Positions 1 through 64,000 of a stretch of 64,000 bases of DNA are shown piece after piece. The stretch covers positions 1-64,000 of the forward strand of contig NZ_MBPN01000003.1 in NCBI RefSeq assembly GCF_001695625.1, given 5' to 3'. Numbering within the stretch: position 1 is the first letter of the stretch; every line of letters starts with the position of its first letter. A model generated the notes under the pieces. It was not told where the DNA came from, made no database searches, and saw only the letters and a program-made list of their open reading frames with translations. The translations under genes and the position numbers were made by a program. Origin of the DNA: Pseudomonas defluvii. Its GTDB lineage: Bacteria; Pseudomonadota; Gammaproteobacteria; Pseudomonadales; Pseudomonadaceae.

Positions 1-789
1 CCGGCTGCATGGTCCAGCGGCTTGAGCAGGGTGAAGGTATACGCACCGGCGCTGGTGAGGCTGAAGGTGAACACGTCGACCACACCGGCTTTAGCCGTGA
101 GGGTGTTGCCCACGACGCTGTACACCAGTGCCACGCCGCCCGAGCTCAGTGCCGGCAAGCCGCTGGTGTCACTCGACAAGCCATAGCTCAGCGGCGTATC
201 GGCACCAGACTGGAAGATGCCGGTCACGCTGCCACTGGCGGTGGTCGCCTCGCCAGCAACGTCGCCGGTTCCGCCGGGGATGCCGTTGGTCAGGCCGTCT
301 TCGTCAACGGTGCCCGTGACAGGGGTGCCGGTTGCCGTTGGCGTGTCGTCGTCAACGGTGATAACCAGTTTTTCAGCGGCGGCGGTGACGGTGTCGCCAT
401 CCTTGTCGGTGGCTTGCAGCAAGCTACCCAGGTTGATGGTGATATCGTTTTCGTCATTGCCGGCTGCATGGTCCAGCGGTTTGAGCAGGGTGAAGGTGTA
501 CGCACCGGCGCTGGTGAGGCTGAAGGTGAACACGTCCACCACACCGGCCTTGGCCGTGAGGGTATTACCCACGACGCTGTACACCAGGGCGACGCCGCCG
601 GAAGTCAGCGCAGGCAAGCCGCTGGTGTCACTCGACAAGCCATAGCTCAGCGGCGTATCGGCGCCGGACTGGAAGATGCCGGTCACGCTGCCACTGGCGG
701 TGGTCGCCTCGCCAGCAACGTCGCCGGTCCCACCGGGGATGCCGTTGGTCAGGCCGTCTTCATCGACGGTGCCAGTCGCTGCGGTGCCG
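1..789 (-). repeat. Tandem 459-bp (153-codon) repeat units of the adhesin
   Basis: Bases 1 to about 330 align with bases 460 to about 789 at a constant offset of 459 bp with few differences; both contain the same ccggctgcatggtccagcgg-type run. The offset is exactly 153 codons, so the repeats stay in frame. This marks the beginning of a repeat array that continues past the left edge. Confidence 0.85.
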
Positions 790-2693
790 GTTGCCGTTGG
801 CCCATCGTCCTCGAAGATGATCTTGGAGCCGATTTCAGCGGTTGAAGTCACCGCTTGGCTCAGTGTGAAACCACCGATATCGAAATCGGCGTGGTTATTG
901 CCCTTGGCATCGACGGCTGCACCGTTCTCGATGAGTACACGGTTGTGATTCAGCGTTGTGGTGTATTCAATCTTGTAGCCGGCCTTGATGCCAGTGATGG
1001 TGGCAACGCCACCTGTAAAACTGATGGTAATGCTCGGATCATCCACTGATCCGTTTGAGTTCTCGATTACCGCCCCGGTACTCTTGTTGATGATGCGAAC
1101 ATTAGTGATTGCAACCGATGCATCACCTGCGTACCCGTTGACGAAGTTCACACCAGGTTCAGCCGCCGTGTTGAACGCGCTGATTTTTACGACGGCACTC
1201 TTGCCGCTCTGTAGCTGAACGACGTCGAAGCTGGCAGCCTTTGCATTGAACATGTTGGTGAAGTCGATGTTGGATTCGACATCTGCTTCGTTCTGGTCAA
1301 GGTTGGGAATGGTCACATTCTGCCTGGCACCCGTGACGAACGTAAAACGGATGCCCTCTTGTTCCACAATCATCTGATTGTTGGTGCCAAAGGTGGTTGG
1401 ACCACCCGCCTGACTGGTATTGATCGTGTCACCGGTGGTTATGTTGACGCCGCTTGACTGGTCCGCGGGGTCCTTTCCGGTCGCGATGATGGTGGGGTCT
1501 GTGATCCGCAAGACACCGCCATCGTTGACCACTGTCGGGTTCGCCGTGGTGAACATGAGGAAGAGGTTCTGGCCGGAGGGCGCATTGGCCAGGCTGAATG
1601 TCAGATCCTGACTGGCGCCGACGAAAACAATATTCGTGAGATCGATCGGGTCGTCAGGGTTGCTGGCGTCTGGATTCTTGAACGGTTCGTACTGCACGGT
1701 CCAGATTTTGCCGCCGGTGACCGGCGATCCGGTTTCTTGAATATAGGCAGCGAACACGATCTCACCGGCTGGGCCACCGGCGCGGCCCAGAACGATGTTG
1801 TTGTTGGTCTCATCCGTATAGAGAAGGATGTTGGTGCCATTGAGGGTATCCAGTCCGCTGTCCAAGCCATTGAGCGCCGCGCCAAGACTGTCGGTGAAGC
1901 TCACATCGGTAATGTTTGCTCCGGGCGTCGGGGTGATGGTGAACGCATCACTGCCGGTGTTGCCAGCAGCCCCGGTATAGCCACTCAAGGCAGCCCCCGT
2001 CGCGGTACCTGCCCCAAGTGTTGTCAAGCGTGCCGAGAAGATCGACGGCAGGGAGGCCACCAGAATGTCATTGTCGTTAGCATCTTCTGCAGGGCTTGGA
2101 GTGGCTGTGCTGTTCTGCAACCCGGCTGTTTCGTCCAGCGTCACATTCGCACCGGTCGCCACGATGCTCGGGCCGCTGTCCGTAAACGAGGTTGTCGCTA
2201 CGGCGTCGTCGCCGGTACCGAACACACCATCGCGGCCCGCAGCGCTGGCGGTGAGCAGAAACCTGGCATCTGCCGAGTCGTCGGGGTTTACGTACCACGA
2301 GGTGGTGACGCTGCCATTGACCTGGCCGTCGAGATCGCCGGTACCACCGTCGGTCACATACCAGGGGTCGTGCCCCTCGCCAGTATCGGTGTTGAGTACA
2401 TCGTCAGGCGTGCCCCACACGCTGTCTGCGCCAGCGTCGGTGACATGATCCACCTCGAGCTTCACGGTACTGCCGGCGGCGAATCCGCTGGCCGTGATGA
2501 TGGCTGTGCTGCCAGGAGCGTAGTCTTTCAGGTCGGTGGTGACCGTCGGAGCAGTCAGGGCGGCAGGATTGCTCAGGAATGTAAACGTCGTGCTGTCGCT
2601 CGCTTTGAAACCTTGAGTGAAGGGCGAAAGATCTGCACCGGTGTAACCGGCTATGTCGTTCTTCAGGGATGAGCTTTTTTTGTAAATAGTCAT
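1..2693 (-). CDS. Giant T1SS-type repeat adhesin, N-terminal part (runs off left edge)
   Basis: The frame is open without a stop from an ATG at 2693 to the window edge, about 897 residues, preceded by GGAG at good spacing. The N-terminus (MTIYKKSSSLKNDIAGYTG) has no Sec signal, as expected for type I secreted adhesins. About 600 residues of Thr/Asp/Gly-rich beta-type sequence follow. From about residue 620 onward there are 153-residue repeats beginning near DEDGLTNGIPGGTGD, resembling the T1SS-143/DUF5801 repeats of large RTX-like surface proteins. The role would be biofilm or surface adhesion. The C-terminal secretion signal lies outside the window. I see no LapG-type TAAG/PAAG cleavage motif in the visible N-terminus. 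Plus-strand open frames here are shadows of this repeat-rich gene. Confidence 0.85.
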   Translation of the reverse strand, partial: MTIYKKSSSLKNDIAGYTGADLSPFTQGFKASDSTTFTFLSNPAALTAPTVTTDLKDYAPGSTAIITASGFAAGSTVKLEVDHVTDAGADSVWGTPDDVLNTDTGEGHDPWYVTDGGTGDLDGQVNGSVTTSWYVNPDDSADARFLLTASAAGRDGVFGTGDDAVATTSFTDSGPSIVATGANVTLDETAGLQNSTATPSPAEDANDNDILVASLPSIFSARLTTLGAGTATGAALSGYTGAAGNTGSDAFTITPTPGANITDVSFTDSLGAALNGLDSGLDTLNGTNILLYTDETNNNIVLGRAGGPAGEIVFAAYIQETGSPVTGGKIWTVQYEPFKNPDASNPDDPIDLTNIVFVGASQDLTFSLANAPSGQNLFLMFTTANPTVVNDGGVLRITDPTIIATGKDPADQSSGVNITTGDTINTSQAGGPTTFGTNNQMIVEQEGIRFTFVTGARQNVTIPNLDQNEADVESNIDFTNMFNAKAASFDVVQLQSGKSAVVKISAFNTAAEPGVNFVNGYAGDASVAITNVRIINKSTGAVIENSNGSVDDPSITISFTGGVATITGIKAGYKIEYTTTLNHNRVLIENGAAVDAKGNNHADFDIGGFTLSQAVTSTAEIGSKIIFEDDGPTATGTAATGTVDEDGLTNGIPGGTGDVAGEATTASGSVTGIFQSGADTPLSYGLSSDTSGLPALTSGGVALVYSVVGNTLTAKAGVVDVFTFSLTSAGAYTFTLLKPLDHAAGNDENDITINLGSLLQATDKDGDTVTAAAEKLVITVDDDTPTATGTPVTGTVDEDGLTNGIPGGTGDVAGEATTASGSVTGIFQSGADTPLSYGLSSDTSGLPALSSGGVALVYSVVGNTLTAKAGVVDVFTFSLTSAGAYTFTLLKPLDHAA

Positions 2694-2924
2694 GACTTTC
2701 TCCAGACAGTTTTCAGTCTTCAAGACCTGACCGCAGCCCCTTTCTGCTACATGCCACCACTATGTAAAAGCGCCAGTGATTGCGCATTGGCCGATACTCC
2801 TAGGCGCGCTGGGAGTTTCGGACTACTTGGGGAAGGGGAAACGGGATAACGCACAGGGATGGCGGTCGCGCGGCGCTGACTGCCCGTTCAGGTGGTCGAG
2901 TGCGTTCTTCTGGCACGGTAGAGC

Positions 2925-2960
2925 GTTGATCAACTGTCCATGCACGAACAGTTGATCAAC
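2925..2960. promoter_or_regulatory. Paired GTTGATCAAC palindromes (operator or enhancer candidate)
   Basis: GTTGATCAAC is itself a perfect 10-bp palindrome and occurs at 2925-2934 and 2951-2960, centres 26 bp apart. The two copies extend into a perfect 13-bp inverted repeat (GTTGATCAACTGT and its complement) around a 10-bp loop. No T-tract follows, so a terminator is unlikely. The site lies between the adhesin (starting 2693, minus) and the ABC operon (starting 3176, plus), about 77-112 bp upstream of the sigma54-like promoter at 3037, a usual distance for an enhancer-binding protein. Confidence 0.55.
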
Positions 2961-3036
2961 AGGCTGTCGCCACGCAGGCACGAGTCGGTGGCATTGTTTT
3001 AAATCTAAGTATCTGAAAATAAACAGAATTAATCTG

Positions 3037-3054
3037 TTGGCACGGATCCTGTTA
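3037..3054 (+). promoter_or_regulatory. Sigma54-like -24/-12 promoter before the ABC operon
   Basis: TTGGCACGGATCCTGTTA fits the -24 block (TTGGCACG) perfectly. Ten bases separate GG from GT where the -12 consensus has GC. It lies 122 bp before the first gene of the operon and overlaps at its 5' edge an imperfect dyad ACAGA-ATTAA-TCTGT (3023-3037). Apart from this and the dyad at 2925, I see nothing else in the 480-bp gap. Confidence 0.45.
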
Positions 3055-3175
3055 AGTAGCTTGAAAGCGCACCTGAGAGTGGTGCGAAGCTGAGTAGACA
3101 GGAGCAGCCCAGTGCCACGTGAAATGCAGTTGAGCATCGTTGAGATGAGCGGTCTGGGCCTTCCAGGAGTGGCCT

Positions 3176-4135
3176 ATGAAGGTCCATGAGCTGAACACCC
3201 GGCCGCTTGATGTGGTGCCGGACTTTGCCCTGTCGGCGCTGCGTCGCTGGGCCAGGGAAAAGCCGTTGCAGATCGCCCTGCGTCACCGTCGCCAAGGCAC
3301 TTGGAAGGCGTGGCGCTGGATCGATGTGTTGCGTGAAGTCGAACGGTGCGCTGCCGGCCTGCGTCAGCAGGGCTTTGTGCCTGAAGCACGGCTGGTGTTG
3401 TGCGGTGCGATTGAGCCGTCCCTGCTGATCCTGGCAATCGCGGCCCACAGCCTGGGTGGATACAGCGCAGTCATCAGCCCGCAGAGCCGTGGCGAGGTGT
3501 TGCAGCGGCAGTTGCGTCTGCTACGACCGGATTTTGCCTTCGTGCAGCGCCGCGAGACCGTTGCTCACTGGCGTCTGGCCGGGCTTGACCCGCTGGCGCC
3601 ACTGCGACTGTTCTGCGCCCAGGTCAGCACTGCACCGCAGGGCGCGTTTCAGGTATTGCCCTTGGCGACGCTGTTTAGCGGTGAGCCGTTGTATCACGCT
3701 CGACAAGGGTGGGCTCGGGCCGCGCATGATGAGGTGGTCTGGGTTGATGAAGGCACGGAGTGGGCCCAGGGCCTGGCTCATGTGCTAAGCCGCTGGCTGG
3801 AACGTGGCGAAGGTTTTGCCTTTCCGGAAACCCGTGAAACGGCGAGCCGCGACCGCCGTGAAATCGCCCCGACTGCACTGCTGTTGTCTGCTCAGCGTGC
3901 ACAGACACTGGCTGAGGAAATCGAGGCACGGCTGGCACCTCAAGGCAGTTGGCGCCGCCGCCTGTGCGACTGGACCCTGGCGGATCCGCGGCGTGGCTTG
4001 CGTCGCTGGATCAAGTCGCGGGTGCGCCATTTGCTCGGTTTCCAGCGAGTGGCCCACATTGAACACCCGGCCAATGCCGAGCGTGCGCCTGGCCGGCTGT
4101 TGTGGCTGCACGAGGACCTGGAGCGTGTCGCATGA
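3176..4135 (+). CDS. Degenerate AMP-binding (acyl-CoA ligase-like) protein heading an ABC importer operon
   Basis: This 319-residue protein begins at an ATG preceded by GGAG. Residues 1 to about 125 (DFALSALRRWAREKPLQIAL, W-x-D, AAGLRQQGF, GGYSAVISPQ) resemble the N-terminal lobe of ANL adenylating enzymes such as long-chain acyl-CoA ligases, which are often encoded with branched-chain-type ABC importers. The hallmark P-loop-like Ser/Thr/Gly motif and the later adenylation motifs are missing, and the length is about half that of a functional ligase. Catalysis is therefore unlikely. The stop overlaps the next start (ATGA), so translation is probably coupled. The actual role is unknown. Confidence 0.6.
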   Translation: MKVHELNTRPLDVVPDFALSALRRWAREKPLQIALRHRRQGTWKAWRWIDVLREVERCAAGLRQQGFVPEARLVLCGAIEPSLLILAIAAHSLGGYSAVISPQSRGEVLQRQLRLLRPDFAFVQRRETVAHWRLAGLDPLAPLRLFCAQVSTAPQGAFQVLPLATLFSGEPLYHARQGWARAAHDEVVWVDEGTEWAQGLAHVLSRWLERGEGFAFPETRETASRDRREIAPTALLLSAQRAQTLAEEIEARLAPQGSWRRRLCDWTLADPRRGLRRWIKSRVRHLLGFQRVAHIEHPANAERAPGRLLWLHEDLERVA

Positions 4136-4899
4136 GTACGCTTCTTGAAGTCCGCAACATCTCCCTGTCATTCAAAGGCGTGAAGGCCATCAACGACCTG
4201 TCGTTCGCCGTGCACCGTGGCGAAATCTGCGCGTTGATCGGCCCCAACGGCGCGGGCAAGAGCTCGCTGTTGAACATCCTCAACGGTGTCTACCGTGCCG
4301 ATGCCGGCGAGCTGGTGTTCGATGCCGAGCGCCTGCAGCGCCCGCATCCCCTGACGGCAGCGCGCCTGGGCATCGGCCGCACATTCCAGAACAACGCGCT
4401 GTTCAAGAACATGAGCGTGCTGGACAACCTGCTCACCGGCCTGTCGCGTTTCCAGCGCAGCTTTTTTCTCGAGCAGGCGCTGGGCTTGCCACGGGCCCGG
4501 CGCGAGGCGCGGGTGTTCGCCGAACGTGCCGAGCAGGTGTTGGAGTTCCTGGAGTTGCAGCCCTGGCGCGACGTTGCGGTGGGCAGCCTGGCATATGGCC
4601 TGCAAAAGCGCGTCGAGCTGGGCCGCGCCCTGATCGCCCAGCCAACGCTATTACTGCTCGACGAACCCATGGCCGGCATGAATGCCGAGGAAAAACAGGA
4701 AATGAGCCGCTTCATTGCCGACATCAACCGCGACCTGGGCACCACAGTGATTCTGATTGAGCATGACATCAAGGTGGTCATGGACCTCTGCGCCCACGTC
4801 GTGGTGCTCGACTACGGGCGCAAAGTCGGTGATGGCACGCCCGCTGAAGTGCAGGCCAATCCTGACGTAATCGCTGCCTACCTGGGGACCGTGCACTGA
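4132..4899 (+). CDS. Branched-chain-type ABC importer ATPase, LivG-like
   Basis: This 255-residue cytoplasmic ATPase powers import of an unidentified substrate. It has Walker A (GPNGAGKSS, about residue 38), a LivG-style signature region (LAYGLQKRVELGRAL), Walker B (LLLLDEPMAGMN) and a switch His (LIEHDIKVVM). The start chosen is the ATG overlapping the upstream stop; a longer open frame upstream reads back into the previous gene. It overlaps the following permease by the stop/start TGATG. Together with 4899-9118 it forms a full five-component HAAT-type transporter. Confidence 0.9.
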   Translation: MSTLLEVRNISLSFKGVKAINDLSFAVHRGEICALIGPNGAGKSSLLNILNGVYRADAGELVFDAERLQRPHPLTAARLGIGRTFQNNALFKNMSVLDNLLTGLSRFQRSFFLEQALGLPRARREARVFAERAEQVLEFLELQPWRDVAVGSLAYGLQKRVELGRALIAQPTLLLLDEPMAGMNAEEKQEMSRFIADINRDLGTTVILIEHDIKVVMDLCAHVVVLDYGRKVGDGTPAEVQANPDVIAAYLGTVH

Positions 4900-5786
4900 T
4901 GAATTTCTTCTTGGAAACCCTGATCGGTGGCTTGCTCGCCGGCACCATGTACTCGCTGGTAGCGATCGGTTTTGTGCTGATCTACAAGGCCAGTGGCGTG
5001 TTCAACTTCGCCCAGGGCGCAATGCTGCTGTTTGCTGCGTTGACCTTTGTCAGCCTGCACGAGCAGGGCGTGCCCTTCGTGCTGGCGCTGGCCCTGACCC
5101 TGGTAGTGATGATCATCGGCGCGCTGCTGATCGAACGCCTGGTGCTGCGGCCATTGGTCAACCGCTCGCAGATCACCCTGTTCATGGCCACCCTCGGCCT
5201 GTCCTTCATCGTCGAAGGGCTGGCGCAAGGGCTGATGGGCGCCCAGGTACGGGCGCTGGACCTGGGCATCGAGGATATCCCGTTGTTCGTGGGCGAGGTC
5301 ATGATCAGCCAGTTCGACCTGGTTGCTGCCGCGGTTGCCGCAGTACTGGTCGCGCTGCTGGCGTTGCTGTTCAACCGCACGCGAATCGGTATAGCCCTGC
5401 GTGCGGTGGCGGACGATACCCGCGCGGCCTTGTCCATTGGCATCAACCTCAACCTCAACCGCATCTGGCAGATTGTCTGGGCCGTGGCCGGGATGGTCGG
5501 GCTGGTGGCCGGCTTGTTGTGGGGGGCGCGTCAGGGTGTGCAGTTCTCGCTGTCTCTGGTGGTGCTCAAGGCCTTGCCGGTACTGATCATCGGCGGTTTC
5601 ACCTCGATTGGCGGAGCCATCGTCGGCGGGCTGATTGTCGGTGCTGCCGAGAACCTCGCCGAGGCCTATATCGGCCCGCTGATTGGCGGTGGCATCACCC
5701 CTTGGTTCGCCTACTTCCTCGCCCTGGTATTCCTCTATATCCGCCCGGCCGGCCTGTTTGGCGACCGTGCCATCGAACGAGTGTGA
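4899..5786 (+). CDS. Branched-chain-type ABC permease, LivH-like
   Basis: An inner-membrane permease of 295 residues with about eight hydrophobic segments. It has typical LivH features: GTMYSLVAIGFVLIYKASGV near the N-terminus, FNRTRIGIALRAVADD in the cytoplasmic loop and GGFTSIGGAIVGGLIVG near the C-terminus. Its ATG overlaps the stop of the ATPase gene. It should pair with the LivM-like permease encoded next. The substrate is unknown. Confidence 0.9.
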   Translation: MNFFLETLIGGLLAGTMYSLVAIGFVLIYKASGVFNFAQGAMLLFAALTFVSLHEQGVPFVLALALTLVVMIIGALLIERLVLRPLVNRSQITLFMATLGLSFIVEGLAQGLMGAQVRALDLGIEDIPLFVGEVMISQFDLVAAAVAAVLVALLALLFNRTRIGIALRAVADDTRAALSIGINLNLNRIWQIVWAVAGMVGLVAGLLWGARQGVQFSLSLVVLKALPVLIIGGFTSIGGAIVGGLIVGAAENLAEAYIGPLIGGGITPWFAYFLALVFLYIRPAGLFGDRAIERV

Positions 5787-5790
5787 TCAT

Positions 5791-6855
5791 ATGACCACGA
5801 CTACTGCGCGCCTCACCGCCAGCTTTGATGATGCGCCCCTGACCCTGGTACGTCGGCGCTGGCCCCTGGGCCTGGCGCTCCTGCTGCTGGTGGCCTTCGT
5901 GGCCTTGCCGCTGCTGGGCGATGACTACTGGCTCAATGCAATCCTGATCCCGTTCCTGGTGCTGTCGCTGGCCGGCCTGGGCTTGAACCTGCTGACCGGC
6001 TACACCGGCCAGACGTCGGTCGGCGCTGCGGGTTTCATGGCGGTCGGCGCCTTTGCCACCTATGGCCTGTTGCTGCGAGTGCCGGGTATCCCGCTGCCGT
6101 TGGCGTTGGTGGGCGGCGGGTTGATTGCCGCGTTCCTCGGCATGCTGTTCGGTATCCCCAGCGCAAGAATCAAGGGCTTCTACCTGATGGTCACCACACT
6201 TGCCGCACAGTTTTTCATTGAGTGGGTGTTTGCCAAGTTTCCCTGGTTCTACAACTATGCGTCGTCCGGCACCATCAGTGCGCCGCGCCTGGAACTGTTC
6301 GGCTACAGCCTGGCCTCACCGGTCGGCCGCTACCTGCTGACCTTGAGCTGTGTGGTGCTACTGACCTGGGTTGCGGTAAACCTGGTGCGCAGCCAGATCG
6401 GCCGCAACTGGATGGCGATCCGGGACATGGACACGGCCGCGGCAGTGATCGGCATCCCGGTGGACCGCTACAAGCGTCTGGCGTTTGCGGTCAGTTCGTT
6501 CTACCTGGGCATTGCCGGTGCGCTCTGGGCGTTCGCCTACCTGGGGACGGCCAGCGCCGGCAGCTTTGATATCAACCGCTCGTTCCAGATCCTGTTCATC
6601 ATCATTATCGGCGGCATGGGCAGCATTGCTGGCAACTTCGTCGGTGCCGCGTTCATCAGCCTGATGCCGATCTTTCTCAACCACGCCGGGCAGTGGTTGT
6701 TCAGCGGCAATGTCGATGCCGGTCAGTTGCAGAACCTGCAGAAAATCATCTTTGGCACGCTGATCATCGTGTTCCTGATCAAGGAACCGGAAGGGCTGGT
6801 ACGCCTGTTCGGCAACCTGCGCGACCGGCTCCGGACCTGGCCACTGCGTTTCTAG
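5791..6855 (+). CDS. Branched-chain-type ABC permease, LivM-like
   Basis: The 354-residue second permease starts at the ATG at 5791 (MTTTTARLTASFDD), four bases after the previous stop. The open frame extends upstream but overlaps the LivH-like gene. Motifs include GLNLLTGYTGQTSVGAAGFMA, the loop QIGRNWMAIRDMDTAAAVIG and IIIIGGMGSIAGNFVGAAFI, all typical of LivM. It completes the membrane channel. Confidence 0.9.
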   Translation: MTTTTARLTASFDDAPLTLVRRRWPLGLALLLLVAFVALPLLGDDYWLNAILIPFLVLSLAGLGLNLLTGYTGQTSVGAAGFMAVGAFATYGLLLRVPGIPLPLALVGGGLIAAFLGMLFGIPSARIKGFYLMVTTLAAQFFIEWVFAKFPWFYNYASSGTISAPRLELFGYSLASPVGRYLLTLSCVVLLTWVAVNLVRSQIGRNWMAIRDMDTAAAVIGIPVDRYKRLAFAVSSFYLGIAGALWAFAYLGTASAGSFDINRSFQILFIIIIGGMGSIAGNFVGAAFISLMPIFLNHAGQWLFSGNVDAGQLQNLQKIIFGTLIIVFLIKEPEGLVRLFGNLRDRLRTWPLRF

Positions 6856-6933
6856 CGCGATCAAGATTTCCATGCACCTTGACCCGACCACGGGAGGGGA
6901 CGAACCACACTCCATCTCAAAGAAGTGAACGAC

Positions 6934-8274
6934 ATGCGTAACCCCCTCCAGCGTACCCTCATCAGCGCCTTGTTTGCGCTTGGCTTCCAGTCCCTGCTGC
7001 CCGCGGTGGCGCAGGCCGCCAGCAATGAACAGTTTGTGCCCATGGCCACCTACCGGGTCGGCGCCTATGCCTCCAGTGGCATCCCGTGGTGGGCTGGCGA
7101 GATTGACTATTTTCGCTACATCAACGAAGTCGAGGGCGGCATCAATGGCGTCAAGCTGGTCTGGCAGGAGTGCGAGACCGAGTGGAGCGTTGATCGCATC
7201 GTCGAGTGCTACGAGCGCTACAAGGGTGGCTTGAACGGCGCACCGACCGCGTTTTTCTTCACCCACAGTACGCCGGGCTCGTATGCGTTGATGGAGAAGG
7301 GGGCGGCTGACCGGATCCCGCTGATCGATGGTGCGGGCGGGCGTACCGAGTCCACCGACGGCAGCGTGTTCCCCTACGCGTTCCCGCTGTTGCTCAATTA
7401 CTACGGCCAGGCGTCGGTGGGTATCAACTACATCGCCCAGCGCGAAGGCGGGTTCGACAAACTCAAGGGCAAGAAGATCGTGACCGTGTACCACGACTCT
7501 GCCTATGGCCGCGAAACCCAGGCGCCGATGGCGTTGCTGGCGCAGAAGTACGGCTTTGAAAACATCCAGATCCCGGTGGCCGATCCGGGTAACGAACAGT
7601 CCGCGCAGTGGCGCCAGGTGCGCCAGATCAAGCCGGACTGGGTGTTTCTGCGTACCTGGGGCGTATCCACGCCGGTCGGTATCAAGACCGCAGCACGCTT
7701 TGGCATTGCGGTCGATCGCATCATCGGTGACGTCTGGGCCGGTTCCGAGGCTGACGTGATTCCGGCCGGCACCGCGGCCAAGGGCTACCAGGCGCTGGCA
7801 CCGTTCCCCGGTGGCGCGGAGTTCGAGATTCACAAACGCCTCAAGCAGTACATCCTCGACACCGGCAAGAGCGATCTCAAGGACCCCGCCTACTTCGGCA
7901 AGGTGTACTACAACGTCGGCTTGATCAACGCGGCCATCGCGGTAGAGGCGATACGCGCCGGGCAGAAAAAATTCGGCAACCGCCCACTCAATGGTGAAGA
8001 GGGGCGCTGGGGCCTGGAGCACCTGAACCTCGACGATGCACGCCTCAAGGAGATCGGGTTTCTGGGCCTCATGCAGCCGCTCAAACTGTCGTGTGATGAC
8101 CATGAGGGCGGCGGTGCAGCCAAGGTACAGCAGTGGGACGGCAAGCAGTGGAACCTGATCACCGACTGGGTTCAGGCCGACCGTACGACCTTGCGCCCGC
8201 TGATCGATGCCAAGTCTGCCGAGTACGCCAAAGAAAAAGGTGTTCAAGCACGCGATTGCGCGGCTGAGCAGTAA
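6934..8274 (+). CDS. Periplasmic substrate-binding protein, Leu/Ile/Val-type family
   Basis: A 446-residue solute-binding protein with a signal peptide at residues 1 to about 28 ending in AVAQA. I chose the ATG at 6934, where AAAGAAG lies at suitable distance; an in-frame GTG at 6925 would add three residues. The body has the type I periplasmic fold pattern, with GGINGVKLVWQECETEW, KKIVTVYHDSAYGRE and KPDWVFLRTWGVSTP. It is longer than LivK (about 350 residues), matching the subgroup found in operons with acyl-CoA ligase homologues. Its position between the LivM-like and LivF-like genes is typical. The ligand is unknown and may be aromatic or carboxylic. Confidence 0.88.
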   Translation: MRNPLQRTLISALFALGFQSLLPAVAQAASNEQFVPMATYRVGAYASSGIPWWAGEIDYFRYINEVEGGINGVKLVWQECETEWSVDRIVECYERYKGGLNGAPTAFFFTHSTPGSYALMEKGAADRIPLIDGAGGRTESTDGSVFPYAFPLLLNYYGQASVGINYIAQREGGFDKLKGKKIVTVYHDSAYGRETQAPMALLAQKYGFENIQIPVADPGNEQSAQWRQVRQIKPDWVFLRTWGVSTPVGIKTAARFGIAVDRIIGDVWAGSEADVIPAGTAAKGYQALAPFPGGAEFEIHKRLKQYILDTGKSDLKDPAYFGKVYYNVGLINAAIAVEAIRAGQKKFGNRPLNGEEGRWGLEHLNLDDARLKEIGFLGLMQPLKLSCDDHEGGGAAKVQQWDGKQWNLITDWVQADRTTLRPLIDAKSAEYAKEKGVQARDCAAEQ

Positions 8275-8341
8275 GTGATGCCTGCCCTGCGTACCGCGAT
8301 CCTGAACGGTGCGCCCTGAGCTTAGTAGAAGGTGCGTATAG

Positions 8342-9118
8342 ATGAATACAGTAACCCGTCCTGCTGTCGAGCGTGCCGAGCTGCTCGCGGTCGAGGACAT
8401 CGAAGTGGTCTATGACGGCGCCATCCTCGCGGTTGTCGGCGTTTCCCTGCGGATCGAGGAGGGCGGTATTGTCGCCCTGCTGGGGGCCAACGGTGCAGGT
8501 AAAAGCACCACGCTCAAGGCTATTTCCGGCCTGGTCCAGGCCGATCGCGCGCGGGTTACCCGCGGCCAGATCCGCTTTCGCGGGCAGGACACCGCAGGCG
8601 TCGCGGCCAATGTGCTGGCACGCCAGGGCATTGTCCATGTGCTGGAGGGGCGTCATGTGTTTGCCCATCTCACCATCGAGGAAAACCTGCGCAGTGGCGG
8701 CTTTTTGCGCAACCCCTCCAGGCGTGAGCTGGAGCAGGACCTGGAGCGGATCTACACCTGGTTTCCGCGGTTGAAGACCAAGCGCAAGACCCAGGCGGGG
8801 CTGACCTCGGGCGGCGAACAGCAGATGCTGGCCATTGGGCGTGCGCTGATGACCCGGCCCTCCCTGGTGTTGCTTGATGAACCGTCCATGGGCCTGGCAC
8901 CGATCATCGTCGAGGAAATTTTCGACATCGTTGCCCAGCTCAATGCTCAGGAAGGCGTGAGCTTTCTGGTGGCCGAGCAGAACATCAATGTTGCGCTGCG
9001 TCACGCCAGTTATGCCTACATTCTGGAGAACGGCCGGGTGGTGGGTGAGGGCGCCGCCAGTGAGTTGGCCGACCGCGAAGACATCCAGCATTTCTACCTC
9101 GGTGGCAAGGCCGACTGA
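8342..9118 (+). CDS. Branched-chain-type ABC importer ATPase, LivF-like
   Basis: A 258-residue ATPase with Walker A (GANGAGKST), signature region TSGGEQQMLAIGRALM, Walker B (LVLLDEPSMGLAP) and the LivF-type switch VAEQNINVAL. It is the second ATPase of the importer and the last gene of the unit. A hairpin 30 bp after its stop probably ends the transcript. The 67-bp gap before it contains no obvious promoter. Confidence 0.9.
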   Translation: MNTVTRPAVERAELLAVEDIEVVYDGAILAVVGVSLRIEEGGIVALLGANGAGKSTTLKAISGLVQADRARVTRGQIRFRGQDTAGVAANVLARQGIVHVLEGRHVFAHLTIEENLRSGGFLRNPSRRELEQDLERIYTWFPRLKTKRKTQAGLTSGGEQQMLAIGRALMTRPSLVLLDEPSMGLAPIIVEEIFDIVAQLNAQEGVSFLVAEQNINVALRHASYAYILENGRVVGEGAASELADREDIQHFYLGGKAD

Positions 9119-9148
9119 GGCACGTCAGGCACTCGTTTTCCTCCTCTC

Positions 9149-9174
9149 CCGATGGGTGCCTGTGCGCCCATCGG
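9149..9174 (+). terminator. Stem-loop after the ABC operon
   Basis: CCGATGGG (9149-9156) pairs perfectly with CCCATCGG (9167-9174) across a 10-base loop. Only a short T-poor tail follows, so termination may be weak. It sits 30 bp after the LivF-like stop and before a new promoter region. Confidence 0.55.
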
Positions 9175-9413
9175 TGCGGTTTCCTACCGTACCCCCGCAC
9201 CTGATCTCTACTTTTCCAGCCTACATACAACATGACTGTCCGCCTGCGAATTCGCCTGCGGTGGATGGCGTTCGGCTGTGCCTGACGGCATTCGGGTGTC
9301 AACCTTCGAATGTGCTGTGTGGCACGCAACACTGATCGGTCAGTTTGCCCGTTGGTAAAATTCCTGTTTCTCAGGTTTGTATTTTAAGTTGTTGATATAT
9401 AACGATTAATTAA

Positions 9414-9430
9414 TTGGCATGGTTGTTGAA
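9414..9430 (+). promoter_or_regulatory. Sigma54-like promoter before the porin-SfnB genes
   Basis: TTGGCATGGTTGTTGAA has GG and GA separated by exactly ten bases (consensus GG-N10-GC) within an AT-rich stretch 59 bp before the porin start. SfnB-type genes in other pseudomonads belong to sigma54-dependent sulfur-starvation regulons, which makes the match more plausible. Besides this and the hairpin at 9149, the 370-bp gap shows nothing further. Confidence 0.5.
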
Positions 9431-9488
9431 ATAGTTGAGTGAACAGCGCCTGCACGGGCGTTACATACGCAACTACTAGGACCTTGCC

Positions 9489-10841
9489 ATGCGTTTTGGA
9501 AACAACCATCGAACAGCCCTTTCATTGACCCTTGCCCTGGCCAGCCCGGCCTTTGCCGCCAGCGAAGAAAGCGAAGGCTTCCTTGAGGGCACGCAGGTAC
9601 ATGTGCTCAACCGCAACTACTTCTTCAGCCAGGACTACCGCAACGGCGATTTCGCCCGCAACCCCAATACCGGTGAACGGCAGAGCCAGCACCGCGAATG
9701 GGGGCATGGCGTGATTGCCGATGTGCAATCCGGTTTCACTCAGGGGACGGTCGGCTTTGGCCTGGATGTGCAGGGCGTATTGGGCCTCAAGCTCGATGGT
9801 GGTAATGGTGTGGTTGGCAACGGTGTGGGGGTGCCTGGTATCGTTTCGCGCTCCGGTGCCAACTTCGATGGCGAACCCAAGGATGATTACAGCAAGGTCG
9901 GTGCGGCGCTGAAGGTGCGGGCCTTCGACACCGAAGTGCGCTACGGCGATGTGCGCCCAACTAGCCCGGTACTCTATGCCAGCGATATCCGCCTGTTGCC
10001 CCAGACCTTGCGCGGCCTGGTGTTTCGTAACACCTCCGTGGAGGGCCTGACCTTGCAGGGCGGCAAGCTTGAGTCGAGCAGCGATCGCAACGCCAGCAAC
10101 CACCGTGGCGACCTCGGCACGGTATACGCGGGGCGCTTCAAGGGCGCCAACGATGTGATCTATCTGGGCGGTGACTATGTGTTCAACGACCAACTGAGCT
10201 TCAAGTTGCACACCAGCCGACTTGACGACATCTGGAACCAGTCCTTTGCCCGCTTCGATTTTGTGCAGCCGATCAACGAGGCCCTGAGCGTCAACACCGG
10301 CCTGAACTACTACCGCACCCGCGACAGCGGCAAGGCGTTGGCCGGCAAGATCGACAACGACTCCTGGAGCGCGCATGCCGGGCTGGGTTATGGCGCTCAT
10401 GCCTTCAAGTTGAGCTACACGCGGATCGACGGTGACACGCCGTTCGACTATGTCTGGAACACCTACGATCTTGAACTGGATGCCGCATCCCAGATATCGG
10501 ACTTCAACAACCCCAACGAGCGTGCCTGGGAGGCGCGTTATGACTACAACTTCGTTGGCCTCGGTGTGCCCGGCCTCACCCTGACCACGCGTTACGTGCG
10601 CGGTACCGACATCGATGGCAGCCGCGCCGGGGGGGCCTACAGCTACTACAGCGGCATCAAGGATGGCAGCCACTGGGAGCGCAACGTCTGGATCAAGTAT
10701 GTGGTGCAGAGCGGGCCAGCCAAGGACCTCTCATTCAACCTGATGCAGGCCACGCACCGTGTCGGCGGCGATCACGTGGCCGAGTCCAACGTTGACGAAG
10801 TGCGTTTCATCGTCGAGTACCCGCTGGATTTCCGCTTGTAA
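9489..10841 (+). CDS. OprD-family outer-membrane porin
   Basis: A 450-residue outer-membrane channel. The signal peptide covers about the first 23 residues (ending SPAFAASEE). The mature start SEGFLEGTQVHVLNRNYFFSQDYR is the characteristic OprD N-terminus. Alternating beta-barrel sequence follows, ending in YPLDFRL with an aromatic near the C-terminus. The ATG is preceded by AGGACC. It presumably admits the substrate handled by the ABC importer upstream and the monooxygenase downstream. Confidence 0.9.
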   Translation: MRFGNNHRTALSLTLALASPAFAASEESEGFLEGTQVHVLNRNYFFSQDYRNGDFARNPNTGERQSQHREWGHGVIADVQSGFTQGTVGFGLDVQGVLGLKLDGGNGVVGNGVGVPGIVSRSGANFDGEPKDDYSKVGAALKVRAFDTEVRYGDVRPTSPVLYASDIRLLPQTLRGLVFRNTSVEGLTLQGGKLESSSDRNASNHRGDLGTVYAGRFKGANDVIYLGGDYVFNDQLSFKLHTSRLDDIWNQSFARFDFVQPINEALSVNTGLNYYRTRDSGKALAGKIDNDSWSAHAGLGYGAHAFKLSYTRIDGDTPFDYVWNTYDLELDAASQISDFNNPNERAWEARYDYNFVGLGVPGLTLTTRYVRGTDIDGSRAGGAYSYYSGIKDGSHWERNVWIKYVVQSGPAKDLSFNLMQATHRVGGDHVAESNVDEVRFIVEYPLDFRL

Positions 10842-10889
10842 GCCTGTGCTGTAGCCCTCTCTTACCTGTACCGCATGGAGTAGTCACGC

Positions 10890-12122
10890 ATGACCGATAG
10901 ACTGCATACCCGCCTGCCCGAGCAGGCCGTTTCAGCGCCTCGGCGTCCGGCACATATTATTCGTAGTGATGCCGAAGCCATTGAGGTGGCCCAGCGCCTG
11001 GCCCAGGATTTTGCCCAAGAAGCCGTTGCGCGTGATCGCGAGCGACGTCTGCCCTGGGCGGAACTGGACCGCTTTTCCGAGAGTGGCCTGTGGGCCATTA
11101 CCGTTCCCAAGGTCCATGGTGGTGCTGGCGTGTCTTACGCCACGCTGACCGAGGTCGTGGCAACTGTTTCAGCGGCGGACTCCTCGTTGGGGCAGTTGCC
11201 GCAGAATCACTACGGTGTCATCAACAACCTGCTGTTGACCGGGAGCGAGGCACAGCAACATCACTATTTTGCCAAGGTGCTTGCCGGCTATCGGTTCGGC
11301 AATGCCTTCTCCGAAGCCAAGAGCAAAACCGTCACTGCGTTCGAAACACGCATTCATTTTGAGGGCGACACCGCGGTGCTGGAGGGCGAGAAGTTCTACT
11401 GCACCGGCGCGCTGTTCGCTCACATTGTCCCGACGGCGGCTGTGGATGAGCAGAACCGGCCGTTCATTGCGTTTGTGCCACGGGACGCGCAAGGGCTGAG
11501 CATTGTCGATAACTGGGATGGCTTTGGGCAGCGCACCACCGCCAGTGGCAAGGCATTGATCGACCGCGTACGCGTGCCGCTCGGCGCCGTGATTCCGGCC
11601 TGGAAAGCCTATGACCGACCCACCGCCGATGGGCCGGTTTCGCAGATCATTCAGGCTGCGGTGGACACCGGCATTGCCCGAGGCGCGTTTGCCGAAACCC
11701 TGCGCGTGGCGCGAGAGGCGCGCCCGTGGGTCGACAGTGGTTTGCAGCACGGATGGCAAGACCCGCTGAGCCAGGCTGCGATTGGCGACCTGGCCTGGCG
11801 CCTGCACGCTGCCGAAGCGATCCTCCAGGCGTCCGCCCAAGCCGTGGACCTTGCGCTTGCGGAGCCTACCGAAGCAAGCGTCGCCCACGCCTCGGTGGTT
11901 GTCGGCCAGGCCAAAGTCCTGTCTACCGAGATCGCCCTGTTGGCGTCGACCCGGTTGCTGGAGCTGGGAGGCACGCGCAGTGTGTCTGCCAGCCAGGGGC
12001 TGGACCGTTTCTGGCGTAACGCGCGCACGCATACGCTGCACGATCCGGTGCGCTGGAAATACCACCTGATCGGCAACCAGCGCCTGAACGGCGTCAATCC
12101 ACAACGTCATTCCTGGAACTGA
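10890..12122 (+). CDS. SfnB-family (acyl-CoA-dehydrogenase-fold) flavin monooxygenase
   Basis: A 410-residue cytoplasmic protein with the acyl-CoA dehydrogenase fold of the SfnB/DszC group. These proteins use reduced flavin to oxygenate substrates, often organosulfur compounds, during sulfur starvation. Visible blocks are GLWAITVPKVHGGAGVSY, the flavin region FSEAKSK and GEKFYCTGALFAH, and the C-terminal LLELGGTRSVSASQGLDRFW with the ending RHSWN. The length fits SfnB (about 395-410). The gene follows the porin by 48 bp and precedes a small protein resembling its own C-terminal domain. The substrate is not identifiable from sequence. Confidence 0.8.
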   Translation: MTDRLHTRLPEQAVSAPRRPAHIIRSDAEAIEVAQRLAQDFAQEAVARDRERRLPWAELDRFSESGLWAITVPKVHGGAGVSYATLTEVVATVSAADSSLGQLPQNHYGVINNLLLTGSEAQQHHYFAKVLAGYRFGNAFSEAKSKTVTAFETRIHFEGDTAVLEGEKFYCTGALFAHIVPTAAVDEQNRPFIAFVPRDAQGLSIVDNWDGFGQRTTASGKALIDRVRVPLGAVIPAWKAYDRPTADGPVSQIIQAAVDTGIARGAFAETLRVAREARPWVDSGLQHGWQDPLSQAAIGDLAWRLHAAEAILQASAQAVDLALAEPTEASVAHASVVVGQAKVLSTEIALLASTRLLELGGTRSVSASQGLDRFWRNARTHTLHDPVRWKYHLIGNQRLNGVNPQRHSWN

Positions 12123-12132
12123 GGACCTGCTT

Positions 12133-12492
12133 ATGTCTCACGCTCATACACTGGCCGACCTGGGGTTCGCGCAAAATGTTCAACGTGCGTTGGTCGAACA
12201 CTTGCAAGGCAGCCCGTTGACGGACGATACCCTGACCATCGCAAGTATTGGTGACCTGGCGGTGCGTATTGCTGCCGCTGATGCGTTGCTGGCGCAGGCC
12301 GGGCGCTCGTCGGTCGAGGCCGCCTCCGCACGCTTGGCTGCCGCAGAAGCGGCACAACGGGCGAGTGAACTGCAGGTCGAACTGACCGGAAGGCAAACGC
12401 CGCGCCCGTCGATTGAGGGCGATGCCGTACCGTTGTCGCAACTGCGCCGTCGCTTGGGCGACCACTACCTCAATGGTGTGGCACTGACCTGA
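12133..12492 (+). CDS. Small protein resembling the C-terminal bundle of acyl-CoA dehydrogenases
   Basis: A 119-residue protein starting 10 bp after the SfnB-like gene, with GAGG before its ATG. The Ala-rich helical sequence IGDLAVRIAAADALLAQAG parallels IGDLAWRLHAAEAILQAS of the upstream protein. The ending LGDHYLNGVAL parallels YHLIGNQRLNGV. It therefore looks like a shortened copy of the C-terminal four-helix domain without the flavin-binding parts. It may be a partner subunit or a relic of duplication. The alignment was made by eye. Confidence 0.6.
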   Translation: MSHAHTLADLGFAQNVQRALVEHLQGSPLTDDTLTIASIGDLAVRIAAADALLAQAGRSSVEAASARLAAAEAAQRASELQVELTGRQTPRPSIEGDAVPLSQLRRRLGDHYLNGVALT

Positions 12493-12552
12493 GCAAAACA
12501 CACCTGCGAACCTATCCATTCCTTGCAGCGGCACCACTGGCTGGTTTCGCCT

Positions 12553-12690
12553 GAGCAGGCTTGCCTGCGATGGTATCGACGGGGTGTCAGTGCCTTCGCG
12601 GCGCCTGCATCGCGGGCAAGCCCGGCTCCTACAGGTGGGAGCAGGCTTGCCTGCGATGGTATCGGCGCGGTGTCAGCGAATCCACGGCGC
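12553..12690. repeat. REP-type palindromic repeat cluster
   Basis: GAGCAGGCTTGCCTGCGATGG occurs at 12553 and again at 12639 in the same orientation, with a complementary copy (CGCGGGCAAGCCCGGCTCCT) between them at 12611. These are the REP/REPIN elements common between pseudomonad genes. They lie between the converging ends of the small protein gene and the ribose-type permease and could stabilise transcript ends. Confidence 0.85.
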
Positions 12691-12702
12691 CTGTATCGTT
12701 GG

Positions 12703-13692
12703 TCAGGACGGGTCCTTGAATACGCGGCGACCCAGGTAGCTGAACGACAGCACCAGCAGAATCAGTGCGCCGGTGGCCACCTGCTGCCAGTAGAAGTTCC
12801 AGCCGATCAGCAGCAGGCCATTGGCGGTGATGTTCAGGAAGAGTACGCCCAGTAGCGTACCTGGTACGTTGGCCCGCCCATGGCGGTTGAGGGTGGTGCC
12901 GATAAACACGGCGCCGATTGCATTGATCAGAAAGGCGTTACCCGACATCGGTACATAGGCATTCACTGTGCTGCTCAGCAGTATGCCCGCGACTGAGCAG
13001 GCCAGGGCGCACGCGATGAACACCCGGGCGGTGATGCGCTGCACCGGCACACCGCTGTAGCGCGCGACCTCCGGTTGTTCGCCGATGGCCAGCACCTGAC
13101 GGCCGAAGCGGCCTTTGGCGAGCGCTACACCGTAACCCGCCGCCAGAACCGCAACGATCAGTAGCGGCAACGGAATGCCGAGCACGACGATGCTGGCCAG
13201 GGCAGGGCGTGCCTGTGCAGCCAGGTAGATCGGCTGGCCACCGTCGGAGAGCAACTGCTGCACGCTGGTGCCGATAAAGAGCGTACCGAGTGTCGCCAGG
13301 AATGGCGAAATACGCAGCCCGCTGATCAACACTGCGTTGAACACGCCGGTCAGGCCGCCCACCAGTATCGCGGACACGATTGCCGGCAGCAGCCCAAAGC
13401 CGGCATTGAGCGATACGACGAACGTCAATGCAGCCAGATCCAACGCTACGCTCACCGAAAGGTCGATACCGCCAGCGCTGATTGCCAGCGTCATGCCGAT
13501 GGCGACAATGGCCAGGAGGGCGAAGTTGTTGAGCAATACACTGCTGAGGTTGCCCACACTGAGAAAACCGGGTGCCTTGACCGCGAAAAATACCAGCAGC
13601 ACCAGGAACAAGACGGGCAAGACCAGGCGCAGCCATTGACGACTGATTGATACCGAGACGGTGCGGGGTAGCACTGTGGTTGATTGGCTCAT
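12703..13692 (-). CDS. Ribose-type ABC permease (RbsC-like), second permease
   Basis: A 329-residue inner-membrane permease with the ribose/autoinducer-2 family signatures LSSVLLNNFALLAIVAIGMTLAI, GGIDLSVSVALDLAAL and SGNAFLINAIGAVFIGTTLNRHG. The start is the ATG at 13692 (MSQSTTVLP), one base after the preceding permease stop, so the genes are translationally close. It is the last gene of a minus-strand operon: binding protein, remnant, ATPase, permease, permease. The sugar or polyol substrate is unknown. Confidence 0.88.
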   Translation of the reverse strand: MSQSTTVLPRTVSVSISRQWLRLVLPVLFLVLLVFFAVKAPGFLSVGNLSSVLLNNFALLAIVAIGMTLAISAGGIDLSVSVALDLAALTFVVSLNAGFGLLPAIVSAILVGGLTGVFNAVLISGLRISPFLATLGTLFIGTSVQQLLSDGGQPIYLAAQARPALASIVVLGIPLPLLIVAVLAAGYGVALAKGRFGRQVLAIGEQPEVARYSGVPVQRITARVFIACALACSVAGILLSSTVNAYVPMSGNAFLINAIGAVFIGTTLNRHGRANVPGTLLGVLFLNITANGLLLIGWNFYWQQVATGALILLVLSFSYLGRRVFKDPS

Positions 13693-13693
13693 G

Positions 13694-14692
13694 TCACGAC
13701 CTCCCACGCAGCAGGCTTGAACTGGCGACGACCAGTAGAATCAATACACCCTGTACACCGTTGACCCAGAAGCTGGAGATGTTCAGCAGTTGGAAACCAT
13801 TGACCAGAAAACCCACCAGCAACGTGGCCAGCAATGTACCGCTGATGCTCGGGCGCAGGCGGCGGGAGAACACGCTGCCTAGAAAGGCGATGGCTACAAC
13901 CGACAGCAGCATCTCCCCAGAGCCGGTAGTGCTTCCACTGAACCAGGCGGCCGAACAAAACGACGCCAGGCTCCCGCACAGACCACTGAGCAGGTAGCTG
14001 GAGAACTGATAGGCCGCCACAGGCAGGCCTGCTGCGGTCGCTGCTTCCGGGTACTCGCCAACGGCATACAGGCGCAGGCCGTAACGACTGAACTGGATCA
14101 GCAGCGTCAACAGCAGCGCGGCCATAAGGAACACCCAGGCCAATGCCGGCTGCCCCAGCCAATGACCAAAACTGAGCAGCTCCAGTAGCGCTGACTCGGT
14201 TGGCAGCACGGTATTTTCAGTCAACACCAGCTCCAGGCCGGCAATCAGGTTCATGCTGGCCAGCGTCGCCAGCAGTGGCGGCAGGCGCAGGCCGACCACC
14301 ACCAGGCCGTTAAGCGCACCGATGGCCAGGCCGCATGCCAAGGTCAGGGCGATGCTGCTGGCCGCACTGACGCCCGCGTTGTTCAGCGTGGCATAGACGG
14401 CGGCCGACAGCCCGAGATTGGCCGCCAGCGACAGGTCAAGGCCGCCAGATACCACGTTGGAGCCGCCACCGATGATCACGATGGTCAGCCCGAAAGCGAG
14501 TAGGCCAAGGATTGCAGACTGCGCGAAGACATTCGAGAGGTTGGTGGGTGAAAGGAAGTTTTGCGCTGTACTGGCAAACACCAGCAAGATCGCCAGGAAC
14601 GCCAGCGAGGCGCCATGGCGCAGCAGTTTCAATTGCCAGCGGTTCGAGAGTCGTGGGACCGACACGCTGGCCAGGGAGAGATCAGTGGACAT
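13694..14692 (-). CDS. Ribose-type ABC permease (RbsC-like), first permease
   Basis: A 332-residue membrane protein starting at the ATG at 14692 (MSTDLSLASVSV), inside the end of the ATPase gene with an 11-bp overlap. Family motifs are LSNVFAQSAILGLLAFGLTIVII and SGGLDLSLAANLGLSAAV in place of the usual GGIDLSVG. Two different permeases suggest a heterodimeric channel, unlike the single RbsC of enteric ribose importers. Confidence 0.87.
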   Translation of the reverse strand: MSTDLSLASVSVPRLSNRWQLKLLRHGASLAFLAILLVFASTAQNFLSPTNLSNVFAQSAILGLLAFGLTIVIIGGGSNVVSGGLDLSLAANLGLSAAVYATLNNAGVSAASSIALTLACGLAIGALNGLVVVGLRLPPLLATLASMNLIAGLELVLTENTVLPTESALLELLSFGHWLGQPALAWVFLMAALLLTLLIQFSRYGLRLYAVGEYPEAATAAGLPVAAYQFSSYLLSGLCGSLASFCSAAWFSGSTTGSGEMLLSVVAIAFLGSVFSRRLRPSISGTLLATLLVGFLVNGFQLLNISSFWVNGVQGVLILLVVASSSLLRGRS

Positions 14693-16202
14693 AGTCGGGT
14701 TCCTGTTGATGATGAGTGCCGGACGCAAGCGCCAGTAGCGTGTCGCTGTCGAGCTCGGCGGCCTTGCGTTGCGCAACGATGGCCCCTCGGTGCATGACAT
14801 AGACGCGGTCGCACAGGCCCAGCAGCTCGGGCAGATCGGACGAAAGCAGCAAGACACCGGCGCCTTGCTCCACCAGCTTTCCGATCAGACGGTAGATCTC
14901 CACTTTGGCGCCGATGTCGATACCGACGCTGGGCTCGTCCAGCAGGTAGAGGGTCGACTGCCGGCTCAGCCATTTGGCCAGCGCCACCTTCTGCTGATTG
15001 CCACCGCTGAGCTGGCGCACCCTGGCCTGCGCCCCGGAGGTCTTGATCAGCAGATGCTCGATCAGGGCTTGGGTTTCCTGCTGCTCGCGGCGTTCCGAGA
15101 GCAGCCCAAACCGGGTGAAGCGTGAAAGGCTGGCGAGGGTGCTGTTCTCCTGAACGGACAGGTCCAGCGCCACCCCTTGCCGGCGGCGTTCCTCCGGCAA
15201 CAGGGCAATGCCTTCGCGCACGGCCTGATGCGTACTGTTCAACTCGACAAGTTGCCCGTTCAGGCGAATCTCGCCCTGTTGCGCCGGGTCCAGGCCGAAC
15301 AGGCTTTTCAGCAGCTCCTTGGCGCCGGAGCCCACCAGCCCGGTGAGGCCGACGATCTCGCCACGGCGCACCAGCAGGTCGATATCGCGATAGGCATGCC
15401 GCTTCTGCAGGCCGCTCACCTGCAGTAGCGGCTCGCCCAATGCGACCGGCTGCTTGGGGTACATTTCGGCAACTTCGCGGTTGACCATCAGGCGCGTAAT
15501 TTCTGCCAGCGATGTGCTGCGCGGATCGACCTCGGCGACATCACGCCCATTGCGCAACACGGTCACCCGGTCACACAGGTGTTCGATCTCTTGCAGGTAG
15601 TGAGAGATGTAGATGATCGCCAAGCCCTGATCTCGCAATCGCTTGACGATGCGCAGCAATTGCTCAACCTCGCGTTGCACCAGCGCTACGCTGGGCTCAT
15701 CGAATACCAGCACCTTGGGTTTGGCGATCAGCGCGCGGGTAATCTGCACCACCTGTTGCTCGGCACTGCTCAGCTCACCAATCAATGCATCCGGCGGCAA
15801 TTTCAGGTCGAAATACGCGTCAAGCAGGCGTTCGGCTTCCCGCTGTTGCGCACGGCGATCGACGAAAGGGCCGCGGTGTATTTCCTGGCCGAAGAACAGC
15901 GCCTCGCTCACCGTGAAACTGGCGGGCAGCAGTCGCTCCTGGTGAATGAACTGAATGCCGAGACGTGCCACCTGGCGCGGCGTGAAGTGTGTGTATTGCT
16001 GACCGTCCACCCACAGGCTGCCGGCATCTGGGCGATGAATGCCTGCAAGCACCTTGATCAGGGTCGACTTTCCAGCACCGTTCTCACCGACCAGGCCATG
16101 CACGCTGCCACGCTGGACGCGCAGGCTGGCATCGTCCAGCGCGCGCGTGACGCCGAACTGCTTGGTCAGGTTGCGAAGCTCCAGGGCAGGGATGTTGTTC
16201 AA
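14682..16202 (-). CDS. Ribose-type ABC ATPase (RbsA-like, double nucleotide-binding domain)
   Basis: A 506-residue protein with two fused ATPase domains. The first has Walker A GENGAGKST, signature LSSAEQQVVQITRAL and Walker B VLVFDEPSVAL. The second has a degenerate Walker A (GLVGSGAKELL), LSGGNQQKVALAKWL and LLDEPSVGIDIGAK, as usual for RbsA. The only usable start is TTG at 16202, overlapping the stop of the small frame at 16199-16342 (TTGA). In this reading frame a stop lies two codons upstream. Expression is therefore probably coupled to that remnant. Confidence 0.88.
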   Translation of the reverse strand: MNNIPALELRNLTKQFGVTRALDDASLRVQRGSVHGLVGENGAGKSTLIKVLAGIHRPDAGSLWVDGQQYTHFTPRQVARLGIQFIHQERLLPASFTVSEALFFGQEIHRGPFVDRRAQQREAERLLDAYFDLKLPPDALIGELSSAEQQVVQITRALIAKPKVLVFDEPSVALVQREVEQLLRIVKRLRDQGLAIIYISHYLQEIEHLCDRVTVLRNGRDVAEVDPRSTSLAEITRLMVNREVAEMYPKQPVALGEPLLQVSGLQKRHAYRDIDLLVRRGEIVGLTGLVGSGAKELLKSLFGLDPAQQGEIRLNGQLVELNSTHQAVREGIALLPEERRRQGVALDLSVQENSTLASLSRFTRFGLLSERREQQETQALIEHLLIKTSGAQARVRQLSGGNQQKVALAKWLSRQSTLYLLDEPSVGIDIGAKVEIYRLIGKLVEQGAGVLLLSSDLPELLGLCDRVYVMHRGAIVAQRKAAELDSDTLLALASGTHHQQEPDYVH

Positions 16203-16342
16203 GCATCACCCCTGAGGCGGCGAACGTCATCGACGTTGCCCGCTCTGGTCAACCGTGTACCGTTGACGCTGTAGGCCTTGATCGCGGTGCGCCCGGCGTT
16301 CAGGGCGCGTCGGCCGATATCGAAGTCACTTTTCTGGCTCAT
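16199..16342 (-). pseudogene. 47-codon remnant of a duplicated sugar-binding-protein gene
   Basis: An ATG-started frame fits exactly between the binding-protein stop and the ATPase TTG start, overlapping both. Its product contains AGRTAIKAYSVNGT and ends in GNVDDVRRLRGDA. The neighbouring binding protein contains AGRTEIKTYGVDGT internally and ends in NNLDEMQQLRGDQ. The DNA also matches (gatcgcggtgcgcccggcgt against gatctcggtgcgcccggcgt). It therefore reads as a second binding-protein copy reduced by an internal deletion to two short blocks. The frame is still open and may survive because it couples translation into the ATPase gene. Confidence 0.75.
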
Positions 16343-17295
16343 TGGTCACCTCGCAGTTGTTGCATTTCATCCAGGTTGTTTGCCGTGGTCAGCAGGGTGG
16401 AAACGTGGGTTTCCTTGGGCAGGTCTTTTTGCCCGGCCAGGTAACGCGCGACATTCTGTACTGCGGTTTTTCCGATCAAGACGGGTTGCTGGGCCACGAC
16501 GGCGCCGATCGGCGAATCGTCTCGCTGTATCAGGTCGAGCACTTCCGGTGTGCCATCGACACCGTAGGTCTTGATCTCGGTGCGCCCGGCGTCAATCAGC
16601 GCCTGGCTGGCGCCCAGTTGCGGGATGTCCCAGGCCGACCAGATGGCCGCGATCTCACCTTTTGGGTACTTGTTGAGCAACGCCGCGACCTGCGAGCGGG
16701 CGTCTTGCACGGTGTTGGGGATGACGTCACGCAGCTCGGGCAGAATGACCTTCAGATCAGGATGGTCGGCCAGCGCCTTGATCAGTTCGTCATAGCGAAT
16801 GCGGCACACGGGTACGCCATAGAAACCGTTGAACACCAGGATGTTGCCCTTGCCACCGGTATCCTTGACCAGTTGCTCCGCCAACAAACGGCCCGCTGCG
16901 TAGTTGTCCGAGGTGGTGTTGTTGATGCTGTACTGCGAGGGCGCGTCGATGGTGAACAGTGGAATGCCGGCCGCCTTGATGCGCTTGAGCCAGGGGTCGA
17001 TCACGCTGAGCGTACCCAGCGTCTGGATAACGGCATCAGGTTTTTGGGTGACCACGGTTTGCAGTTGCGTGACCAGGTTTTTGTCGTTTCGGCCGGCATC
17101 CAGCGTAATGGGAGTACCGCCCAGGCGTTTTACCTCGTCGACCTGAGCCTGGAACGCCTTCACGTCGAAGTAATGGCTGGTGCCGGTCATGCTGATGGCG
17201 ATGCGCTTGCCTGCCAATGACGGCACGTCGTCACTGGCGTAGGTGTTGGCGCCAAACAACAACGCGGTGCAGAACAGCATGTGCAGAAGTTTCAT
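16339..17295 (-). CDS. Ribose-type periplasmic sugar-binding protein
   Basis: A 318-residue binding protein of the RbsB family. The signal peptide is MKLLHMLFCTALLFGANTYA. The body has KRIAISMTGTSHYFDVKAFQAQ, KPDAVIQTLGTLSVIDP and IAAIWSAWDIPQLGASQAL, typical of the periplasmic-binding-protein-4 fold. I chose the ATG at 17295, with AGAGG just upstream; a TTG at 17310 would place extra residues before the signal. It is the first gene of the operon. Confidence 0.87.
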   Translation of the reverse strand: MKLLHMLFCTALLFGANTYASDDVPSLAGKRIAISMTGTSHYFDVKAFQAQVDEVKRLGGTPITLDAGRNDKNLVTQLQTVVTQKPDAVIQTLGTLSVIDPWLKRIKAAGIPLFTIDAPSQYSINNTTSDNYAAGRLLAEQLVKDTGGKGNILVFNGFYGVPVCRIRYDELIKALADHPDLKVILPELRDVIPNTVQDARSQVAALLNKYPKGEIAAIWSAWDIPQLGASQALIDAGRTEIKTYGVDGTPEVLDLIQRDDSPIGAVVAQQPVLIGKTAVQNVARYLAGQKDLPKETHVSTLLTTANNLDEMQQLRGDQ

Positions 17296-17479
17296 CGTAT
17301 TCCTCTTCAAGGCATGTACGGCTCGACCGGCTACTTAACGGTCAGTAGCGGGCGACACATTTCTAGGGTGAGAGGAACAAGGCGAGAACCATGCCATGTT
17401 TAAAAGTTCTTTTAAAACAATGGCTTGGCTGTATTGAGCGGTAAGGTTGGAAGCACTGCACCGAACAAAGTGCTGAATG

Positions 17480-17499
17480 GCTGTTCGGGACCGAACAGC
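17480..17499. promoter_or_regulatory. Perfect 9-bp inverted repeat upstream of the sugar importer operon
   Basis: GCTGTTCGG and CCGAACAGC are separated by GA, giving a 20-bp operator-like dyad 185 bp before the binding-protein ATG. A degenerate AT-rich dyad (GTTTAAAAG/CTTTTAAAAC) lies closer, near 17400. No regulator gene sits beside the operon, so the binder is unknown. Confidence 0.45.
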
Positions 17500-17542
17500 A
17501 CGTAGGCGGTGATGCGCGGGTGACGGGGTTTAGCGCAGAACC

Positions 17543-17565
17543 GAACGGCCTGGGGGTGGCCGTTC
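17543..17565 (-). terminator. Stem-loop downstream of the CoA-transferase gene
   Basis: GAACGGCC (17543-17550) and GGCCGTTC (17558-17565) form an 8-bp stem with a 7-base loop, 45 bp beyond the stop of the minus-strand gene ending at 17610. No clear T-run follows, so this is a tentative terminator. Confidence 0.4.
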
Positions 17566-17609
17566 AGTTGCAGTGCCGCGCGTTTGCGCTGCTGCGGTGT
17601 GCGAGGGCG

Positions 17610-19106
17610 TCAGTCGGGTTGCTGCATGCTGCCTGTCTTGTTCAAGCGTACATGCCAGCTCAACGCCTGGCTGAGGTCGTGGGGGGTATGTCCGCCCAGC
17701 AGGCAGGCGGCGCTGAAGTAGTCATCGAGGGCCGCGCGGTAGTCTGGGTGTACGCATTGATCAATAATCACCCGGGCCCGCTCTCTAGGCGCGAGGCCCC
17801 TCAAGTCAGCCAAGCCGTGCTCAGTGACCAGAATATCCACGTCGTGCTCTGTGTGGTCGACGTGGCTGACCATGGGCACTACGCGCGAAATGTTCCCGTC
17901 CTTGGCAATCGACTTGGTCACGAATATCGACAGGCGAGCGTTGCGGGCAAAGTCCCCGGAGCCGCCGATGCCGTTCATCATTTGGGTGCCGCAGACGTGA
18001 GTGGAGTTCACGTTGCCGTAGAGATCAAACTCCAGCGCGGTGTTGATTGCAATGAGCCCCAGGCGTCGAATGACTTCCGGGTGATTGGAGATTTCCTGAG
18101 GGCGCAGTACCAGGCGGTCAGCGTACTTTTCCAGGTTGCCGAAGACTCGCTCGCCACAAGGACCGGAAAGGGTGATGGAGCATCCCGAGGCAAATTTCAG
18201 CTTGCCGGCGTCAAGCAGGTCAAACGTGGAGTCCTGCAGGACTTCGGAGTATTGCACCAAGTCGTTGAAGGGCGCGTTGATCAGGCCACACATCACCGCA
18301 TTGGCAATGGAACCCACGCCCACTTGCAGCGGCGCCAGGTTTCTTGGCAGACGGCCCATTTCCACCTCCTGCTCGAAGAACCGCACCAAGTGGTCGGCGA
18401 TGGCCTGCGTGTCATTGTCAGGCGGCAACATGGTCACGGTCGCCTCGGGCGAGTTGCAGATGACGATGGCGGCGATGCGTGACGGATCGATGTCGATTGC
18501 CTGGCTACCGATGCGCTCGTTTGAGTGGCGAATGGGGATCGGGCCACGGTGAGGGCGATCTTGAGGCAGGTAGATGTCATGCAACCCTTCGAAATGCGGA
18601 TTGCTCGCCAGGTTGAGTTCGACGATTACCTGCTTGGCCGCCAGGGCCAGGCTTGCCGAGTTGCCCACCGAGGACGTAGGTACGATATGCCCTTGCTCGG
18701 TGATGGACACCGCTTCGACGACCGCAATATCCGGGGTGGGCAGGAAACCATCGCGCACCTGCTCGACCACTTCCGAGAGGTGTTGGTCGATGAACATGAC
18801 GCGCCCTTCGTTGATGGCTTTGCGCAGTACGGCATCGCCTTGAAAGGGCATCCGCCGTGCCAGCAGGCCGGCTTCGGCCATTTTTCCATCCAGCCCTCCG
18901 CCAAGGCTGGCGCCGGTAATCAGGTTGATTTTCAGTGGCATGCTCTTGGCCTGCTCGATCAATGCCAAGGGGACCGCTTTGGCGTCTCCCGCACCGCCAA
19001 AGCCACTCATGCCGATAGTCATGCCGTCTTTGATGAGCCGTGCTGCCTGCGTCGCACTCATGATTTTGTCGTGCAGGGAAGCCAGTCGAATACGCGAAGC
19101 GTGCAT
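17610..19106 (-). CDS. Acetyl-CoA hydrolase / succinyl-CoA:acetate-type CoA-transferase
   Basis: A 498-residue cytoplasmic enzyme of the acetyl-CoA hydrolase/transferase family (Cat1/AarC type), moving CoA between short acids. Evidence is GMSGFGGAGDAKAVPLAL near the N-terminus, the QVGVGSIANAV block, the YSEVLQD segment that in relatives carries the catalytic glutamate, and GGSGDFARNARLSIFV near the C-terminus. The ATG at 19106 has GAGG eight bases upstream. The gene lies 270 bp after an acyl-CoA dehydrogenase gene on the same strand, suggesting acyl-CoA catabolism. The acid used is not clear. Confidence 0.85.
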   Translation of the reverse strand: MHASRIRLASLHDKIMSATQAARLIKDGMTIGMSGFGGAGDAKAVPLALIEQAKSMPLKINLITGASLGGGLDGKMAEAGLLARRMPFQGDAVLRKAINEGRVMFIDQHLSEVVEQVRDGFLPTPDIAVVEAVSITEQGHIVPTSSVGNSASLALAAKQVIVELNLASNPHFEGLHDIYLPQDRPHRGPIPIRHSNERIGSQAIDIDPSRIAAIVICNSPEATVTMLPPDNDTQAIADHLVRFFEQEVEMGRLPRNLAPLQVGVGSIANAVMCGLINAPFNDLVQYSEVLQDSTFDLLDAGKLKFASGCSITLSGPCGERVFGNLEKYADRLVLRPQEISNHPEVIRRLGLIAINTALEFDLYGNVNSTHVCGTQMMNGIGGSGDFARNARLSIFVTKSIAKDGNISRVVPMVSHVDHTEHDVDILVTEHGLADLRGLAPRERARVIIDQCVHPDYRAALDDYFSAACLLGGHTPHDLSQALSWHVRLNKTGSMQQPD

Positions 19107-19375
19107 GGGGAAAACCTCAAATAGGGGAGAAATGGACGGGCTACCGGGCATCAAACGCCCAGTGGGTACGCGCGTCATTACTCAGCTGGGCCGTTGCGAA
19201 GCGCTGCTCGCCTGATTGTTCTTGGGGGTGGGCAGAAGGGGAGGCCGACACGATCAAGGCGGGTATCGCTATGTTTTGGGGCAAACGTGTGTTGCAAACG
19301 TGCGGTGACCGTTAAAGGCCACCGCAGTGGTTCGCAGTGCCAGTCGTTACTGGGGGCTAGTCAATGAACGCGCAG

Positions 19376-21154
19376 TCAAAATTGTTCGTCGTCCAGGGCC
19401 ATGATGCTTCTGCTGCCGCTGCCAATGGCGGTCAGCAGGGCATGCACGCGCGGCAGCAGCTGTTCGGCATAGAAGTCGGCAGTGACCTGCTTGGCTTTCA
19501 GGAACTGAGGATCGCCGCTGCCGGCGTCGAGCAGGGCTTGTGCGCTCAAGGCCGAGCGAGCCATCAGCCAACCGCCGCAGAGGTAGCCGAACAGCATCAT
19601 GAAGTTCACGCTGATGCTACCTGCCAGGTGCGCGTCGTTTTTCGCATTGTCGAGGAGAATGCGCAGGGCCAGCCGGCCAGCGCCCAAGGCACCTTCCAGT
19701 GCTGCAGCCTGATTGGCGAGGTGCGTCGAGCGTTGCAGCACAGCGACGGTTTCGCCGATATCGTCCAGCAAACGGCTGATCAACTGGCCTTCGTTGAGCA
19801 GTGTCTTGCGCCCGACCAGGTCAAGTGCCTGGATGCCGGTGGTGCCTTCATAGATGGTCAGGATACGGGCGTCACGATAATGCTGGGCGGCGCCGGTTTC
19901 TTCGATGAAGCCCATGCCACCGTGAATCTGCACGCCGAGGGAGGTCACTTCTTGCGCCATCTCGGTCAGCCACCCCTTGACGATGGGAGTGAGCAGGTCG
20001 ACGCGACCTTGATGCAGCTTTGCCGCGTCTGCGTCAGGTGCGTAGGTGGTCCGGTCCACTTCGGCGGCAGCCACCAGTGCCAGGGCTCGCATTGCCTCGA
20101 TGGACGCCTTCATCTGAAGCAGCATGCGCCGTACATCCGGGAAGTGGATGATCGAGAAGCGGCTACCGTCCTTGCGCGTGCCTTGCAGGCGGTCCTTGGC
20201 GTACTGCAAGGCGTGTTGGTAGGCGCGTTCGGAGATGGCCAGGCCTTGCAGGCCAACGCTTTGTCGAGCGTGGTTCATCATGGTGAACATGCACGCCAGC
20301 CCTTGGTGTGGTTCGCCCACCAGGTAACCGATGGCGCCACCGTTATCGCCAAAGCTCATGACACAGGTCGGGCTGCCGTGGATGCCCAGCTTGTGCTCCA
20401 GCGCGATGCAGCGGGCATCGTTGAGTACGCCTGGCTTGCCTTGGGCATCAAGCAGGAATTTAGGCACGACGAACAGCGAAATGCCTTTTACGCCGGCCGG
20501 TGCATCTGGCAGCCGGGCCAGTACCAGATGGACGATGTTCTCCGTCATCTGGTGGTCGCCCCAAGTGATGAAGATTTTCTGCCCGCTGATCAGGTAATGG
20601 TCGCCCTGAGGGATAGCACGGCTCTTGATCGCGGCCAGGTCTGAACCGGCATCCGGCTCGGTGAGGTTCATGGTGCCGGTCCATTCGCCACTGACCAACG
20701 GGGCAAGGTAGGCATCACGCAAGGCGGGCGAGCCGTGGTGGGCGATGGCCTCGATTGCACCTTGCGTCAGCATCGGGCAGAGGGCGAAGGCCATGTTGGC
20801 CGAATGCCAGATTTCATTGACGGCAGTGCCGATCACATTTGGCAGGTTTTGGCCGCCCCAGATTTCCGCTGCAGTCAACGAAGGCCAGCCGCCGGCCTGG
20901 AACTGCTGATAAGCATCGGCGAAACCGGGAGTTTCCTGAACGCCGTGCTCGCCCAGACGTGCGCCCTGGGTGTCGCCAATCCTGTTGAGCGGTGCCAATA
21001 CGCCAGAGCCCAGACGACCGGCTTCGGCCAGAATCGCGGACACCAGTTCATCGTTGATGTCATCCCGATGTGCCGATGCACACAAGGCTTCAAATTCGAC
21101 CAGTTGCTGCAGGACGAACTCGCTGTCGCGATAGGGGTGGGTGTAATCACTCAT
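19376..21154 (-). CDS. Long-form acyl-CoA dehydrogenase
   Basis: A 592-residue flavoprotein of the long acyl-CoA dehydrogenase class, with N- and C-terminal extensions around the core fold. Core motifs are MNLTEPDAGSDLAAIKSRA, QKIFITWGDHQMTENIVHLVLAR, GIHGSPTCVMSFGDN and QIHGGMGFIEETGAAQHYRDARI. The last block includes the usual catalytic-loop region. The start at 21154 (MSDYTHPYRD) follows AGAGG. It would introduce an alpha-beta double bond in an acyl-CoA substrate. Its divergent neighbour is an AraC regulator. Confidence 0.88.
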   Translation of the reverse strand: MSDYTHPYRDSEFVLQQLVEFEALCASAHRDDINDELVSAILAEAGRLGSGVLAPLNRIGDTQGARLGEHGVQETPGFADAYQQFQAGGWPSLTAAEIWGGQNLPNVIGTAVNEIWHSANMAFALCPMLTQGAIEAIAHHGSPALRDAYLAPLVSGEWTGTMNLTEPDAGSDLAAIKSRAIPQGDHYLISGQKIFITWGDHQMTENIVHLVLARLPDAPAGVKGISLFVVPKFLLDAQGKPGVLNDARCIALEHKLGIHGSPTCVMSFGDNGGAIGYLVGEPHQGLACMFTMMNHARQSVGLQGLAISERAYQHALQYAKDRLQGTRKDGSRFSIIHFPDVRRMLLQMKASIEAMRALALVAAAEVDRTTYAPDADAAKLHQGRVDLLTPIVKGWLTEMAQEVTSLGVQIHGGMGFIEETGAAQHYRDARILTIYEGTTGIQALDLVGRKTLLNEGQLISRLLDDIGETVAVLQRSTHLANQAAALEGALGAGRLALRILLDNAKNDAHLAGSISVNFMMLFGYLCGGWLMARSALSAQALLDAGSGDPQFLKAKQVTADFYAEQLLPRVHALLTAIGSGSRSIMALDDEQF

Positions 21155-21762
21155 TAAGACATCCTCTTTAAAACGATGCGTCAGGCCGACCGTGCTGTTC
21201 ACGCTGCAGGGGCCAAACGTCAGGCTCGTGTCATGGGTATTGGGTATTGGGTATTGGAAGCGTCAGGCCTTGCGTTGAGCTGCGCCCGATAATCGACCAA
21301 ATTGGCCAGATTCGATGGGGCGCTCGCCCCAACTGTCATGGGCTTGCTGGCATTGGCCACAGCCGGCGCCCGGTGCATGAAGCCGCACTAATGGGGGCAG
21401 TGTGAGCCGGTAATTATGTAGGGCAGAGGGCGCATATCGGCCGCGCTTCAGGCCGTTGGCGTGCACGCTGGGCGCAACGGATGTCGCCTGGCGCGGGTAC
21501 ATCAATGCGTTTAGCCTGCAGTTCTTGCGCGGACGAGTAGCTGTCCCTGGCGTTGTAACCGCGTTTACTGCTTGCACGTGCACGGACGGGTTCCTTGGGA
21601 ATTGTCGGAAATGGCAGCGTTTTACCCGCATCAGTCAGGCCTCTGCTGGCGGTCGCTACCTTCCATTGGAAGGGCCCCTGGCGACAATAACGAAACCAGT
21701 CGAAAAATAGACATTAACGGACAGCGGTATAGCGGTAGACTTCGCCGATGTGATGCAGGGAT
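21155..21762. other. 608-bp divergent intergenic region with a 7-bp tandem repeat
   Basis: No protein-coding potential is evident between the acyl-CoA dehydrogenase and the AraC-type gene. At 21234-21254 TGGGTAT occurs three times in tandem, in the leader of the dehydrogenase gene. No convincing dyad, RNA structure or promoter was found by eye elsewhere. Confidence 0.5.
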
Positions 21763-22791
21763 ATGTCTTCGATGGGTATAGAGCGCTATTCCATTTCCAT
21801 TCATTTCGCCCGAATGCTCATGAACGCCGGGCGCCGCCTTCAGCTTGACGAGGCGGTGCTGCTCAATGAGGCGGGCCTTAATCGACGCATGTTGGAAAAT
21901 GCCCATCTGCGGATCACGCCTGATCAATTCAGTCGCTTGATGCGAGCGGTCTGGCGTTTGGCCGATGACGAGTTTCTGGGCATGGGCGCGCAGCGGTGTC
22001 GGCAGGGCGTGTTCGCCATCATGGCCAAGCAGGTCGTTCATTCACGTAACCTGCACTCGGTGTATTACAAGCTGAGCCACTTCTACAATGTGGTGAATGA
22101 CTCCTTGCACCTCGCGCTTGATGTCGTCGGTGATGAAGCGGTTTTTTCGATGAGGCTCAAGGATCCGGCTCAAGACCCGGACTACCTGCTCAGAGGTTTT
22201 CTACTGCTGTTGTGGCATCGTTTTCCAAGCTGGTTGATTGGCCAGCGGATTTCGCTGAAGCATGTTGCGTTTGACCATCCGGCCCCCAAACACCTGACAG
22301 AGTACCGCTTGATGTTTCCCTGTCCGGCGAAGTTCGACCAGCCGGTGACCTGCCTGGTGTTCGATGCGGCGGCACTCAAGGCGCCGCTGGTGCAAACACC
22401 CGAGGCCCTCAGGGTTCATTTGAAGCGAGCGCCATTCGACTGGTTCACTCGGCCGGCCTATTACCCCGTCTATACACGGCGGGTGCTGGATTACCTGGAG
22501 CGCTCGGAAAATCTGGCTGAAGCCACCATTCAGCATGCGGCACTCGCGTTACACCTCACCGACAGAACACTGAGGCGAAAGCTCGCGGCTGAGGGAAGCC
22601 AGTTTCAACGGCTCAAGGATGGTGTGCGTCGGGACATGGCGATCCATTACTTGAGCCAGACGTCGATGTCGATCAGTCTTGTTTCCCAAGCGCTGGGTTT
22701 TTCTGAGCCTTCCGCATTCACTCGGGCGTTCCGGCAATGGACAGGGGAGCTGCCGAAGACCTACAGGGATGTCGCTCGTGATAGAAAATAG
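21763..22791 (+). CDS. AraC-family transcriptional regulator (OruR/ArgR-like architecture)
   Basis: A 342-residue regulator with an N-terminal ligand-binding domain of the arabinose-binding-like type (LLNEAGLNRRMLENAHLRIT, then a long helical region). The C-terminal AraC DNA-binding domain has LHLTDRTLRRKLAAEGSQFQRL in the first helix-turn-helix and ISLVSQALGFSEPSAFTRAF in the second. The start may be 21763 or the in-frame ATG at 21772. Being divergent from the acyl-CoA dehydrogenase gene, it probably controls that gene and perhaps the CoA-transferase. Confidence 0.85.
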   Translation: MSSMGIERYSISIHFARMLMNAGRRLQLDEAVLLNEAGLNRRMLENAHLRITPDQFSRLMRAVWRLADDEFLGMGAQRCRQGVFAIMAKQVVHSRNLHSVYYKLSHFYNVVNDSLHLALDVVGDEAVFSMRLKDPAQDPDYLLRGFLLLLWHRFPSWLIGQRISLKHVAFDHPAPKHLTEYRLMFPCPAKFDQPVTCLVFDAAALKAPLVQTPEALRVHLKRAPFDWFTRPAYYPVYTRRVLDYLERSENLAEATIQHAALALHLTDRTLRRKLAAEGSQFQRLKDGVRRDMAIHYLSQTSMSISLVSQALGFSEPSAFTRAFRQWTGELPKTYRDVARDRK

Positions 22792-22826
22792 TCGGCAATG
22801 GTTTTCTGGCCAGTCTGTTCGACCCA

Positions 22827-22865
22827 AGTCGCGCTTCAGCCTTCTTGCGGTTCGATGGTAAAGTC
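22827..22865 (+). promoter_or_regulatory. Promoter-like motif (weaker third copy) before the first DUF2946 gene
   Basis: GTCGC at 22828 and GTAAAGTC at 22858 have the same spacing (30 bp, G to first base) as GTCGC and CTAGAGTC in the two strong copies at 24598 and 26899. The GGCGGG lead-in is absent. The motif ends seven bases before the ATG, so the transcript would be nearly leaderless if this is the promoter. Confidence 0.35.
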
Positions 22866-22871
22866 GCCGCC

Positions 22872-23255
22872 ATGAAACTCGCCCGCTCAGACCGCCCACT
22901 CATTGCCTGGATGCTGTACTTCAGCGTTCTGTTCAATGTGTTTGCCTGCGGTTTGGGGCACGGGCAGGTGATGGGGCTGGAACTCAATGGCTTGGATGGA
23001 CAGTTCTGTGCCTCCCTCGGCGGCAAGGCCCCCAGCCCGAGCACCGACCTCAGTAACCCTTCGGCCAGCGGCTGGGGCGCCAGTTTTTCGTGTCCGATTT
23101 GCTCTGCGCTAAGCCTTGGCATCGCCATGCTGTTCTGCCTCGGCTGGTTGCTACGGCTGGGGCAAACACAACGTCCCGGCCGTGAGCAACGCTGCAAGGC
23201 GCCCCCGCGTTATTCCTGGCCCTCGGCCAATCCTCGCGCATCCCCTCTGATTTAA
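22872..23255 (+). CDS. DUF2946-like small membrane protein
   Basis: A 127-residue protein starting at ATG 22872 (MKLARSDRPLIAWMLYFSV). It has an N-terminal membrane segment, a region with two Cys and a CPIC motif (SFSCPICSALSLG), and a second hydrophobic segment. DUF2946 proteins are frequently encoded near copper-handling genes and TonB receptors in proteobacteria, which fits this block. The function is not established. Confidence 0.65.
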   Translation: MKLARSDRPLIAWMLYFSVLFNVFACGLGHGQVMGLELNGLDGQFCASLGGKAPSPSTDLSNPSASGWGASFSCPICSALSLGIAMLFCLGWLLRLGQTQRPGREQRCKAPPRYSWPSANPRASPLI

Positions 23256-23383
23256 CGCTCGCAGGCGGACGGCCTTATTGGCCGGTGACCGCTGCAGGCC
23301 TTCGTCCGCTGTTCGCCTTGCTGTCGCCCATGCGCCACAGCGTGGGGGCGGGTGTTTGATTGTCATCATCCTTAGGGTGTTGC

Positions 23384-23779
23384 ATGCAGGGTGGAATGAG
23401 TAACGCCAGTCAGCAGAACGTCTGGGTCGCGGCGTTTCTGGCGATTGTGCTGAAGGCCATGGCGCTGCCGATGGCCGGTGCTTTTGGCGCGTTGAGCATT
23501 GAGCAGTTGCTGACGGGCAGCTTTTGCTCGGCGGGCAGCGTGCAGCAGGCCACGCTTGTGCTCGACAAACAGCAGCCATCCTCTGCGGGCAAGGCTGACC
23601 ACGTCCATTGTTGCTGTTCTCAGACGCTTGAAGCGTTATTCATTCCGCCAGCGTCGATGGCGCTGATCGGTGTTATCGCGACGTCACCGCGGCCGTTCAC
23701 GCAGTCATTGTTCTGGTTATCGCCCCGTGCCCGCTGGCCGTCGATCAACCCCCGAGCGTCTCCTGCTCGTCACGCATGA
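23384..23779 (+). CDS. Second DUF2946-like small protein
   Basis: A 131-residue protein. I chose ATG 23384 because AGGG lies six bases upstream; an internal ATG at 23396 is also possible. It has an N-terminal hydrophobic helix (VWVAAFLAIVLKAMALP), a HVHCCCSQ cluster of His and Cys that could bind metal, a second hydrophobic stretch and an ending WPSINPRASP nearly identical to WPSANPRASP of the preceding protein. The two are probably paralogues. The Cys/His cluster agrees with a copper-related role, which is inferred. Confidence 0.6.
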   Translation: MQGGMSNASQQNVWVAAFLAIVLKAMALPMAGAFGALSIEQLLTGSFCSAGSVQQATLVLDKQQPSSAGKADHVHCCCSQTLEALFIPPASMALIGVIATSPRPFTQSLFWLSPRARWPSINPRASPARHA

Positions 23780-23791
23780 CCGGCATTTTCT

Positions 23792-23812
23792 GCACACCCG
23801 AATCGGGTGTGC
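23792..23812 (+). terminator. Stem-loop after the DUF2946 pair
   Basis: GCACACCCG-AAT-CGGGTGTGC forms a perfect 9-bp stem with a 3-base loop, 13 bp after the stop. No T-tract follows, so it may be a weak terminator or a transcript-stabilising hairpin. Confidence 0.45.
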
Positions 23813-23846
23813 CCATGGTTAATGGTGACAGGGTAAGGAGCGCAAC

Positions 23847-23906
23847 ATGGCGCGTGGTATTGAAGGTTTGAATCGCCCATTGGGGAGGCTCATATGCGAG
23901 CGCTAG
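23847..23906 (+). CDS. Possible 19-residue leader peptide
   Basis: ATG at 23847 sits behind AAGGAG, the best ribosome site in this stretch. It opens a 19-codon frame (MARGIEGLNRPLGRLICER) whose stop lies inside the start of the next gene (23894) in another frame. It could couple translation to that gene. It has no attenuator-like codon runs. It may be fortuitous. Confidence 0.3.
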   Translation: MARGIEGLNRPLGRLICER

Positions 23907-24475
23907 CGGTTCCGTCAGGCGCCTCGCGATTGGTCAGCAAGGCTTCCCGACTGGGGAAAAAAGGGGATTTTCTGCTGCCGTTTCCCGACTACCCCAGCAA
24001 CGCACGCAGCTTCGTGCACCTGGATGCCCGTTTGCTGCCGTACTGGCACACGTTGTTCGATGTGTGCCCGGCGCTGCTTAAGCTCGACCCTCCGGATGGT
24101 CTGAATATCTTTCGTGGTTTCATGACCTGGGCGTACCGCAATCATCCGCCACTGAACTGGACGTATTACCTGAGCGTATGTCGTTGGCTGCTTGGCTCCA
24201 GCTACCGGGCACGGATCAACGATGCGCACATCGAGTCGTTCATGAGTGCTGCGGCGGCGCGTTGGATCACTACCGATGACAGTCTGGCGCGCGGGTTGGT
24301 CTTGGCCTGGCAAGGTTCACCGCAGATGCTCTTCGATTGGAAGGTGGCGCCTCGTCCGATGCTCGCGCCCGATGTGGAGCAGGAAGAACTCCCTCCAGTG
24401 CCGTGGGACTTTGCCTGGTGCCCACTGACAGGCAAGGGCGGCACGGGGTTTCGCAGGTGGTTGCCGGTACCCTGA
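23894..24475 (+). CDS. Uncharacterised 193-residue protein in the copper-type block
   Basis: I do not recognise this family. The protein is soluble-looking and rich in Trp, Pro and Arg (SFVHLDARLLPYWHTLFDVC, WAYRNHPPLNWTYYLSVCRW, PWDFAWCPL) with no signal peptide or membrane segment. GGGAGG lies just before its ATG, and the frame overlaps the possible leader peptide at 23847. It lies between the DUF2946 pair and the MbnP-MbnH genes on the same strand, so a shared role is possible but unproven. Confidence 0.6.
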   Translation: MRALAVPSGASRLVSKASRLGKKGDFLLPFPDYPSNARSFVHLDARLLPYWHTLFDVCPALLKLDPPDGLNIFRGFMTWAYRNHPPLNWTYYLSVCRWLLGSSYRARINDAHIESFMSAAAARWITTDDSLARGLVLAWQGSPQMLFDWKVAPRPMLAPDVEQEELPPVPWDFAWCPLTGKGGTGFRRWLPVP

Positions 24476-24597
24476 GTAGCGCTTGCCGGGCGCGTCGGTG
24501 GCAAGCCAGCCTGTCGGCTTTGTGCGACAGGCTGCCGCATCCCTGGCAGCCGCCCATAAAGCGGCCCGCCGGGGAGGCCCTGGCATGGCTTGGCCGT

Positions 24598-24643
24598 GGC
24601 GGGATGTCGCAGGTCAGCGCCAAGGCAGCCTCATGCTAGAGTC
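24598..24643 (+). promoter_or_regulatory. Shared 46-bp promoter-like motif, copy before the mbnP-like gene
   Basis: GGCGGGATGTCGCAG and CTAGAGTC are separated by 23 bp, exactly as in the copy at 26899 before the TonB receptor gene. It lies 103 bp upstream of the lipoprotein ATG. The two-block form with a fixed spacer suggests recognition by one sigma factor or regulator. Confidence 0.6.
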
Positions 24644-24745
24644 CTGGACGACGCGTTGATTGCTCTTGGCAGGGTACGCCGCGGCACTGAATGTCAGGGG
24701 GCTGTAATGACCCTGGCATTTTTTATGTTCCAGGAGCCACACCTG

Positions 24746-25615
24746 ATGCGTTCGTTAACGTTGAGTGTTGTTTTCGTCGTGCTGGCGTGGCTGGCAGGTT
24801 GCGCGGGCAATAAGCCGGAAACTGCAGATGTACAACCCGTGACCATTGGTTTTTCACTGATGGCTGCTGGGCGGCCAGTGCACTGCGGGGCGATGTTCGG
24901 GCCTTTGGGGCGCGATCAAAAACGCGTGTGGTTACATGATGCACGCTTCTATGTCCAAGACGTTGCATTGATCGATGAAACCGGGCGGCAAGTACCGCTG
25001 CGATTAAGCCTCAATGAGTGGCAAAACGCTCAGGTTGCCTTGCTCGACTTTGAGGACGGTACCGGCCATTGCAGTGGCGGTACGCCCGGCACCAACACCA
25101 CGGTTGTGGGCACGGTACCTGCCGGGCACTACACCGGGCTGGCCTTTACAGTGGGCGTGCCAGAGGCCCTCAATCACACCAGCACTGAACTGCAAGGCCC
25201 GCCGCTGGACCTGGCGGCCATGGGCTGGAGTTGGCAGGTCGGGCGCAAGTTCGCCAAGATCGAGGTCGATCCCGAAGGAGGGGTGACCAGGGCCGATGGT
25301 TCGAAAGCCGCCACCTGGTATCTACACCTGGGCTCGACCGGTTGCACGGGCAACCCGGTTACCGGGGAGAGCGTGTCTTGCCCGCGTGGCAACCGTGTTT
25401 TATTACGCATGAAGGGCTTTGAGCCGAGTAAACAGGTGGTCACACTGGACCTGGCCACCCTGTTTCAAGGCAGCCAGCTGTCCAGTGATGAGGGTGGGGC
25501 CGTGGGTTGCATGAGCGGCCCCGACGATCCTGAATGCGTGGCGTTACTTGAACACCTGGGTGTGTCGCGGGAGTCAGGAGCACTATCTGCCTTCAGGGCA
25601 CAGCCCAAGCCATGA
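24746..25615 (+). CDS. MbnP-like copper-binding lipoprotein
   Basis: A 289-residue protein starting at ATG 24746 behind AGGAG. It has a lipoprotein signal with lipobox LAGC (Cys19). The mature part has the MbnP pattern: FGPLGRDQKRVWLHDARFYVQDVALI, FEDGTGHC, AGHYTGLAFTVGVPEALNH and KAATWYLHLGSTGC. Six further Cys occur beyond the lipobox. In characterised MbnP a Trp is converted to kynurenine by the diheme partner MbnH and helps bind copper; Trp191 here is a candidate, by inference. The stop overlaps the MbnH-like start. Confidence 0.85.
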   Translation: MRSLTLSVVFVVLAWLAGCAGNKPETADVQPVTIGFSLMAAGRPVHCGAMFGPLGRDQKRVWLHDARFYVQDVALIDETGRQVPLRLSLNEWQNAQVALLDFEDGTGHCSGGTPGTNTTVVGTVPAGHYTGLAFTVGVPEALNHTSTELQGPPLDLAAMGWSWQVGRKFAKIEVDPEGGVTRADGSKAATWYLHLGSTGCTGNPVTGESVSCPRGNRVLLRMKGFEPSKQVVTLDLATLFQGSQLSSDEGGAVGCMSGPDDPECVALLEHLGVSRESGALSAFRAQPKP

Positions 25616-26748
25616 GTGCGCGCCGGCTGGCGATGTGTCTGGGCGTACTTGTCGGCATCGGCGCAGCGCTGCCGGTGATGGCGCAAACCTGGTCATGGAA
25701 CCTGCCTTCCCATGTGCCGGAGCCTCGGGTACCTGCAGATAATCCGATGTCGACGGCCAAAGTCGAGTTGGGGCGGTGGTTGTTCTTCGACACCCGGTTG
25801 TCTGCCGACGGCAGCCGTTCATGCGCCTCTTGCCACCATCCCGATCGAGCCTTTACCGATGGCCGGGCGCGCTCGGAGGGCATGGCCGGGCAGTTGACCC
25901 ACCGAAATGCGCCCAGCCTGGCCAACAGTGCCTGGAATGCCACCTACAACTGGGCTGCGCCTGCGATCGTGTCGCTGGAGCGACAGATGGAAATACCGCT
26001 GTTTGGCGATGATCCGATCGAGATGGGTGTCAATGACAACAATCGTGCACAGATCCTTCAGCGCCTGCGTGACGATCCGCTGTACCTGCCCCTGTTCCGG
26101 CAGGCCTTTCCAGAGCAGGCAGCACCGCTGAGCATGGCCTCGATCATCAAGGCGATTTCAGCGTTCCAGCGCAGCATTGTCTCGGCGGACAGCCGCTATG
26201 ACCGTTATCTGCAGGGTAAGCAGGCCCTGAGCGCCGCAGAGCAACGTGGCATGACGCTGTTTTTCGGTGAGCGAGCGGAATGCCATCACTGTCATGGCAG
26301 CTTCAATTTCAACGATCAGGTGGTACATGCCAGGAGCCGTGTGGTGGAAACGCCGTTTCACAACACCGGGCTCTACAACATCGACACCGCCGGTGGTTTC
26401 CCTTTTCCCAACCGCGGTCTGTACGAAAGCACCGGCAAGCCCGAGGACATGGGCGCCTTTCGTGCGCCTGGCTTGCGCAACGTAGCCGTCACCGGGCCTT
26501 ACATGCACGATGGCAGCATCGCTAGCCTGGAGGAGGTGATCGACTTTTATTCTGCGGGCGGTAGGGTGATTCGTTTTGGCCCCAATCAGGGAGATGGACG
26601 GCTCAATCCGCACAAGAGCGGCCTGATAGCCAGGCTCGACCTCAGCGATGAGGAAAAGGGGGATCTACTCGCGTTTCTGCAGGCCCTGACGGATGAAACG
26701 CTGCTCAAAGACCCGCGCTTTTCCGACCCCTGGAAGCACAAGCACTGA
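25612..26748 (+). CDS. MbnH-like diheme cytochrome c enzyme
   Basis: A 378-residue periplasmic protein of the diheme peroxidase/MauG superfamily, MbnH branch. It has a signal peptide at residues 1 to about 24 (ending PVMAQT) and two heme c motifs, CASCHH and CHHCHG. Between and after these are DGRARSEGMAGQLTHRNAPSL and FRAPGLRNVAVTGPYMHDGS with the typical distal Met-His. It should oxidise the paired MbnP. Start codon and upstream stop overlap (ATGA), so the two genes form one operon. Confidence 0.88.
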   Translation: MSARRLAMCLGVLVGIGAALPVMAQTWSWNLPSHVPEPRVPADNPMSTAKVELGRWLFFDTRLSADGSRSCASCHHPDRAFTDGRARSEGMAGQLTHRNAPSLANSAWNATYNWAAPAIVSLERQMEIPLFGDDPIEMGVNDNNRAQILQRLRDDPLYLPLFRQAFPEQAAPLSMASIIKAISAFQRSIVSADSRYDRYLQGKQALSAAEQRGMTLFFGERAECHHCHGSFNFNDQVVHARSRVVETPFHNTGLYNIDTAGGFPFPNRGLYESTGKPEDMGAFRAPGLRNVAVTGPYMHDGSIASLEEVIDFYSAGGRVIRFGPNQGDGRLNPHKSGLIARLDLSDEEKGDLLAFLQALTDETLLKDPRFSDPWKHKH

Positions 26749-26898
26749 GCCGTCATTGCCTGCGCAGGTTGCACTCAGCAGGACGTCCGGCCCGCGACAG
26801 TACGACGCAGCTCGTTTACGCACGGCTGCCGTGAGCGGTCAATAAACGTGAGGGCAGCAAGCCGTCCGCGCGTGCTGGCCAACACGGCCAAGCCGTGC

Positions 26899-26944
26899 GG
26901 CGGGCTGTCGCAGTTTTAGCAGCAAGCCCTGAGGCACTAGAGTC
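26899..26944 (+). promoter_or_regulatory. Shared 46-bp promoter-like motif, copy before the TonB receptor
   Basis: GGCGGGCTGTCGCAG, 23 bp, CTAGAGTC: the same two blocks and spacing as at 24598. It lies 107 bp before the receptor ATG. The rest of the 302-bp gap between the MbnH-like stop and the receptor shows no other feature. Confidence 0.6.
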
Positions 26945-27050
26945 GCGCCGTCCGTTGACAGGGTAGTCGCTGGCGCCATCCAGAGCGCTTTATCAGGGCT
27001 TTGTGGAGCATGTCGGACGGCTGCCGCCAGATTATCGAGCGAGCACCTTC

Positions 27051-29183
27051 ATGGTTTTAAAACAACGTCCTGGCCCTGCGCCACTGGGCTGGTCCCTGGT
27101 ATTGATCAGCGTGTTCAGCAACGCTGCCGAGCAACCACTGGCCTTGCCGGAAACCACCGTCGTCGGCCAACGTGAGCCCGGCTATAAAGCCGAAACCGTC
27201 AGTGGATTCAATAAAACCCCGCTCAGCCCACGAGAGGTTCCTCAGTCGGTCAGTGTGGTGACGCGTCAGCAGATGGACGACCAGGGCATGGTCAGTGTCC
27301 CCGACGCCATGCAGCAAGTGACCGGCGTCACCCTCATCGCCAATGACACCTTGAGCTACCAGTATTTGTCCCGTGGTTATGCGTTGGGCGTGATGTACGA
27401 CGGTGTGCCTTCCTACAACGGTATGACCCCTTCCAACCAGTTCGACCTGCCGCTGTACGAGCGCATCGAAGTGCTCCGGGGGCCTTCCGGCCTGCTGCAG
27501 GGCGCGGGTGAGCCTGGCGGTGTGGTCAATCTGGTCAAGAAACGGCCCCTGGATCATTTCGCCGCCAACTGGGCGCTCTCTGCCGGCTCCTGGGATACCT
27601 ACCGCCGTGAGGGCGATATCAGCGGGCCGCTGAATGACAGCGGCAGCTTGCGCGGTCGCCTGGTGCTGTCGAGCGAGGATCGCCAGTACTTCTACGATCG
27701 AACCAGCAGTGACAAATGGTTGGGGATGGCCGCCCTTGCTTACGACCTGAATCCGCAGACCACACTGGACGTTTCCTACAGCACCCAAGAGCAGCAGGTG
27801 CAGGCGCCCTGGTCCGGGTTACCGGCATATGACCTGGTGGACGCCAAGGGGCACTACAGGTTGTTGGATGTGTCACGCTCAACCTTCCATGCCCCTGACT
27901 GGGGACGGCTGAGTTACGACACCCATGAGTGGTCGGCCAGCCTTGAACATCGTTTCGACAACGAATGGGTACTCAAGGGCGCGTTCAACCGGCGGGAACA
28001 GTACCAGAACTACAAGTACGCCTATGCCTCATCGGGCCTGGCGCCGCTGACCGATACCCTCCGCTACAGCAGCATGCAAGGTGCCTACAACTACACCCGC
28101 GAAGGCATGGACGTGTTCTTGAGCGGGCCGTTCGCGTTGCTGGGGCGTACCCACAACCTGCTGCTGGGGGCCAACGCTGAGGTGTACAACAGCCGTGGCC
28201 GCTCGGGGCGTGGTGTGGGGGGGAGCACAACCTTTGACGGGCTTGACGACCTGCCCGAACCGACGATTGCGTACACCTCGGGCAGAGAGAGTGAAACCGA
28301 ACAGTACGGTCTCTATTCCCGGCTGAACATTAGCCTTGCCGATCCGTTGACGCTGGTGCTGGGGGCTCGCACCACGACCTTCCGCAGCCGTACCCGCGAC
28401 GTTGCGCCATCCAATGCCACGGACTGGCGAGACGGAGCTGAAGCCGATCAGCAGGTCAGCCCTTACGGTGGCGTGCTGTACGAGTTGAACCCGAACATCA
28501 CCCTGTACGCCAGCTATACCGACATTTTCGTACCGCAGACCCAACTGAAGGCGGATGGCAGTGTGCTCAAGCCGCGTGAAGGGCGCCAGTATGAAGTCGG
28601 CAGCAAAACCGAATGGCTGGAAGGGCGCCTGGGGCTGTCGTTGGCCTGGTTCAATTTGCGCGACGAGAACCGTGCCTACGCCGATCCGGCTTATCCAAAC
28701 GACAACTACTACCTGAACGCCGGCGAAGTAGAGAGCGAGGGCTGGGAGCTGGAAGTCACTGGCAAGCCCGCCGCTGGGCTCGACCTGTCGGCAGGTTACA
28801 CCCGCCTGGAGACGCGCTACCTGCAAGCCCGTGAGAACCAGGGGCGAACCTACTCGATCCAGACGCCCAAGGACCAGCTCAAGCTGTGGAGCAACTACCG
28901 CTTTGACGAGCAGAGCGCCCTGGCGGGGTTCAGTGTCGGCCTTGGAGTACTGGCCAATGGTGCCACACAGAGTTCCCGGGGCTGGCGCGACGAACTGGTG
29001 AACAGTGGTTATGCCGTGGTCAACGGCCGTATCGGCTACCAACTGGACAAGCAGCACAGCGTCGATCTGCACATCAACAACCTGCTGGACCGCACCTACT
29101 ACGCCTCAGTCGGTACCCCCAATATCTACAACTTCTATGGTGAGCCGCGCAGTTTTACGCTGACCTTTAGAGGGGCGTACTGA
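27051..29183 (+). CDS. TonB-dependent outer-membrane receptor
   Basis: A 710-residue receptor with signal peptide and mature start near AAEQPLALPETTVVGQRE. The plug domain is at about 50-200 (VPQSVSVVTRQQMDD, YERIEVLRGPSGLLQGAGEPGGVVNLV). A 22-strand barrel follows, ending RSFTLTFRGAY with the usual C-terminal aromatic. The siderophore-receptor type N-terminus lacks a FecA-like signalling domain. Shared promoter motif and adjacency link it to the MbnP-MbnH genes, so uptake of copper or a copper chelate is a reasonable inference; an iron siderophore is the alternative. The ATG at 27051 is chosen to begin the signal peptide. Confidence 0.88.
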   Translation: MVLKQRPGPAPLGWSLVLISVFSNAAEQPLALPETTVVGQREPGYKAETVSGFNKTPLSPREVPQSVSVVTRQQMDDQGMVSVPDAMQQVTGVTLIANDTLSYQYLSRGYALGVMYDGVPSYNGMTPSNQFDLPLYERIEVLRGPSGLLQGAGEPGGVVNLVKKRPLDHFAANWALSAGSWDTYRREGDISGPLNDSGSLRGRLVLSSEDRQYFYDRTSSDKWLGMAALAYDLNPQTTLDVSYSTQEQQVQAPWSGLPAYDLVDAKGHYRLLDVSRSTFHAPDWGRLSYDTHEWSASLEHRFDNEWVLKGAFNRREQYQNYKYAYASSGLAPLTDTLRYSSMQGAYNYTREGMDVFLSGPFALLGRTHNLLLGANAEVYNSRGRSGRGVGGSTTFDGLDDLPEPTIAYTSGRESETEQYGLYSRLNISLADPLTLVLGARTTTFRSRTRDVAPSNATDWRDGAEADQQVSPYGGVLYELNPNITLYASYTDIFVPQTQLKADGSVLKPREGRQYEVGSKTEWLEGRLGLSLAWFNLRDENRAYADPAYPNDNYYLNAGEVESEGWELEVTGKPAAGLDLSAGYTRLETRYLQARENQGRTYSIQTPKDQLKLWSNYRFDEQSALAGFSVGLGVLANGATQSSRGWRDELVNSGYAVVNGRIGYQLDKQHSVDLHINNLLDRTYYASVGTPNIYNFYGEPRSFTLTFRGAY

Positions 29184-29251
29184 GTGTGTGATGCAGGTTG
29201 ATCTCGACAGGTGTAAAGGCCTGGGCGCAGAACCTGCCGTGGCCTGAAAAG

Positions 29252-29280
29252 CGGGCAGGGCGAGCGCCACTGCCCGTTTT
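29252..29280. terminator. Bidirectional terminator after the TonB receptor
   Basis: CGGGCAG (29252-29258) and CTGCCCG (29270-29276) are followed by TTTT and preceded by GAAAAG. It can therefore end both the receptor transcript and the convergent DUF3077 transcript. Confidence 0.75.
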
Positions 29281-29284
29281 ACCG

Positions 29285-29602
29285 TTAGCGCGTTTCCGGC
29301 CTTGAACGGTCGGCCTCCATACCACCGAGCAACGCCTGCGCCAGCCCTTGAGCCATATCAACGGCCGTGCGGGTGGACCAGAGCAGATGCCGGGTTTCGC
29401 TGTCGACCACCAGACAGGCTTGTTCATTGGTGGCGTAGGCGGAACGTAGCAGGATGGTGAGGTGGATCAGCACGTCTTCGACGTTAAGCCCGGCGCGAAC
29501 ACTTAACAGCGGATCGTGGCTGTCTTCGCAGGAACCGAAGGTGGCGCAGGCGGTGGTTTTCAGGATGTTGGTGGGTGGGGGATCGGGGACTATCTTGGTC
29601 AT
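29285..29602 (-). CDS. DUF3077 family protein
   Basis: A 105-residue cytoplasmic protein beginning MTKIVPDPP with ADDVLIHL-like helices (LNVEDVLIHLTILLRSAYATNE), typical of the pseudomonad DUF3077 family of unknown function. The ATG has GGAG upstream. A conserved structured-looking element (29648-29777) lies in its leader and is duplicated further upstream without a gene. Confidence 0.75.
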   Translation of the reverse strand: MTKIVPDPPPTNILKTTACATFGSCEDSHDPLLSVRAGLNVEDVLIHLTILLRSAYATNEQACLVVDSETRHLLWSTRTAVDMAQGLAQALLGGMEADRSRPETR

Positions 29603-29647
29603 GGTGACGCTCCTTGATCAGTGGAGCTACTACCCATCGCTGCTAAA

Positions 29648-30050
29648 CGATAAGGGTGGCAGCTGTACGCGGGTTAGCAGACCAGGGATCAAGGAACCCG
29701 GCGCGCACGAAGGCGCCCCGCGCACAACCGCCATAACACAAGACAACAGTCACGAATCAAATCGTCTGCTGAACGAGTAATGGGCGCTGTATGCACCTTG
29801 ATCATTGGGCGGGCTGCTAAACCCGGTCGCTGGATTGGCAGCAACGCAGGGGGGTTAACGGGGTTGATGTGTGGATTCAAGCGCAGATGTGCGTGAGCTG
29901 ACGCGAACGTCCTTGGTAGCCGATAAGGGTGGCAGTTGTACGCGGATTGGTAGACCGGGACTCAAGGACCCCAGCGCACCCGAAGGCGCCCCGCGCACAA
30001 CCGCCATGACACGAAGTAACAGGCACGAATTAAAGCACCTGCTGAACGAG
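29648..30050 (-). repeat. Duplicated 130-bp GC-rich leader element (two copies)
   Basis: Copy A, 29648-29777, ends 45 bp before the DUF3077 start on the minus strand. Copy B, 29921-30050, is a direct repeat at a constant 273-bp offset. Both contain cgataagggtggcag, a GC-rich palindromic core around gaaggcgccccgcgcacaac and end in ctgctgaacgag. Such strong conservation including non-coding parts suggests a structured mRNA leader or a small repeat family. Copy B has no recognisable gene behind it. Nothing else is visible in the 870-bp gap apart from REPs from 30076. Confidence 0.6.
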
Positions 30051-30075
30051 GGTTGGGCTGCTGAAATCGGCCGCT

Positions 30076-30340
30076 GTATGATGCGATACAAGCACCGCGA
30101 ATTTACTGAGACCACGCCGATACCATCGCGGGCAAGCCCGCTCCCACAAGATGGACTGCAGTCCGGTGGGTGATTCATACAAGCAGGCTTGCCTGCGATA
30201 CAAACACCGCGAAGGTACTGGCACCACACCGATGCCATCACGGGCGAAGCCCGCCCACAGGATAGTGTTGGCCTCAGCCGTTGCACATTCACTGTGGGAG
30301 CGGGTTTACCCGCGAACACGGGCGCAGCCCGTGCCATGTT
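30076..30340. repeat. REP-type repeat cluster
   Basis: Several copies of the pseudomonad REP core lie here: cgcgggcaagcccgctccca near 30127, caggcttgcctgcgatacaa near 30183, cgggcgaagcccgcccacag near 30241 and a related piece near 30297 (tgggagcgggtttacccgcg). Orientation alternates. The cluster sits between the leader repeats and a broken LysE-type gene. Confidence 0.8.
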
Positions 30341-30473
30341 ACTGGGGTAATTGAGTGCCCTCGATGGTGAAAGCGCTCATCCACCATCGACAGTTCACAA
30401 GCAATAGCCGTTGTTCAGCCTGAAGCCAAAAAATGGCTACCTCCCTTGCGGACCAAGCAGTGATGACCGTCAC

Positions 30474-30767
30474 TCAGGCAACCTTGGCCTGAACGGTAAA
30501 CAGGCTCGCCCCCAGCGCCACGAACGAGGCGCCGAACAGCCGGTTCATCAACCGCGCACGGTTCGGCGAGGCGAGCTTGCGCCGCAGCACCTGGGCCAGG
30601 GCCACATAGAAGGCATGGGAGGCGATCGAGCAGGCCGCGAAGGTCAGCACGAGAATGCTCAACTGTGCGTTCGAGTCACTTCCCGAGCGGATGAATTGCG
30701 GCAGGAACGCTGCGAAGAACAGGATCGCCTTGGGGTTGGTCAGCGCCACGGTCACGCCGTTTAGCAT
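30474..30767 (-). pseudogene. LysE/RhtB-family exporter, 3' fragment
   Basis: The 97-residue frame begins RLMLNGVTVALTNPKAILFFAAFLPQFI and contains the C-terminal half of an amino-acid exporter of the LysE/RhtB family, normally about 205 residues. In this frame a stop (TGA) lies a dozen codons upstream, and the N-terminal half is not found in the 130 bp before the next gene. The gene is thus 5'-truncated and presumably inactive. Confidence 0.75.
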
Positions 30768-30901
30768 CAGTCTGTTGTTGCTGGAGGCGCGCCTGGCCGG
30801 CCGTCACAACGCCTTACAGGAACGCCATCTGCGCCTCCGATCGCGTGCAGTACAGCATAGGGAATTTGCTACTTCATCGAAGATTGCCTGACGTGGTTGG
30901 C

Positions 30902-31966
30902 TCAATTGGGCAGGTAACCCTCGACGTAGCGCACTGTCTTTTCCAACGTTCGCGCCAGGTCGGGATGTGTTAACTGATACTTCCTTTCCAGTTGCTTGCT
31001 ATGGCTCATGTCGAAGCGCTGCGTCTGAATAAAGTTCAGTGACTCGGCGCTGATCGCGAGTCGGGCTGCCAGTCCGGGAATCGTCAAAAGCCACCTGAGC
31101 ACCCCTATCGCTACATGGCGGCGGGGTGCCTTGACCTTCAGCGTTATTGCGACCTGCTGAAGCATCCCCTGCAAGTTCGGTGTGCGCTCATCGAGCGCCA
31201 GAACCTGCCGGTTGGCCATCGAAGGGTCGAACGCCACGCGGGTTATCATCGTCACCAGGTAATCGACGCTGACCAATGGCAACCAGTGCCCGGCGGAACC
31301 GGGGACAGCTTTGAACCGGCCTTGTGCCAGATTTCGAACGAGTTCGGCCAGCGGTTGCCCTTCCAGGATGTGCCCACTCTCGCTGTGGCCACACACCGTA
31401 GCAGGATGAACGATCGTGTAATCCGCGCCCGCTTCCTGCATGTAACGAATGACTGCGAAATGGGACTCGAGCTTGCTGCCTTCGTAGCCACCTACACGGC
31501 TGTAGACTGCGGGCCAATGTGTGTTTTCAGGGTGCTCATTATCAACCCCGATACTGGCAAGGTGGGTAAGGTTCTGCAGCATAAAGCCGCCCACCATCAG
31601 CAATCGGATACGCTGGCTCGCCGCAAGCCTGGCGACGTTCAGCGCCCCTTGCACATTGACTGTGCGGGCGCGTTCCATTGTAAGCCCCCAGGTAAATTGC
31701 GCCGCGAGGTGGAAAACCACAGCGGCCGAAGACACGCGCTGCCTGTCTGCCTCGCTGAGCCCAAGCCCCTCTCTGCTGATATCGCCCTCAACGGCATGGA
31801 TATACGCAGGGTTACCGCCCAGTCGGCCTACCTGCTCTCTGAGGCGCTCAATGTTTTCAGGGCTGCGCATAAGCACCCAAGTCTTGTGCCCTGTGGCAGT
31901 AAGACGCGCCAGTAAATGTTGACCCACAAACCCACTGCCGCCTGTGACGAAGCATTCAACGCTCAT
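30902..31966 (-). CDS. NAD(P)-dependent extended SDR (epimerase/dehydratase-like)
   Basis: A 354-residue extended short-chain dehydrogenase. It has the nucleotide-binding motif VTGGSGFVGQHLLARL at the N-terminus, VEGDIS, VFHLAAQFTW, and a catalytic Tyr/Lys in GGYEGSKLESH. The substrate cannot be named. The gene is divergent from a MerR-type regulator, and the intervening promoter has the classic MerR layout, so it is probably the regulated target. Confidence 0.82.
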   Translation of the reverse strand: MSVECFVTGGSGFVGQHLLARLTATGHKTWVLMRSPENIERLREQVGRLGGNPAYIHAVEGDISREGLGLSEADRQRVSSAAVVFHLAAQFTWGLTMERARTVNVQGALNVARLAASQRIRLLMVGGFMLQNLTHLASIGVDNEHPENTHWPAVYSRVGGYEGSKLESHFAVIRYMQEAGADYTIVHPATVCGHSESGHILEGQPLAELVRNLAQGRFKAVPGSAGHWLPLVSVDYLVTMITRVAFDPSMANRQVLALDERTPNLQGMLQQVAITLKVKAPRRHVAIGVLRWLLTIPGLAARLAISAESLNFIQTQRFDMSHSKQLERKYQLTHPDLARTLEKTVRYVEGYLPN

Positions 31967-31996
31967 GCCTGACTCCTTGTTTGGATGATTGGCGCA

Positions 31997-32027
31997 GGCT
32001 AAGGTGTAGAGCCTGCTCTACAGTCAA
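31997..32027 (-). promoter_or_regulatory. MerR-type promoter with 7-bp dyad in a 19-bp spacer
   Basis: On the minus strand TTGACT (32027-32022) is followed by a 19-bp spacer and TTAGCC. The spacer holds the perfect dyad GTAGAGC-AG-GCTCTAC (32021-32006). A long spacer with a dyad is the hallmark of MerR-family controlled promoters. It drives the SDR gene; the MerR gene starts 13 bp away on the other strand. Confidence 0.75.
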
Positions 32028-32039
32028 GGAGTTTTTAAT

Positions 32040-32444
32040 GTGAACATTGGGGAGTTGGAGCGCCGCAGTGGCGTCGGGCGCCATGCATTGCGCTATTACG
32101 AACAGCTCGGGCTGATCGTGGCCCATCGACAGGCCAACAACTACCGCAGCTACAGCGATCAGACCGTTGTTGATTTGGCATTCATTCAGAGTGCCCAGAG
32201 CGGAGGGTTTTCACTCGCTGAGATCGGCGACATCCTCGCGGCCAAGCGGGGCAATACGATCGATTGCGCTCAAGGCGCGGCCTTGGTCGCCAGCAAGATG
32301 GCCGAAATTCAAGCGAAGATCACCACCCTGCAAGCCGCGTATGTTTTTTTGGACGCGGAGCGTGCGAAGCTTGAAGCCAGTGCCATTGCCAACGGACAGA
32401 CTATTCCTCACCTGTCTGTCCCTGAGCATGCCTCGACGCCATAG
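32040..32444 (+). CDS. MerR-family transcriptional regulator
   Basis: A 134-residue regulator starting at GTG 32040 (MNIGELERRSGVGRHALRYYEQLGL). It has the winged-helix DNA-binding domain at residues 1-70, SLAEIGDILAAKRG, and a C-terminal dimerisation coiled coil (VASKMAEIQAKITTLQAAYVFLDAERAKLE). Only one Cys (C76) is present, so a metal sensor of the CueR type is unlikely. It probably controls the divergent SDR gene. Confidence 0.85.
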   Translation: MNIGELERRSGVGRHALRYYEQLGLIVAHRQANNYRSYSDQTVVDLAFIQSAQSGGFSLAEIGDILAAKRGNTIDCAQGAALVASKMAEIQAKITTLQAAYVFLDAERAKLEASAIANGQTIPHLSVPEHASTP

Positions 32445-32529
32445 CCTCCGGGCGAGGCCATTCAGCATGGCCCCAGCACCCTGGAGCTTGCCTTGCAAAT
32501 ATGCATGGCGAACCCTGAGTCGCTTGAAG

Positions 32530-32608
32530 GTCCCGCGATCTCGCTAAAGATCGACATCTACGGCGATCTCTTCCGCATCCCGTCGAGCCGACGTTTACGG
32601 TCTCAAGC
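32530..32608 (+). mobile_element. Fragment of an IS1182-family transposase gene
   Basis: One frame reads SLKIDIYGDLFRIPSSRRL, closely matching LLKIYIYGYLNRIQSSRRL of the intact IS1182-type transposase at 42068-43480. The DNA also matches over about 80 bp (for example gtcgagccgacg). The remainder of the element is missing. It marks an old insertion between the MerR gene and the next SDR. Confidence 0.75.
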
Positions 32609-32625
32609 TGCTATCGGCGGCCTCG

Positions 32626-33492
32626 CTACTCGACAATCGCCGGATGAGCCTGCACTGGACTGCCCAGCATGTCGCGATAGGACGGAGGCTGTTGGCCATC
32701 CAGGTCGACAATGCCGTACTTCACCGCAACTTCTGCCCCGATGAGGACCTGTCCGGAGTGCGTCATTCGGTCAGGGTCGCAATACAGCGCGTGAATGACC
32801 TTGCCAGTAAACTCCGGGCTTTCCATGACGAACGAAAATTCCTCGTAGCGATCCGGGTGCTCTTGCAATGCGCGTGTCGTGCGCTCCGTGCGCAGCGGAC
32901 CCATCCAGATGGACACCACCGCGACATCGTAGGGGCGAAAGTCCACGGCCATGTCTTTGGCGAATTTGTCGACACCGGCCTTCTGCGCGCCATAGGCTGC
33001 GCCGTGCATGTAGCAGTTCGAGCCAAATGACGAGGTGAACACGATCAGTCCGCCACGATGCTTGGCCATCAGCGGAGCCGCATACCAGCTCACCACATAG
33101 GCGGAGCGTAAACCGACGTCGAGGATCTTGACCAGATCGAGCGGCTTCTCCCAGAACGGTCCGGGGTTTATCAGTTGATCGTGTAGAAACGTCGCGTTAT
33201 TGACAAGGATGTCGAGCCGCCCGCTCTCGCGCTCGACCTGCTCGAAGAGGCTGCGCACCTGCTCATCATCGGCGTGATCGCACGCGACGGCGATGCCCTT
33301 GCCGCCTAACGCATCGATTTGGCGCGCCGTCTCGTGGATCGAGCCTGGCAACGGCGCATCGCCCTCGTTCTGCGAGCGGCCGGTCACGTATACCGTCGCG
33401 CCCGCCGCGCCGAGTGCCAGAGCAATGCCTTTGCCAGCACCACGCGACGCGCCTGTTACAACCGCGACCAATTGGCTGTGATCGTTACTCAT
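32626..33492 (-). CDS. Classical short-chain dehydrogenase/reductase
   Basis: A 288-residue SDR starting at ATG 33492 (MSNDHSQLVAVV). It has the cofactor motif VTGASRGAGKGIAL, NNAT, a Ser in VFTSSFGS and a catalytic Tyr-x3-Lys in AAYGAQKAG. It overlaps the truncated SnoaL-like gene by 8 bp, so the two were once an operon. The substrate is unknown. Confidence 0.85.
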   Translation of the reverse strand: MSNDHSQLVAVVTGASRGAGKGIALALGAAGATVYVTGRSQNEGDAPLPGSIHETARQIDALGGKGIAVACDHADDEQVRSLFEQVERESGRLDILVNNATFLHDQLINPGPFWEKPLDLVKILDVGLRSAYVVSWYAAPLMAKHRGGLIVFTSSFGSNCYMHGAAYGAQKAGVDKFAKDMAVDFRPYDVAVVSIWMGPLRTERTTRALQEHPDRYEEFSFVMESPEFTGKVIHALYCDPDRMTHSGQVLIGAEVAVKYGIVDLDGQQPPSYRDMLGSPVQAHPAIVE

Positions 33493-33934
33493 CTGCAGGT
33501 GCTCCCATTTCTGTGGCACTCGCCTGAACACCGGCGAAGCGCACACCGGGCTCGGTCTGCTCATAGCTGGCGATCAGCGTGGATGTCACCACGCAGCGCG
33601 TGGCGCTGATCTTCCAATGACCGTTGATCTTGCGGTACTCGTCGTCATAGTGCGCGCCAAGCTGGGTGATAGCCCGCGATTGCGTGTCGATCATCTGGTA
33701 ATGCAAACCCCAGGTGCCACGGGCGTGCTCGTCATCAAGCACATCGATCTGCGGGTTGACGCCATGGTGCATCTCGACGACATGCGGATGGCAGCCGAGC
33801 TGTTGGAAAATCGCCACGAGTTGGTCGCGGTCTTCGAACACACCGATCCGGCCGTAGTCGATAAGCACCGGGCCCGGCGCAAAGCAGTCGCGCATGCCCT
33901 GCGGATCCTTCAGATCGCAACACGCCAGATAGGT
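33485..33934 (-). pseudogene. SnoaL/NTF2-like polyketide-cyclase-fold protein, 5'-truncated
   Basis: The open frame YLACCDLKDPQGMRDCFAPG then continues through LIDYGRIGVFEDRDQLVAIF and HWKISATRCVVTSTLIASYEQ, the typical SnoaL-like small cone fold. Upstream it is closed by a TGA at 33935-33937, where the expected first 20-30 residues should lie. The sequence then runs into a hydrolase fragment. A shortened protein from the internal Met (136 residues) is possible but probably not functional. Confidence 0.65.
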
Positions 33935-34013
33935 TCACGTGCCGGCATGATGATGCGCACTGACAATGGTTTTTCAGGCTTGCCGCGCAGGAGCTGCGCC
34001 TGGGCCGACACGC

Positions 34014-34226
34014 TTTGTAGCCAGATGACTGCACCAGAAATTCGCTGATCAGCGAGGTAATCTGCTGGTGGATTAACCCGCGTAGGCGACCACTGTCACC
34101 CTCCACGCCGATGATGCCATCGCCTGGCACTTCTTTTTCGAGCAATGCCTGCGCGCCGGGCTTGCACTGCGACAGGAAACTGAAATGGCATGCGTCGCTG
34201 ATTCGAGGTAATGGTTTGACGCCGGG
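34014..34226 (-). pseudogene. C-terminal scrap of an alpha/beta (dienelactone-like) hydrolase
   Basis: One frame reads ISDACHFSFLSQCKPGAQAL and, after about 25 residues, RGLIHQQITSLISEF. This resembles the catalytic-His end of periplasmic dienelactone-type hydrolases (His followed by FLxxC). There is no start and no N-terminal part, and the frame runs on into unrelated sequence. It abuts the truncated SnoaL-like gene, so a deletion probably joined the two. Confidence 0.45.
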
Positions 34227-34260
34227 GCAGGGGCTATACAACCCAAAGCAGTTATTCGCG

Positions 34261-34327
34261 AGCGGCAGAAGCCGACCCATGGCTGCCGGTGGCGACGGGC
34301 AGAAATCGGCCAAAAGCAGCCATTCAA
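34261..34327 (-). repeat. Dispersed palindromic repeat, copy R1
   Basis: It contains gccgacccatggctgccgg and aaatcggccaaaagcagcca, the reverse complement of the pattern in copy R2 (gcttttggccgatt ... tatgggtcgatt). Further copies are near 38745 and 41820/43549. It marks the left side of the accessory island. From 34330 to 34568 I see no gene, only a 12-bp palindrome CACCAATTGGTG (34547-34558) ten bases before the first cassette boundary. Confidence 0.7.
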
Positions 34328-34568
34328 GGGCGTCTAAGAAAGCTGAGGAAATCCCCCATTGCGTGGCAATCCCCTCAATGATTCCTGCATGGAGCCGACC
34401 CCCTTGTCTAGTACCCAGTCTGAAAGCTAATGTGCAATCCGGCCAACACGCTGGCAAAAGGCCTTGCCGGGTTGGAGCATAACTTCAGTGTCGGCGAAGA
34501 AAGCGCATCGTAGATGCTGTCAGCGCGCCTTCAATAGAATTTTATCCACCAATTGGTGTCTATTTATA

Positions 34569-34575
34569 GTTAGGC
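34569..34575 (+). other. Left boundary of integron cassette 1 (GTTAGGC core site)
   Basis: GTTAGGC is a canonical R-prime core (G^TTRRRY). It is the exact complement of GCCTAAC, the R-double-prime at the end of the same cassette (35266), as expected for a cassette inserted by an integron integrase. The protease gene starts seven bases later. Whether the sequence to the left is an attI or a worn attC is unclear. Confidence 0.65.
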
Positions 34576-34581
34576 CGCCCC

Positions 34582-35262
34582 ATGATTACCGCTAACATCT
34601 ACAATCGAGTTTTCTTCATCAAAGCGGCAGATTATGGAACCGCATTTGCCATTGACCACGGTGGCAAGCAGTACCTTGTAACCGCCAAACACCTGATTAA
34701 CGCGGAGAAACAAGAAACAATAAAATTCTTTTTTGATCGTAGATGGGTTGATATGCCAGTAGAGCTAATTGGATTGTGTAGAGGTGAGACGGACATAGCA
34801 GTTTTTAGAGCTAACCAAATTCTTTGCACGGGGGATTTACCTCTAGAGCCAAGCTCAGATGGCGTTGTGATCAGCCAAGACGTATTTTTTGTAGGCTATC
34901 CCTACAAAATGTGGACAGACGCAGGTAAAGCCATGAACGGACGGCCATGTCCTTTCGTTAAAAAAGGAATTCTCTCCTCGTCTTTTGTTGGAGATGACGG
35001 AATTCCTCGGTTATATGTTGATGCACTAAACAACCCAGGCTTCTCTGGTGGCCCAATTGTCTTTCAACCCCCAGGAAAAACCGAATACAAAATTGCTGGC
35101 GTCGTCTCAAAGTTCAGAATCGAATTTGAGAGGGTGATTGACCAAAGTGGAGATCACATAGAAATGACCGTGGCATATAACACTGGATTTCTTATGGGTT
35201 ATGACATTTCTAAAGCAATTGAGGTCATTGAGCGCAATCCAAACGGATTTCCTATACCGTAG
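34582..35262 (+). CDS. Trypsin-like serine protease domain protein (cassette gene)
   Basis: A 226-residue protein with a chymotrypsin-fold triad: His37 (TAKHLI), Asp71 (ETDIAVF) and Ser155 (GFSGGPIV). No signal peptide or membrane helix is seen, so it acts in the cytoplasm. Short one-domain proteases of this type occur in anti-phage and signalling modules, but its substrate is unknown. Base composition is clearly more AT-rich than neighbouring genes. It lies 7 bp after a cassette boundary and 3 bp before an attC-like site, with no promoter of its own visible. Confidence 0.8.
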   Translation: MITANIYNRVFFIKAADYGTAFAIDHGGKQYLVTAKHLINAEKQETIKFFFDRRWVDMPVELIGLCRGETDIAVFRANQILCTGDLPLEPSSDGVVISQDVFFVGYPYKMWTDAGKAMNGRPCPFVKKGILSSSFVGDDGIPRLYVDALNNPGFSGGPIVFQPPGKTEYKIAGVVSKFRIEFERVIDQSGDHIEMTVAYNTGFLMGYDISKAIEVIERNPNGFPIP

Positions 35263-35265
35263 CAG

Positions 35266-35341
35266 GCCTAACAAGTGGTTCAAATCGCTCGCTTCGCTCA
35301 CTGGGACGGGCTAAAGCCTGCCCCTTAACCAAACTTTAAAT
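35266..35341 (+). other. attC-like recombination site 1
   Basis: A 76-bp imperfect palindrome. R-double-prime is GCCTAAC (35266). L-double-prime GGTTCAA pairs with L-prime TTAACC leaving one extrahelical base, a hallmark of attC. R-prime is TTTAAAT (35335-35341), one base away from GTTAAAT. Its last six bases TTAAAT match the R-double-prime ATTTAAC at the end of the following cassette. The altered first G may have made the site inactive. Confidence 0.7.
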
Positions 35342-35354
35342 TCTTAACGAAATC

Positions 35355-36149
35355 ATGAACTCCGGAATAGAATTAGAAAAGCATGTCCGGCAGGTTTATT
35401 CCTTTCTTCTCAACATGAAAGATGAAGGCATTGTAGTTGGTCAAGATGTTCGAATTTTTGATAAGCTTGGTCGCTCTCACCAAGTAGATGTTTACTATCA
35501 ATTTGAGAAAGCAGGAATTATTCATAAGGTCGCAATTGAATGCAAAGATCACGGGCGACCAGTTGATAATGGGCATGTGGCCAAATTTTTTGGAAAACCT
35601 GCTAACGCTGGAAACATCCAGAAAGTGATGGTCTCTAGGCTTGGGTATCAGAAGCTTGCTTACGAAATTGCCGAAGACAACGATGTTATGCTTCTCACGG
35701 TTGACGACCTACCGAGATTTAACGAGTTGCTCGCAGAAAGGCTTAAAGCTGTAGCGCTACCCGATGAAAATACAGTCGGGGAGCCGTTCTGGACCATCAT
35801 GGAAAAAAGAGATGGTCGAGTTGCTGGTAGTTTCTTTGCTTATCCGCACCCAACAACTAATCGGCCGGAAATGCTGCTTTTTTTCTCAAAATACCATGCC
35901 GAACGGGCTTTTAAAGAAGCGCAACTTAGCGCTAATCAATGGTGCGTTAGAGGTATGCCTCAATATGTTTTCCGGGCTTTCCTATTGCAATTAGAGCTCT
36001 TCGAAATGAGAGGTTGCGGTGCGGCTGTGTTATTTGCGCCTCCAGGCGCACTTAAAGACAAGCCATTTATAACCCTCCCAGCTTCCAGAGAAGATCTAAT
36101 CGCGGAGTACTACAAGGGTGAACTACCCAGTATCAAAAGTCGCATTTAA
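35355..36149 (+). CDS. PD-(D/E)XK restriction-endonuclease-like protein (cassette gene)
   Basis: A 264-residue protein. Residues 1 to about 115 carry a nuclease core of the Mrr/restriction-endonuclease type: Asp45 (SHQVDVYY) and Glu62-x-Lys64 (VAIECKDHGRPVD), with a following helix (GHVAKFFGK). The C-terminal half (130-264) is of unknown fold. It would cleave DNA in the cytoplasm. The stop codon lies inside the R-double-prime site of attC 2, usual for tight cassettes. AT-rich and probably acquired. No cognate methylase is nearby, so it is not a classical restriction pair. Confidence 0.8.
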   Translation: MNSGIELEKHVRQVYSFLLNMKDEGIVVGQDVRIFDKLGRSHQVDVYYQFEKAGIIHKVAIECKDHGRPVDNGHVAKFFGKPANAGNIQKVMVSRLGYQKLAYEIAEDNDVMLLTVDDLPRFNELLAERLKAVALPDENTVGEPFWTIMEKRDGRVAGSFFAYPHPTTNRPEMLLFFSKYHAERAFKEAQLSANQWCVRGMPQYVFRAFLLQLELFEMRGCGAAVLFAPPGALKDKPFITLPASREDLIAEYYKGELPSIKSRI

Positions 36150-36215
36150 CAAAGCGCTGCTGTCGGACAAATTTTCCGCTGAGCTCCAAATTTGCCGAAG
36201 AGCGTGGCATTAGTA
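36144..36215 (+). other. attC-like recombination site 2
   Basis: A 72-bp imperfect palindrome. R-double-prime ATTTAAC overlaps the nuclease stop. Next comes AAAGC-GCTGC, then a central stem (CGGACAAATTT with AAATTTGCCG), then AGCGTGGC and R-prime ATTAGTA, one base from GTTAGTA. Layout and length match known attC sites with AAAGCGCTGC arms. As in site 1 the leading G of R-prime is substituted. A dispersed repeat starts immediately after. Confidence 0.7.
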
Positions 36216-36310
36216 ACCGCTTTTGGCCGATTGCTACCCTTCGCGAGACGCAGGTATGGGTCGATTGCAGCCATTCACGACAGGCCACTATCGACCCCAA
36301 GCTGCCGTTA
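36215..36310 (+). repeat. Dispersed palindromic repeat, copy R2
   Basis: accgcttttggccgattgct, then tatgggtcgattgcagccat and a mirrored end (tcgaccccaagctgccg). It is the same family as R1, R3 and R4. It begins directly at the end of attC 2 and separates the cassette pair from the next gene. The 36311-36418 remainder shows nothing recognisable. Confidence 0.7.
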
Positions 36311-36418
36311 AAGGCTAGTGGTTAACAGGCTTTGACCAATGAGTTTCGCGCTCAGCTGATCACTGTCGAAGACTCCAGAGGAGTACGAACCGGCCGAAAC
36401 CTGTTCAGCACATTCGCT

Positions 36419-37132
36419 CTATCCAGGCAAACGAGGCAGCCCCCACCCTCCTTGGCCATCCAATGACATTATCGATAACAAATAATTATCGATTTGCCTA
36501 AGGCTCACAGCGCCCTCATGGAGGTTCTCGATCAATTCGCGTAGATCGAGAACGCGAGTGCACCAATCGCCATAGCGATCAACTTTTCCAAAAACTCGCC
36601 AACCTCTGTAGGTTTGCCCCAATTCATCCATAACCCACGACCAGCCTTCACGAACATACGAATCTACGATGGGAAAAAACTCCGGACGATGGAAATGGAG
36701 ATATTTCGAAGCGAGACTGCTGTTTTCCCGGTTGTTAGCCTTGGAAAGTGCGCGACAACACTCTAGGTGAATTGCAACGACTTCTGGCAAACGATCCCTC
36801 GTAAGCCTGTCGCTCATTCCAATTGATGCCAGCATAGCAGCGCATCTCGACTCCGCAATATACTCGGAGGCTTCGATAATAACTTCAAGGGCCTGCCGTT
36901 CGTCCTTGATGTGCCCTCGGGTTTTCCTACGCTCTACCGAGGCAGAATAAGTACGACCTATGAGCATGAGCTTGCCAATTATCTGCGCTTTGTCGCTATT
37001 GCTGGGCTGGGCGGCAACCGCTTCGTAAAGCATTGAGTTCAATACGTCAAAGGGCGGACATCCCTGTGAATTTCCTAGCCACTGTGGCTGTGGTGGAAAG
37101 AGGGCTTGATAAGTCGACTTTTTATCTTTCAT
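36419..37132 (-). CDS. Uncharacterised 237-residue island protein
   Basis: I do not recognise this family. It has no signal or membrane segment. It is mostly helical, with a conserved-looking block ASKYLHFHRPEFFPIVDSYV at about residues 140-160. Similar 'K-x-L-H-F..P..FPI-x-D' patterns occur in some DNA-glycosylase-like and abortive-infection-type proteins, but I would not assign a function from this. A dyad TAACGTAT-N5-ATACGTTA lies 36 bp upstream of the start. Its position between defence-like genes suggests a similar role, by inference only. Confidence 0.6.
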   Translation of the reverse strand: MKDKKSTYQALFPPQPQWLGNSQGCPPFDVLNSMLYEAVAAQPSNSDKAQIIGKLMLIGRTYSASVERRKTRGHIKDERQALEVIIEASEYIAESRCAAMLASIGMSDRLTRDRLPEVVAIHLECCRALSKANNRENSSLASKYLHFHRPEFFPIVDSYVREGWSWVMDELGQTYRGWRVFGKVDRYGDWCTRVLDLRELIENLHEGAVSLRQIDNYLLSIMSLDGQGGWGLPRLPG

Positions 37133-37168
37133 AAAAATGCTAACTGACTAGAGTTTGATTATTACCAA

Positions 37169-37189
37169 TAACGTATGACAGATACGTTA
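37169..37189. promoter_or_regulatory. Operator-like dyad TAACGTAT-N5-ATACGTTA
   Basis: A perfect 8-bp inverted repeat with a 5-bp centre lies 36 bp before the start of the 36419-37132 gene and within its presumed promoter. The remaining 37190-37500 sequence is AT-rich. A plus-strand frame there overlaps the FRG gene and is not supported. Confidence 0.4.
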
Positions 37190-37500
37190 TCTAAGCGAGC
37201 GTTTTCACTAAAAAATTCGAAAACTAAGTAATTGCAAATTCTCCTTCCAAATTACCGTTAACTAAACCGCGCATTGTCTCCCATCATAAACGGGATGCTA
37301 CCTGAACATCCAATAGCAGTTAAAAATCTCGATGACAGCGCCACCGCAGTGTGCTGACGAAAATATTGCCACTATCAATCTCTCTGCCAGAAGATGCCAA
37401 AGTCGCCCAATTAGCTGCCCTTTACCCCGGGCAGCTAGCGGCCAAAAAGAGTAATGCGAAAAAGCCATCTGGCATCGCCAGAATGTTTAATCGGCAATAT

Positions 37501-38607
37501 TCAATACACTACCCTACGCATCGCGCTATTGGTCTTATCGACGATTCGATTGCGCATTACTTCGGTAAAGGAAGTCAGCTCCGGATAGATGAAATCTTTC
37601 GTGACTCCGTACAGATTAAGCTCCCGCTGTATCTCGATGCCCAAGGCCCCAGGAATATCGATTCTCAAAACCCCCATACTGCCATCCTTCTCGGCGAGAC
37701 TGACTGGGTCAGCGGACACGATGGTGTTCTGGCACGTAAAGTCCATAGCCCTGAAAACAGGCTGCGTAATATCTTTGGAGAACAGAAACACACCTTGTTG
37801 ATTCTTGATTCGAGGATTCAGCGGCAACGGCTCAATAATATAGTTAGTTGAGCTATGAATGGTGACCGCACTTAGTGGGGCAACCGAGTTTACGACCTCT
37901 TTATCTAGAAAATTTCTCATTTTATGAGCTGGCTTTCCTTGCAGCGTTCCAGCAATCTGCATGAAGTTGAGTGCAATTAAATCTGGATTTATTTTTACGG
38001 GAGGGATAAGAAATTCAGGCGAAGTAGATTTGTCAACGATGCCGTGGATGGCATCCAAGAGCTGATAATCAATGGCAGAGTTAAACCGATCGTCCACCAG
38101 CTTCCTAATCTCTTGCAGCCTAACCTGCTCGTCTCGAACCGAGGCAGTGAACGTGTCACTATTGGCTATCGAAATGGTTATGTTGTCGGGCGTATTGTAG
38201 TACATGAAGACCGAACAGTCGCGATCTTCTTTTGCCCTTTCCGTTGCAAAATAGAGCGCAACGAGCGGGTTTTTACTCCAGTCAACCAGACGGGTCTCGA
38301 GACCATAGTGCTGAGCAACCATCATCAGATCAAGATCGTTTAACTTGTAACTCTTTAGAGAATGCACCTCCTCGTAAGTCGGCATATTTTTCTTAAACTC
38401 ATTGAACAACGCCCTGGCTAGCTGGTAGGGGTAGGTAGTGTCGAAGGATGTATAATCATTTTTTTCAAGCAGACGGTAGAATGAGGCATTCACGTCATGC
38501 TTGCTGGAGCCTTGTCCTCGAAAAAATGCGGGCTCATTTTTCGGATAGAAATGCTTAACAATTCGCAAGAACGCGCCAACACTATTAATGGTCTCGAAAT
38601 CGCTCAT
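37501..38607 (-). CDS. FRG-domain protein
   Basis: A 368-residue protein with the FRG domain near its N-terminus: AFFRGQGSSKHDVNASFYRLL at about 27-47 (the defining F-R-G), then LMMVAQHYGLETRLVDWSKNPLVALYFAT, its most conserved block. FRG proteins are recurrent in phage-defence and toxin-like loci; the biochemical activity is unclear. The rest is of unknown fold. The gene is AT-rich relative to the chromosome and is bounded on its upstream side by repeat R3. Confidence 0.82.
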   Translation of the reverse strand: MSDFETINSVGAFLRIVKHFYPKNEPAFFRGQGSSKHDVNASFYRLLEKNDYTSFDTTYPYQLARALFNEFKKNMPTYEEVHSLKSYKLNDLDLMMVAQHYGLETRLVDWSKNPLVALYFATERAKEDRDCSVFMYYNTPDNITISIANSDTFTASVRDEQVRLQEIRKLVDDRFNSAIDYQLLDAIHGIVDKSTSPEFLIPPVKINPDLIALNFMQIAGTLQGKPAHKMRNFLDKEVVNSVAPLSAVTIHSSTNYIIEPLPLNPRIKNQQGVFLFSKDITQPVFRAMDFTCQNTIVSADPVSLAEKDGSMGVLRIDIPGALGIEIQRELNLYGVTKDFIYPELTSFTEVMRNRIVDKTNSAMRRVVY

Positions 38608-38744
38608 TCTAGTCCCTTAGCTGGTTTGTGATCATGGTCGGACAACTCATAGATCTGCTATTTAGTCAAAGCCTCAGCAAATGGCGCTAGCCAGTTCCTG
38701 AGTCGGTGCCATTTTTGCTTATTGGTCACCGCTTACAACCGTTG

Positions 38745-38833
38745 ATGAAAGGCGGCTATGGGTCGTTAGCGGCCGGTCGCGACTGACAGCTTTCGACCCA
38801 TAGCTGCCGTTCTGGAGGGCAGCTAACGGCCAT
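38745..38833. repeat. Dispersed palindromic repeat, copy R3
   Basis: gatgaaaggcggctatgggt continues through cgttagcggccggtcgcgac, tttcgacccatagctgccgt and ggcagctaacggccat. Its two halves are near mirror images and match copies R1, R2 and R4. It separates the FRG gene from the GIY-YIG operon block. Confidence 0.7.
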
Positions 38834-38862
38834 AGATGCCTAAGAGTTCAGGAGCGACTCTA

Positions 38863-39144
38863 TCAGTTGCACGCGACCAGATCATTCTCGGCCAGCAGTT
38901 GCAGCATCCGCTCGCGGGAGCCTGGAGCGCCCAGCATGACCATCAGCAGGCATTGGCCAGCGCTTCAAGATTGGCCAGCCGGACTGATGATTTTGCTCGT
39001 AGCGCTGCTTGGGCAACTCATGCCAAGCAATTCGAATACGAATTCAAGTGGCGGGAAGAAGATACAGCCCTCGCGATATGGTACTGGGGTCTCGCACTGG
39101 CTATTGATCAGGTCGAGCAGGTTTTCGTTGGTGTGAGCATCCAT
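38863..39144 (-). pseudogene. Frameshifted small gene remnant
   Basis: On the minus strand MDAHTNENLLDLINSQCE, then YREGCIFFPPLEFVFELLGM, reads like a real protein, but it is interrupted. Further downstream VRLANLEALANAC and then, in a different frame, MVMLGAPGSRERMLQLLAEN followed by DLVACN complete what looks like one protein of about 95-100 residues. At least one frameshift is needed. The family is unknown. A plus-strand frame across it is less protein-like. Confidence 0.4.
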
Positions 39145-39301
39145 GTTAGGAAAACTCCTGACGGTTCTGACCTCGTTGGCAGCACCCTGAACACTTCTTT
39201 TTTCAAGCACATCACTATCAGGTGGAACCAATAGTGTCACTTTGATAGCTTCCGTATCAGCAGTTCGCCCCCAAACAGAAAAGCTTTTTCGAGAAGGAAT
39301 C

Positions 39302-40771
39302 ATGGGCCCACTTTACGAACAACAGTCGCTCTCTCCATTGGCAAACCTTATCGTTGATCGCGCGATCGAGAACACCAATCGAAAACTGATCGCCGGCTTT
39401 CGCAACAAGAAGAACTCCCGCCCGAACGCTAAGACCGCCGACCCGTTGCAGGCCGGCAAGGACACCCTTGCCGCCACATCGGCGCAGAGTGCGATGGATG
39501 TTGCCAATCGCGGGGTAGCGTGGAAGGAGATTCTGCTGAAAAGCTTGTCAGCGGGAATCGGTTCACTTTCTACCTTGCAGTTCGATGGAGAGATCGATCT
39601 CAGCGCTGCCGATACCTCCAGCACCAGCCAACTGCCCGAGAAGCCCGGCGTTTATGTGGTGTATGACGCGAGCGGCCAGCTGGCCTACATCGGCGATAGC
39701 ACCAACATGCGACAGCGTTGGCAGGACGGACACCTGAACGACCATCGCAATGGCAACAAACAGGGCGAACCGTACAAGCTTTCCGAGCAACTCGAAGCAG
39801 GATGCAAGGTGAAATTCGTGACCATGGACTCGGCCGAAACAGCTGCTGCCTTGGAAGCACACCTTATCAAGACCGAAAACCCGCCCATCAACAAGCGCCA
39901 GGAACTGCATCAGGAGCAAGGCACCCGCAGCAACATCGAAGCTAAGAAGCTCAAAGACACCCTGGGCAATGCCGCTGACGTCGCTCTGGGTGCTGGCAAA
40001 GAGGCGCTGAAAAACTCAGGCTGGCAATTGCTGGAACAATTGACTTCAGCCGCAATCATGGCCGTTAAAGACGAACTGGTCGACGTATTCATGGGTGGCG
40101 CTGCTCGCCTGAAACAGCGCGTGGAGCGCTTCCTCAAAAAGATCTGGGCGGTGATCGAGAAAATCATCGAGGCGCCCCTGAAGCTGCTCAACGGCATCGT
40201 CGAATTCATCGTCAATGCCTTGTCCAAGGCGATTCGCCAAGTCTACAACCTCGCCCGCAACCTCTTCGACCTCGCTCACGGCGCCTGGCAACTGTACAAA
40301 GGCGCGCAGTCGATGAGCCGGGAAGAGTTGATCCAGAAGATCGTCGAGACCGTAGTCGTCAGCGGCACGCTGGTGCTCTGGGACGGCCTGGAACCGATGA
40401 TCGAGTCGCAACTGATTCCTCTAACCGGGGTGGCAGCACCCTATATATCCTGCGTGCTGTCGGCCATCGGTTTCGGGCTGTGCAGTTATCACTTGCAGAA
40501 CCTCGTGCCTGCTATCGTTGCCTACCTAGTGGATTTCAAAACCGGGTGGAGCGAGTCGCTGGAAGCCAAACAAGAGGCGGCGCTGCAGCTCATCAAGGTG
40601 CAGGAAAACGAATGGCTGATGGCCGAAGGGCTGATCGAATATGCGCATTCGGTAGATGCGCTGGCCAAGGACGCAACAGACCACCACGAACGGCTGGCTC
40701 GGCACACCAGCGTGCGTGCAATCGATTTTTCGGCACTCTTGCCAACTAACCGTATTTCGCAGGAGTCCTGA
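39302..40771 (+). CDS. GIY-YIG nuclease with long hydrophobic/amphipathic C-terminal region
   Basis: A 489-residue protein starting at ATG 39302 behind AAGGAA. The GIY-YIG domain at about 112-200 keeps all key residues: GVY (116-118), YIG (129-131), Arg137, Glu185 and Asn197. After it come amphipathic helices (LKQRVERFLKKIWAVIEKII) and hydrophobic segments at about 340-430 (VVVSGTLVLW, YISCVLSAIGFGLCSYHL), suggesting membrane association. It is followed one base later by a coiled-coil membrane-anchored partner. The combination is unlike UvrC or homing nucleases. A defence function is inferred from context. Confidence 0.78.
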   Translation: MGPLYEQQSLSPLANLIVDRAIENTNRKLIAGFRNKKNSRPNAKTADPLQAGKDTLAATSAQSAMDVANRGVAWKEILLKSLSAGIGSLSTLQFDGEIDLSAADTSSTSQLPEKPGVYVVYDASGQLAYIGDSTNMRQRWQDGHLNDHRNGNKQGEPYKLSEQLEAGCKVKFVTMDSAETAAALEAHLIKTENPPINKRQELHQEQGTRSNIEAKKLKDTLGNAADVALGAGKEALKNSGWQLLEQLTSAAIMAVKDELVDVFMGGAARLKQRVERFLKKIWAVIEKIIEAPLKLLNGIVEFIVNALSKAIRQVYNLARNLFDLAHGAWQLYKGAQSMSREELIQKIVETVVVSGTLVLWDGLEPMIESQLIPLTGVAAPYISCVLSAIGFGLCSYHLQNLVPAIVAYLVDFKTGWSESLEAKQEAALQLIKVQENEWLMAEGLIEYAHSVDALAKDATDHHERLARHTSVRAIDFSALLPTNRISQES

Positions 40772-40772
40772 C

Positions 40773-41747
40773 GTGTTCAATTTTCTGAGTGGCAGAGTTG
40801 TACTTACCGGGTCGCCGGCCGATGAAGTAGTCCTTCAACCGGTGCAACAGTTGCTGCCGGCGCCGCGCTCCGAAGAGAATCAGCTGAAAGACTTCCATGA
40901 AGGCCTGAAAAAGCTCAATGACGCGATACAGCGTGGTTCAAAGACCAGAGAGCAATTGAACGACTTTCAAAACCAAGGCAGTTGGGACTCTTTCTGGGGT
41001 GGTTTGTCGGGTAGGAACGACAAAGACCTGGCCAAATTGCTGACCGAACTTGGCGCGAGCCTTGAGGTGACGCAGAGCGTGGTGCAATTGGTCACCCAGG
41101 TGCACACAGTGAACAACAATGTACTGCGCGGTTTCAATGATGCTCTGGTACGCGAGATCGAACGCCTGCAAGCGGATACCCAGACCCTGGAAGGCAATCA
41201 GAACGGGGCACTGGTAGTGCTCTACGAGTTCAAGCATCAGATCGACGAACTGTTGGCGTTGGCAGATGGCTATGAGTACTGCAGGCATGCAGTGAACCAA
41301 CTGGCCGCCGCGCAGAACAACCATGAGACGGAGTTACAGGCATTGGGCCTGGCCTTCTCGAACGGCACCCGGATGCAGGAGCAACTCAACGCAGTGTCCT
41401 CGCGCCAGTTAGCCCAGCTGGGGGATGCTCAGGAGGCCCAGCAGAAGCAGATCGAGCGAGTGACCAAGCTGTTCGGCAGTGAAATCCAAGCGAGGGAACG
41501 CCTGTCGACCTCGATGACGGCGTCATTGAAAGAAGTGAGCGACGCAAGCGAGGCGCTAGCCCAGCGTGTGGAATACGTCGAGTCGAAGATGAGCGAATTA
41601 CTGGAAAACCAGCAACGAAGCCAGGCTCGAATCGAGCAGCTAGAAGCGCAGTTGCTGGCCAAAACCGGCTGGCTGCGGCAGCAGGCCGTGGCCCTTGTTG
41701 CGGTGGTGCTTTCAGGTGCGGCGCTCGCCTCAATATTTGCCTCATGA
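40773..41747 (+). CDS. Coiled-coil protein with C-terminal membrane anchor, partner of the GIY-YIG protein
   Basis: A 324-residue protein starting at GTG 40773 with AGGAG eight bases upstream, one base after the nuclease stop. Residues 30-300 are helical and heptad-rich (LNDAIQRGSKTREQLNDFQ; VEYVESKMSELLENQQRSQA). The last about 20 residues (QAVALVAVVLSGAALASIFA) form a single membrane helix, so it is tail-anchored. No enzymatic motif is seen. It may tether or gate the nuclease, by inference. Confidence 0.7.
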   Translation: MFNFLSGRVVLTGSPADEVVLQPVQQLLPAPRSEENQLKDFHEGLKKLNDAIQRGSKTREQLNDFQNQGSWDSFWGGLSGRNDKDLAKLLTELGASLEVTQSVVQLVTQVHTVNNNVLRGFNDALVREIERLQADTQTLEGNQNGALVVLYEFKHQIDELLALADGYEYCRHAVNQLAAAQNNHETELQALGLAFSNGTRMQEQLNAVSSRQLAQLGDAQEAQQKQIERVTKLFGSEIQARERLSTSMTASLKEVSDASEALAQRVEYVESKMSELLENQQRSQARIEQLEAQLLAKTGWLRQQAVALVAVVLSGAALASIFAS

Positions 41748-41819
41748 GGTAGCACGAGGGCAGTATCGATCTCGACAATTCTCACCATCTGAATCATCCC
41801 TAGTTCCGTAGACACCTTT

Positions 41820-41897
41820 AAGCGGCCGTTTTTGGTTGTTGGTGAACGACCGCTTTTTGGTTGGAAGCCGACCATTGCGAACGGCTGCTTGTGGCCC
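41820..41897. repeat. Dispersed palindromic repeat, copy R4, left part split by the IS
   Basis: agcggccgtttttggttgtt and, later, gaccattgcgaacggctgct up to the IS end. The matching other part (cggccgtgaactgccctcc, then ggcagctatgggtcgaaagc) lies on the other side of the IS at 43549-43608. The IS therefore appears to have inserted into a repeat copy. Confidence 0.5.
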
Positions 41898-43548
41898 AGA
41901 GTGTGTAAAAACGCTTTCGTATCTTGAGTGCGTCAACCAGGCGTTCCCGGACGATGCGTTGCCCAAGCGTTTGCCGCGATAAGCATTACTGACGTTCCAA
42001 AGCGGTTATGGAGCGGTTTAGCGCCTTCTGGAGCAGAGAAAACCGAGGCTTTACGCCGCCATCACCTTCAGAAACCTGCTGTACCGATGATGTTCATAAC
42101 CCGCTTCATGTTGTAGGCGAGCACATTCAGACTCATCTCCGCGCTTACCCCGACCAGTTTGCACGTCAGGAAATGCGTTGAGCCCATCCATTGTTTGAGC
42201 GTCCCGAAGGGATGTTCAACTGTCCTTTTTCGGATTCGCATCATGTCCGGTGCATGGTTCAACCGACGCTGCATTTCCTCCAGCACCGCTTCATGTTCCC
42301 AGCGCCTTACTCGACGATTTTTGCTCGGTGTGCACTGCGTTTTCAGTGCGCAGCACTGGCATTTCGAACTCCAGTAGCAGTGCATATTCATGCCTTTCTC
42401 AATACTGGAGAAGCGCCAGGGTAGCGACTCTCCCGCCGGACAGATGTATTCGTTTTTCGTTGCGTCATAAACGAAAGCATCTTTGTTGAATCGACCATCC
42501 GCTTTGGCGCTTGAAGTCATCGGCTTTGGCACGTAGGCAGTGATGTCCGCGTCGTGACAAGCAAGGATTTCTTCACTCTTGAAGGAACCTCGGTCAGCTA
42601 CCACCGCCAACGTTTCTGACGCCATGGCTTCGCGAGCCTGCTTCGCCATCGAGCTGAGTTGATCGCGGTCGGAACCGTAGTTGGTAACCTCATGAGCAAC
42701 GATCAAATGGTTCTGGGTATCGACCGCTGTCTGCACGTTGTAGCCGACGATTCCCGTGCCGCGCGTCATCATGGAGCGGGCGTCTGGATCGGTCAGTGAG
42801 ACCTGTTTATCCGGCGATTCATTGAGCTGGATTTCGATCGCTTGAAGCTCTTTCATTTGCGTCTTCAGCTTGGCGATTTTCTCTTCCAACCGCACGGCGC
42901 TGGGCTCGGAGGCTGTTGGTTCTTGCCGATCGGCAGCATCGAGTGTCGTCAGGTAACGGTTGATGCTCGATTCAATTTCTTCCATTCGCCGCTTCAGTTT
43001 GGCACTGGTGAAATTGCGGTCGCGGTTGTTGACTGCTTTGAATTTACTGCCATCGATGGCGACCAGATTTTCTCCAAACAGTCCCAACTGCTGACAGAGC
43101 ACAACAAACTGGCGACAAACGCCTCGAATGGCCTTGCTGTTGTCTTTTCGGAAGTTGGCGATGGTCTTGAAGTCCGGCATCAAACGCCCGGTCAACCACA
43201 TCAGTTCGACGTTGCGTTGGGCTTCTCGCTCCAACCGTCGGCTCGACTGGATGCGGTTGAGATAACCGTAGATGTAGATCTTCAACAAGATCGCGGGGTG
43301 GCAAGCAGGCCGGCCAGTATCGGCGGGAATGGCACCGTCAAAACCCAGATTGACCAGGTCCAGTTCGTCGACGAAGACGTCGACTACGCGCACCGGATTG
43401 GTATCGCTGACGTAATCGTCGAGGCTTTCGGGAAGTAAGATGCCTTGGCCTCGATGTTCACCTTGGATAAAGCGCTTCATGGGCGATCCCTGCGATGAAA
43501 TCCTCAGAAATCATAGCAAGGGTTCGCAGAGGCGTTTTTACACAATCT
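41898..43548 (-). mobile_element. IS1182-family insertion sequence
   Basis: An element of about 1.65 kb with terminal inverted repeats AGAGTGTGTAAAAACGC (41898-41914) and, as reverse complement, AGATTGTGTAAAAACGC (43532-43548), 16 of 17 matching. It contains one intact transposase gene. The 170 bp between its left end and the transposase stop are non-coding. No clear target duplication was found by eye. A scrap of a related element is at 32530. Confidence 0.8.
42068..43480 (-). CDS. IS1182-family DDE transposase
   Basis: A 470-residue intact transposase. The N-terminal DUF772 region contains PAILLKIYIYGYLNRIQSSR. The catalytic domain has Asp in LVAIDGSKFKAV, a second Asp in LAVVADRGSFKSEEI and Glu in RKRTVEHPFGTLKQWMG. 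A Cys-rich insertion (CYWSSKCQCCALKTQC) is typical of the family. It probably still functions, as no stop or frameshift is seen. Confidence 0.9.
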   Translation of the reverse strand: MKRFIQGEHRGQGILLPESLDDYVSDTNPVRVVDVFVDELDLVNLGFDGAIPADTGRPACHPAILLKIYIYGYLNRIQSSRRLEREAQRNVELMWLTGRLMPDFKTIANFRKDNSKAIRGVCRQFVVLCQQLGLFGENLVAIDGSKFKAVNNRDRNFTSAKLKRRMEEIESSINRYLTTLDAADRQEPTASEPSAVRLEEKIAKLKTQMKELQAIEIQLNESPDKQVSLTDPDARSMMTRGTGIVGYNVQTAVDTQNHLIVAHEVTNYGSDRDQLSSMAKQAREAMASETLAVVADRGSFKSEEILACHDADITAYVPKPMTSSAKADGRFNKDAFVYDATKNEYICPAGESLPWRFSSIEKGMNMHCYWSSKCQCCALKTQCTPSKNRRVRRWEHEAVLEEMQRRLNHAPDMMRIRKRTVEHPFGTLKQWMGSTHFLTCKLVGVSAEMSLNVLAYNMKRVMNIIGTAGF

Positions 43549-43608
43549 CGGCCGTGAACTGCCCTCCATGAAGGCAGCTATGGGTCGAAAGCGGCCACTA
43601 TCAAGTAA
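43549..43608. repeat. Dispersed palindromic repeat, copy R4, right part
   Basis: cggccgtgaactgccctccatg, then aaggcagctatgggtcgaaa and gcggccacta, the continuation of the copy interrupted by the IS. It also marks the right boundary of the island and runs into the stop region of the acetyltransferase gene. Confidence 0.5.
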
Positions 43609-44092
43609 TGGATTTGGCCATTTCCGACGTTCCAGTCCAACCGATTTGCTCATAGACCGGTTTGCCCGTATTGGTGGCGTGCAGGACAGCGAAGGTGATT
43701 CCTCGGCGAGCAAACTCGGCGTCAGCAGCTTGCATCAAGGCTGAAGCTAGACCTCGGCGGCGGTAGGCCGGCTGGACGAACACGTTCAACACGTACCCAC
43801 GCTTATCCAGTGTTGGGTGCGATGGATGGGGAGGCCAATCAATGCTCATCAGGCCAATGGCTGCGACCGGTTGGTCGCCATCCAAGAGTTTGAATCCGTA
43901 ATACCGACCGTCACCGAGCCGCTCCTCCAGCCATGGGCGAAAGTGCTGAGTCATGACCCGTAGTTCTTCAGGGTTCCCACCCGCCTCAAGAAACATTTCC
44001 TGGCGATGTGAGCAGATCATTTCTACGTCAGAGGGCCCAACAGGCCGGCACTCCAGACCGGAAAATTCTACACATCCTTGTAATTCGGTCAT
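43601..44092 (-). CDS. GNAT-family N-acetyltransferase
   Basis: A 163-residue enzyme with the GNAT fold. Motif A is VLNVFVQPAYRRRGLASALMQAA (acetyl-CoA binding Q/R-x-x-G-x-A), and LHATNTGKPVYEQIGW lies near the C-terminus. It acetylates an unknown amine or protein. Core-genome-like GC suggests it is the first gene right of the island. Confidence 0.85.
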   Translation of the reverse strand: MTELQGCVEFSGLECRPVGPSDVEMICSHRQEMFLEAGGNPEELRVMTQHFRPWLEERLGDGRYYGFKLLDGDQPVAAIGLMSIDWPPHPSHPTLDKRGYVLNVFVQPAYRRRGLASALMQAADAEFARRGITFAVLHATNTGKPVYEQIGWTGTSEMAKSIT

Positions 44093-44243
44093 CGTTTTTC
44101 CAGCGTCAGTAGCATCGATTCATAAGGAGGCATCCTATGGCACCTTCAGGCGTATCTGCAATGGCTCGGCAGTGAAGCGTGCGCACAGCAACTGATACGT
44201 GGACAATAAGCTTGCCCCAACTACAGACAAAGGAAACGCGCGC

Positions 44244-45005
44244 ATGTTGAACACGGATGAACCGGTTATCGGGTTGGTCGATGCCTTTGGTTCGGGGGCG
44301 GGTTGTATCGGCAACGCTGAGCAATGGACGCTGGTGTTCTACCTGGCCGCCTGGAAAAGCCAGGACGGTACCCTGACACAGCAGCGGCAGCGGTGTGAGA
44401 TGCCGGTAGAGAAGAGTGCAGTCGAACATTGGATGCGTCAGGTTCGTGCCTACAGTCAGCATACCCTCCATGTGCAGGGGGAGGCGGCGAGCGGTGCAGT
44501 CCTGGTGCGCAGTATTACGCCTTGTCAGGCCGCCGATGCCGAGCTGAAGCGTGTTGCGGACGATCTGCAAATTCCTGTGCGGTTGGATACCCCGGAATTT
44601 GGTGTGCTTGAGCGGGAAAAGTGCTCCGATCAGTTTGAGGGGACGGCGCTCTGGAACGGTTCAGAGATCAACCTGCTGTTGCGTTGCGCCGACCCCGAGA
44701 GCCCTCAGGCTGTGATCTCGCTGGCGGCGGACCTGTTTCAGGCACAGCAGCAGTGGCATCGTCGTATCAGCGATTTTGCGTTGAGCCAACTGTTGCCGCT
44801 GAAGAATGAACACTGGCTTGGTGAAGATGAAGCGCAATGTACTGCTGCGGACTTCCTGTCATGCATGAAGCTGCTCACCATCGAAATCGACGACGCCGGG
44901 GATTTCACCTTCTGGCATGAGGACGGTGAGCTGTTCTTCGGCCATGCCATCGAGGTGCGCGGCAATCTGGTCGATGGGCCGACGGACGCCGATATTCCTG
45001 GCTAG
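44244..45005 (+). CDS. DUF2262-like protein
   Basis: A 253-residue cytoplasmic protein starting at ATG 44244 behind AAAGGAAA. The C-terminal part LTIEIDDAGDFTFWHEDGELFFGHAIEVRGNL resembles DUF2262, a family of unknown function often found in polymorphic-toxin immunity or housekeeping settings. No partner toxin is visible beside it. The function is unknown. Confidence 0.6.
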   Translation: MLNTDEPVIGLVDAFGSGAGCIGNAEQWTLVFYLAAWKSQDGTLTQQRQRCEMPVEKSAVEHWMRQVRAYSQHTLHVQGEAASGAVLVRSITPCQAADAELKRVADDLQIPVRLDTPEFGVLEREKCSDQFEGTALWNGSEINLLLRCADPESPQAVISLAADLFQAQQQWHRRISDFALSQLLPLKNEHWLGEDEAQCTAADFLSCMKLLTIEIDDAGDFTFWHEDGELFFGHAIEVRGNLVDGPTDADIPG

Positions 45006-45019
45006 TGTGCCGCTGCGTT

Positions 45020-45733
45020 TCAGCCCCCGCTGGCGGTCAGGATGCTCGCCACCTGCCTCGGTTGGCAGTTGAGGTAGGCCGAGGATTTCAGCCAGCGTTG
45101 GTCGGGGTACCAGGAAAACATGAACTGGCCGCCCTTGAGTTTGTCGATAACCTGCCGCGCTACCTGTGGTCGAACGGCCGGGCAGCCCTGGCTGCGGCCG
45201 ATACGGCCCTGGCGCTTGCTCCACAAGGGGTTCACATAGTCGGCGGCATGAATCACGATGGCACGGTCCCGCGCCTGGTCGTTGAAGCCCGGCTCCAGGC
45301 CGTCCATGCGTAGCGAGTAACCGTGGCTGCCCTCATAGCTTTCCTGGGTGCGGAACAGCCCGAGGCTGGACTGGTAGCTGCCTTGGCGATTGGAAAACTG
45401 GGTGGCGAAATTTTCCCCGGACTTTTGCCCATGGGCGACCAGGTCGCGCAGCACTACGGTCTTCTTGTTCAGGTCGAAGATCCAGAGCCGGCGTGCCGTG
45501 GAGGGTTGGGAGTAGTCGATCACGGCCAGGTGCCGTGCTTGCCGGGCGCCATTGTTGACGGCACATTGCATGGCGCTCAGGGCGCCTTTTAGCGCTTGGG
45601 GATTGAGTTCTGGAGCGGCCTGCGAGAGGCTGTCATACAAAGCAGGATTGTTTGTGTTGGCGGCGAACGTTGGCGTGCAGATCACGCCCAAGGTTGCTGT
45701 TGCCAGAAAAAGTCGGCACAAAAAGGTCAGCAT
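45020..45733 (-). CDS. L,D-transpeptidase-like murein enzyme (YkuD_2 type)
   Basis: A 237-residue exported protein starting at ATG 45733 (MLTFLCRLFLATATLGVICT, signal peptide to about residue 24). The catalytic region IGRSQGCPAVRP has the nucleophilic Cys, and AIVIHAADYVNP has the preceding His. These enzymes cross-link or remodel peptidoglycan. It is divergent from another L,D-transpeptidase gene 147 bp away, so the pair may share control. Confidence 0.85.
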   Translation of the reverse strand: MLTFLCRLFLATATLGVICTPTFAANTNNPALYDSLSQAAPELNPQALKGALSAMQCAVNNGARQARHLAVIDYSQPSTARRLWIFDLNKKTVVLRDLVAHGQKSGENFATQFSNRQGSYQSSLGLFRTQESYEGSHGYSLRMDGLEPGFNDQARDRAIVIHAADYVNPLWSKRQGRIGRSQGCPAVRPQVARQVIDKLKGGQFMFSWYPDQRWLKSSAYLNCQPRQVASILTASGG

Positions 45734-45879
45734 GTGTGAAGAGTCTCCCTTACCACTTTGACTCCTGACATCGTGTCGTCCACCTCGGCAGCCTAGCTTG
45801 TACACTGGCCCGATTGTTTGTCGTATCTGCTGCAAAGGTTGACCGTCAACCGTGACGGCCATGGATTGGAGTAAAGCAG

Positions 45880-47451
45880 TTGTTCAAAAAGTCCGCATGT
45901 TACTTGAGCATTTGCTTGCTCGCTGCGCCATTGGTCGCGTTTGCCGAAGTGGCGCCCGCCGAGAATCAAAGCCCGCTGCAATTAGCGCTCACCCAATTGG
46001 CGGTCGCGTGCCCGGGCCTGGCCAAGCACGTGGACACGCCGACGCAGGCGCTGCTGCAGGCCTTCTATCAGCAGCAACAGGGCCTTGCGCTGTGGTCGGT
46101 CAACGGGCGCGTGGCGGCCTTGCACGCTGAGTTGCAGCGCTTGGCCGACGATGGCCTGGACCCGGCCAACTACGCGTTGCCGGCTGCCAATGGGGCGGGC
46201 GACGCGCTGTGTGCTGATATCCAGATCAGCCAACAGTACCTGCAGGCTTTGCAGGATCTGCACTATGGTCGTTTGCAGCAGGCGCGTTTCGAGCCCCTGT
46301 GGCATGCCAATGAGGTGCCGCGTGATCGAGGTGCCGAGGTGCTGGCGCTCGCCGGTCCGGGGCTGCAGAACATTGCCGGGGCCTTTGCCCAGGCCCGCCC
46401 GAGCCTGGAGCAGTATCAATACCTGCGTCATGTGTATGCCCAGCAGCGCCAGCAGCCGTTGCCCCACTGGCAGTCGCTTGCCAGCGGCCCGTTGCTGCGC
46501 CCGGACATGCAGGATGAGCGGGTGCCGCAGCTTGCACAGCGGTTGTTGAACGAGGGCTATTTGAGCAGCCTCCCGGTTACCGTCGATTCGCACTACAGTG
46601 CCACGCTGGTCAATGCGGTGAAAAATTTCCAGCTGAGCCATTCGCTGCAAGCGGACGGGGTGATCGGGCCGGGAACCTTGAACGAGTTGAACGTCAGCCC
46701 GGCGGCGCGGCGCGAGCAGTTGCGCATCAACCTTGAACGCTTTCGCTGGCTGGCTCAGAACATGGAGCCTACCAGCCTGCTGGTGAATGTCGCGGCGGCC
46801 CAGTTGATCGTCTATCAGAACGGGGTACCGGTGTGGCAGACGCGCACGCAGGTGGGCCGTGCCGAACGTCAGACCCCGCTGCTGAAGTCCCGGGTAACGC
46901 GGCTGACCCTGAACCCGACCTGGACGGTGCCGCCGACCATTCTGCGTGAAGACAAGCTCCCGGAAATTCGTCGGGATCAAACCTTCCTGAGCCGGCAGAA
47001 CCTGCAGGTGCTGGACAGCGATGGGCAGCCATTGGCGCCGGAGGATATCGATTGGGAGAATCCCGGCAACATCCTCTTGCGTCAGGGGGCGGGGCCGAGG
47101 AACCCGCTCGGGCAGATGGCGATCCGTTTCCCCAACCCGTTTTCGGTGTACCTGCACGACACGCCCAGCCAGGCGCTGTTCAACAAAGGGCCTCGCGCGT
47201 TCAGCTCTGGTTGCGTGCGGGTCGAGCACGCGTTGCAGTTGCGCGATCTGCTGTTGAGCCCGGCCGAGCGTGCCCGCACGGACCAACTGTTGAGCACCGG
47301 GCTTACCCATGAGTTCCGCCTGGCAACGCCAGTACCGATTGTGCTCACTTACTGGACGGCTCAGGCCGACAGCCAGGGCAAGGTGTCCTATGCCCCGGAT
47401 ATCTACGGGCACGATGCCGCATTAATGGCCGCGCTGGCGGCGAAGCGCTGA
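45880..47451 (+). CDS. L,D-transpeptidase with peptidoglycan-binding domain (YcbB/LdtD-like)
   Basis: A 523-residue periplasmic enzyme. The start is TTG 45880, supported by GGAG eight bases upstream and by the signal peptide (ending PLVAFA). Domains are an N-terminal helical scaffold, a peptidoglycan-binding repeat (LVNAVKNFQLSHSLQADGVI) at about 240-275, then the YkuD catalytic domain with HDTPSQALFNKGPRAFSSGCVR, containing the catalytic His and Cys. It makes 3-3 cross-links in peptidoglycan, as LdtD does in enterics. Confidence 0.88.
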   Translation: MFKKSACYLSICLLAAPLVAFAEVAPAENQSPLQLALTQLAVACPGLAKHVDTPTQALLQAFYQQQQGLALWSVNGRVAALHAELQRLADDGLDPANYALPAANGAGDALCADIQISQQYLQALQDLHYGRLQQARFEPLWHANEVPRDRGAEVLALAGPGLQNIAGAFAQARPSLEQYQYLRHVYAQQRQQPLPHWQSLASGPLLRPDMQDERVPQLAQRLLNEGYLSSLPVTVDSHYSATLVNAVKNFQLSHSLQADGVIGPGTLNELNVSPAARREQLRINLERFRWLAQNMEPTSLLVNVAAAQLIVYQNGVPVWQTRTQVGRAERQTPLLKSRVTRLTLNPTWTVPPTILREDKLPEIRRDQTFLSRQNLQVLDSDGQPLAPEDIDWENPGNILLRQGAGPRNPLGQMAIRFPNPFSVYLHDTPSQALFNKGPRAFSSGCVRVEHALQLRDLLLSPAERARTDQLLSTGLTHEFRLATPVPIVLTYWTAQADSQGKVSYAPDIYGHDAALMAALAAKR

Positions 47452-47458
47452 CGCGGCT

Positions 47459-47477
47459 GGGCAAAACGCCCGATTTT
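47459..47477 (+). terminator. Small GGGC/GCCC hairpin with T-run
   Basis: GGGC-AAAAC-GCCC followed by GATTTT lies eight bases after the L,D-transpeptidase stop. The stem is only 4 bp, so it is a weak rho-independent terminator candidate. Confidence 0.4.
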
Positions 47478-47593
47478 GTTCTGTTCACGGCCATGATGCA
47501 CCAGCGCGTAGCGGCGAGTACCTTCCGCTACGCGCGCTCTCATCCCTGTACCTCGATTCCTTCGGTGTCCCTGTCGATCCATGCGGTTTTTTG

Positions 47594-47611
47594 TTACCTC
47601 CTTGGAGGTAA
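47594..47611. promoter_or_regulatory. Palindrome TTACCTCC-TT-GGAGGTAA upstream of the amtB promoter
   Basis: 8-bp perfect arms lie 11 bp upstream of the sigma54 -24/-12 element. The position suits an operator or a stem-loop, but it does not match the NtrC consensus (TGCACC-N5-GGTGCA). The remainder of the 310-bp gap shows only a single NtrC-like half site near 47497. Confidence 0.4.
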
Positions 47612-47622
47612 TGGCAGGCAGT

Positions 47623-47640
47623 TTGGCAGATAGATTGCTT
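47623..47640 (+). promoter_or_regulatory. Sigma54 promoter of amtB-glnK
   Basis: TTGGCAGATAGATTGCTT has GG and GC exactly ten bases apart and matches the -24/-12 consensus almost fully. Nitrogen-responsive amt/glnK operons are normally driven by sigma54 with NtrC, so the match is strongly supported by context. It is 122 bp before amtB. Confidence 0.85.
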
Positions 47641-47761
47641 TTACCTTCGGGAATGAAATTTTCTTTTTGGGAAATTTTGTTGACGAACCTGAGGCTAGGG
47701 GCGGGCGATTGATCGCACGCCACTTATGAGAGCAATGCTGCATCACTGTTGAGGAATACAC

Positions 47762-49081
47762 ATGAACGGTTCTTTCAGAGGTGGCCGATTGGCGGCGGTC
47801 GCTGCGCTCACGTCAGTGACGCTCCCTACGTGGGCGGCGGATCAGCCGCTTGCGCTTAACAGCGGTGACACCGCCTTTGTGACGACGTGCGCGTTGGTGG
47901 TGTTGTTGATGACCTTGCCTGGCTTGGCGTTGTTCTATGGTGGCCTGGCACGTAGCAAGAATGTGCTCTCGATTCTGATGCAGGTGTTTTCAGTTGCATC
48001 GTTGATGTCGGTGCTGTTTGCGATTTACGGCTATTCCCTGACGTTCACGTCAGGTGGCGAATGGCAAGCGGTTATTGGTGGGCTCGATAAACTGTTTCTC
48101 AAGGGCGTAGGCCCCGACGCACTTCAAGGCACCATTCCTGAGTTGCTGTACTTCTTGTTCATGCTGCTGTTCGCGGCCATTACCCCGGCGATCATCTGCG
48201 GCGGTTTCGCTGAGCGGATGAAATTTTCGGCGGTCATGGTGTTCATGGCCATCTGGTTGACGATCAATTACCTCCCCATGGCGCATATGGCATGGGGAGG
48301 CGGTTGGGTGTTCGACCTGGGTGTTCAGGACTTCGCGGGCGGTAACGTGGTGCACGTCAATGTCGGCATTGCATCGCTGATCGGCGCCTTCCTGCTGGGG
48401 CGCCGTCGCGGCTACGGAACCTCGGCGCTGGCGCCGCATAACATGACCATGACCATGACCGGTGGCTCGATGCTGTGGGTGGGCTGGCTGGGTTTCTGTG
48501 GCGGTTGTGCATTGGTGGCCAATGGTTTTGCCATGCTGGTGATGGTCAACACCATGCTCGCCAGCGCGGCAGGGGCGTTGGCGTGGTTGTTCGTCGAGTG
48601 GAAGCATCGTGGCAAGCCGAGCATGCTGGGTGCGTTGTCCGGGGCTATTGCCGGCCTTGTCGCGATCACTCCGGCCTGCGGTTTCGTAGGCCCAATGGGC
48701 TCTATCCTGCTGGGTTTGATCGTTGCTCCGATCTGCTTGTGGGCCGTGGAAAAACTCAAGCCGATCCTGGGGCTGGACGACGCATTCGATGTGTTTGGCG
48801 TGCATGGCGTTGGCGGTATCGTCGGCGGTTTGCTGACCCCGGTGTTCGCCATGACCTCTCTGGGCGGGCTGGGTTTCAGCGGGGAGCGCGGCGTGCTGGA
48901 TCAGTTGTTGGTCAATGGTGGCGTCTTGGCGTTCAGCATCCTGTTCTCGGCGGTGTCGAGCTTTATCGCCTTCAAGGTGGCCGCCGTGCTATGCCGTGGC
49001 CTTCGTGTCGACGAAGAACATGAAGTGGACGGTCTGGACCTGTCGTCTCATGGTGAAGTGGGCTACAAGTACTCGAATTAA
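47762..49081 (+). CDS. amtB: Ammonium transporter AmtB
   Basis: A 439-residue inner-membrane protein. The signal-like N-terminus ends TWAADQPLALNSGD, and eleven transmembrane helices follow. Signature blocks are GLALFYGGLARSKNVLS, DFAGGNVVHVNVG (conserved His-containing pore loop) and GVHGVGGIVGGLLTPVFA (second pore His region). It takes up ammonia/ammonium and is blocked by GlnK. It precedes glnK by 11 bp, the reverse of the usual glnK-amtB order. Confidence 0.93.
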   Translation: MNGSFRGGRLAAVAALTSVTLPTWAADQPLALNSGDTAFVTTCALVVLLMTLPGLALFYGGLARSKNVLSILMQVFSVASLMSVLFAIYGYSLTFTSGGEWQAVIGGLDKLFLKGVGPDALQGTIPELLYFLFMLLFAAITPAIICGGFAERMKFSAVMVFMAIWLTINYLPMAHMAWGGGWVFDLGVQDFAGGNVVHVNVGIASLIGAFLLGRRRGYGTSALAPHNMTMTMTGGSMLWVGWLGFCGGCALVANGFAMLVMVNTMLASAAGALAWLFVEWKHRGKPSMLGALSGAIAGLVAITPACGFVGPMGSILLGLIVAPICLWAVEKLKPILGLDDAFDVFGVHGVGGIVGGLLTPVFAMTSLGGLGFSGERGVLDQLLVNGGVLAFSILFSAVSSFIAFKVAAVLCRGLRVDEEHEVDGLDLSSHGEVGYKYSN

Positions 49082-49092
49082 GGAGCGCACTC

Positions 49093-49431
49093 ATGAAAGT
49101 GATCACTGCGATCATCAGGCCTTTCAAACTCGACGATGTACGTGAGGCCTTGGCCGAAGTGGGGGTGACAGGGTTGACGGTGACCGAGGTCAAGGGCTTC
49201 GGTCGGCAGAAGGGGCACTCCGAAATCTATCGGGGCTCTGAATACGTTGTCGACCTGATTCCCAAGATCAAGCTTGAAGCGATTGTCACCGATGCGCTGT
49301 GCGAGGCAGCGCTGGAAGCCATCATCAACGCTGCACGCACGGGCAAGATCGGGGATGGCAAGCTGTTCGTCACCGAGGCGTCACAGGTTGTCCGGATTCG
49401 TACCGCAGAGGTTGGCGCCGACGCGGTCTGA
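49093..49431 (+). CDS. glnK: PII nitrogen regulatory protein (GlnK/GlnB)
   Basis: A 112-residue PII trimer subunit of usual length. The T-loop has the uridylylated Tyr51 in EIYRGSEYVVD. VTGLTVTEVKGFGRQKGH and GKIGDGKLFVTEASQVVRIRT carry the ATP/2-oxoglutarate-binding B- and C-loop residues. It senses 2-oxoglutarate and nucleotides and gates AmtB. Its location directly after amtB, in one transcript, favours the GlnK role. Confidence 0.92.
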   Translation: MKVITAIIRPFKLDDVREALAEVGVTGLTVTEVKGFGRQKGHSEIYRGSEYVVDLIPKIKLEAIVTDALCEAALEAIINAARTGKIGDGKLFVTEASQVVRIRTAEVGADAV

Positions 49432-49447
49432 GCCTCGAGGGTGGGCG

Positions 49448-49481
49448 AAAGGGGCGACCTGTGGATGCAGGTCGCCCCTTT
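49448..49481. terminator. Strong hairpin after glnK
   Basis: AAAGGGGCGACCTG (49448-49461) pairs fully with CAGGTCGCCCCTTT (49468-49481) around a 6-base loop. A-rich and T-rich ends make it usable in both directions. Confidence 0.8.
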
Positions 49482-49520
49482 GCATCACGGTTGATGGTCG
49501 GTGTTTTTCAGGGTGTTGTT

Positions 49521-50057
49521 ATGACCGCTCTACAGATTCGCACCGTCGGGGTCACGGACATCCAGGTCCATGACATCTACCTGGGCCTGGGTAGCAACCT
49601 GCGCCGGCAATGGCATTTGAGTCAGGCGTGCATCGCGTTGCGGGCGTCGCTGGGGCCATTGCGTTGCTCTCTGGTCTTTGAAAGCAGCGCGGTCGGGCTA
49701 GAAGCACCGGCCTTTTTCAATATGGTCGTGCAGGCGAAGACCACCCGTTCCCTGGCCTCCCTGGTTGCTGAGTTCAAGGCGCTGGAGGCGTATTTCGGCC
49801 GCTGCCGGCAGACGCCGGAACAGGTCAGCCTGGACATTGATCTGCTGATGTATGGCGAGCAGGTTGGACAGTTCGGTGACCTTGAGTTGCCACGGCCAGA
49901 GATCCTGGAGCAGGCCTTTGTGCTTAAACCCCTGGCCCAGCTGGCGCCAACCTGCCGGCATCCGCGCAATGGGCAGACGTTCAGCGAGTTGTGGAACGGC
50001 TTTGTCGTAAACGCGCCGCTGACCGCGGTTGAGCTGAGTTTGCCGTCGCTGGGCTGA
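49521..50057 (+). CDS. FolK-like pyrophosphokinase (probable paralogue)
   Basis: A 178-residue enzyme starting at ATG 49521. It has YLGLGSNL, VFESSAVG, FFNMVVQAKT, FGR and SLDIDLLMYGEQ with ELPRPEILEQAFVLKPLAQLAP, all HPPK (FolK) motifs. FolK transfers pyrophosphate to hydroxymethyl-dihydropterin in folate synthesis. It is placed alone, away from folate genes, with divergent details, so a second copy or a variant in pterin metabolism is likely. It lies upstream of folate-dependent amine genes, perhaps by chance. Confidence 0.75.
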   Translation: MTALQIRTVGVTDIQVHDIYLGLGSNLRRQWHLSQACIALRASLGPLRCSLVFESSAVGLEAPAFFNMVVQAKTTRSLASLVAEFKALEAYFGRCRQTPEQVSLDIDLLMYGEQVGQFGDLELPRPEILEQAFVLKPLAQLAPTCRHPRNGQTFSELWNGFVVNAPLTAVELSLPSLG

Positions 50058-50159
50058 GGGCGGTATCGGTGAAGGGGCAGGTGAGGGCGCCTGCTGCGCA
50101 AGAGCCACCGACATCTCTGCCGGTGGCCCGCGTCTGTGGCAACGGCTGGCGAGTGGGGC

Positions 50160-51014
50160 TCAGCTGAAGATGACGGTCTTGTCGCCGTTAATGAACACCC
50201 GGTGCTGCAAGTGGTACTTCAGTGCTTTGGAGAGTGCAATGGTCTCGGTATCCCGGCCGATTGCCACCAACTGCTCGGCCTGGTGGGCGTGGTCAACACG
50301 CTGTACTTCCTGCTCGATGATCGGGCCCTCGTCGAGGTCGCTGGTCACGTAGTGGGCGGTGGCGCCGATCAGTTTAACGCCACGTGCGTAGGCCTGGTGG
50401 TAGGGTTTGGCACCCTTGAAGCCGGGCAGGAAGGAGTGGTGGATGTTGATTGCGCGGCCAGACAGCTTGCGGCAGAGGTCGTCGGACAGAATTTGCATGT
50501 AGCGCGCAAGCACCACCAGGTCGGTTCCGGTTTCCTCGACGATTTTCATCAGTTCGGCTTCCTGCTGGGCCTTGTTGTCTTTGTTCACCGGCAGGTAGAT
50601 GAAGCGGATACCCTCGCGTTCGGCCATGTGCCGCAGATCGAGGTGGTTGGAGACAACAGCGGTGATCTCCATGTGGAGCTCGCCTTTGTGATGGCGGTAC
50701 AGCAGGTCCACCAGGCAATGGTCGAACTTGCTGACCATGATCAGCACTTTGGGCGGCTGGCTGGAGGAAAACAGTTCCCACTGCATCTCCAGTGGCGTGG
50801 CAACGTCAACGAAACCGCTGCGCACACGGTCGATGTCGGGCTCGCAACCGTCGTTGAAGCGGAACACCGCGCGCATGAAAAAGCGCGAGGTGACTTCGTC
50901 GTCAAACTGCGAGAGTTCGCTGATGTAGCACTGTTGGTTCGCAAGGAAGGTGGTGACGGCGGCGACGATACCCGAGCGTGCCGGGCAACTGATTTTCAAG
51001 ACGAACTGGTTCAT
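50160..51014 (-). CDS. purU: Formyltetrahydrofolate deformylase
   Basis: A 284-residue enzyme starting at ATG 51014 (MNQFVLKISCPARSGIVAAV). It has an N-terminal ACT domain and a C-terminal formyl-transferase domain with INIHHSFLPGFKGAKPYHQA (catalytic His) and ATAHYVTSDLDEGPIIEQ. It hydrolyses 10-formyl-THF to formate and THF. As the last gene of the dimethylamine operon it would regenerate THF from the one-carbon units released by demethylation. Confidence 0.9.
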   Translation of the reverse strand: MNQFVLKISCPARSGIVAAVTTFLANQQCYISELSQFDDEVTSRFFMRAVFRFNDGCEPDIDRVRSGFVDVATPLEMQWELFSSSQPPKVLIMVSKFDHCLVDLLYRHHKGELHMEITAVVSNHLDLRHMAEREGIRFIYLPVNKDNKAQQEAELMKIVEETGTDLVVLARYMQILSDDLCRKLSGRAINIHHSFLPGFKGAKPYHQAYARGVKLIGATAHYVTSDLDEGPIIEQEVQRVDHAHQAEQLVAIGRDTETIALSKALKYHLQHRVFINGDKTVIFS

Positions 51015-51084
51015 GGCGGGGTGATCCAATGGAGGGAATGGGTGACAGCACACGGGGCGCGCGGCTGCGGCCCCGTGTGTCGGG

Positions 51085-52215
51085 TTAGCCTTTGGCGGTA
51101 CGTTTTTTCTTCTCGGGGTCGTCGAACGGCATTTCATGGGCGATGGCGCTGGCTTCCAGGCTGCCTTTGACCACCAGTGGCGTGCCATGCACGGCGATGG
51201 CGGTGTCCATTCGGGCGATGGCCAGGGAACGTTGTGTCAGGCGTGAGTACATAGGGCAGGTGATAACGCCGACCTGCTTGCCGTCCTGCCATAAGGTATC
51301 GCCTGGTTCGGCGGCGAGTGGGGCGTCTATCAGTACGCCGAAGATCTTGAAACGCTCCTGACCTTGCAGGCGGTAGTGCTCGTGGGCGCCGCGAAAGTCC
51401 TGCTTGCCTGGCGAGACGGTGAAGTCCAGGCCCAGCTCCCAGAGCGTGTCCCCGGCTTTTTCCTGCGCAAACGGGTACATCTCGGAATTGTCATAGGGGA
51501 AGAACAGCAGGTAGCTTTCGGTGCGCAGCCAATCCAGGGCGAGGAACGCACAGGGGATGATGCCCAGAGGATGGCCTTTCTCCAGAATGGTGTCCCAGAT
51601 CAAGGGGGCATCGGCGGCCTTGCAGAAGATCTCATAGCCGCGTTCGCCGGTGTAGCCGGTGCGCGAGATCATCACCGGGCGACCGAAGAGTGTGGTCTGG
51701 ACATGGTGGAAGTAGGGCAGGTCGCGAATGCCCGGCACGTGTTCGGCAAGGAAGTCCACCGCCAAGGGGCCTTGCAGCGAGAGGTCGTGGAGGTCGTCAT
51801 CGAACAGCACGGCGACCTGGCGCCCCGCCGCCTGGCGAACCAGCATCTCATGGCCGTTGCCTGCCCCGTGCACGACCATGAAGGCGTTAGGGCCCGTGCG
51901 ATAGATCACGCAGTCATCGGCGAACTTCCCGTCTTCGTTGAGCATGCAGGCATACACCGACTTGCCCGGGTAGACCTTGCTGATATCCCGAGTGGTGGCG
52001 TAGCTGAGCAGGCTTTCGGCGTGAGGCCCGACGTAGTGGACTTTCTTCAGCCCCGAGACATCCATCAGGCCAGCCTTGGTACGGATCGCCTCGTGATGGT
52101 CGGCCAGGTCCGAGGCGTAGGTCCAGGCGGTGCCCATGCCGTTCCAGTCTTCGAGCGCGGAGCCCAGGGCCAGGTGTCGGTCGCGCAGTGCGCTGATGCG
52201 CCATGAATGAGCCAT
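51085..52215 (-). CDS. GcvT-like folate-dependent methyl/formaldehyde-transfer protein
   Basis: A 376-residue protein of the glycine-cleavage T-protein/DMSP-demethylase superfamily. It has LMDVSGLKKVHYVGPHAESLL, NEDGKFADDCVIYR, SRTGYTGERGYEIFC and GLDFTVSPGKQDFRG, the folate-binding motifs. It likely captures formaldehyde or methyl from N-demethylation on THF. It lies in one operon with the DUF3445 heme protein and reductase. Standard GcvT of glycine cleavage would sit with gcvH/gcvP, which are absent here. Confidence 0.82.
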   Translation of the reverse strand: MAHSWRISALRDRHLALGSALEDWNGMGTAWTYASDLADHHEAIRTKAGLMDVSGLKKVHYVGPHAESLLSYATTRDISKVYPGKSVYACMLNEDGKFADDCVIYRTGPNAFMVVHGAGNGHEMLVRQAAGRQVAVLFDDDLHDLSLQGPLAVDFLAEHVPGIRDLPYFHHVQTTLFGRPVMISRTGYTGERGYEIFCKAADAPLIWDTILEKGHPLGIIPCAFLALDWLRTESYLLFFPYDNSEMYPFAQEKAGDTLWELGLDFTVSPGKQDFRGAHEHYRLQGQERFKIFGVLIDAPLAAEPGDTLWQDGKQVGVITCPMYSRLTQRSLAIARMDTAIAVHGTPLVVKGSLEASAIAHEMPFDDPEKKKRTAKG

Positions 52216-52248
52216 TGATCGTTTCCTTCTAACGGGTCGTTGAGAGAG

Positions 52249-53265
52249 TCAGGCGTGTGGGTCGAACTGGCTGAGCCACTCCAGCAATGGCTGGCGGTAG
52301 CGGGTCATGCCCTTGTAGTCGGCGATGGGGGCGGGCAAGTCGCGTAGCACGCGATGCAGGCGCTTGGCCCAGGCGGGGTTGGTGACGAGTTCGTTGAGGC
52401 TGATCAGGTAGGTACGAATACTGAACATCAGCCCGTTGCTGCGCGGCAGGCGCGCCATGAATTGCAGCTCGACCCGCAGGTGCACCAAGGCCCCGGCGTT
52501 TTCTGCGGTGACGGTGCTGCGGTCGTGGCCCCATTCGTGGAAGGTTTCCGGCGAAGTGTCCATGCGCGGATTGATCGTCAGCGTCCAGTTCAAGCGGCGT
52601 ACCGGCTTGTCCACTTGAATGTTCAGCAGGTATTTCAAGGCACGGTCAAACACGCCCAGTTCATGCGCCATGGGCACTGGGGTGTGCCATTGCTTGAAAC
52701 TCATGCCGGCGTCGAAGGCCAGTGACCAGTCCGCCGGGCTTGTGACCATGCCCGCATCCATGAACAGGTCGTTGTCGCGCTGGTCGAGCAGGGCGATATC
52801 CCCCTGAACCTGGCGGGTAATGAACTCCAGTGGTTCGCAGGGCAGTGTGTCGGGATCACCAAAGGTAAAGTGCTGATCGATACCCAGAACGTGGTTCTGC
52901 CAATGCCATTGGTCACCGGTACGGGTGAGGCTGAATAGCGTCGGGTAGTCGTTGCTCAGGTGTTCCATGAACATCTGCAGCGCGTCCCAGGTAGCCGTCT
53001 GCATATGTGGCATGACCAGATAGCGGCGCGGGTCTTGCTGCACTACCCGCGCCCGCTCGGCCATCTCGGAGCGGTAGTGCTCGTCAATGTCGAACCAGTG
53101 CTCGAACACCGAGCCCGGCTCGCGGGGCGTGGCCGGTTCGATGTTGACCGAGTACATGTACTGGTCTTCCGGGAATGGGAACGGAAAACGTGCGATCGCT
53201 TGGGCACTGTTGCTAAAGGTGAAGTCGTCGCGGTACGTCTCGATGGGTTTGAGGGTCGGTGTCAT
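52249..53265 (-). CDS. DUF3445 heme-dependent oxidative N-demethylase
   Basis: A 338-residue protein starting at ATG 53265 with GGAG eight bases upstream. It belongs to the DUF3445 family, whose characterised members are heme-containing N-demethylases of dimethylamine with the Dmm proteins. Conserved-looking blocks are FPFPEDQYMYSVNIEP, NLR-like SLAFDAGMSFKQWHTPVP, VRRLNWTLTINPRMDTSPET and RVELQFMARLPRSNGLMFSIRTYL. It oxidises secondary amines with O2, fed by the reductase gene next to it. Subunit letter naming varies, so no symbol is given. Confidence 0.8.
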   Translation of the reverse strand: MTPTLKPIETYRDDFTFSNSAQAIARFPFPFPEDQYMYSVNIEPATPREPGSVFEHWFDIDEHYRSEMAERARVVQQDPRRYLVMPHMQTATWDALQMFMEHLSNDYPTLFSLTRTGDQWHWQNHVLGIDQHFTFGDPDTLPCEPLEFITRQVQGDIALLDQRDNDLFMDAGMVTSPADWSLAFDAGMSFKQWHTPVPMAHELGVFDRALKYLLNIQVDKPVRRLNWTLTINPRMDTSPETFHEWGHDRSTVTAENAGALVHLRVELQFMARLPRSNGLMFSIRTYLISLNELVTNPAWAKRLHRVLRDLPAPIADYKGMTRYRQPLLEWLSQFDPHA

Positions 53266-53285
53266 GGCCAGGCTCCAGGCAAAAG

Positions 53286-54224
53286 TCAGAGGTCGAGCAC
53301 CAGCGAGCTGCCACAGCCGCGGGACACACACGGCATCAGGCGGTCAGCGCGCTCGGTAGCGGCAAGGAAGTGGTCGCGGTGGGTTACATCGCCCTTCACG
53401 TAGCGGGTCACGCATTGCCCGCAAACCCCGCCACGGCAGAGGTTGGGAATTTCGACCGCATTGGCCTCGAGGGCTTCGAGCAGGCTTTCGTCAGCGCCGA
53501 CCTCGATACGCCGTCCACTCTGTGCCAATTCAACGCTGAACGGTACGCCGGGTTCGGCGCTGCTGAAGGCTTCCCAGTGAATACGTCCGTCCGGCCAGCC
53601 CAAGGCACTGGCCTGTTCCCGGACGCTGGCCAGCAGTCGCTGCGGCCCGCAGATGTACAGGTGGCTGCCCAGTGGTTGGTTGCTCAGGATCGGTGCCAGG
53701 TTCAGTGGCCGCTCAAGGCTGTCGTAGGCATGCAGCCTGTCGCCCAGGCGCGTGGCCAGCGGCTGCACATAGGCATCGGTGAGGCCGCTGCGATAGGCGT
53801 AGTGCAGCTCAAATGAGGCGCCTTCGCATAACAGGTGCTCGCTGTAGGCCAGAAACGGTGTGATGCCGATACCCCCGGCGATCAGGATGTGATGACGACC
53901 CAGGGTATGAATGGGGAACAGGTTGGCGGGGCGAGAGACGTTCAGCACTTCGCCCACCTTCAGGGTTTCGTGCAGGTACCTTGAACCGCCGCGTGAGTGT
54001 TCCTGCAAGCGCACGGCAATGCGATAGGCCGTGCGGCCTGCAGGTGCGTTCAGCAGTGAGTAGGCATTGCGCAGGGTGCGTTGTGCCAGCGGAACATGTA
54101 CCTGGATATGGCTGCCTGCCGAGTAAGGGGGCAGGGCGGTGTCGACGGCTTCAAAGGTGATCTCGCGAATCACCGGGGTGATGTTGATGGCAGCCTGCAC
54201 GCGTACCTGGATAACGTCATTCAT
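53286..54224 (-). CDS. Ferredoxin-reductase (PDR/VanB type) electron-transfer subunit
   Basis: A 312-residue protein. It has an N-terminal FMN/FAD domain (AYSLLNAP), an NAD-binding part (LIAGGIGITPFLAYSEHLL) and a C-terminal plant-type 2Fe-2S domain (PNLCRGGVCGQCVTRYV, final Cys in LMPCVSRG). It passes electrons from NAD(P)H to the heme demethylase. The ATG at 54224 overlaps the preceding stop (ATGA), so it is co-translated with the DmmA-like gene. Confidence 0.87.
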   Translation of the reverse strand: MNDVIQVRVQAAINITPVIREITFEAVDTALPPYSAGSHIQVHVPLAQRTLRNAYSLLNAPAGRTAYRIAVRLQEHSRGGSRYLHETLKVGEVLNVSRPANLFPIHTLGRHHILIAGGIGITPFLAYSEHLLCEGASFELHYAYRSGLTDAYVQPLATRLGDRLHAYDSLERPLNLAPILSNQPLGSHLYICGPQRLLASVREQASALGWPDGRIHWEAFSSAEPGVPFSVELAQSGRRIEVGADESLLEALEANAVEIPNLCRGGVCGQCVTRYVKGDVTHRDHFLAATERADRLMPCVSRGCGSSLVLDL

Positions 54225-54769
54225 GCTGGCAACTCCGAGTAGGGTGCGTCTGCATTCAGGCAAACGCCCAGGTAGGCACCCAAGCGTCGTGAGAAATGCC
54301 CACGCACCTCCAAGGCAACAGCGCAGGCCGGGCATTTCACCGCGTCGGCCAGCGGGTGGCTGTGCACGCTGGAGCAGTGCACACAGTAAACAGGGCGTTG
54401 CACGGTTTCGGTTGGGGCGCAGAGGCTGATTTCGTCGTTCGAAAAACCGTGCGTGATGGCCTGTGCATGGATCGCCCAGATGAAGGCTTCGCTGCCGAGC
54501 ACATGCAGTTGCACACCCACATGCAGGCGTGCAAAGCGCTGCTCCAGGACCTGCTGCAGGCTCTGCAGCGAAGGGCTGTCCGCGGCTCCCAGAACCAGGC
54601 AGTCGACCTGTCGGGTTTGCGCCAGGCGGCTGACCAGTGCCTGTGTGCGCGGCAAGTCACTGCCGTCGCTGATCAAAAGGTGGCACTGGGCATCGGGATT
54701 GATTGCCATGGGCGGGTAGTAAGGGACGCTTTTGAATGGGGCATGGGGGCTTGCCGTTGAGTTGGCCAT
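54221..54769 (-). CDS. dmmA: DmmA-family dimethylamine monooxygenase subunit
   Basis: A 182-residue protein with HLLISDGSDLPRTQALVSRL, LHVLGSEAFIWAIHAQAITHGF and a C-terminal metal-site-like CVHCSSVHSHPLADAVKCPAC, then VALEVRGHFSRRLGAYLGVC, resembling the DmmA family. It is the first gene of the operon, downstream of a control region shared with the sensor kinase on the other strand. An internal Met (MAINPDAQ) could be an alternative start. The symbol rests on family resemblance and gene context. Confidence 0.75.
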   Translation of the reverse strand: MANSTASPHAPFKSVPYYPPMAINPDAQCHLLISDGSDLPRTQALVSRLAQTRQVDCLVLGAADSPSLQSLQQVLEQRFARLHVGVQLHVLGSEAFIWAIHAQAITHGFSNDEISLCAPTETVQRPVYCVHCSSVHSHPLADAVKCPACAVALEVRGHFSRRLGAYLGVCLNADAPYSELPA

Positions 54770-55025
54770 GTGCGCTCTCTGCTGGGTGGATCACCCTGGC
54801 AAGCCTGAAGGACTGGCCAGGCGGGATAGGCTCATCAGTGGCAGGGTCAAGTCGTAAGGTCGCGTGCAACGCTTTGATGCAATCGAGGCCTTCAGGCCTT
54901 CTGTTGGTGCGCGCTGTTTCGCCTCGGGCAGCGCCTGCGCCTTGCACGGATGGCTCAGGGCGCTCTTTCCTGTTGGTAGATATAGTTTCCTACAGGGAAT
55001 TACCTGGCAATTCGCTCATTGGGAG

Positions 55026-55054
55026 TACCTCTTAAGGGGTAATGCAAAGGGGTA
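55026..55054. promoter_or_regulatory. NarL-type 7-2-7 operator between dmmA and the kinase gene
   Basis: TACCTCT-TA-AGGGGTA (55026-55041) is an exact fit to the NarL/NarP 7-2-7 consensus TACYYMT-N2-AKRRGTA. A third heptamer AGGGGTA follows at 55048-55054. This 347-bp divergent region (54770-55116) separates the dmm operon from the two-component genes. The encoded NarL-type regulator at 56109 is the obvious candidate binder. Confidence 0.7.
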
Positions 55055-55116
55055 CGGAACTTGCTCATTGATTCATCCTGCAATGACACCGCTGTCGGCA
55101 TGCAGGAGGAGGGTCT

Positions 55117-56112
55117 TTGACGGATTGTCCAATGAGCGAGTACGCGGCTATCGACCAGAAGGCGTTGACGTTACTGCAAACCGAATTGCTGTTTGCCCTG
55201 CTGGGTGAAGAGGACGTCAATCTGCTGCTCGAGGGCTTTGTTGCCCAAGCCTCCAGCCTGCTTGTGGGTGCGAGCCTGCACCTGGACCTGCACATGCCGG
55301 CCGCGCCCGAAGACGAACGTGCGGTCAATGTTCACGTGCCCGGCCAAGAGGGGCATGGACGGTTGACGATGAGTGTCGTGGAGGTCGCTCCCGAGGGCGC
55401 GCGGACGCTGCTGCTGGAGCTTGCCCGCTTTATTGAGCGCGTGTTGCTGCATGCATTCAAAGGCTCCCTGCTATCACCCGGCCAACGTGCAGTACCGCAG
55501 TCGATGATTGCCCGGGAATTGCACGATGGGGTCGCCCAGGAGCTGGCCTATCTGTCACTGCAGACCGCTCGGCTGCAGCGTCGTATACAGCAGCCAGACA
55601 AGGCCTTGGCCATCGTCGAGGTGCTCAAGGGCGGGCTGTCGAGGTTACAGCGGCAAGTCCGCGAACTGATCAGTGAAGCGCGGCTGACCATGAACGGCAA
55701 AACCCTGCGTGAGTCTCTCGGCGAATCCGTCGAGGAGCTCTCACGGCGCAGCAACATGGTGTTTCATCTGGACAACCGATTGCCCGATGGTCTGTTGTCG
55801 GGCGACGTCGAACTGCAGCTGCTGCAAATTGTTCGCGAGGCACTGGTCAACGCGCTGCGCCATGCGCGGGCGCGCAATGTCTGGATCAGCCTTGTCCGTG
55901 ACAATGCCGCCGGGGTGTTGATGCATGTCGAGGACGACGGCATCGGGCTGCAACCGGCTTCACATGAGGTTGGGCATTTTGGCATGTCCATCATGCAGGA
56001 ACGGGCGGCGCTGATCGGCGCCGGGTTTGAGGTCGGGGCACGCCAGGGTGGAGGCACTCGCCTGGCGCTGGTGCTCCCAGCTGAGGCATTTTCCTTGAGG
56101 AGTCACCCATGA
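55117..56112 (+). CDS. Soluble NarX-type sensor histidine kinase
   Basis: A 331-residue cytoplasmic kinase with no membrane helix. An N-terminal about 120-residue domain of unknown sensory type precedes the HisKA_3 dimerisation domain with the phospho-His in RELHDGVAQELAYLS. The ATPase domain follows with N-box EALVNALRHARARN and G-boxes DDGIGL and GGGTRL. The start is TTG 55117, placed seven bases after GGAGG; the next ATG (55132) is too far from it. The ligand is presumably a methylated amine or redox state, unproven. Its stop overlaps the regulator start. Confidence 0.82.
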   Translation: MTDCPMSEYAAIDQKALTLLQTELLFALLGEEDVNLLLEGFVAQASSLLVGASLHLDLHMPAAPEDERAVNVHVPGQEGHGRLTMSVVEVAPEGARTLLLELARFIERVLLHAFKGSLLSPGQRAVPQSMIARELHDGVAQELAYLSLQTARLQRRIQQPDKALAIVEVLKGGLSRLQRQVRELISEARLTMNGKTLRESLGESVEELSRRSNMVFHLDNRLPDGLLSGDVELQLLQIVREALVNALRHARARNVWISLVRDNAAGVLMHVEDDGIGLQPASHEVGHFGMSIMQERAALIGAGFEVGARQGGGTRLALVLPAEAFSLRSHP

Positions 56113-56795
56113 ATCACACATCGATCGTCTTGATTGATGACCATCCCTTGTTCCGCCGTGGCCTTTCGGAAATGTTCGCCGACAGCGGCGACCATGAAGT
56201 GGTCGGGCAGGCGGCAGAAGGGCTGCTGGGGATCGACCTGGTGCTGGGGCTCAAGCCCGATTGCGTCTTGCTCGACCTGCACATGCCTGGCATGACGGGG
56301 CTGCAGGTGCTTGAGGAGTTGAATCGGCTCAAGTGTGAATGTCAGGTGATCGTGCTGACGGCCTCGCTTGACCGGGTGGAACTGGTCACCGCGTTGCGCC
56401 TCGGGGCTCAGGGCTTCTTGCTTAAAGACACCGATCCTGAGGTGTTGCTCGACTATGTCCGCTGTTGTGGCCGAGGCTCGGCGGTGCTCAACGAGAGCCT
56501 GGTGGCCTTGCTCGCGGATGCTTCCGGCACAGCCGTCAGCGATGCCGCAAGCGCGGCCCATGGCCAGTTCGCGGGCCTCACCGAGCGGGAGAAGCAAACC
56601 CTCAACCTGCTTGCCCATGGGTTGAGCAACAAACTCATTGCCCGTGACCTGCGGATCAGCGAGGGGACGGTGAAGGTGTACGTGAAGAACCTGATGCGCA
56701 AATTGCAGATGCGCTCACGCCTTGAATTGGCGGCCTGGGTTCACCAGAACTGTGCTACCCCGTTTGTCGGAGGGAGGACCAATGCCGTTCACTGA
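56109..56795 (+). CDS. NarL-type response regulator
   Basis: A 228-residue regulator. The receiver domain has acid pair IDDHPLF, phospho-Asp in CVLLDLHMPG, Thr/Ser in VLTAS and Lys in FLLKD. The LuxR-type helix-turn-helix is LTEREKQTLNLLAHGLSNKLIARDLRISEGTVKVYVKNL. It is co-translated with the kinase (ATGA). Likely targets are the 7-2-7 sites at 55026 and 61476, inside the amine gene control regions. Confidence 0.88.
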   Translation: MNHTSIVLIDDHPLFRRGLSEMFADSGDHEVVGQAAEGLLGIDLVLGLKPDCVLLDLHMPGMTGLQVLEELNRLKCECQVIVLTASLDRVELVTALRLGAQGFLLKDTDPEVLLDYVRCCGRGSAVLNESLVALLADASGTAVSDAASAAHGQFAGLTEREKQTLNLLAHGLSNKLIARDLRISEGTVKVYVKNLMRKLQMRSRLELAAWVHQNCATPFVGGRTNAVH

Positions 56796-57522
56796 GTTCG
56801 CGAGCGTGGCCAACCTGCTGGATGACTTTCCTGTCGCACTGGTGGTGCTCGATGGCGAGGCACGGATCATCGGGCACAACGCCCACTGGTCACAGCGTAT
56901 GACGCCGACGGTCGGCAGCCTGCTCAGCGATGCGGTTCACCATGAAGACCAAGCGCTGTGGCAGGCCTTCATCGCCCGTTGGCAAACGCCAGAACCCGTA
57001 GCGCAATCCCTTGAGCTGCGGCTGATCGATCAGGGCAACGGGGTGCTCTGGTGTGAGGTGTATTGCCGGTTCAAGGCCGGCTGTGCCCTGTTGTCGTTTC
57101 AAGACCGCACCTCTCGGCGTCAGCAGGAAATTCAATTGCTGGCCAGCCATCGCAGTGCCAGCGACCTGTTGCACAACTTGCCGTTCATGATTTATCGCGG
57201 CCGGATCAATCGTGAGTGGAGCATGGAATTCGTCAGTCGAGGGTGTGAGCAACTGACCGGTTTCAGCGCGCAAGCTATCGAGGACCGGGACGCCGGCGGC
57301 TATGGTCGGCTGATCTTGTCGGAGTACGCTGATTACATCTGGTATGGCGTACAAACCGCATTGCTCCGGCGCGAACCGTATTCGCTGACGTATCAGATCC
57401 GTTGCGCCGATGGCACGGTCAAGTGGGTGCAGGAAGAGGGCACGGGCATTTTCACCGATGGCGGCGAGGTGCTGGGTATCGAAGGCGCGATCTTTGAGGT
57501 GCGGCCAGTCGCCGCTGGCTAG
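56782..57522 (+). CDS. Two-PAS-domain protein without output domain
   Basis: A 246-residue protein starting at ATG 56782 with AGGGAGGA upstream, overlapping the response-regulator end by 14 bp. PAS 1 (about 10-110) contains LVVLDGEARIIGHNAHWSQR. PAS 2 (about 130-240) contains FMIYRGRINREWSMEFVSRG and YQIRCADGTVKWVQEEG, a PAS_3-type fold. No kinase, cyclase or DNA-binding domain is present. Coupling to the kinase-regulator pair suggests it supplies a signal to them. Confidence 0.75.
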   Translation: MPFTEFASVANLLDDFPVALVVLDGEARIIGHNAHWSQRMTPTVGSLLSDAVHHEDQALWQAFIARWQTPEPVAQSLELRLIDQGNGVLWCEVYCRFKAGCALLSFQDRTSRRQQEIQLLASHRSASDLLHNLPFMIYRGRINREWSMEFVSRGCEQLTGFSAQAIEDRDAGGYGRLILSEYADYIWYGVQTALLRREPYSLTYQIRCADGTVKWVQEEGTGIFTDGGEVLGIEGAIFEVRPVAAG

Positions 57523-57532
57523 CCAGCGGCGA
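57509..57532. terminator. Perfect 24-bp palindrome at the convergent gene end
   Basis: TCGCCGCTGGCT is followed at once by its exact complement, so the 12-bp arms meet without a loop. It spans the stop codon of the PAS gene and lies 44 bp from the end of the convergent Tdm gene. No T-run follows. It may act as a bidirectional transcription stop in RNA or as a protein site in DNA. Confidence 0.45.
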
Positions 57533-57575
57533 TGGACCTTGTGGCGTCGGTAGGTGTTCCGGTGAGCGTGCCGGG

Positions 57576-59918
57576 TCAGGCGCGCACGCGGCTCTTGTCC
57601 GGGTCATAGAAGATAGGCGCACAGACCGTAGCGTCGATGCGTTTTTGCAAACCATCGACTTTACCCACCTGCAGCGCTTGGCCAGGCTCCGCGTAGGCCA
57701 CATCGACCCGACACAGGGCAATGTTGCTGGCCAGCAATGGCGAGCGACAGGCGCTGGTGATAACACCGACCTGCGCGCGCCCGTGGTACACGCCATCACC
57801 GTGATGAGCCACTTCATTGCCTTGCAGTGTCAGCCCGACCAGTTTGTGCGTGGGATGCGCACTGCGCCGCAGCAAGGCCTCACGGCCAATAAAGTCATCA
57901 GTCTTGCTCTTGAGTGGCACACTGAAACCGATACCGGCCTCGAACGGATCGGTTTGGTCGGTGAACTCGTAGCCCGCAAAAATCAGCCCAGCCTCGATGC
58001 GCAGCATGTCCAGGGCCTCCAGCCCCAGGGGCACGATCCCCAGGGGTTGGCCCAGGGCCCAGATACGGTCCCAGATTTGTTCCGCATCCTGCGGTGCGCA
58101 CCATACTTCGTAGCCCAGTTCGCCGGTGTAGCCGGTACGGGAAACCATGACCGGGCAGCCGTCGAAACCGTCCAGGCGTCCGACCAGAAAGCGGAACCAA
58201 CCCAAAGCGTCCAGCCCGGGTTGAGTGGCGGGTGTCCAGATCATCTGTTTAAGCAGCTCACGGCTCAGCGGGCCTTGCACCGACAGGTTGTGGATCTTCT
58301 CGCTGGCGGACTTGACCCAGACTTTCATGCCGAGCTTTTGCGCCTGTTCACGTAGCCATACCCCGGCGTACTCTTCGCCGCAGATCCAGCGGAAGTTGTC
58401 CGGGCCAAGGCGCAACAATGTGCCGTCGTCGAGCATGCCGCCATGTTCATGGCACATGGCCGAGTAGACCACTTGGCCGACGGCCAGGCGCCTGATGTCG
58501 CGGGTCAGACAGTACTGCAGCAACGCCTCGGCGTCGGGGCCCAGGATCTCGAATTTGCGCAGTGCGGTCAGGTCCATGACGGCAACGCGCTCACGGCAGC
58601 CGTAGTACTCGTCGATTGCCCCAAAACCATCGAAGCGCAGCGGCAGCCAACAGTTGCGGTAATTGGTAAAGCTGCCGGTCAAGGCGCTGGTGCGGGAGTG
58701 GAATGCTGTCTCTTGGGTCAGCACCGGGTCGGCATCCGCCGTTTTTCGATTGGCCATGGCGATAGAGAATCGTTCCTTGTCGGCGTAGACACGAATATGG
58801 ATATCGGTCGGGTTCCAGCCGTTGGCCGGGTCGATGTCATCGGGGCAGGAGGAACTGGCACAGATCAGGTCGTTCATGGCCCGCATCAGGACGTAGTCAC
58901 CCGGCCGCGACCAGGGCTCATCCATGACCATCTGTTGATGGGCGTCGATGGCCGTATTGAAAAAGAAGTTGATCGCCGGCCAGCCGCTGCGAGCCTGTAC
59001 ACCATGAGCCTGCAGGGCACGGCTGAGGTTGTCGCTGCAGTTGTCATGGGCAAAATAGCCATGGCTTTCGTAGTAGCGTGCGGTGCAGGCCAGGGCAAAG
59101 GCGTCGTGACGGCCAACCGTATCGCGTACAACCTCGAGCATGGGCCGCATCTGCCGATCGAAGAACTTGGCGAACAACCCAGGGGCTGGATAGGCATTGC
59201 CGTTCAGGGTGCGGGTAACGGTCTGGTCGAGGTCGAACTCCAGGCCCTTGTCCAAGTCTCGACGGTTCAGGGCAACGAAGTCCGAGGACTGGCGCCCGGC
59301 GACATCGATGACCTGGATGTACTGCCCCTTGCTCACGGCATAGCTGCGGGCGCTACCGGCAGGCAAGGTGAATTCGTCCACCAGGTCGGCCAGCGGTTCT
59401 GGCAGCGTGGGCACATGAACCAACGAGGGATTGGCACGATGCACCCGTATCCGCAGTTCACTGGGTGTTTGCTGGGAGTCCACTGACGTTGCGTGAGCCG
59501 GCGCGGCAATAATCAGCAGCAGTGGCTCGCCAAGGGTGAACTGGCGACTGTAGCCTGCCGCCGAGTCGAGGCTCCACAGCATCCCTGCGCCAGGCAGGCG
59601 CTGGGTGTCGAAGCCACGTTTGGTGAGTGCCTGCAGTATGCGCTGCACCTGTCGGCTATTGCCTGCCAGCGCCTGTTGGATAAAGCCGAAACCGCTGCCA
59701 GCGATCAGCCCCAGGCTCGCCAACGCTGGGTTGATCCTGGTGCTGAAGGCCATGACCTCGCAAGGCTGGAGGCCCTCGACATCAGTTATCTGCAGGGTAT
59801 CGCCCGGGCCCAGCTCGACCAGTGTCAGGCCGCCGCCGTTGACCCGGTAGTGCTCGGTCGCCGCTGTCTGTGTGAGCAGCCCGGGTTCCCATGGTCGTGA
59901 AATACGCGGTGCTTGCAT
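57576..59918 (-). CDS. tdm: Trimethylamine-N-oxide demethylase (Tdm-like), DUF1989-GcvT fusion
   Basis: A 780-residue protein starting at ATG 59918 (MQAPRISRPWEPG) after AGGAGAA. The N-terminal half includes a DUF1989 domain at about 195-410, with Cys-rich blocks ACTARYYESHGYFAHDNCSD and NDLICASSSCPDD suited to metal binding. The C-terminal half from about 430 is a GcvT-type folate domain (YYGCRERVAVMDLTALRKFE, MVSRTGYTGELGYEVWC). This is the architecture of Tdm, which splits TMAO to dimethylamine and formaldehyde captured on THF. It follows tmm by 34 bp. Confidence 0.85.
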   Translation of the reverse strand: MQAPRISRPWEPGLLTQTAATEHYRVNGGGLTLVELGPGDTLQITDVEGLQPCEVMAFSTRINPALASLGLIAGSGFGFIQQALAGNSRQVQRILQALTKRGFDTQRLPGAGMLWSLDSAAGYSRQFTLGEPLLLIIAAPAHATSVDSQQTPSELRIRVHRANPSLVHVPTLPEPLADLVDEFTLPAGSARSYAVSKGQYIQVIDVAGRQSSDFVALNRRDLDKGLEFDLDQTVTRTLNGNAYPAPGLFAKFFDRQMRPMLEVVRDTVGRHDAFALACTARYYESHGYFAHDNCSDNLSRALQAHGVQARSGWPAINFFFNTAIDAHQQMVMDEPWSRPGDYVLMRAMNDLICASSSCPDDIDPANGWNPTDIHIRVYADKERFSIAMANRKTADADPVLTQETAFHSRTSALTGSFTNYRNCWLPLRFDGFGAIDEYYGCRERVAVMDLTALRKFEILGPDAEALLQYCLTRDIRRLAVGQVVYSAMCHEHGGMLDDGTLLRLGPDNFRWICGEEYAGVWLREQAQKLGMKVWVKSASEKIHNLSVQGPLSRELLKQMIWTPATQPGLDALGWFRFLVGRLDGFDGCPVMVSRTGYTGELGYEVWCAPQDAEQIWDRIWALGQPLGIVPLGLEALDMLRIEAGLIFAGYEFTDQTDPFEAGIGFSVPLKSKTDDFIGREALLRRSAHPTHKLVGLTLQGNEVAHHGDGVYHGRAQVGVITSACRSPLLASNIALCRVDVAYAEPGQALQVGKVDGLQKRIDATVCAPIFYDPDKSRVRA

Positions 59919-59952
59919 GCCGCTTCTCCTGTGTCCTGAGTACCTGGGCGGC

Positions 59953-61320
59953 TTAGCTGGCGGATTTGACGGTAACGTGTGGCTCGCTGAGGTAGGCCTC
60001 CATTGAGTCATCCAGCGCCTCGAGCCAGGGGGTATGGTGGGGCGGTGACTGGGTGCCGGTCATCAGCGAGCGATAGGACTTATCACGGTAGCCCATGATG
60101 TTGGTCGCTTTGTCGTGCTTCCATTGCAGGAAGGTTTCGTTCACTGCCGGGATATCGAAGCTTGGGTAGTCCGTTGCGTCCACCAGTTGCTGGATGTACG
60201 CCCCCTGGTACTCGAACATTTGCTGGTTGGTTTGCAGCTCGGCTTCGCGTGCCTGCCATTGCAGGCAGTCGGCGTTGCGGGTGGCTGCGTCAGGCAAGGC
60301 GATACGCTGCAGGATCACATCGCGCGCATACCAGGCTTGAGCATCAAACATGTTGAAGGAGTACCACTGGTCCTGCATCCCGAGGTAGATCAGCTTCGGG
60401 TTGGGTTCCCAGAAGATCCCCTTGTAGAGATTGCGCGGCCAAAGGCGGTTGTCGGTTTTCAGACTCAGCGATTCAGGCAGGAACGGGAAGTGGTGCTTGT
60501 ACCCGGTGCACAGAATCACCGCGTCGATCGGCTTGCTGGTGCCGTCGATAAAGTAGGCCCGGTCGTTCTCCAGGCGTTGTAGCAGGGGCTTTTCTTCCCA
60601 GTTCGATGGCCAGTTGTAGCCCATGGGCGAGGTACGATAGCAACTGGTGATACTGCGGGCGCCATACTTGTAGCACTGCGAGCCAATGTCCTCGGCAGAG
60701 TAGCTGCTACCGACAATCAAGAGGTTCTTGTCTTTGAATTCCAGTGCTTCGCGGAAGTCATGGGCATGCAGAATACGCCCGGCAAACTGTTCAAAACCTG
60801 GGAAGTAGGGGACTATTGGCGTCGAGAAGTGCCCACAGGCATTGATCACGTAATCAAATTCTTCCAGGGTCTCGGTATCGTTCTGGTAGTCATGGGCCAG
60901 AACGGAGAAGCGCTGAGTGTGCTCATCGAAGCTGACCTGACGTACCACCGTGTTGAAGCGGATGTAATCGCGTACGCCGGCTTTCTCGACGCGGCCCTTG
61001 ATGTAGTCCCAGAGGACTTCACGGGGAGGGTAAGAGGCGATCGGTCGGCCAAAATGCTCTTCAAAGGTGTAGTCGGCAAACTCCAGGCACTCTTTCGGCC
61101 CGTTCGACCAGAGGTAGCGGTACATACTGCCGTGGACCGGCTCGCCGTTTTCATCCAGGCCGGTGCGCCAGGTGTAGTTCCACATGCCGCCCCAGTCTTG
61201 TTGCTTTTCGAAGCAGACCAGTTCGGGAATGGCAGCGCCTTTGTCCCGAGCCGATTGAAACGCCCGAAGTTGTGCCATGCCGCAGGGGCCTGCACCAATA
61301 ATTGCAACGCGTGAGTTCAT
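59953..61320 (-). CDS. tmm: Trimethylamine monooxygenase (Tmm-like flavin monooxygenase)
   Basis: A 455-residue class B flavin monooxygenase. It has the FAD motif [17 protein letters not shown], the FMO fingerprint [12 protein letters not shown], the NADPH motif [12 protein letters not shown], and [12 protein letters not shown] plus [12 protein letters not shown]. Length and context with Tdm and Dmm proteins point to Tmm, oxidising trimethylamine to its N-oxide with NADPH and O2. It is the first gene of the tmm-tdm transcript, preceded by three AGAGGTA heptamers. Confidence 0.88.
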
Positions 61321-61430
61321 GGGTGTGCCTCTTAGTCCGAATTGACATCAGCGTGTTCCGCATCAGTGATGCGATAATTCCTGTCCGGAAAAATACTTGC
61401 CCAAAAGGAATCTCTGCTCAATCCGGAAAA

Positions 61431-61491
61431 AGAGGTATGCCTAAAGAGGTAGCTTGATAGAAACCACTGGCGATATACCCACAAAGAGGTA
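61431..61491. promoter_or_regulatory. NarL-type heptamers upstream of tmm
   Basis: AGAGGTA (fits AKRRGTA) occurs at 61431, 61445 and 61485. The last pairs with TACCCAC at 61476 across AA, giving a 7-2-7 arrangement (TACCCAC-AA-AGAGGTA) with one mismatch. The region (61321-61597) is divergent between tmm and a chemoreceptor gene, so both may be controlled. Confidence 0.6.
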
Positions 61492-61597
61492 TCTGTGTGG
61501 CGCGAAGCCCCTTGTTATAGTCCGACAGGCGTTTGCTCCCACGCACTCGCCAGAACAACGCGAGCGAGCGTAGTGTTCACTGTCAGGAGAAGTCGCC

Positions 61598-62587
61598 ATG
61601 TGGTTCAGACATTCCGCAACCGCGCTGGCCGTTGAACTTACCCGCATGATGAAGTGCCTGTTGGTCGAACAACCGGCAGATATCAGTCAGGCCGTGGGGT
61701 TGAAGCGTCAACCTGAATTGCTTGCCGTTTTTCAGGCATTGAGCGAGCAATGGCACGCTCATCTGCAGTGGCAGCGTCAGGCTGCCATGGTGCCGACGGC
61801 GCCTTGCAGCGCCGAGGACTATCAGCGTTTGCTCGCGCAATTGGCCGATGTCGAGCATCAGCGTCTTGAACTTGAGGCCGAGTTGGCGCATTGCCGCGAA
61901 GAACGGGCGGCAACGGCCGAGGTGCAAAATCGTCGGGTAGAAGATGAGCAGGCGTGGGCGCTCACCAGGCAGGCGCTGACAGAGGGGTGTTGGGACCTTA
62001 CGGTCGTTAATGGTGATGCTGATCATCCGAAGAACATAATCCGGTGGTCTGACCAGTTTCGCCAGCTTATCGGCTACAGCCCTGAAGAGTTCGCAGATGG
62101 TTGGGACAGTTTTTTTGCCGTTGCGCAGCCGCAGGACCTGAAAAATGTCATGCGGGTGTTTGCTGAGTGCACGGCTAAAAACTCGGCTCAGTCTACCTAC
62201 ACCGTTGAATACCGCATGCGGCACAAAACCCGCGGTGAAACCTGGTACCGCGAGCGTGGTTGTTGCTTGCGCGATGCTCAAGGTGTGTTGCTCAGGGTGG
62301 TGGGTGCGGTACGTGACATCAGTGACGAGAAGGCTGCTGAAGCCCTGCGTACCCGTGAGCAAGACACGATAAGGAACACCTATGGAGAAATCGCCAAGGT
62401 GGCAGGTGCGATCAAGGGGATTGCCGAACAGACCAACCTGTTGGCACTGAACGCGGCCATCGAAGCCGCCCGTGCTGGTGAGCAGGGGCGCGGTTTTTCT
62501 GTGGTGGCCGATGAGGTTCGCAACCTGGCCAAGCGTACCCAGGAGTCGGTACAGCAGATTCAGACGATGCTCAAACGAGACGAGTGA
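61598..62587 (+). CDS. Soluble PAS-containing methyl-accepting chemotaxis protein
   Basis: A 329-residue protein with AGGAGA upstream. The N-terminal about 130 residues are helical, including a coiled coil ([20 protein letters not shown]). A PAS_3-type domain lies at about 145-250 ([40 protein letters not shown]). A short signalling hairpin follows with the strictly conserved tip [20 protein letters not shown] and [18 protein letters not shown]. No membrane helix is present. It may direct taxis to amine- or redox-related cues. Confidence 0.85.
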
Positions 62588-62660
62588 ACCGCCATCACCC
62601 GCGCATGGGCTAGACAGTCGTCATACGCAGTGATGTGGTATAGACGGCACTTGGAAAATT

Positions 62661-62679
62661 AATGTTATAAGGTAACATT
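62661..62679. promoter_or_regulatory. Zur box
   Basis: AATGTTATAAGGTAACATT has perfect 7-bp arms (AATGTTA/TAACATT) around TAAGG and matches the GTTATA-type Zur operator of gammaproteobacteria. It lies 29 bp before the hisI-like start, consistent with repression when zinc is plentiful. Confidence 0.75.
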
Positions 62680-62707
62680 ATTGTTTTCCGGAATCAGGTG
62701 CCTCAGC

Positions 62708-63121
62708 ATGTCGCTTCTCGCGTTGGAGAAGGCCCCGGCGGGCTTTCGTTACCCCCTTTCACAAGCACTCGATGCCCTTCCCTGGAATGAGCAGGGCTTG
62801 ATTGCGGCCATTGCACAGCAGCATGACACGGGCCAGGTACTGATGCTGGCCTGGATGAACCGTACGGCATTGGAGCAAACCCTGGCCACCGGGCGGGTGA
62901 GTTACTGGTCGCGTAGTCGTCATCAGCTGTGGCGCAAGGGCGATACGTCCGGGCATGTCCAGCAATTGATCGAAGCGCGTCTGGACTGCGATGGCGATGC
63001 CATCCTGCTGCAGGTGGAACAGCACGGGCCTGCCTGCCATACCGGGCGCCCAAGCTGTTTTTACAATGTGATTTGCGGTCAGCAGATCGAGGTACAGGGT
63101 GCCCCGGGAGGTCAGCCGTGA
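62708..63121 (+). CDS. HisI-like phosphoribosyl-AMP cyclohydrolase paralogue (Zur-controlled)
   Basis: A 137-residue protein starting at ATG 62708 ([13 protein letters not shown]). It has [45 protein letters not shown] (metal-binding Asp cluster) and [11 protein letters not shown], the HisI fingerprint. The step is histidine biosynthesis. The Zur box and partnership with a dihydroorotase paralogue suggest a backup used in zinc shortage, as described for duplicated zinc enzymes in pseudomonads. The stop overlaps the next start (GTGA). Confidence 0.82.
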
Positions 63122-64000
63122 GCAGTGTGCTGATCCGTAATGCCCGCTTGGTCAATGAAGGGCGCATCGTCGACGCTGACCTGCTGGTTGCCCATGGTCG
63201 TATCGAAAAGATCGCGGGCAGCATTCAGGGGCGCAACGCCAGCGTGGAAATCGATGCCGCCGGGCAATGGTTGCTGCCCGGCATGATCGACGACCAAGTG
63301 CATTTTCGCGAACCTGGCGCACCGCACAAGGCCAGCATCGCCAGCGAGTCACGCGCCGCCGTGGCCGGTGGTATCACCAGCTACATGGACATGCCCAATA
63401 CCCATCCGGCAACGCTGGACCTGAACGCGCTGGCCGACAAGAAGTCCCGCGCTGCGCGCAGTTCGGTGGCCAACTACGGCTTTCACTTTGGCGTCAGCAA
63501 GGACAACCTTGAGACGGTAGCCCGCCTTGACCCGCGCGAGGTGTCGGGGGTGAAGGTGTTCATGGGCGCGTCTACCGGCGACATGCTGGTCGATGACCCG
63601 TTGCTGCTGGAGCGGCTGTTCGCCTGTGTGCCGACCGTGTTGTTGGCCCATTGCGAGCACACGCCGTCGATTCTTGCCAATGAAGCACAGTTTCGCGCGC
63701 GCTACGGTGACCTTATCAGCCCCGCGCTGCACCCGCAGATTCGCAATGTCGAGGCCTGTTTTCGCTCATCAAGCCTGGCGGTGGAGCTGGCGCGGCGTTT
63801 TGGTACGCGGCTGCACGTCCTGCACCTGAGCAGCGCCCGTGAGCTGGCACTGTTCGAGGACAAGCCGCTGGCTGAAAAGCGCATCAGCGCTGAGGTCTGT
63901 GTGCATCACCTGGTGTTCGACGACCGTGACTATCCGGCGTTGGGCAACCGCATCAAGTGCAACCCGGCGATCAAGTCCCAGGCGGACCGCGATGCCTTGC
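63118..64000 (+). CDS. Dihydroorotase-like amidohydrolase paralogue, partial (runs off right edge)
   Basis: The GTG at 63118 overlaps the hisI-like stop. The 294 visible residues are amidohydrolase-fold: [15 protein letters not shown] (the usual D-x-H-x-H-x-R reads D-x-Q-x-H, so the first metal His is Gln), [19 protein letters not shown] with the Lys often carbamylated, LLAHCEHTP and HVLHLSSA. It should convert carbamoyl-aspartate and dihydroorotate in pyrimidine synthesis. The altered metal ligand and Zur control fit a version for low zinc. The C-terminus is outside the window. Confidence 0.82.

Follow-up and report, generated by a model that had tools for sequence, protein, structure and literature searches.

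Integron cassettes that stand apart from an integrase gene have mostly been described through their attC sites, and are read as debris or as off-target events. The terms CALIN and SALIN denote clusters of attC sites, or single attC sites, without an integrase (PMC12444791, PMC9229058), and the accessible part of the Shewanella report describes such clusters as often coexisting with an intI elsewhere in the genome (PMC9229058). The attC sites of Treponema phagedenis, which has no intI, were explained by an integron that had been lost recently; the same survey, in its accessible part, left attI out of account as less conserved than attC (PMC3607928), so that solo attI sites, those without an intI beside them, would stay hidden. 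A chromosomal integron is described for P. stutzeri (Holmes 2003; Coleman and Holmes 2005); in this type attI lies beside intI. Cassettes away from the main integron are also described for attG, a divergent genomic site (Loot 2024, Nat Microbiol), and attI sequence away from intI is described for Delta-attI cassettes, where, in the accessible text, it is a short attI fragment within class 1 or class 2 integron cassettes (PMC12901181). A search of the open-access literature brought no account of solo attI sites in Pseudomonas to our notice.

The locus described here lies in a 64-kb stretch of Pseudomonas DNA (the window, meaning the whole stretch that was analysed). It resembles a CALIN in having at least two attC sites close together and no adjoining intI; unlike a CALIN, it has an attI at its head and is one of a series of attI-headed, intI-free loci. 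Compared with a complete integron, the attI at the head of the array is present, with an exact core and one repeat deleted, and the adjacent intI is absent. The window shares a Pseudomonas host with the P. stutzeri integron, from which it differs in the absence of intI, in its leader, and in that several attI cores per genome are possible. Its target is a conserved attI, unlike that of attG insertion, and this attI is longer than the Delta-attI fragment, heads the array and has its own chromosomal place. The likeness to T. phagedenis would lie in cassettes that remain after the loss of intI.

We propose, with a probability of roughly 0.7, that the window contains a decayed copy of an integrase-free integron platform, of a kind that is probably loaded in trans. 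The locus would be an integron without an integrase, in which two cassettes follow a degenerate attI and its leader, and would belong to a Pseudomonas family of intI-less solo attI sites with precisely joined cassettes, two groups of which keep a fixed chromosomal place. Such sites would receive their cassettes via integron integrases encoded elsewhere in the cell. If this is true, solo attI sites with exchanged inserts would let one genome keep several capture stations under one enzyme.

Cassette boundaries and attC sites

The sequence-only reading had proposed two consecutive integron-type cassettes, and a script check of the letters bears out the ends that it assigned to both. Cassette 1 opens with GTTAGGC (34569–34575) and closes on the complementary GCCTAAC (35266–35272), while cassette 2 opens with TTAAAT (35336–35341) and closes on ATTTAAC (36144–36150); the start of each is the complement of its own R''. 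TT is preceded by T at 35335 and by A at 36209. The cassettes are AT-rich, as had been stated, with a GC content of 0.42–0.45 against approximately 0.57–0.62 on the left; to the right it is 0.44–0.51. Four promoter-like sites, versus 3.1 in shuffled sequence, correspond to chance level and agree with the claim that the genes are promoterless, although this amounts to absence of evidence.

Table 1. Features of the locus in window coordinates (E-values of the attC covariance model are rough)
Feature	Position	Strand	Basis and remarks
Left copy of Pseudomonas intergenic repeat	34256..34317	.	Inverted, 74% complementary to 36219–36280; relatives scattered in many genomes
Leader of solo attI unit	34292..34540	+	Homolog of the solo attI leader in P. 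viridiflava; IntI proteins find no match here (tblastn)
Degenerate attI	34541..34569	+	A single CACCAATTGG repeat remains of the two; crossover follows G34569
Cassette 1	34570..35335	+	Begins with TTAGGC and runs up to the next crossover; its last base is T in place of the expected G; sequence and attC model
Trypsin-like peptidase gene (226 aa)	34582–35262	+	PF13365 (Trypsin_2), E 7.9e-11; GFSGGP and TAKH motifs by eye in the translation
attC1	35266–35341	+	90.5 bits, E 2.1e-24; alignment with 11 relatives; Pseudomonas type; R' TTTAAAT without leading G
Cassette 2	35336..36209	+	From TTAAAT to A36209; A where G expected; sequence and attC model
Mrr-type restriction endonuclease-like gene (264 aa)	35355–36149	+	PF04471 (Mrr_cat), E 1.7e-6; open reading frame
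attC2	36144–36215	+	34.7 bits, E 1.9e-7; alignment with 7 relatives; R' ATTAGTA without leading G
Right copy of the same repeat	36219..36280	.	Begins just after attC2

A covariance model for attC was trained on 32 sites, taken from other Pseudomonas genomes and from plasmids, with the two window sites excluded. It gave exactly two matches at E≤10 in the 64-kb window, 0.8 kb apart, and these are the two places where attC sites had been predicted. The outcome named beforehand as a refutation, that neither site would match an attC model, was thus not observed. The predicted fold stands in part: the model matches, and the extrahelical base and paired arms are seen in the alignments, but when attC1 was folded by minimum energy alone, neither strand formed a full-length hairpin. 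An Rfam search of the window reported no attC family, just C4-type antisense RNAs. When the whole genome was scanned (150 of 1508 first-look candidates were scored), the next matches were weak and lay on contigs C118 (E 0.001 and 0.27) and C351 (E 0.16). Contig C118 appears to carry an array of class 1-like cassettes, whose genes include those for acetyltransferase, MBL-fold, transpeptidase-fold and hexapeptide proteins.

The two sites belong to different lineages. attC1 is of the type of Pseudomonas arrays and has 55 distinct relatives among the compared loci (74–95% identical), one of which lies on a plasmid, in the first cassette after intI1. attC2 has seven distinct relatives among the same loci (85–92% identical), and similar sites occur on Shewanella, Vibrio, Marinobacter and related plasmids or in ICE-like regions, where the annotation makes them appear isolated. 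Sites of this type at four loci on plasmids or ICE-like regions (L047, L048, L049 and L051) adjoin single genes, with no arrays visible in the annotation; the neighboring genes are TIR/macro-domain genes, metal transporters and mobile mystery proteins.

The leading G of R' is gone from both window sites, as a script confirmed, and is retained in most relatives. It is kept in 50 of the 55 relatives of attC1 (of the other five, two have A, two are without an R' box and one is misaligned) and in six of the seven relatives of attC2. Since this G belongs to the 5'-GNT-3' motif given for IntI1 in the accessible part of PMC10127599, its loss has probably impaired both window sites, and the earlier suggestion that the array was thereby ‘locked’ is plausible.

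An attI at the head of the array

The 28–34 bases preceding cassette 1 recur in other Pseudomonas, several times beside arrays, and the same core lies approximately 0.12 kb from an intI in genomes G014 and G001. A 26-bp attI pattern, derived from these copies, is matched exactly at 34547–34572. Scanned over the GTDB species genomes, this pattern defined 50 loci, all in Pseudomonas or Stutzerimonas except for two contigs of one gammaproteobacterial MAG. In a chance control on 28 genomes, picked as carriers of the pattern, with up to three mismatches allowed, the reversed pattern gave no matches against 52 for the pattern itself. Viral contigs contained no match. Relative to the P. viridiflava site L182, the window attI has a 21-bp deletion between the two CACCAATTGG repeats (compared by eye with L182 and L137).

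At 16 of the 50 core loci an intI starts at about −131 from the core, in pieces or in several frames in four cases, and we take these intI-linked loci to be of the Pseudomonas stutzeri chromosomal integron type. A partial intI is present at five further loci (with split frames in L035), and tblastn detected none at 29. Two of these 29 were set aside as intI remnants, L119 by eye and L136 by eye together with a 21-residue stretch (E 0.004), which leaves 27 loci or, with the window, a solo set of 28. Because the core has intI-linked copies, the window pair sits at an attI without intI, and not at a random target. The description of the locus as an integrase-less attC cluster is thus correct for the missing local integrase, but overlooked the recognizable attI at its left end, which makes the locus an integron that lacks intI and not a free-standing group of attC sites. 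The sequence comparisons establish the identity of this attI as well as the absence of intI beside it: the matches of the window's genome to the integron integrase model TIGR02249 are all on other contigs, and tblastn with IntI proteins found nothing upstream of the array. A random-target (attG) reading was also considered, and was dropped on the match of the left flank to attI.

Cassette joining at solo attI sites

No intI was found within 2.4–3.0 kb upstream of the 20 longer non-linked loci and the window, save for a weak stretch in L181 (the same locus as L136). The attC model finds a site downstream of 22 of the 28 solo sites within the available stretch. Three of the six others (L109, L129 and L135) had less than 500 bases of room, and attC appears on extension for two of them, L129 (as L183) and L135 (as L179); L113, L124 and L140 have no attC by the model. 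The three variable bases that follow the crossover fit the R'' of the first attC in all three positions at 17 of the 22 sites. The joining total for solo sites is 57, compared to a mean of 32 in shuffles, none of which (0/10,000) was as high; full matches are found at 7 of 13 linked sites and at all seven remnants. Precise joining at solo sites is demonstrated by these counts, and the window is itself an attI with a precisely joined cassette and no intI. Two or three attI-like cores are present in 19 of the 28 carrier genomes, and one in the window's genome.

By eye, tRNA-like 3' sequences occur a few hundred bases away from three solo loci (L183, L184 and L187).

Different inserts between conserved flanks

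Left flanks sort 14 solo sites into two orthologous groups, alpha (six sites) and locus 2 (eight sites), and pair two more. Four of the six alpha loci and seven of the eight locus-2 loci could be extended, the other three being at contig ends. In all nine pairs of orthologous solo loci, the alignment of the left flanks stops between +3 and +16 from the crossover. Over the seven loci compared in the alpha and locus-2b groups, the left flanks are 91–96% identical up to the crossover, and the inserts differ.

The locus-2b members are from Pseudomonas sp. 8O, P. chengduensis 402 and P. toyotomiensis. Their left flanks are 94.6–96.0% identical, with alignments that end 4–5 bases beyond the crossover, and their right flanks resume at +1956, +1156 and +581 to +589, within the last attC, at 90–93% identity. 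Array DNA is shared in none of the three pairs. The alpha loci compared are those of P. chengduensis 402, P. indoloxydans, P. composti and P. alcaliphila. Here, the left flanks are 91–93% identical as far as +3 to +16, the right flanks begin again at approximately +1101, +761, +2798 to +2824 and +4601 with 88–92% identity, and insert DNA is shared in two of six pairs (178 and 88 bases). The alpha loci have a less clean boundary on the right: at three of them, the last attC detected by the model and the right flank are separated by 0.5–0.8 kb of DNA that is not shared. No attC was found by the model at the alpha locus of P. indoloxydans, whose insert can thus be called no more than a putative set of cassettes. 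The four locus-2a loci share their left flanks, and not their right flanks, with locus 2b; their right sides contain shared and repeated blocks and were not counted as evidence. These alignments demonstrate differing inserts between conserved flanks in related species. A conserved place with exchanged inserts is thus seen for the alpha and locus-2b loci, and not for the window or its own group (beta), in which no matching right flanks were found.

Leader, phylogeny and a promoter-like element

The leader of the window (−278 to −14) is 86% identical over 266 columns to that of L182 from P. viridiflava ICMP 19473 (−298 to −35). It is weakly shared with P. subflava, GD04019 and one P. kuykendallii site (72–76% over 58–120 bases), and was not found in plasmids. 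In trees built on 118–140 bases of leader plus core, the solo label requires 3–4 changes versus 17 in shuffles. The 140-base tree places 24 of the 28 solo sites outside the linked clade, and the window falls with seven other solo sites into an all-solo clade of eight (support 97/98 and 99/99). The 75-bp core alone fails to set solo and linked sites apart (11 changes), and the very long branch of the window in the core-only tree is put down to its deletion. The remaining four of the 28 solo sites (L104, L109, L113 and L114) group with the linked clade, and may simply be decayed integrons.

In the accessible part of PMC8876359, Pc of the P. stutzeri Q integron lies inside intI; a solo attI would therefore need a promoter of its own. 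A −35-like hexamer (at least 4/6) is found upstream of TATAAC at 15 of the 26 scored solo sites, at none of the 14 linked sites and at none of the six remnants, and at 12 of the 15 it is TTGCCA with a spacer of 19. The TTGCCA-N19-TATAAC-type element is a candidate promoter of solo sites. These 15 sites fall into about three chromosomal places, which implies few independent events behind the element. The window has two of six hexamer positions, and neither it nor its group shows the element.

Integrases elsewhere in the genomes

In the 27 genomes with a non-linked attI, a search with TIGR02249 at 1e-40 found an intI-family match elsewhere in 19, several of them partial or interrupted; eight genomes had no match at this cut-off, including the locus-2b genome G242. 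Within locus 2b, Pseudomonas sp. 8O has an open intI, in P. chengduensis 402 one intI contains a stop and a second is of a different type, and P. toyotomiensis has none. Among the alpha genomes, G225, G227 and G240 have an interrupted intI of the native type, and in G220 it is split. The matches in G238 and G245 are putatively of another IntI type, and G245 has partial ones besides. P. viridiflava has no TIGR02249 match at 1e-40. In the window's genome, all ten TIGR02249 matches are on other contigs, as is the class 1 context (an intI1-type gene and a class 1-like array), and an IntI1-type integrase (495 bits) is alone above the cut-off. It lies at the edge of contig C319, by a resolvase and a Tn3 transposase, and from its sequence we take it to be IntI1.

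The intI matches of L092, L156, L157, L163 and L164 have equal model coverage (3–313) and were taken as a second IntI type; L092 is the one that was aligned, at approximately 49% identity to the linked Pseudomonas IntI type.

Resemblance between attI cores was assessed in 14 same-genome pairs, in each of which a non-linked site was set against one that is linked or a remnant. One of the non-linked sites (L119) and four of the partners are remnants, and P. kuykendallii and P. daroniae contribute two pairs each. In their variable part, solo cores resemble the linked attI of their own genome more closely than other linked sites do (mean rank 5.8 of 21; 3 of 5000 permutations were as low), whereas the leaders just upstream show no such resemblance (mean rank 10.6; 2152 of 5000 permutations). 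The same core pattern would result from gene conversion between attI copies as from co-adaptation. The beta group of the window includes the two solo sites of P. kuykendallii, which rank 16 and 21 of 21 and do not resemble their linked attI. Judging from the better-kept relatives of the window, a single enzyme may load several docking sites of Pseudomonas integrons. To a fuller version, in which integrase-free attI platforms are old and separately inherited, with up to three cores per genome and in some cases a promoter-like leader, and one integrase serves several of them, so that the integron of this genus is a distributed system, we would give even odds.

Origin of the window locus

Trans action of an integrase, and that one ever acted at the window locus, are points that we infer. 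A simpler account is that the locus is an ordinary decayed integron, a full chromosomal integron that lost its intI and left an attI and two cassettes behind, in which case loading in trans is unneeded. The partial intI genes beside attI at other loci fit such decay, as do the damaging changes in the window's attI and attC sites, and the window itself gives no sign of cassette exchange after the loss of intI. However, a leader takes the place of intI in the window, in P. viridiflava and, more weakly, in others, all of them without intI; since it is common to several species, any loss of intI must be old. Moreover, the alpha and locus-2b inserts differ even though no member has intI there. We therefore consider simple decay doubtful. 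Under the preferred reading, an integrase-free platform probably loaded in trans, the window copy would itself be decayed, given an attI shorter by 21 bp, the loss of both R' guanines and an IntI1-type integrase as the only one in the genome. If so, the two cassettes are probably fixed in place. Several of the results above weigh against the preferred reading: the eight genomes with no TIGR02249 match, the interrupted or split native intI genes of the alpha genomes, the alpha boundaries on the right, the difference in right flanks between locus 2a and locus 2b, the beta group with neither matching right flanks nor core resemblance, the core-only tree, and the four solo sites within the linked clade.

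It is conceivable, although we think it improbable, that the unit was brought in as a block by a mobile element ending in the inverted repeats (Table 1), which would be compatible with the preferred reading. The repeats abut the unit on both sides. The homology between the window and P. viridiflava ends leftward inside the Pseudomonas repeat, at which the P. viridiflava unit also starts, and the outer flanks of the two differ; with an inverted copy right after attC2, this suggests that the unit may have moved as a block. On the other hand, the repeat is common in the genus, an unsystematic look noticed no transposase or target duplication, and the right side of L182 has, by eye, just looser repeat-like sequence. 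No contig among 199 genomes of the genus matched both outer flanks at E≤1e-20; G117 matches each flank on separate contigs, near contig starts, which is not decisive. An off-target insertion, in which the class 1 IntI1 of the same genome brought the cassettes into a genomic attG or a secondary GTT, appears very remote, despite the IntI1-type integrase and class 1-like array on other contigs and the description of attG insertion as a route (in the accessible parts of PMC12444791 and PMC12901181), because the target is a conserved attI core, intI-linked at 16 of 50 loci, and not an arbitrary GTT.

The intergenic repeat is of the GCTTTTGGCCGAT type; two copies are inverted around the cassettes and a further copy is present at 37414–37447. 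In L182, similar repeats seem, by eye, to flank a short tyrosine recombinase-like gene approximately 1.3–1.95 kb after attI. About 0.8 kb after the same attI there is, by eye, a reverse-oriented class 1-like attC, and the cassettes may face attI.

Cassette genes and neighboring genes

The assignment of a protease and a nuclease to the two cassettes holds at the family level (Trypsin_2, E 8e-11; Mrr_cat, E 2e-6). One stop codon lies within R'', as had been noted: it is that of the cassette 2 gene, the stop of the cassette 1 gene being outside R''. The peptidase has weak similarity to the LmuA and RT-protease models in PADLOC, and the Mrr-type nuclease has no PADLOC match at 0.01. As a guess, these domains are compatible with phage defence.

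Among plasmids, the protease has one (Rhodococcus, 34%) and the nuclease 12, all below 60% identity. A GTDB scan confirmed no close relative of the protease. Within the 199 genomes of the genus, the protease is found in the window's own genome alone, and the nuclease in its own genome and in three relatives at 34–36%. Empty or shuffled versions of the exact window locus, which the sequence-only reading had proposed to look for, did not turn up in these genomes.

Directly to the right of the cassettes (36419–38607) are a gene with a below-cut-off match to DUF6308 and an FRG-domain gene, the latter matching the PADLOC candidate family PDC-S15 (E 1.7e-42). To the left, the minus strand carries at 29652–30011 a pair of C4 antisense RNAs together with a c4-a1b1 target element, presumably a phage immunity arrangement.
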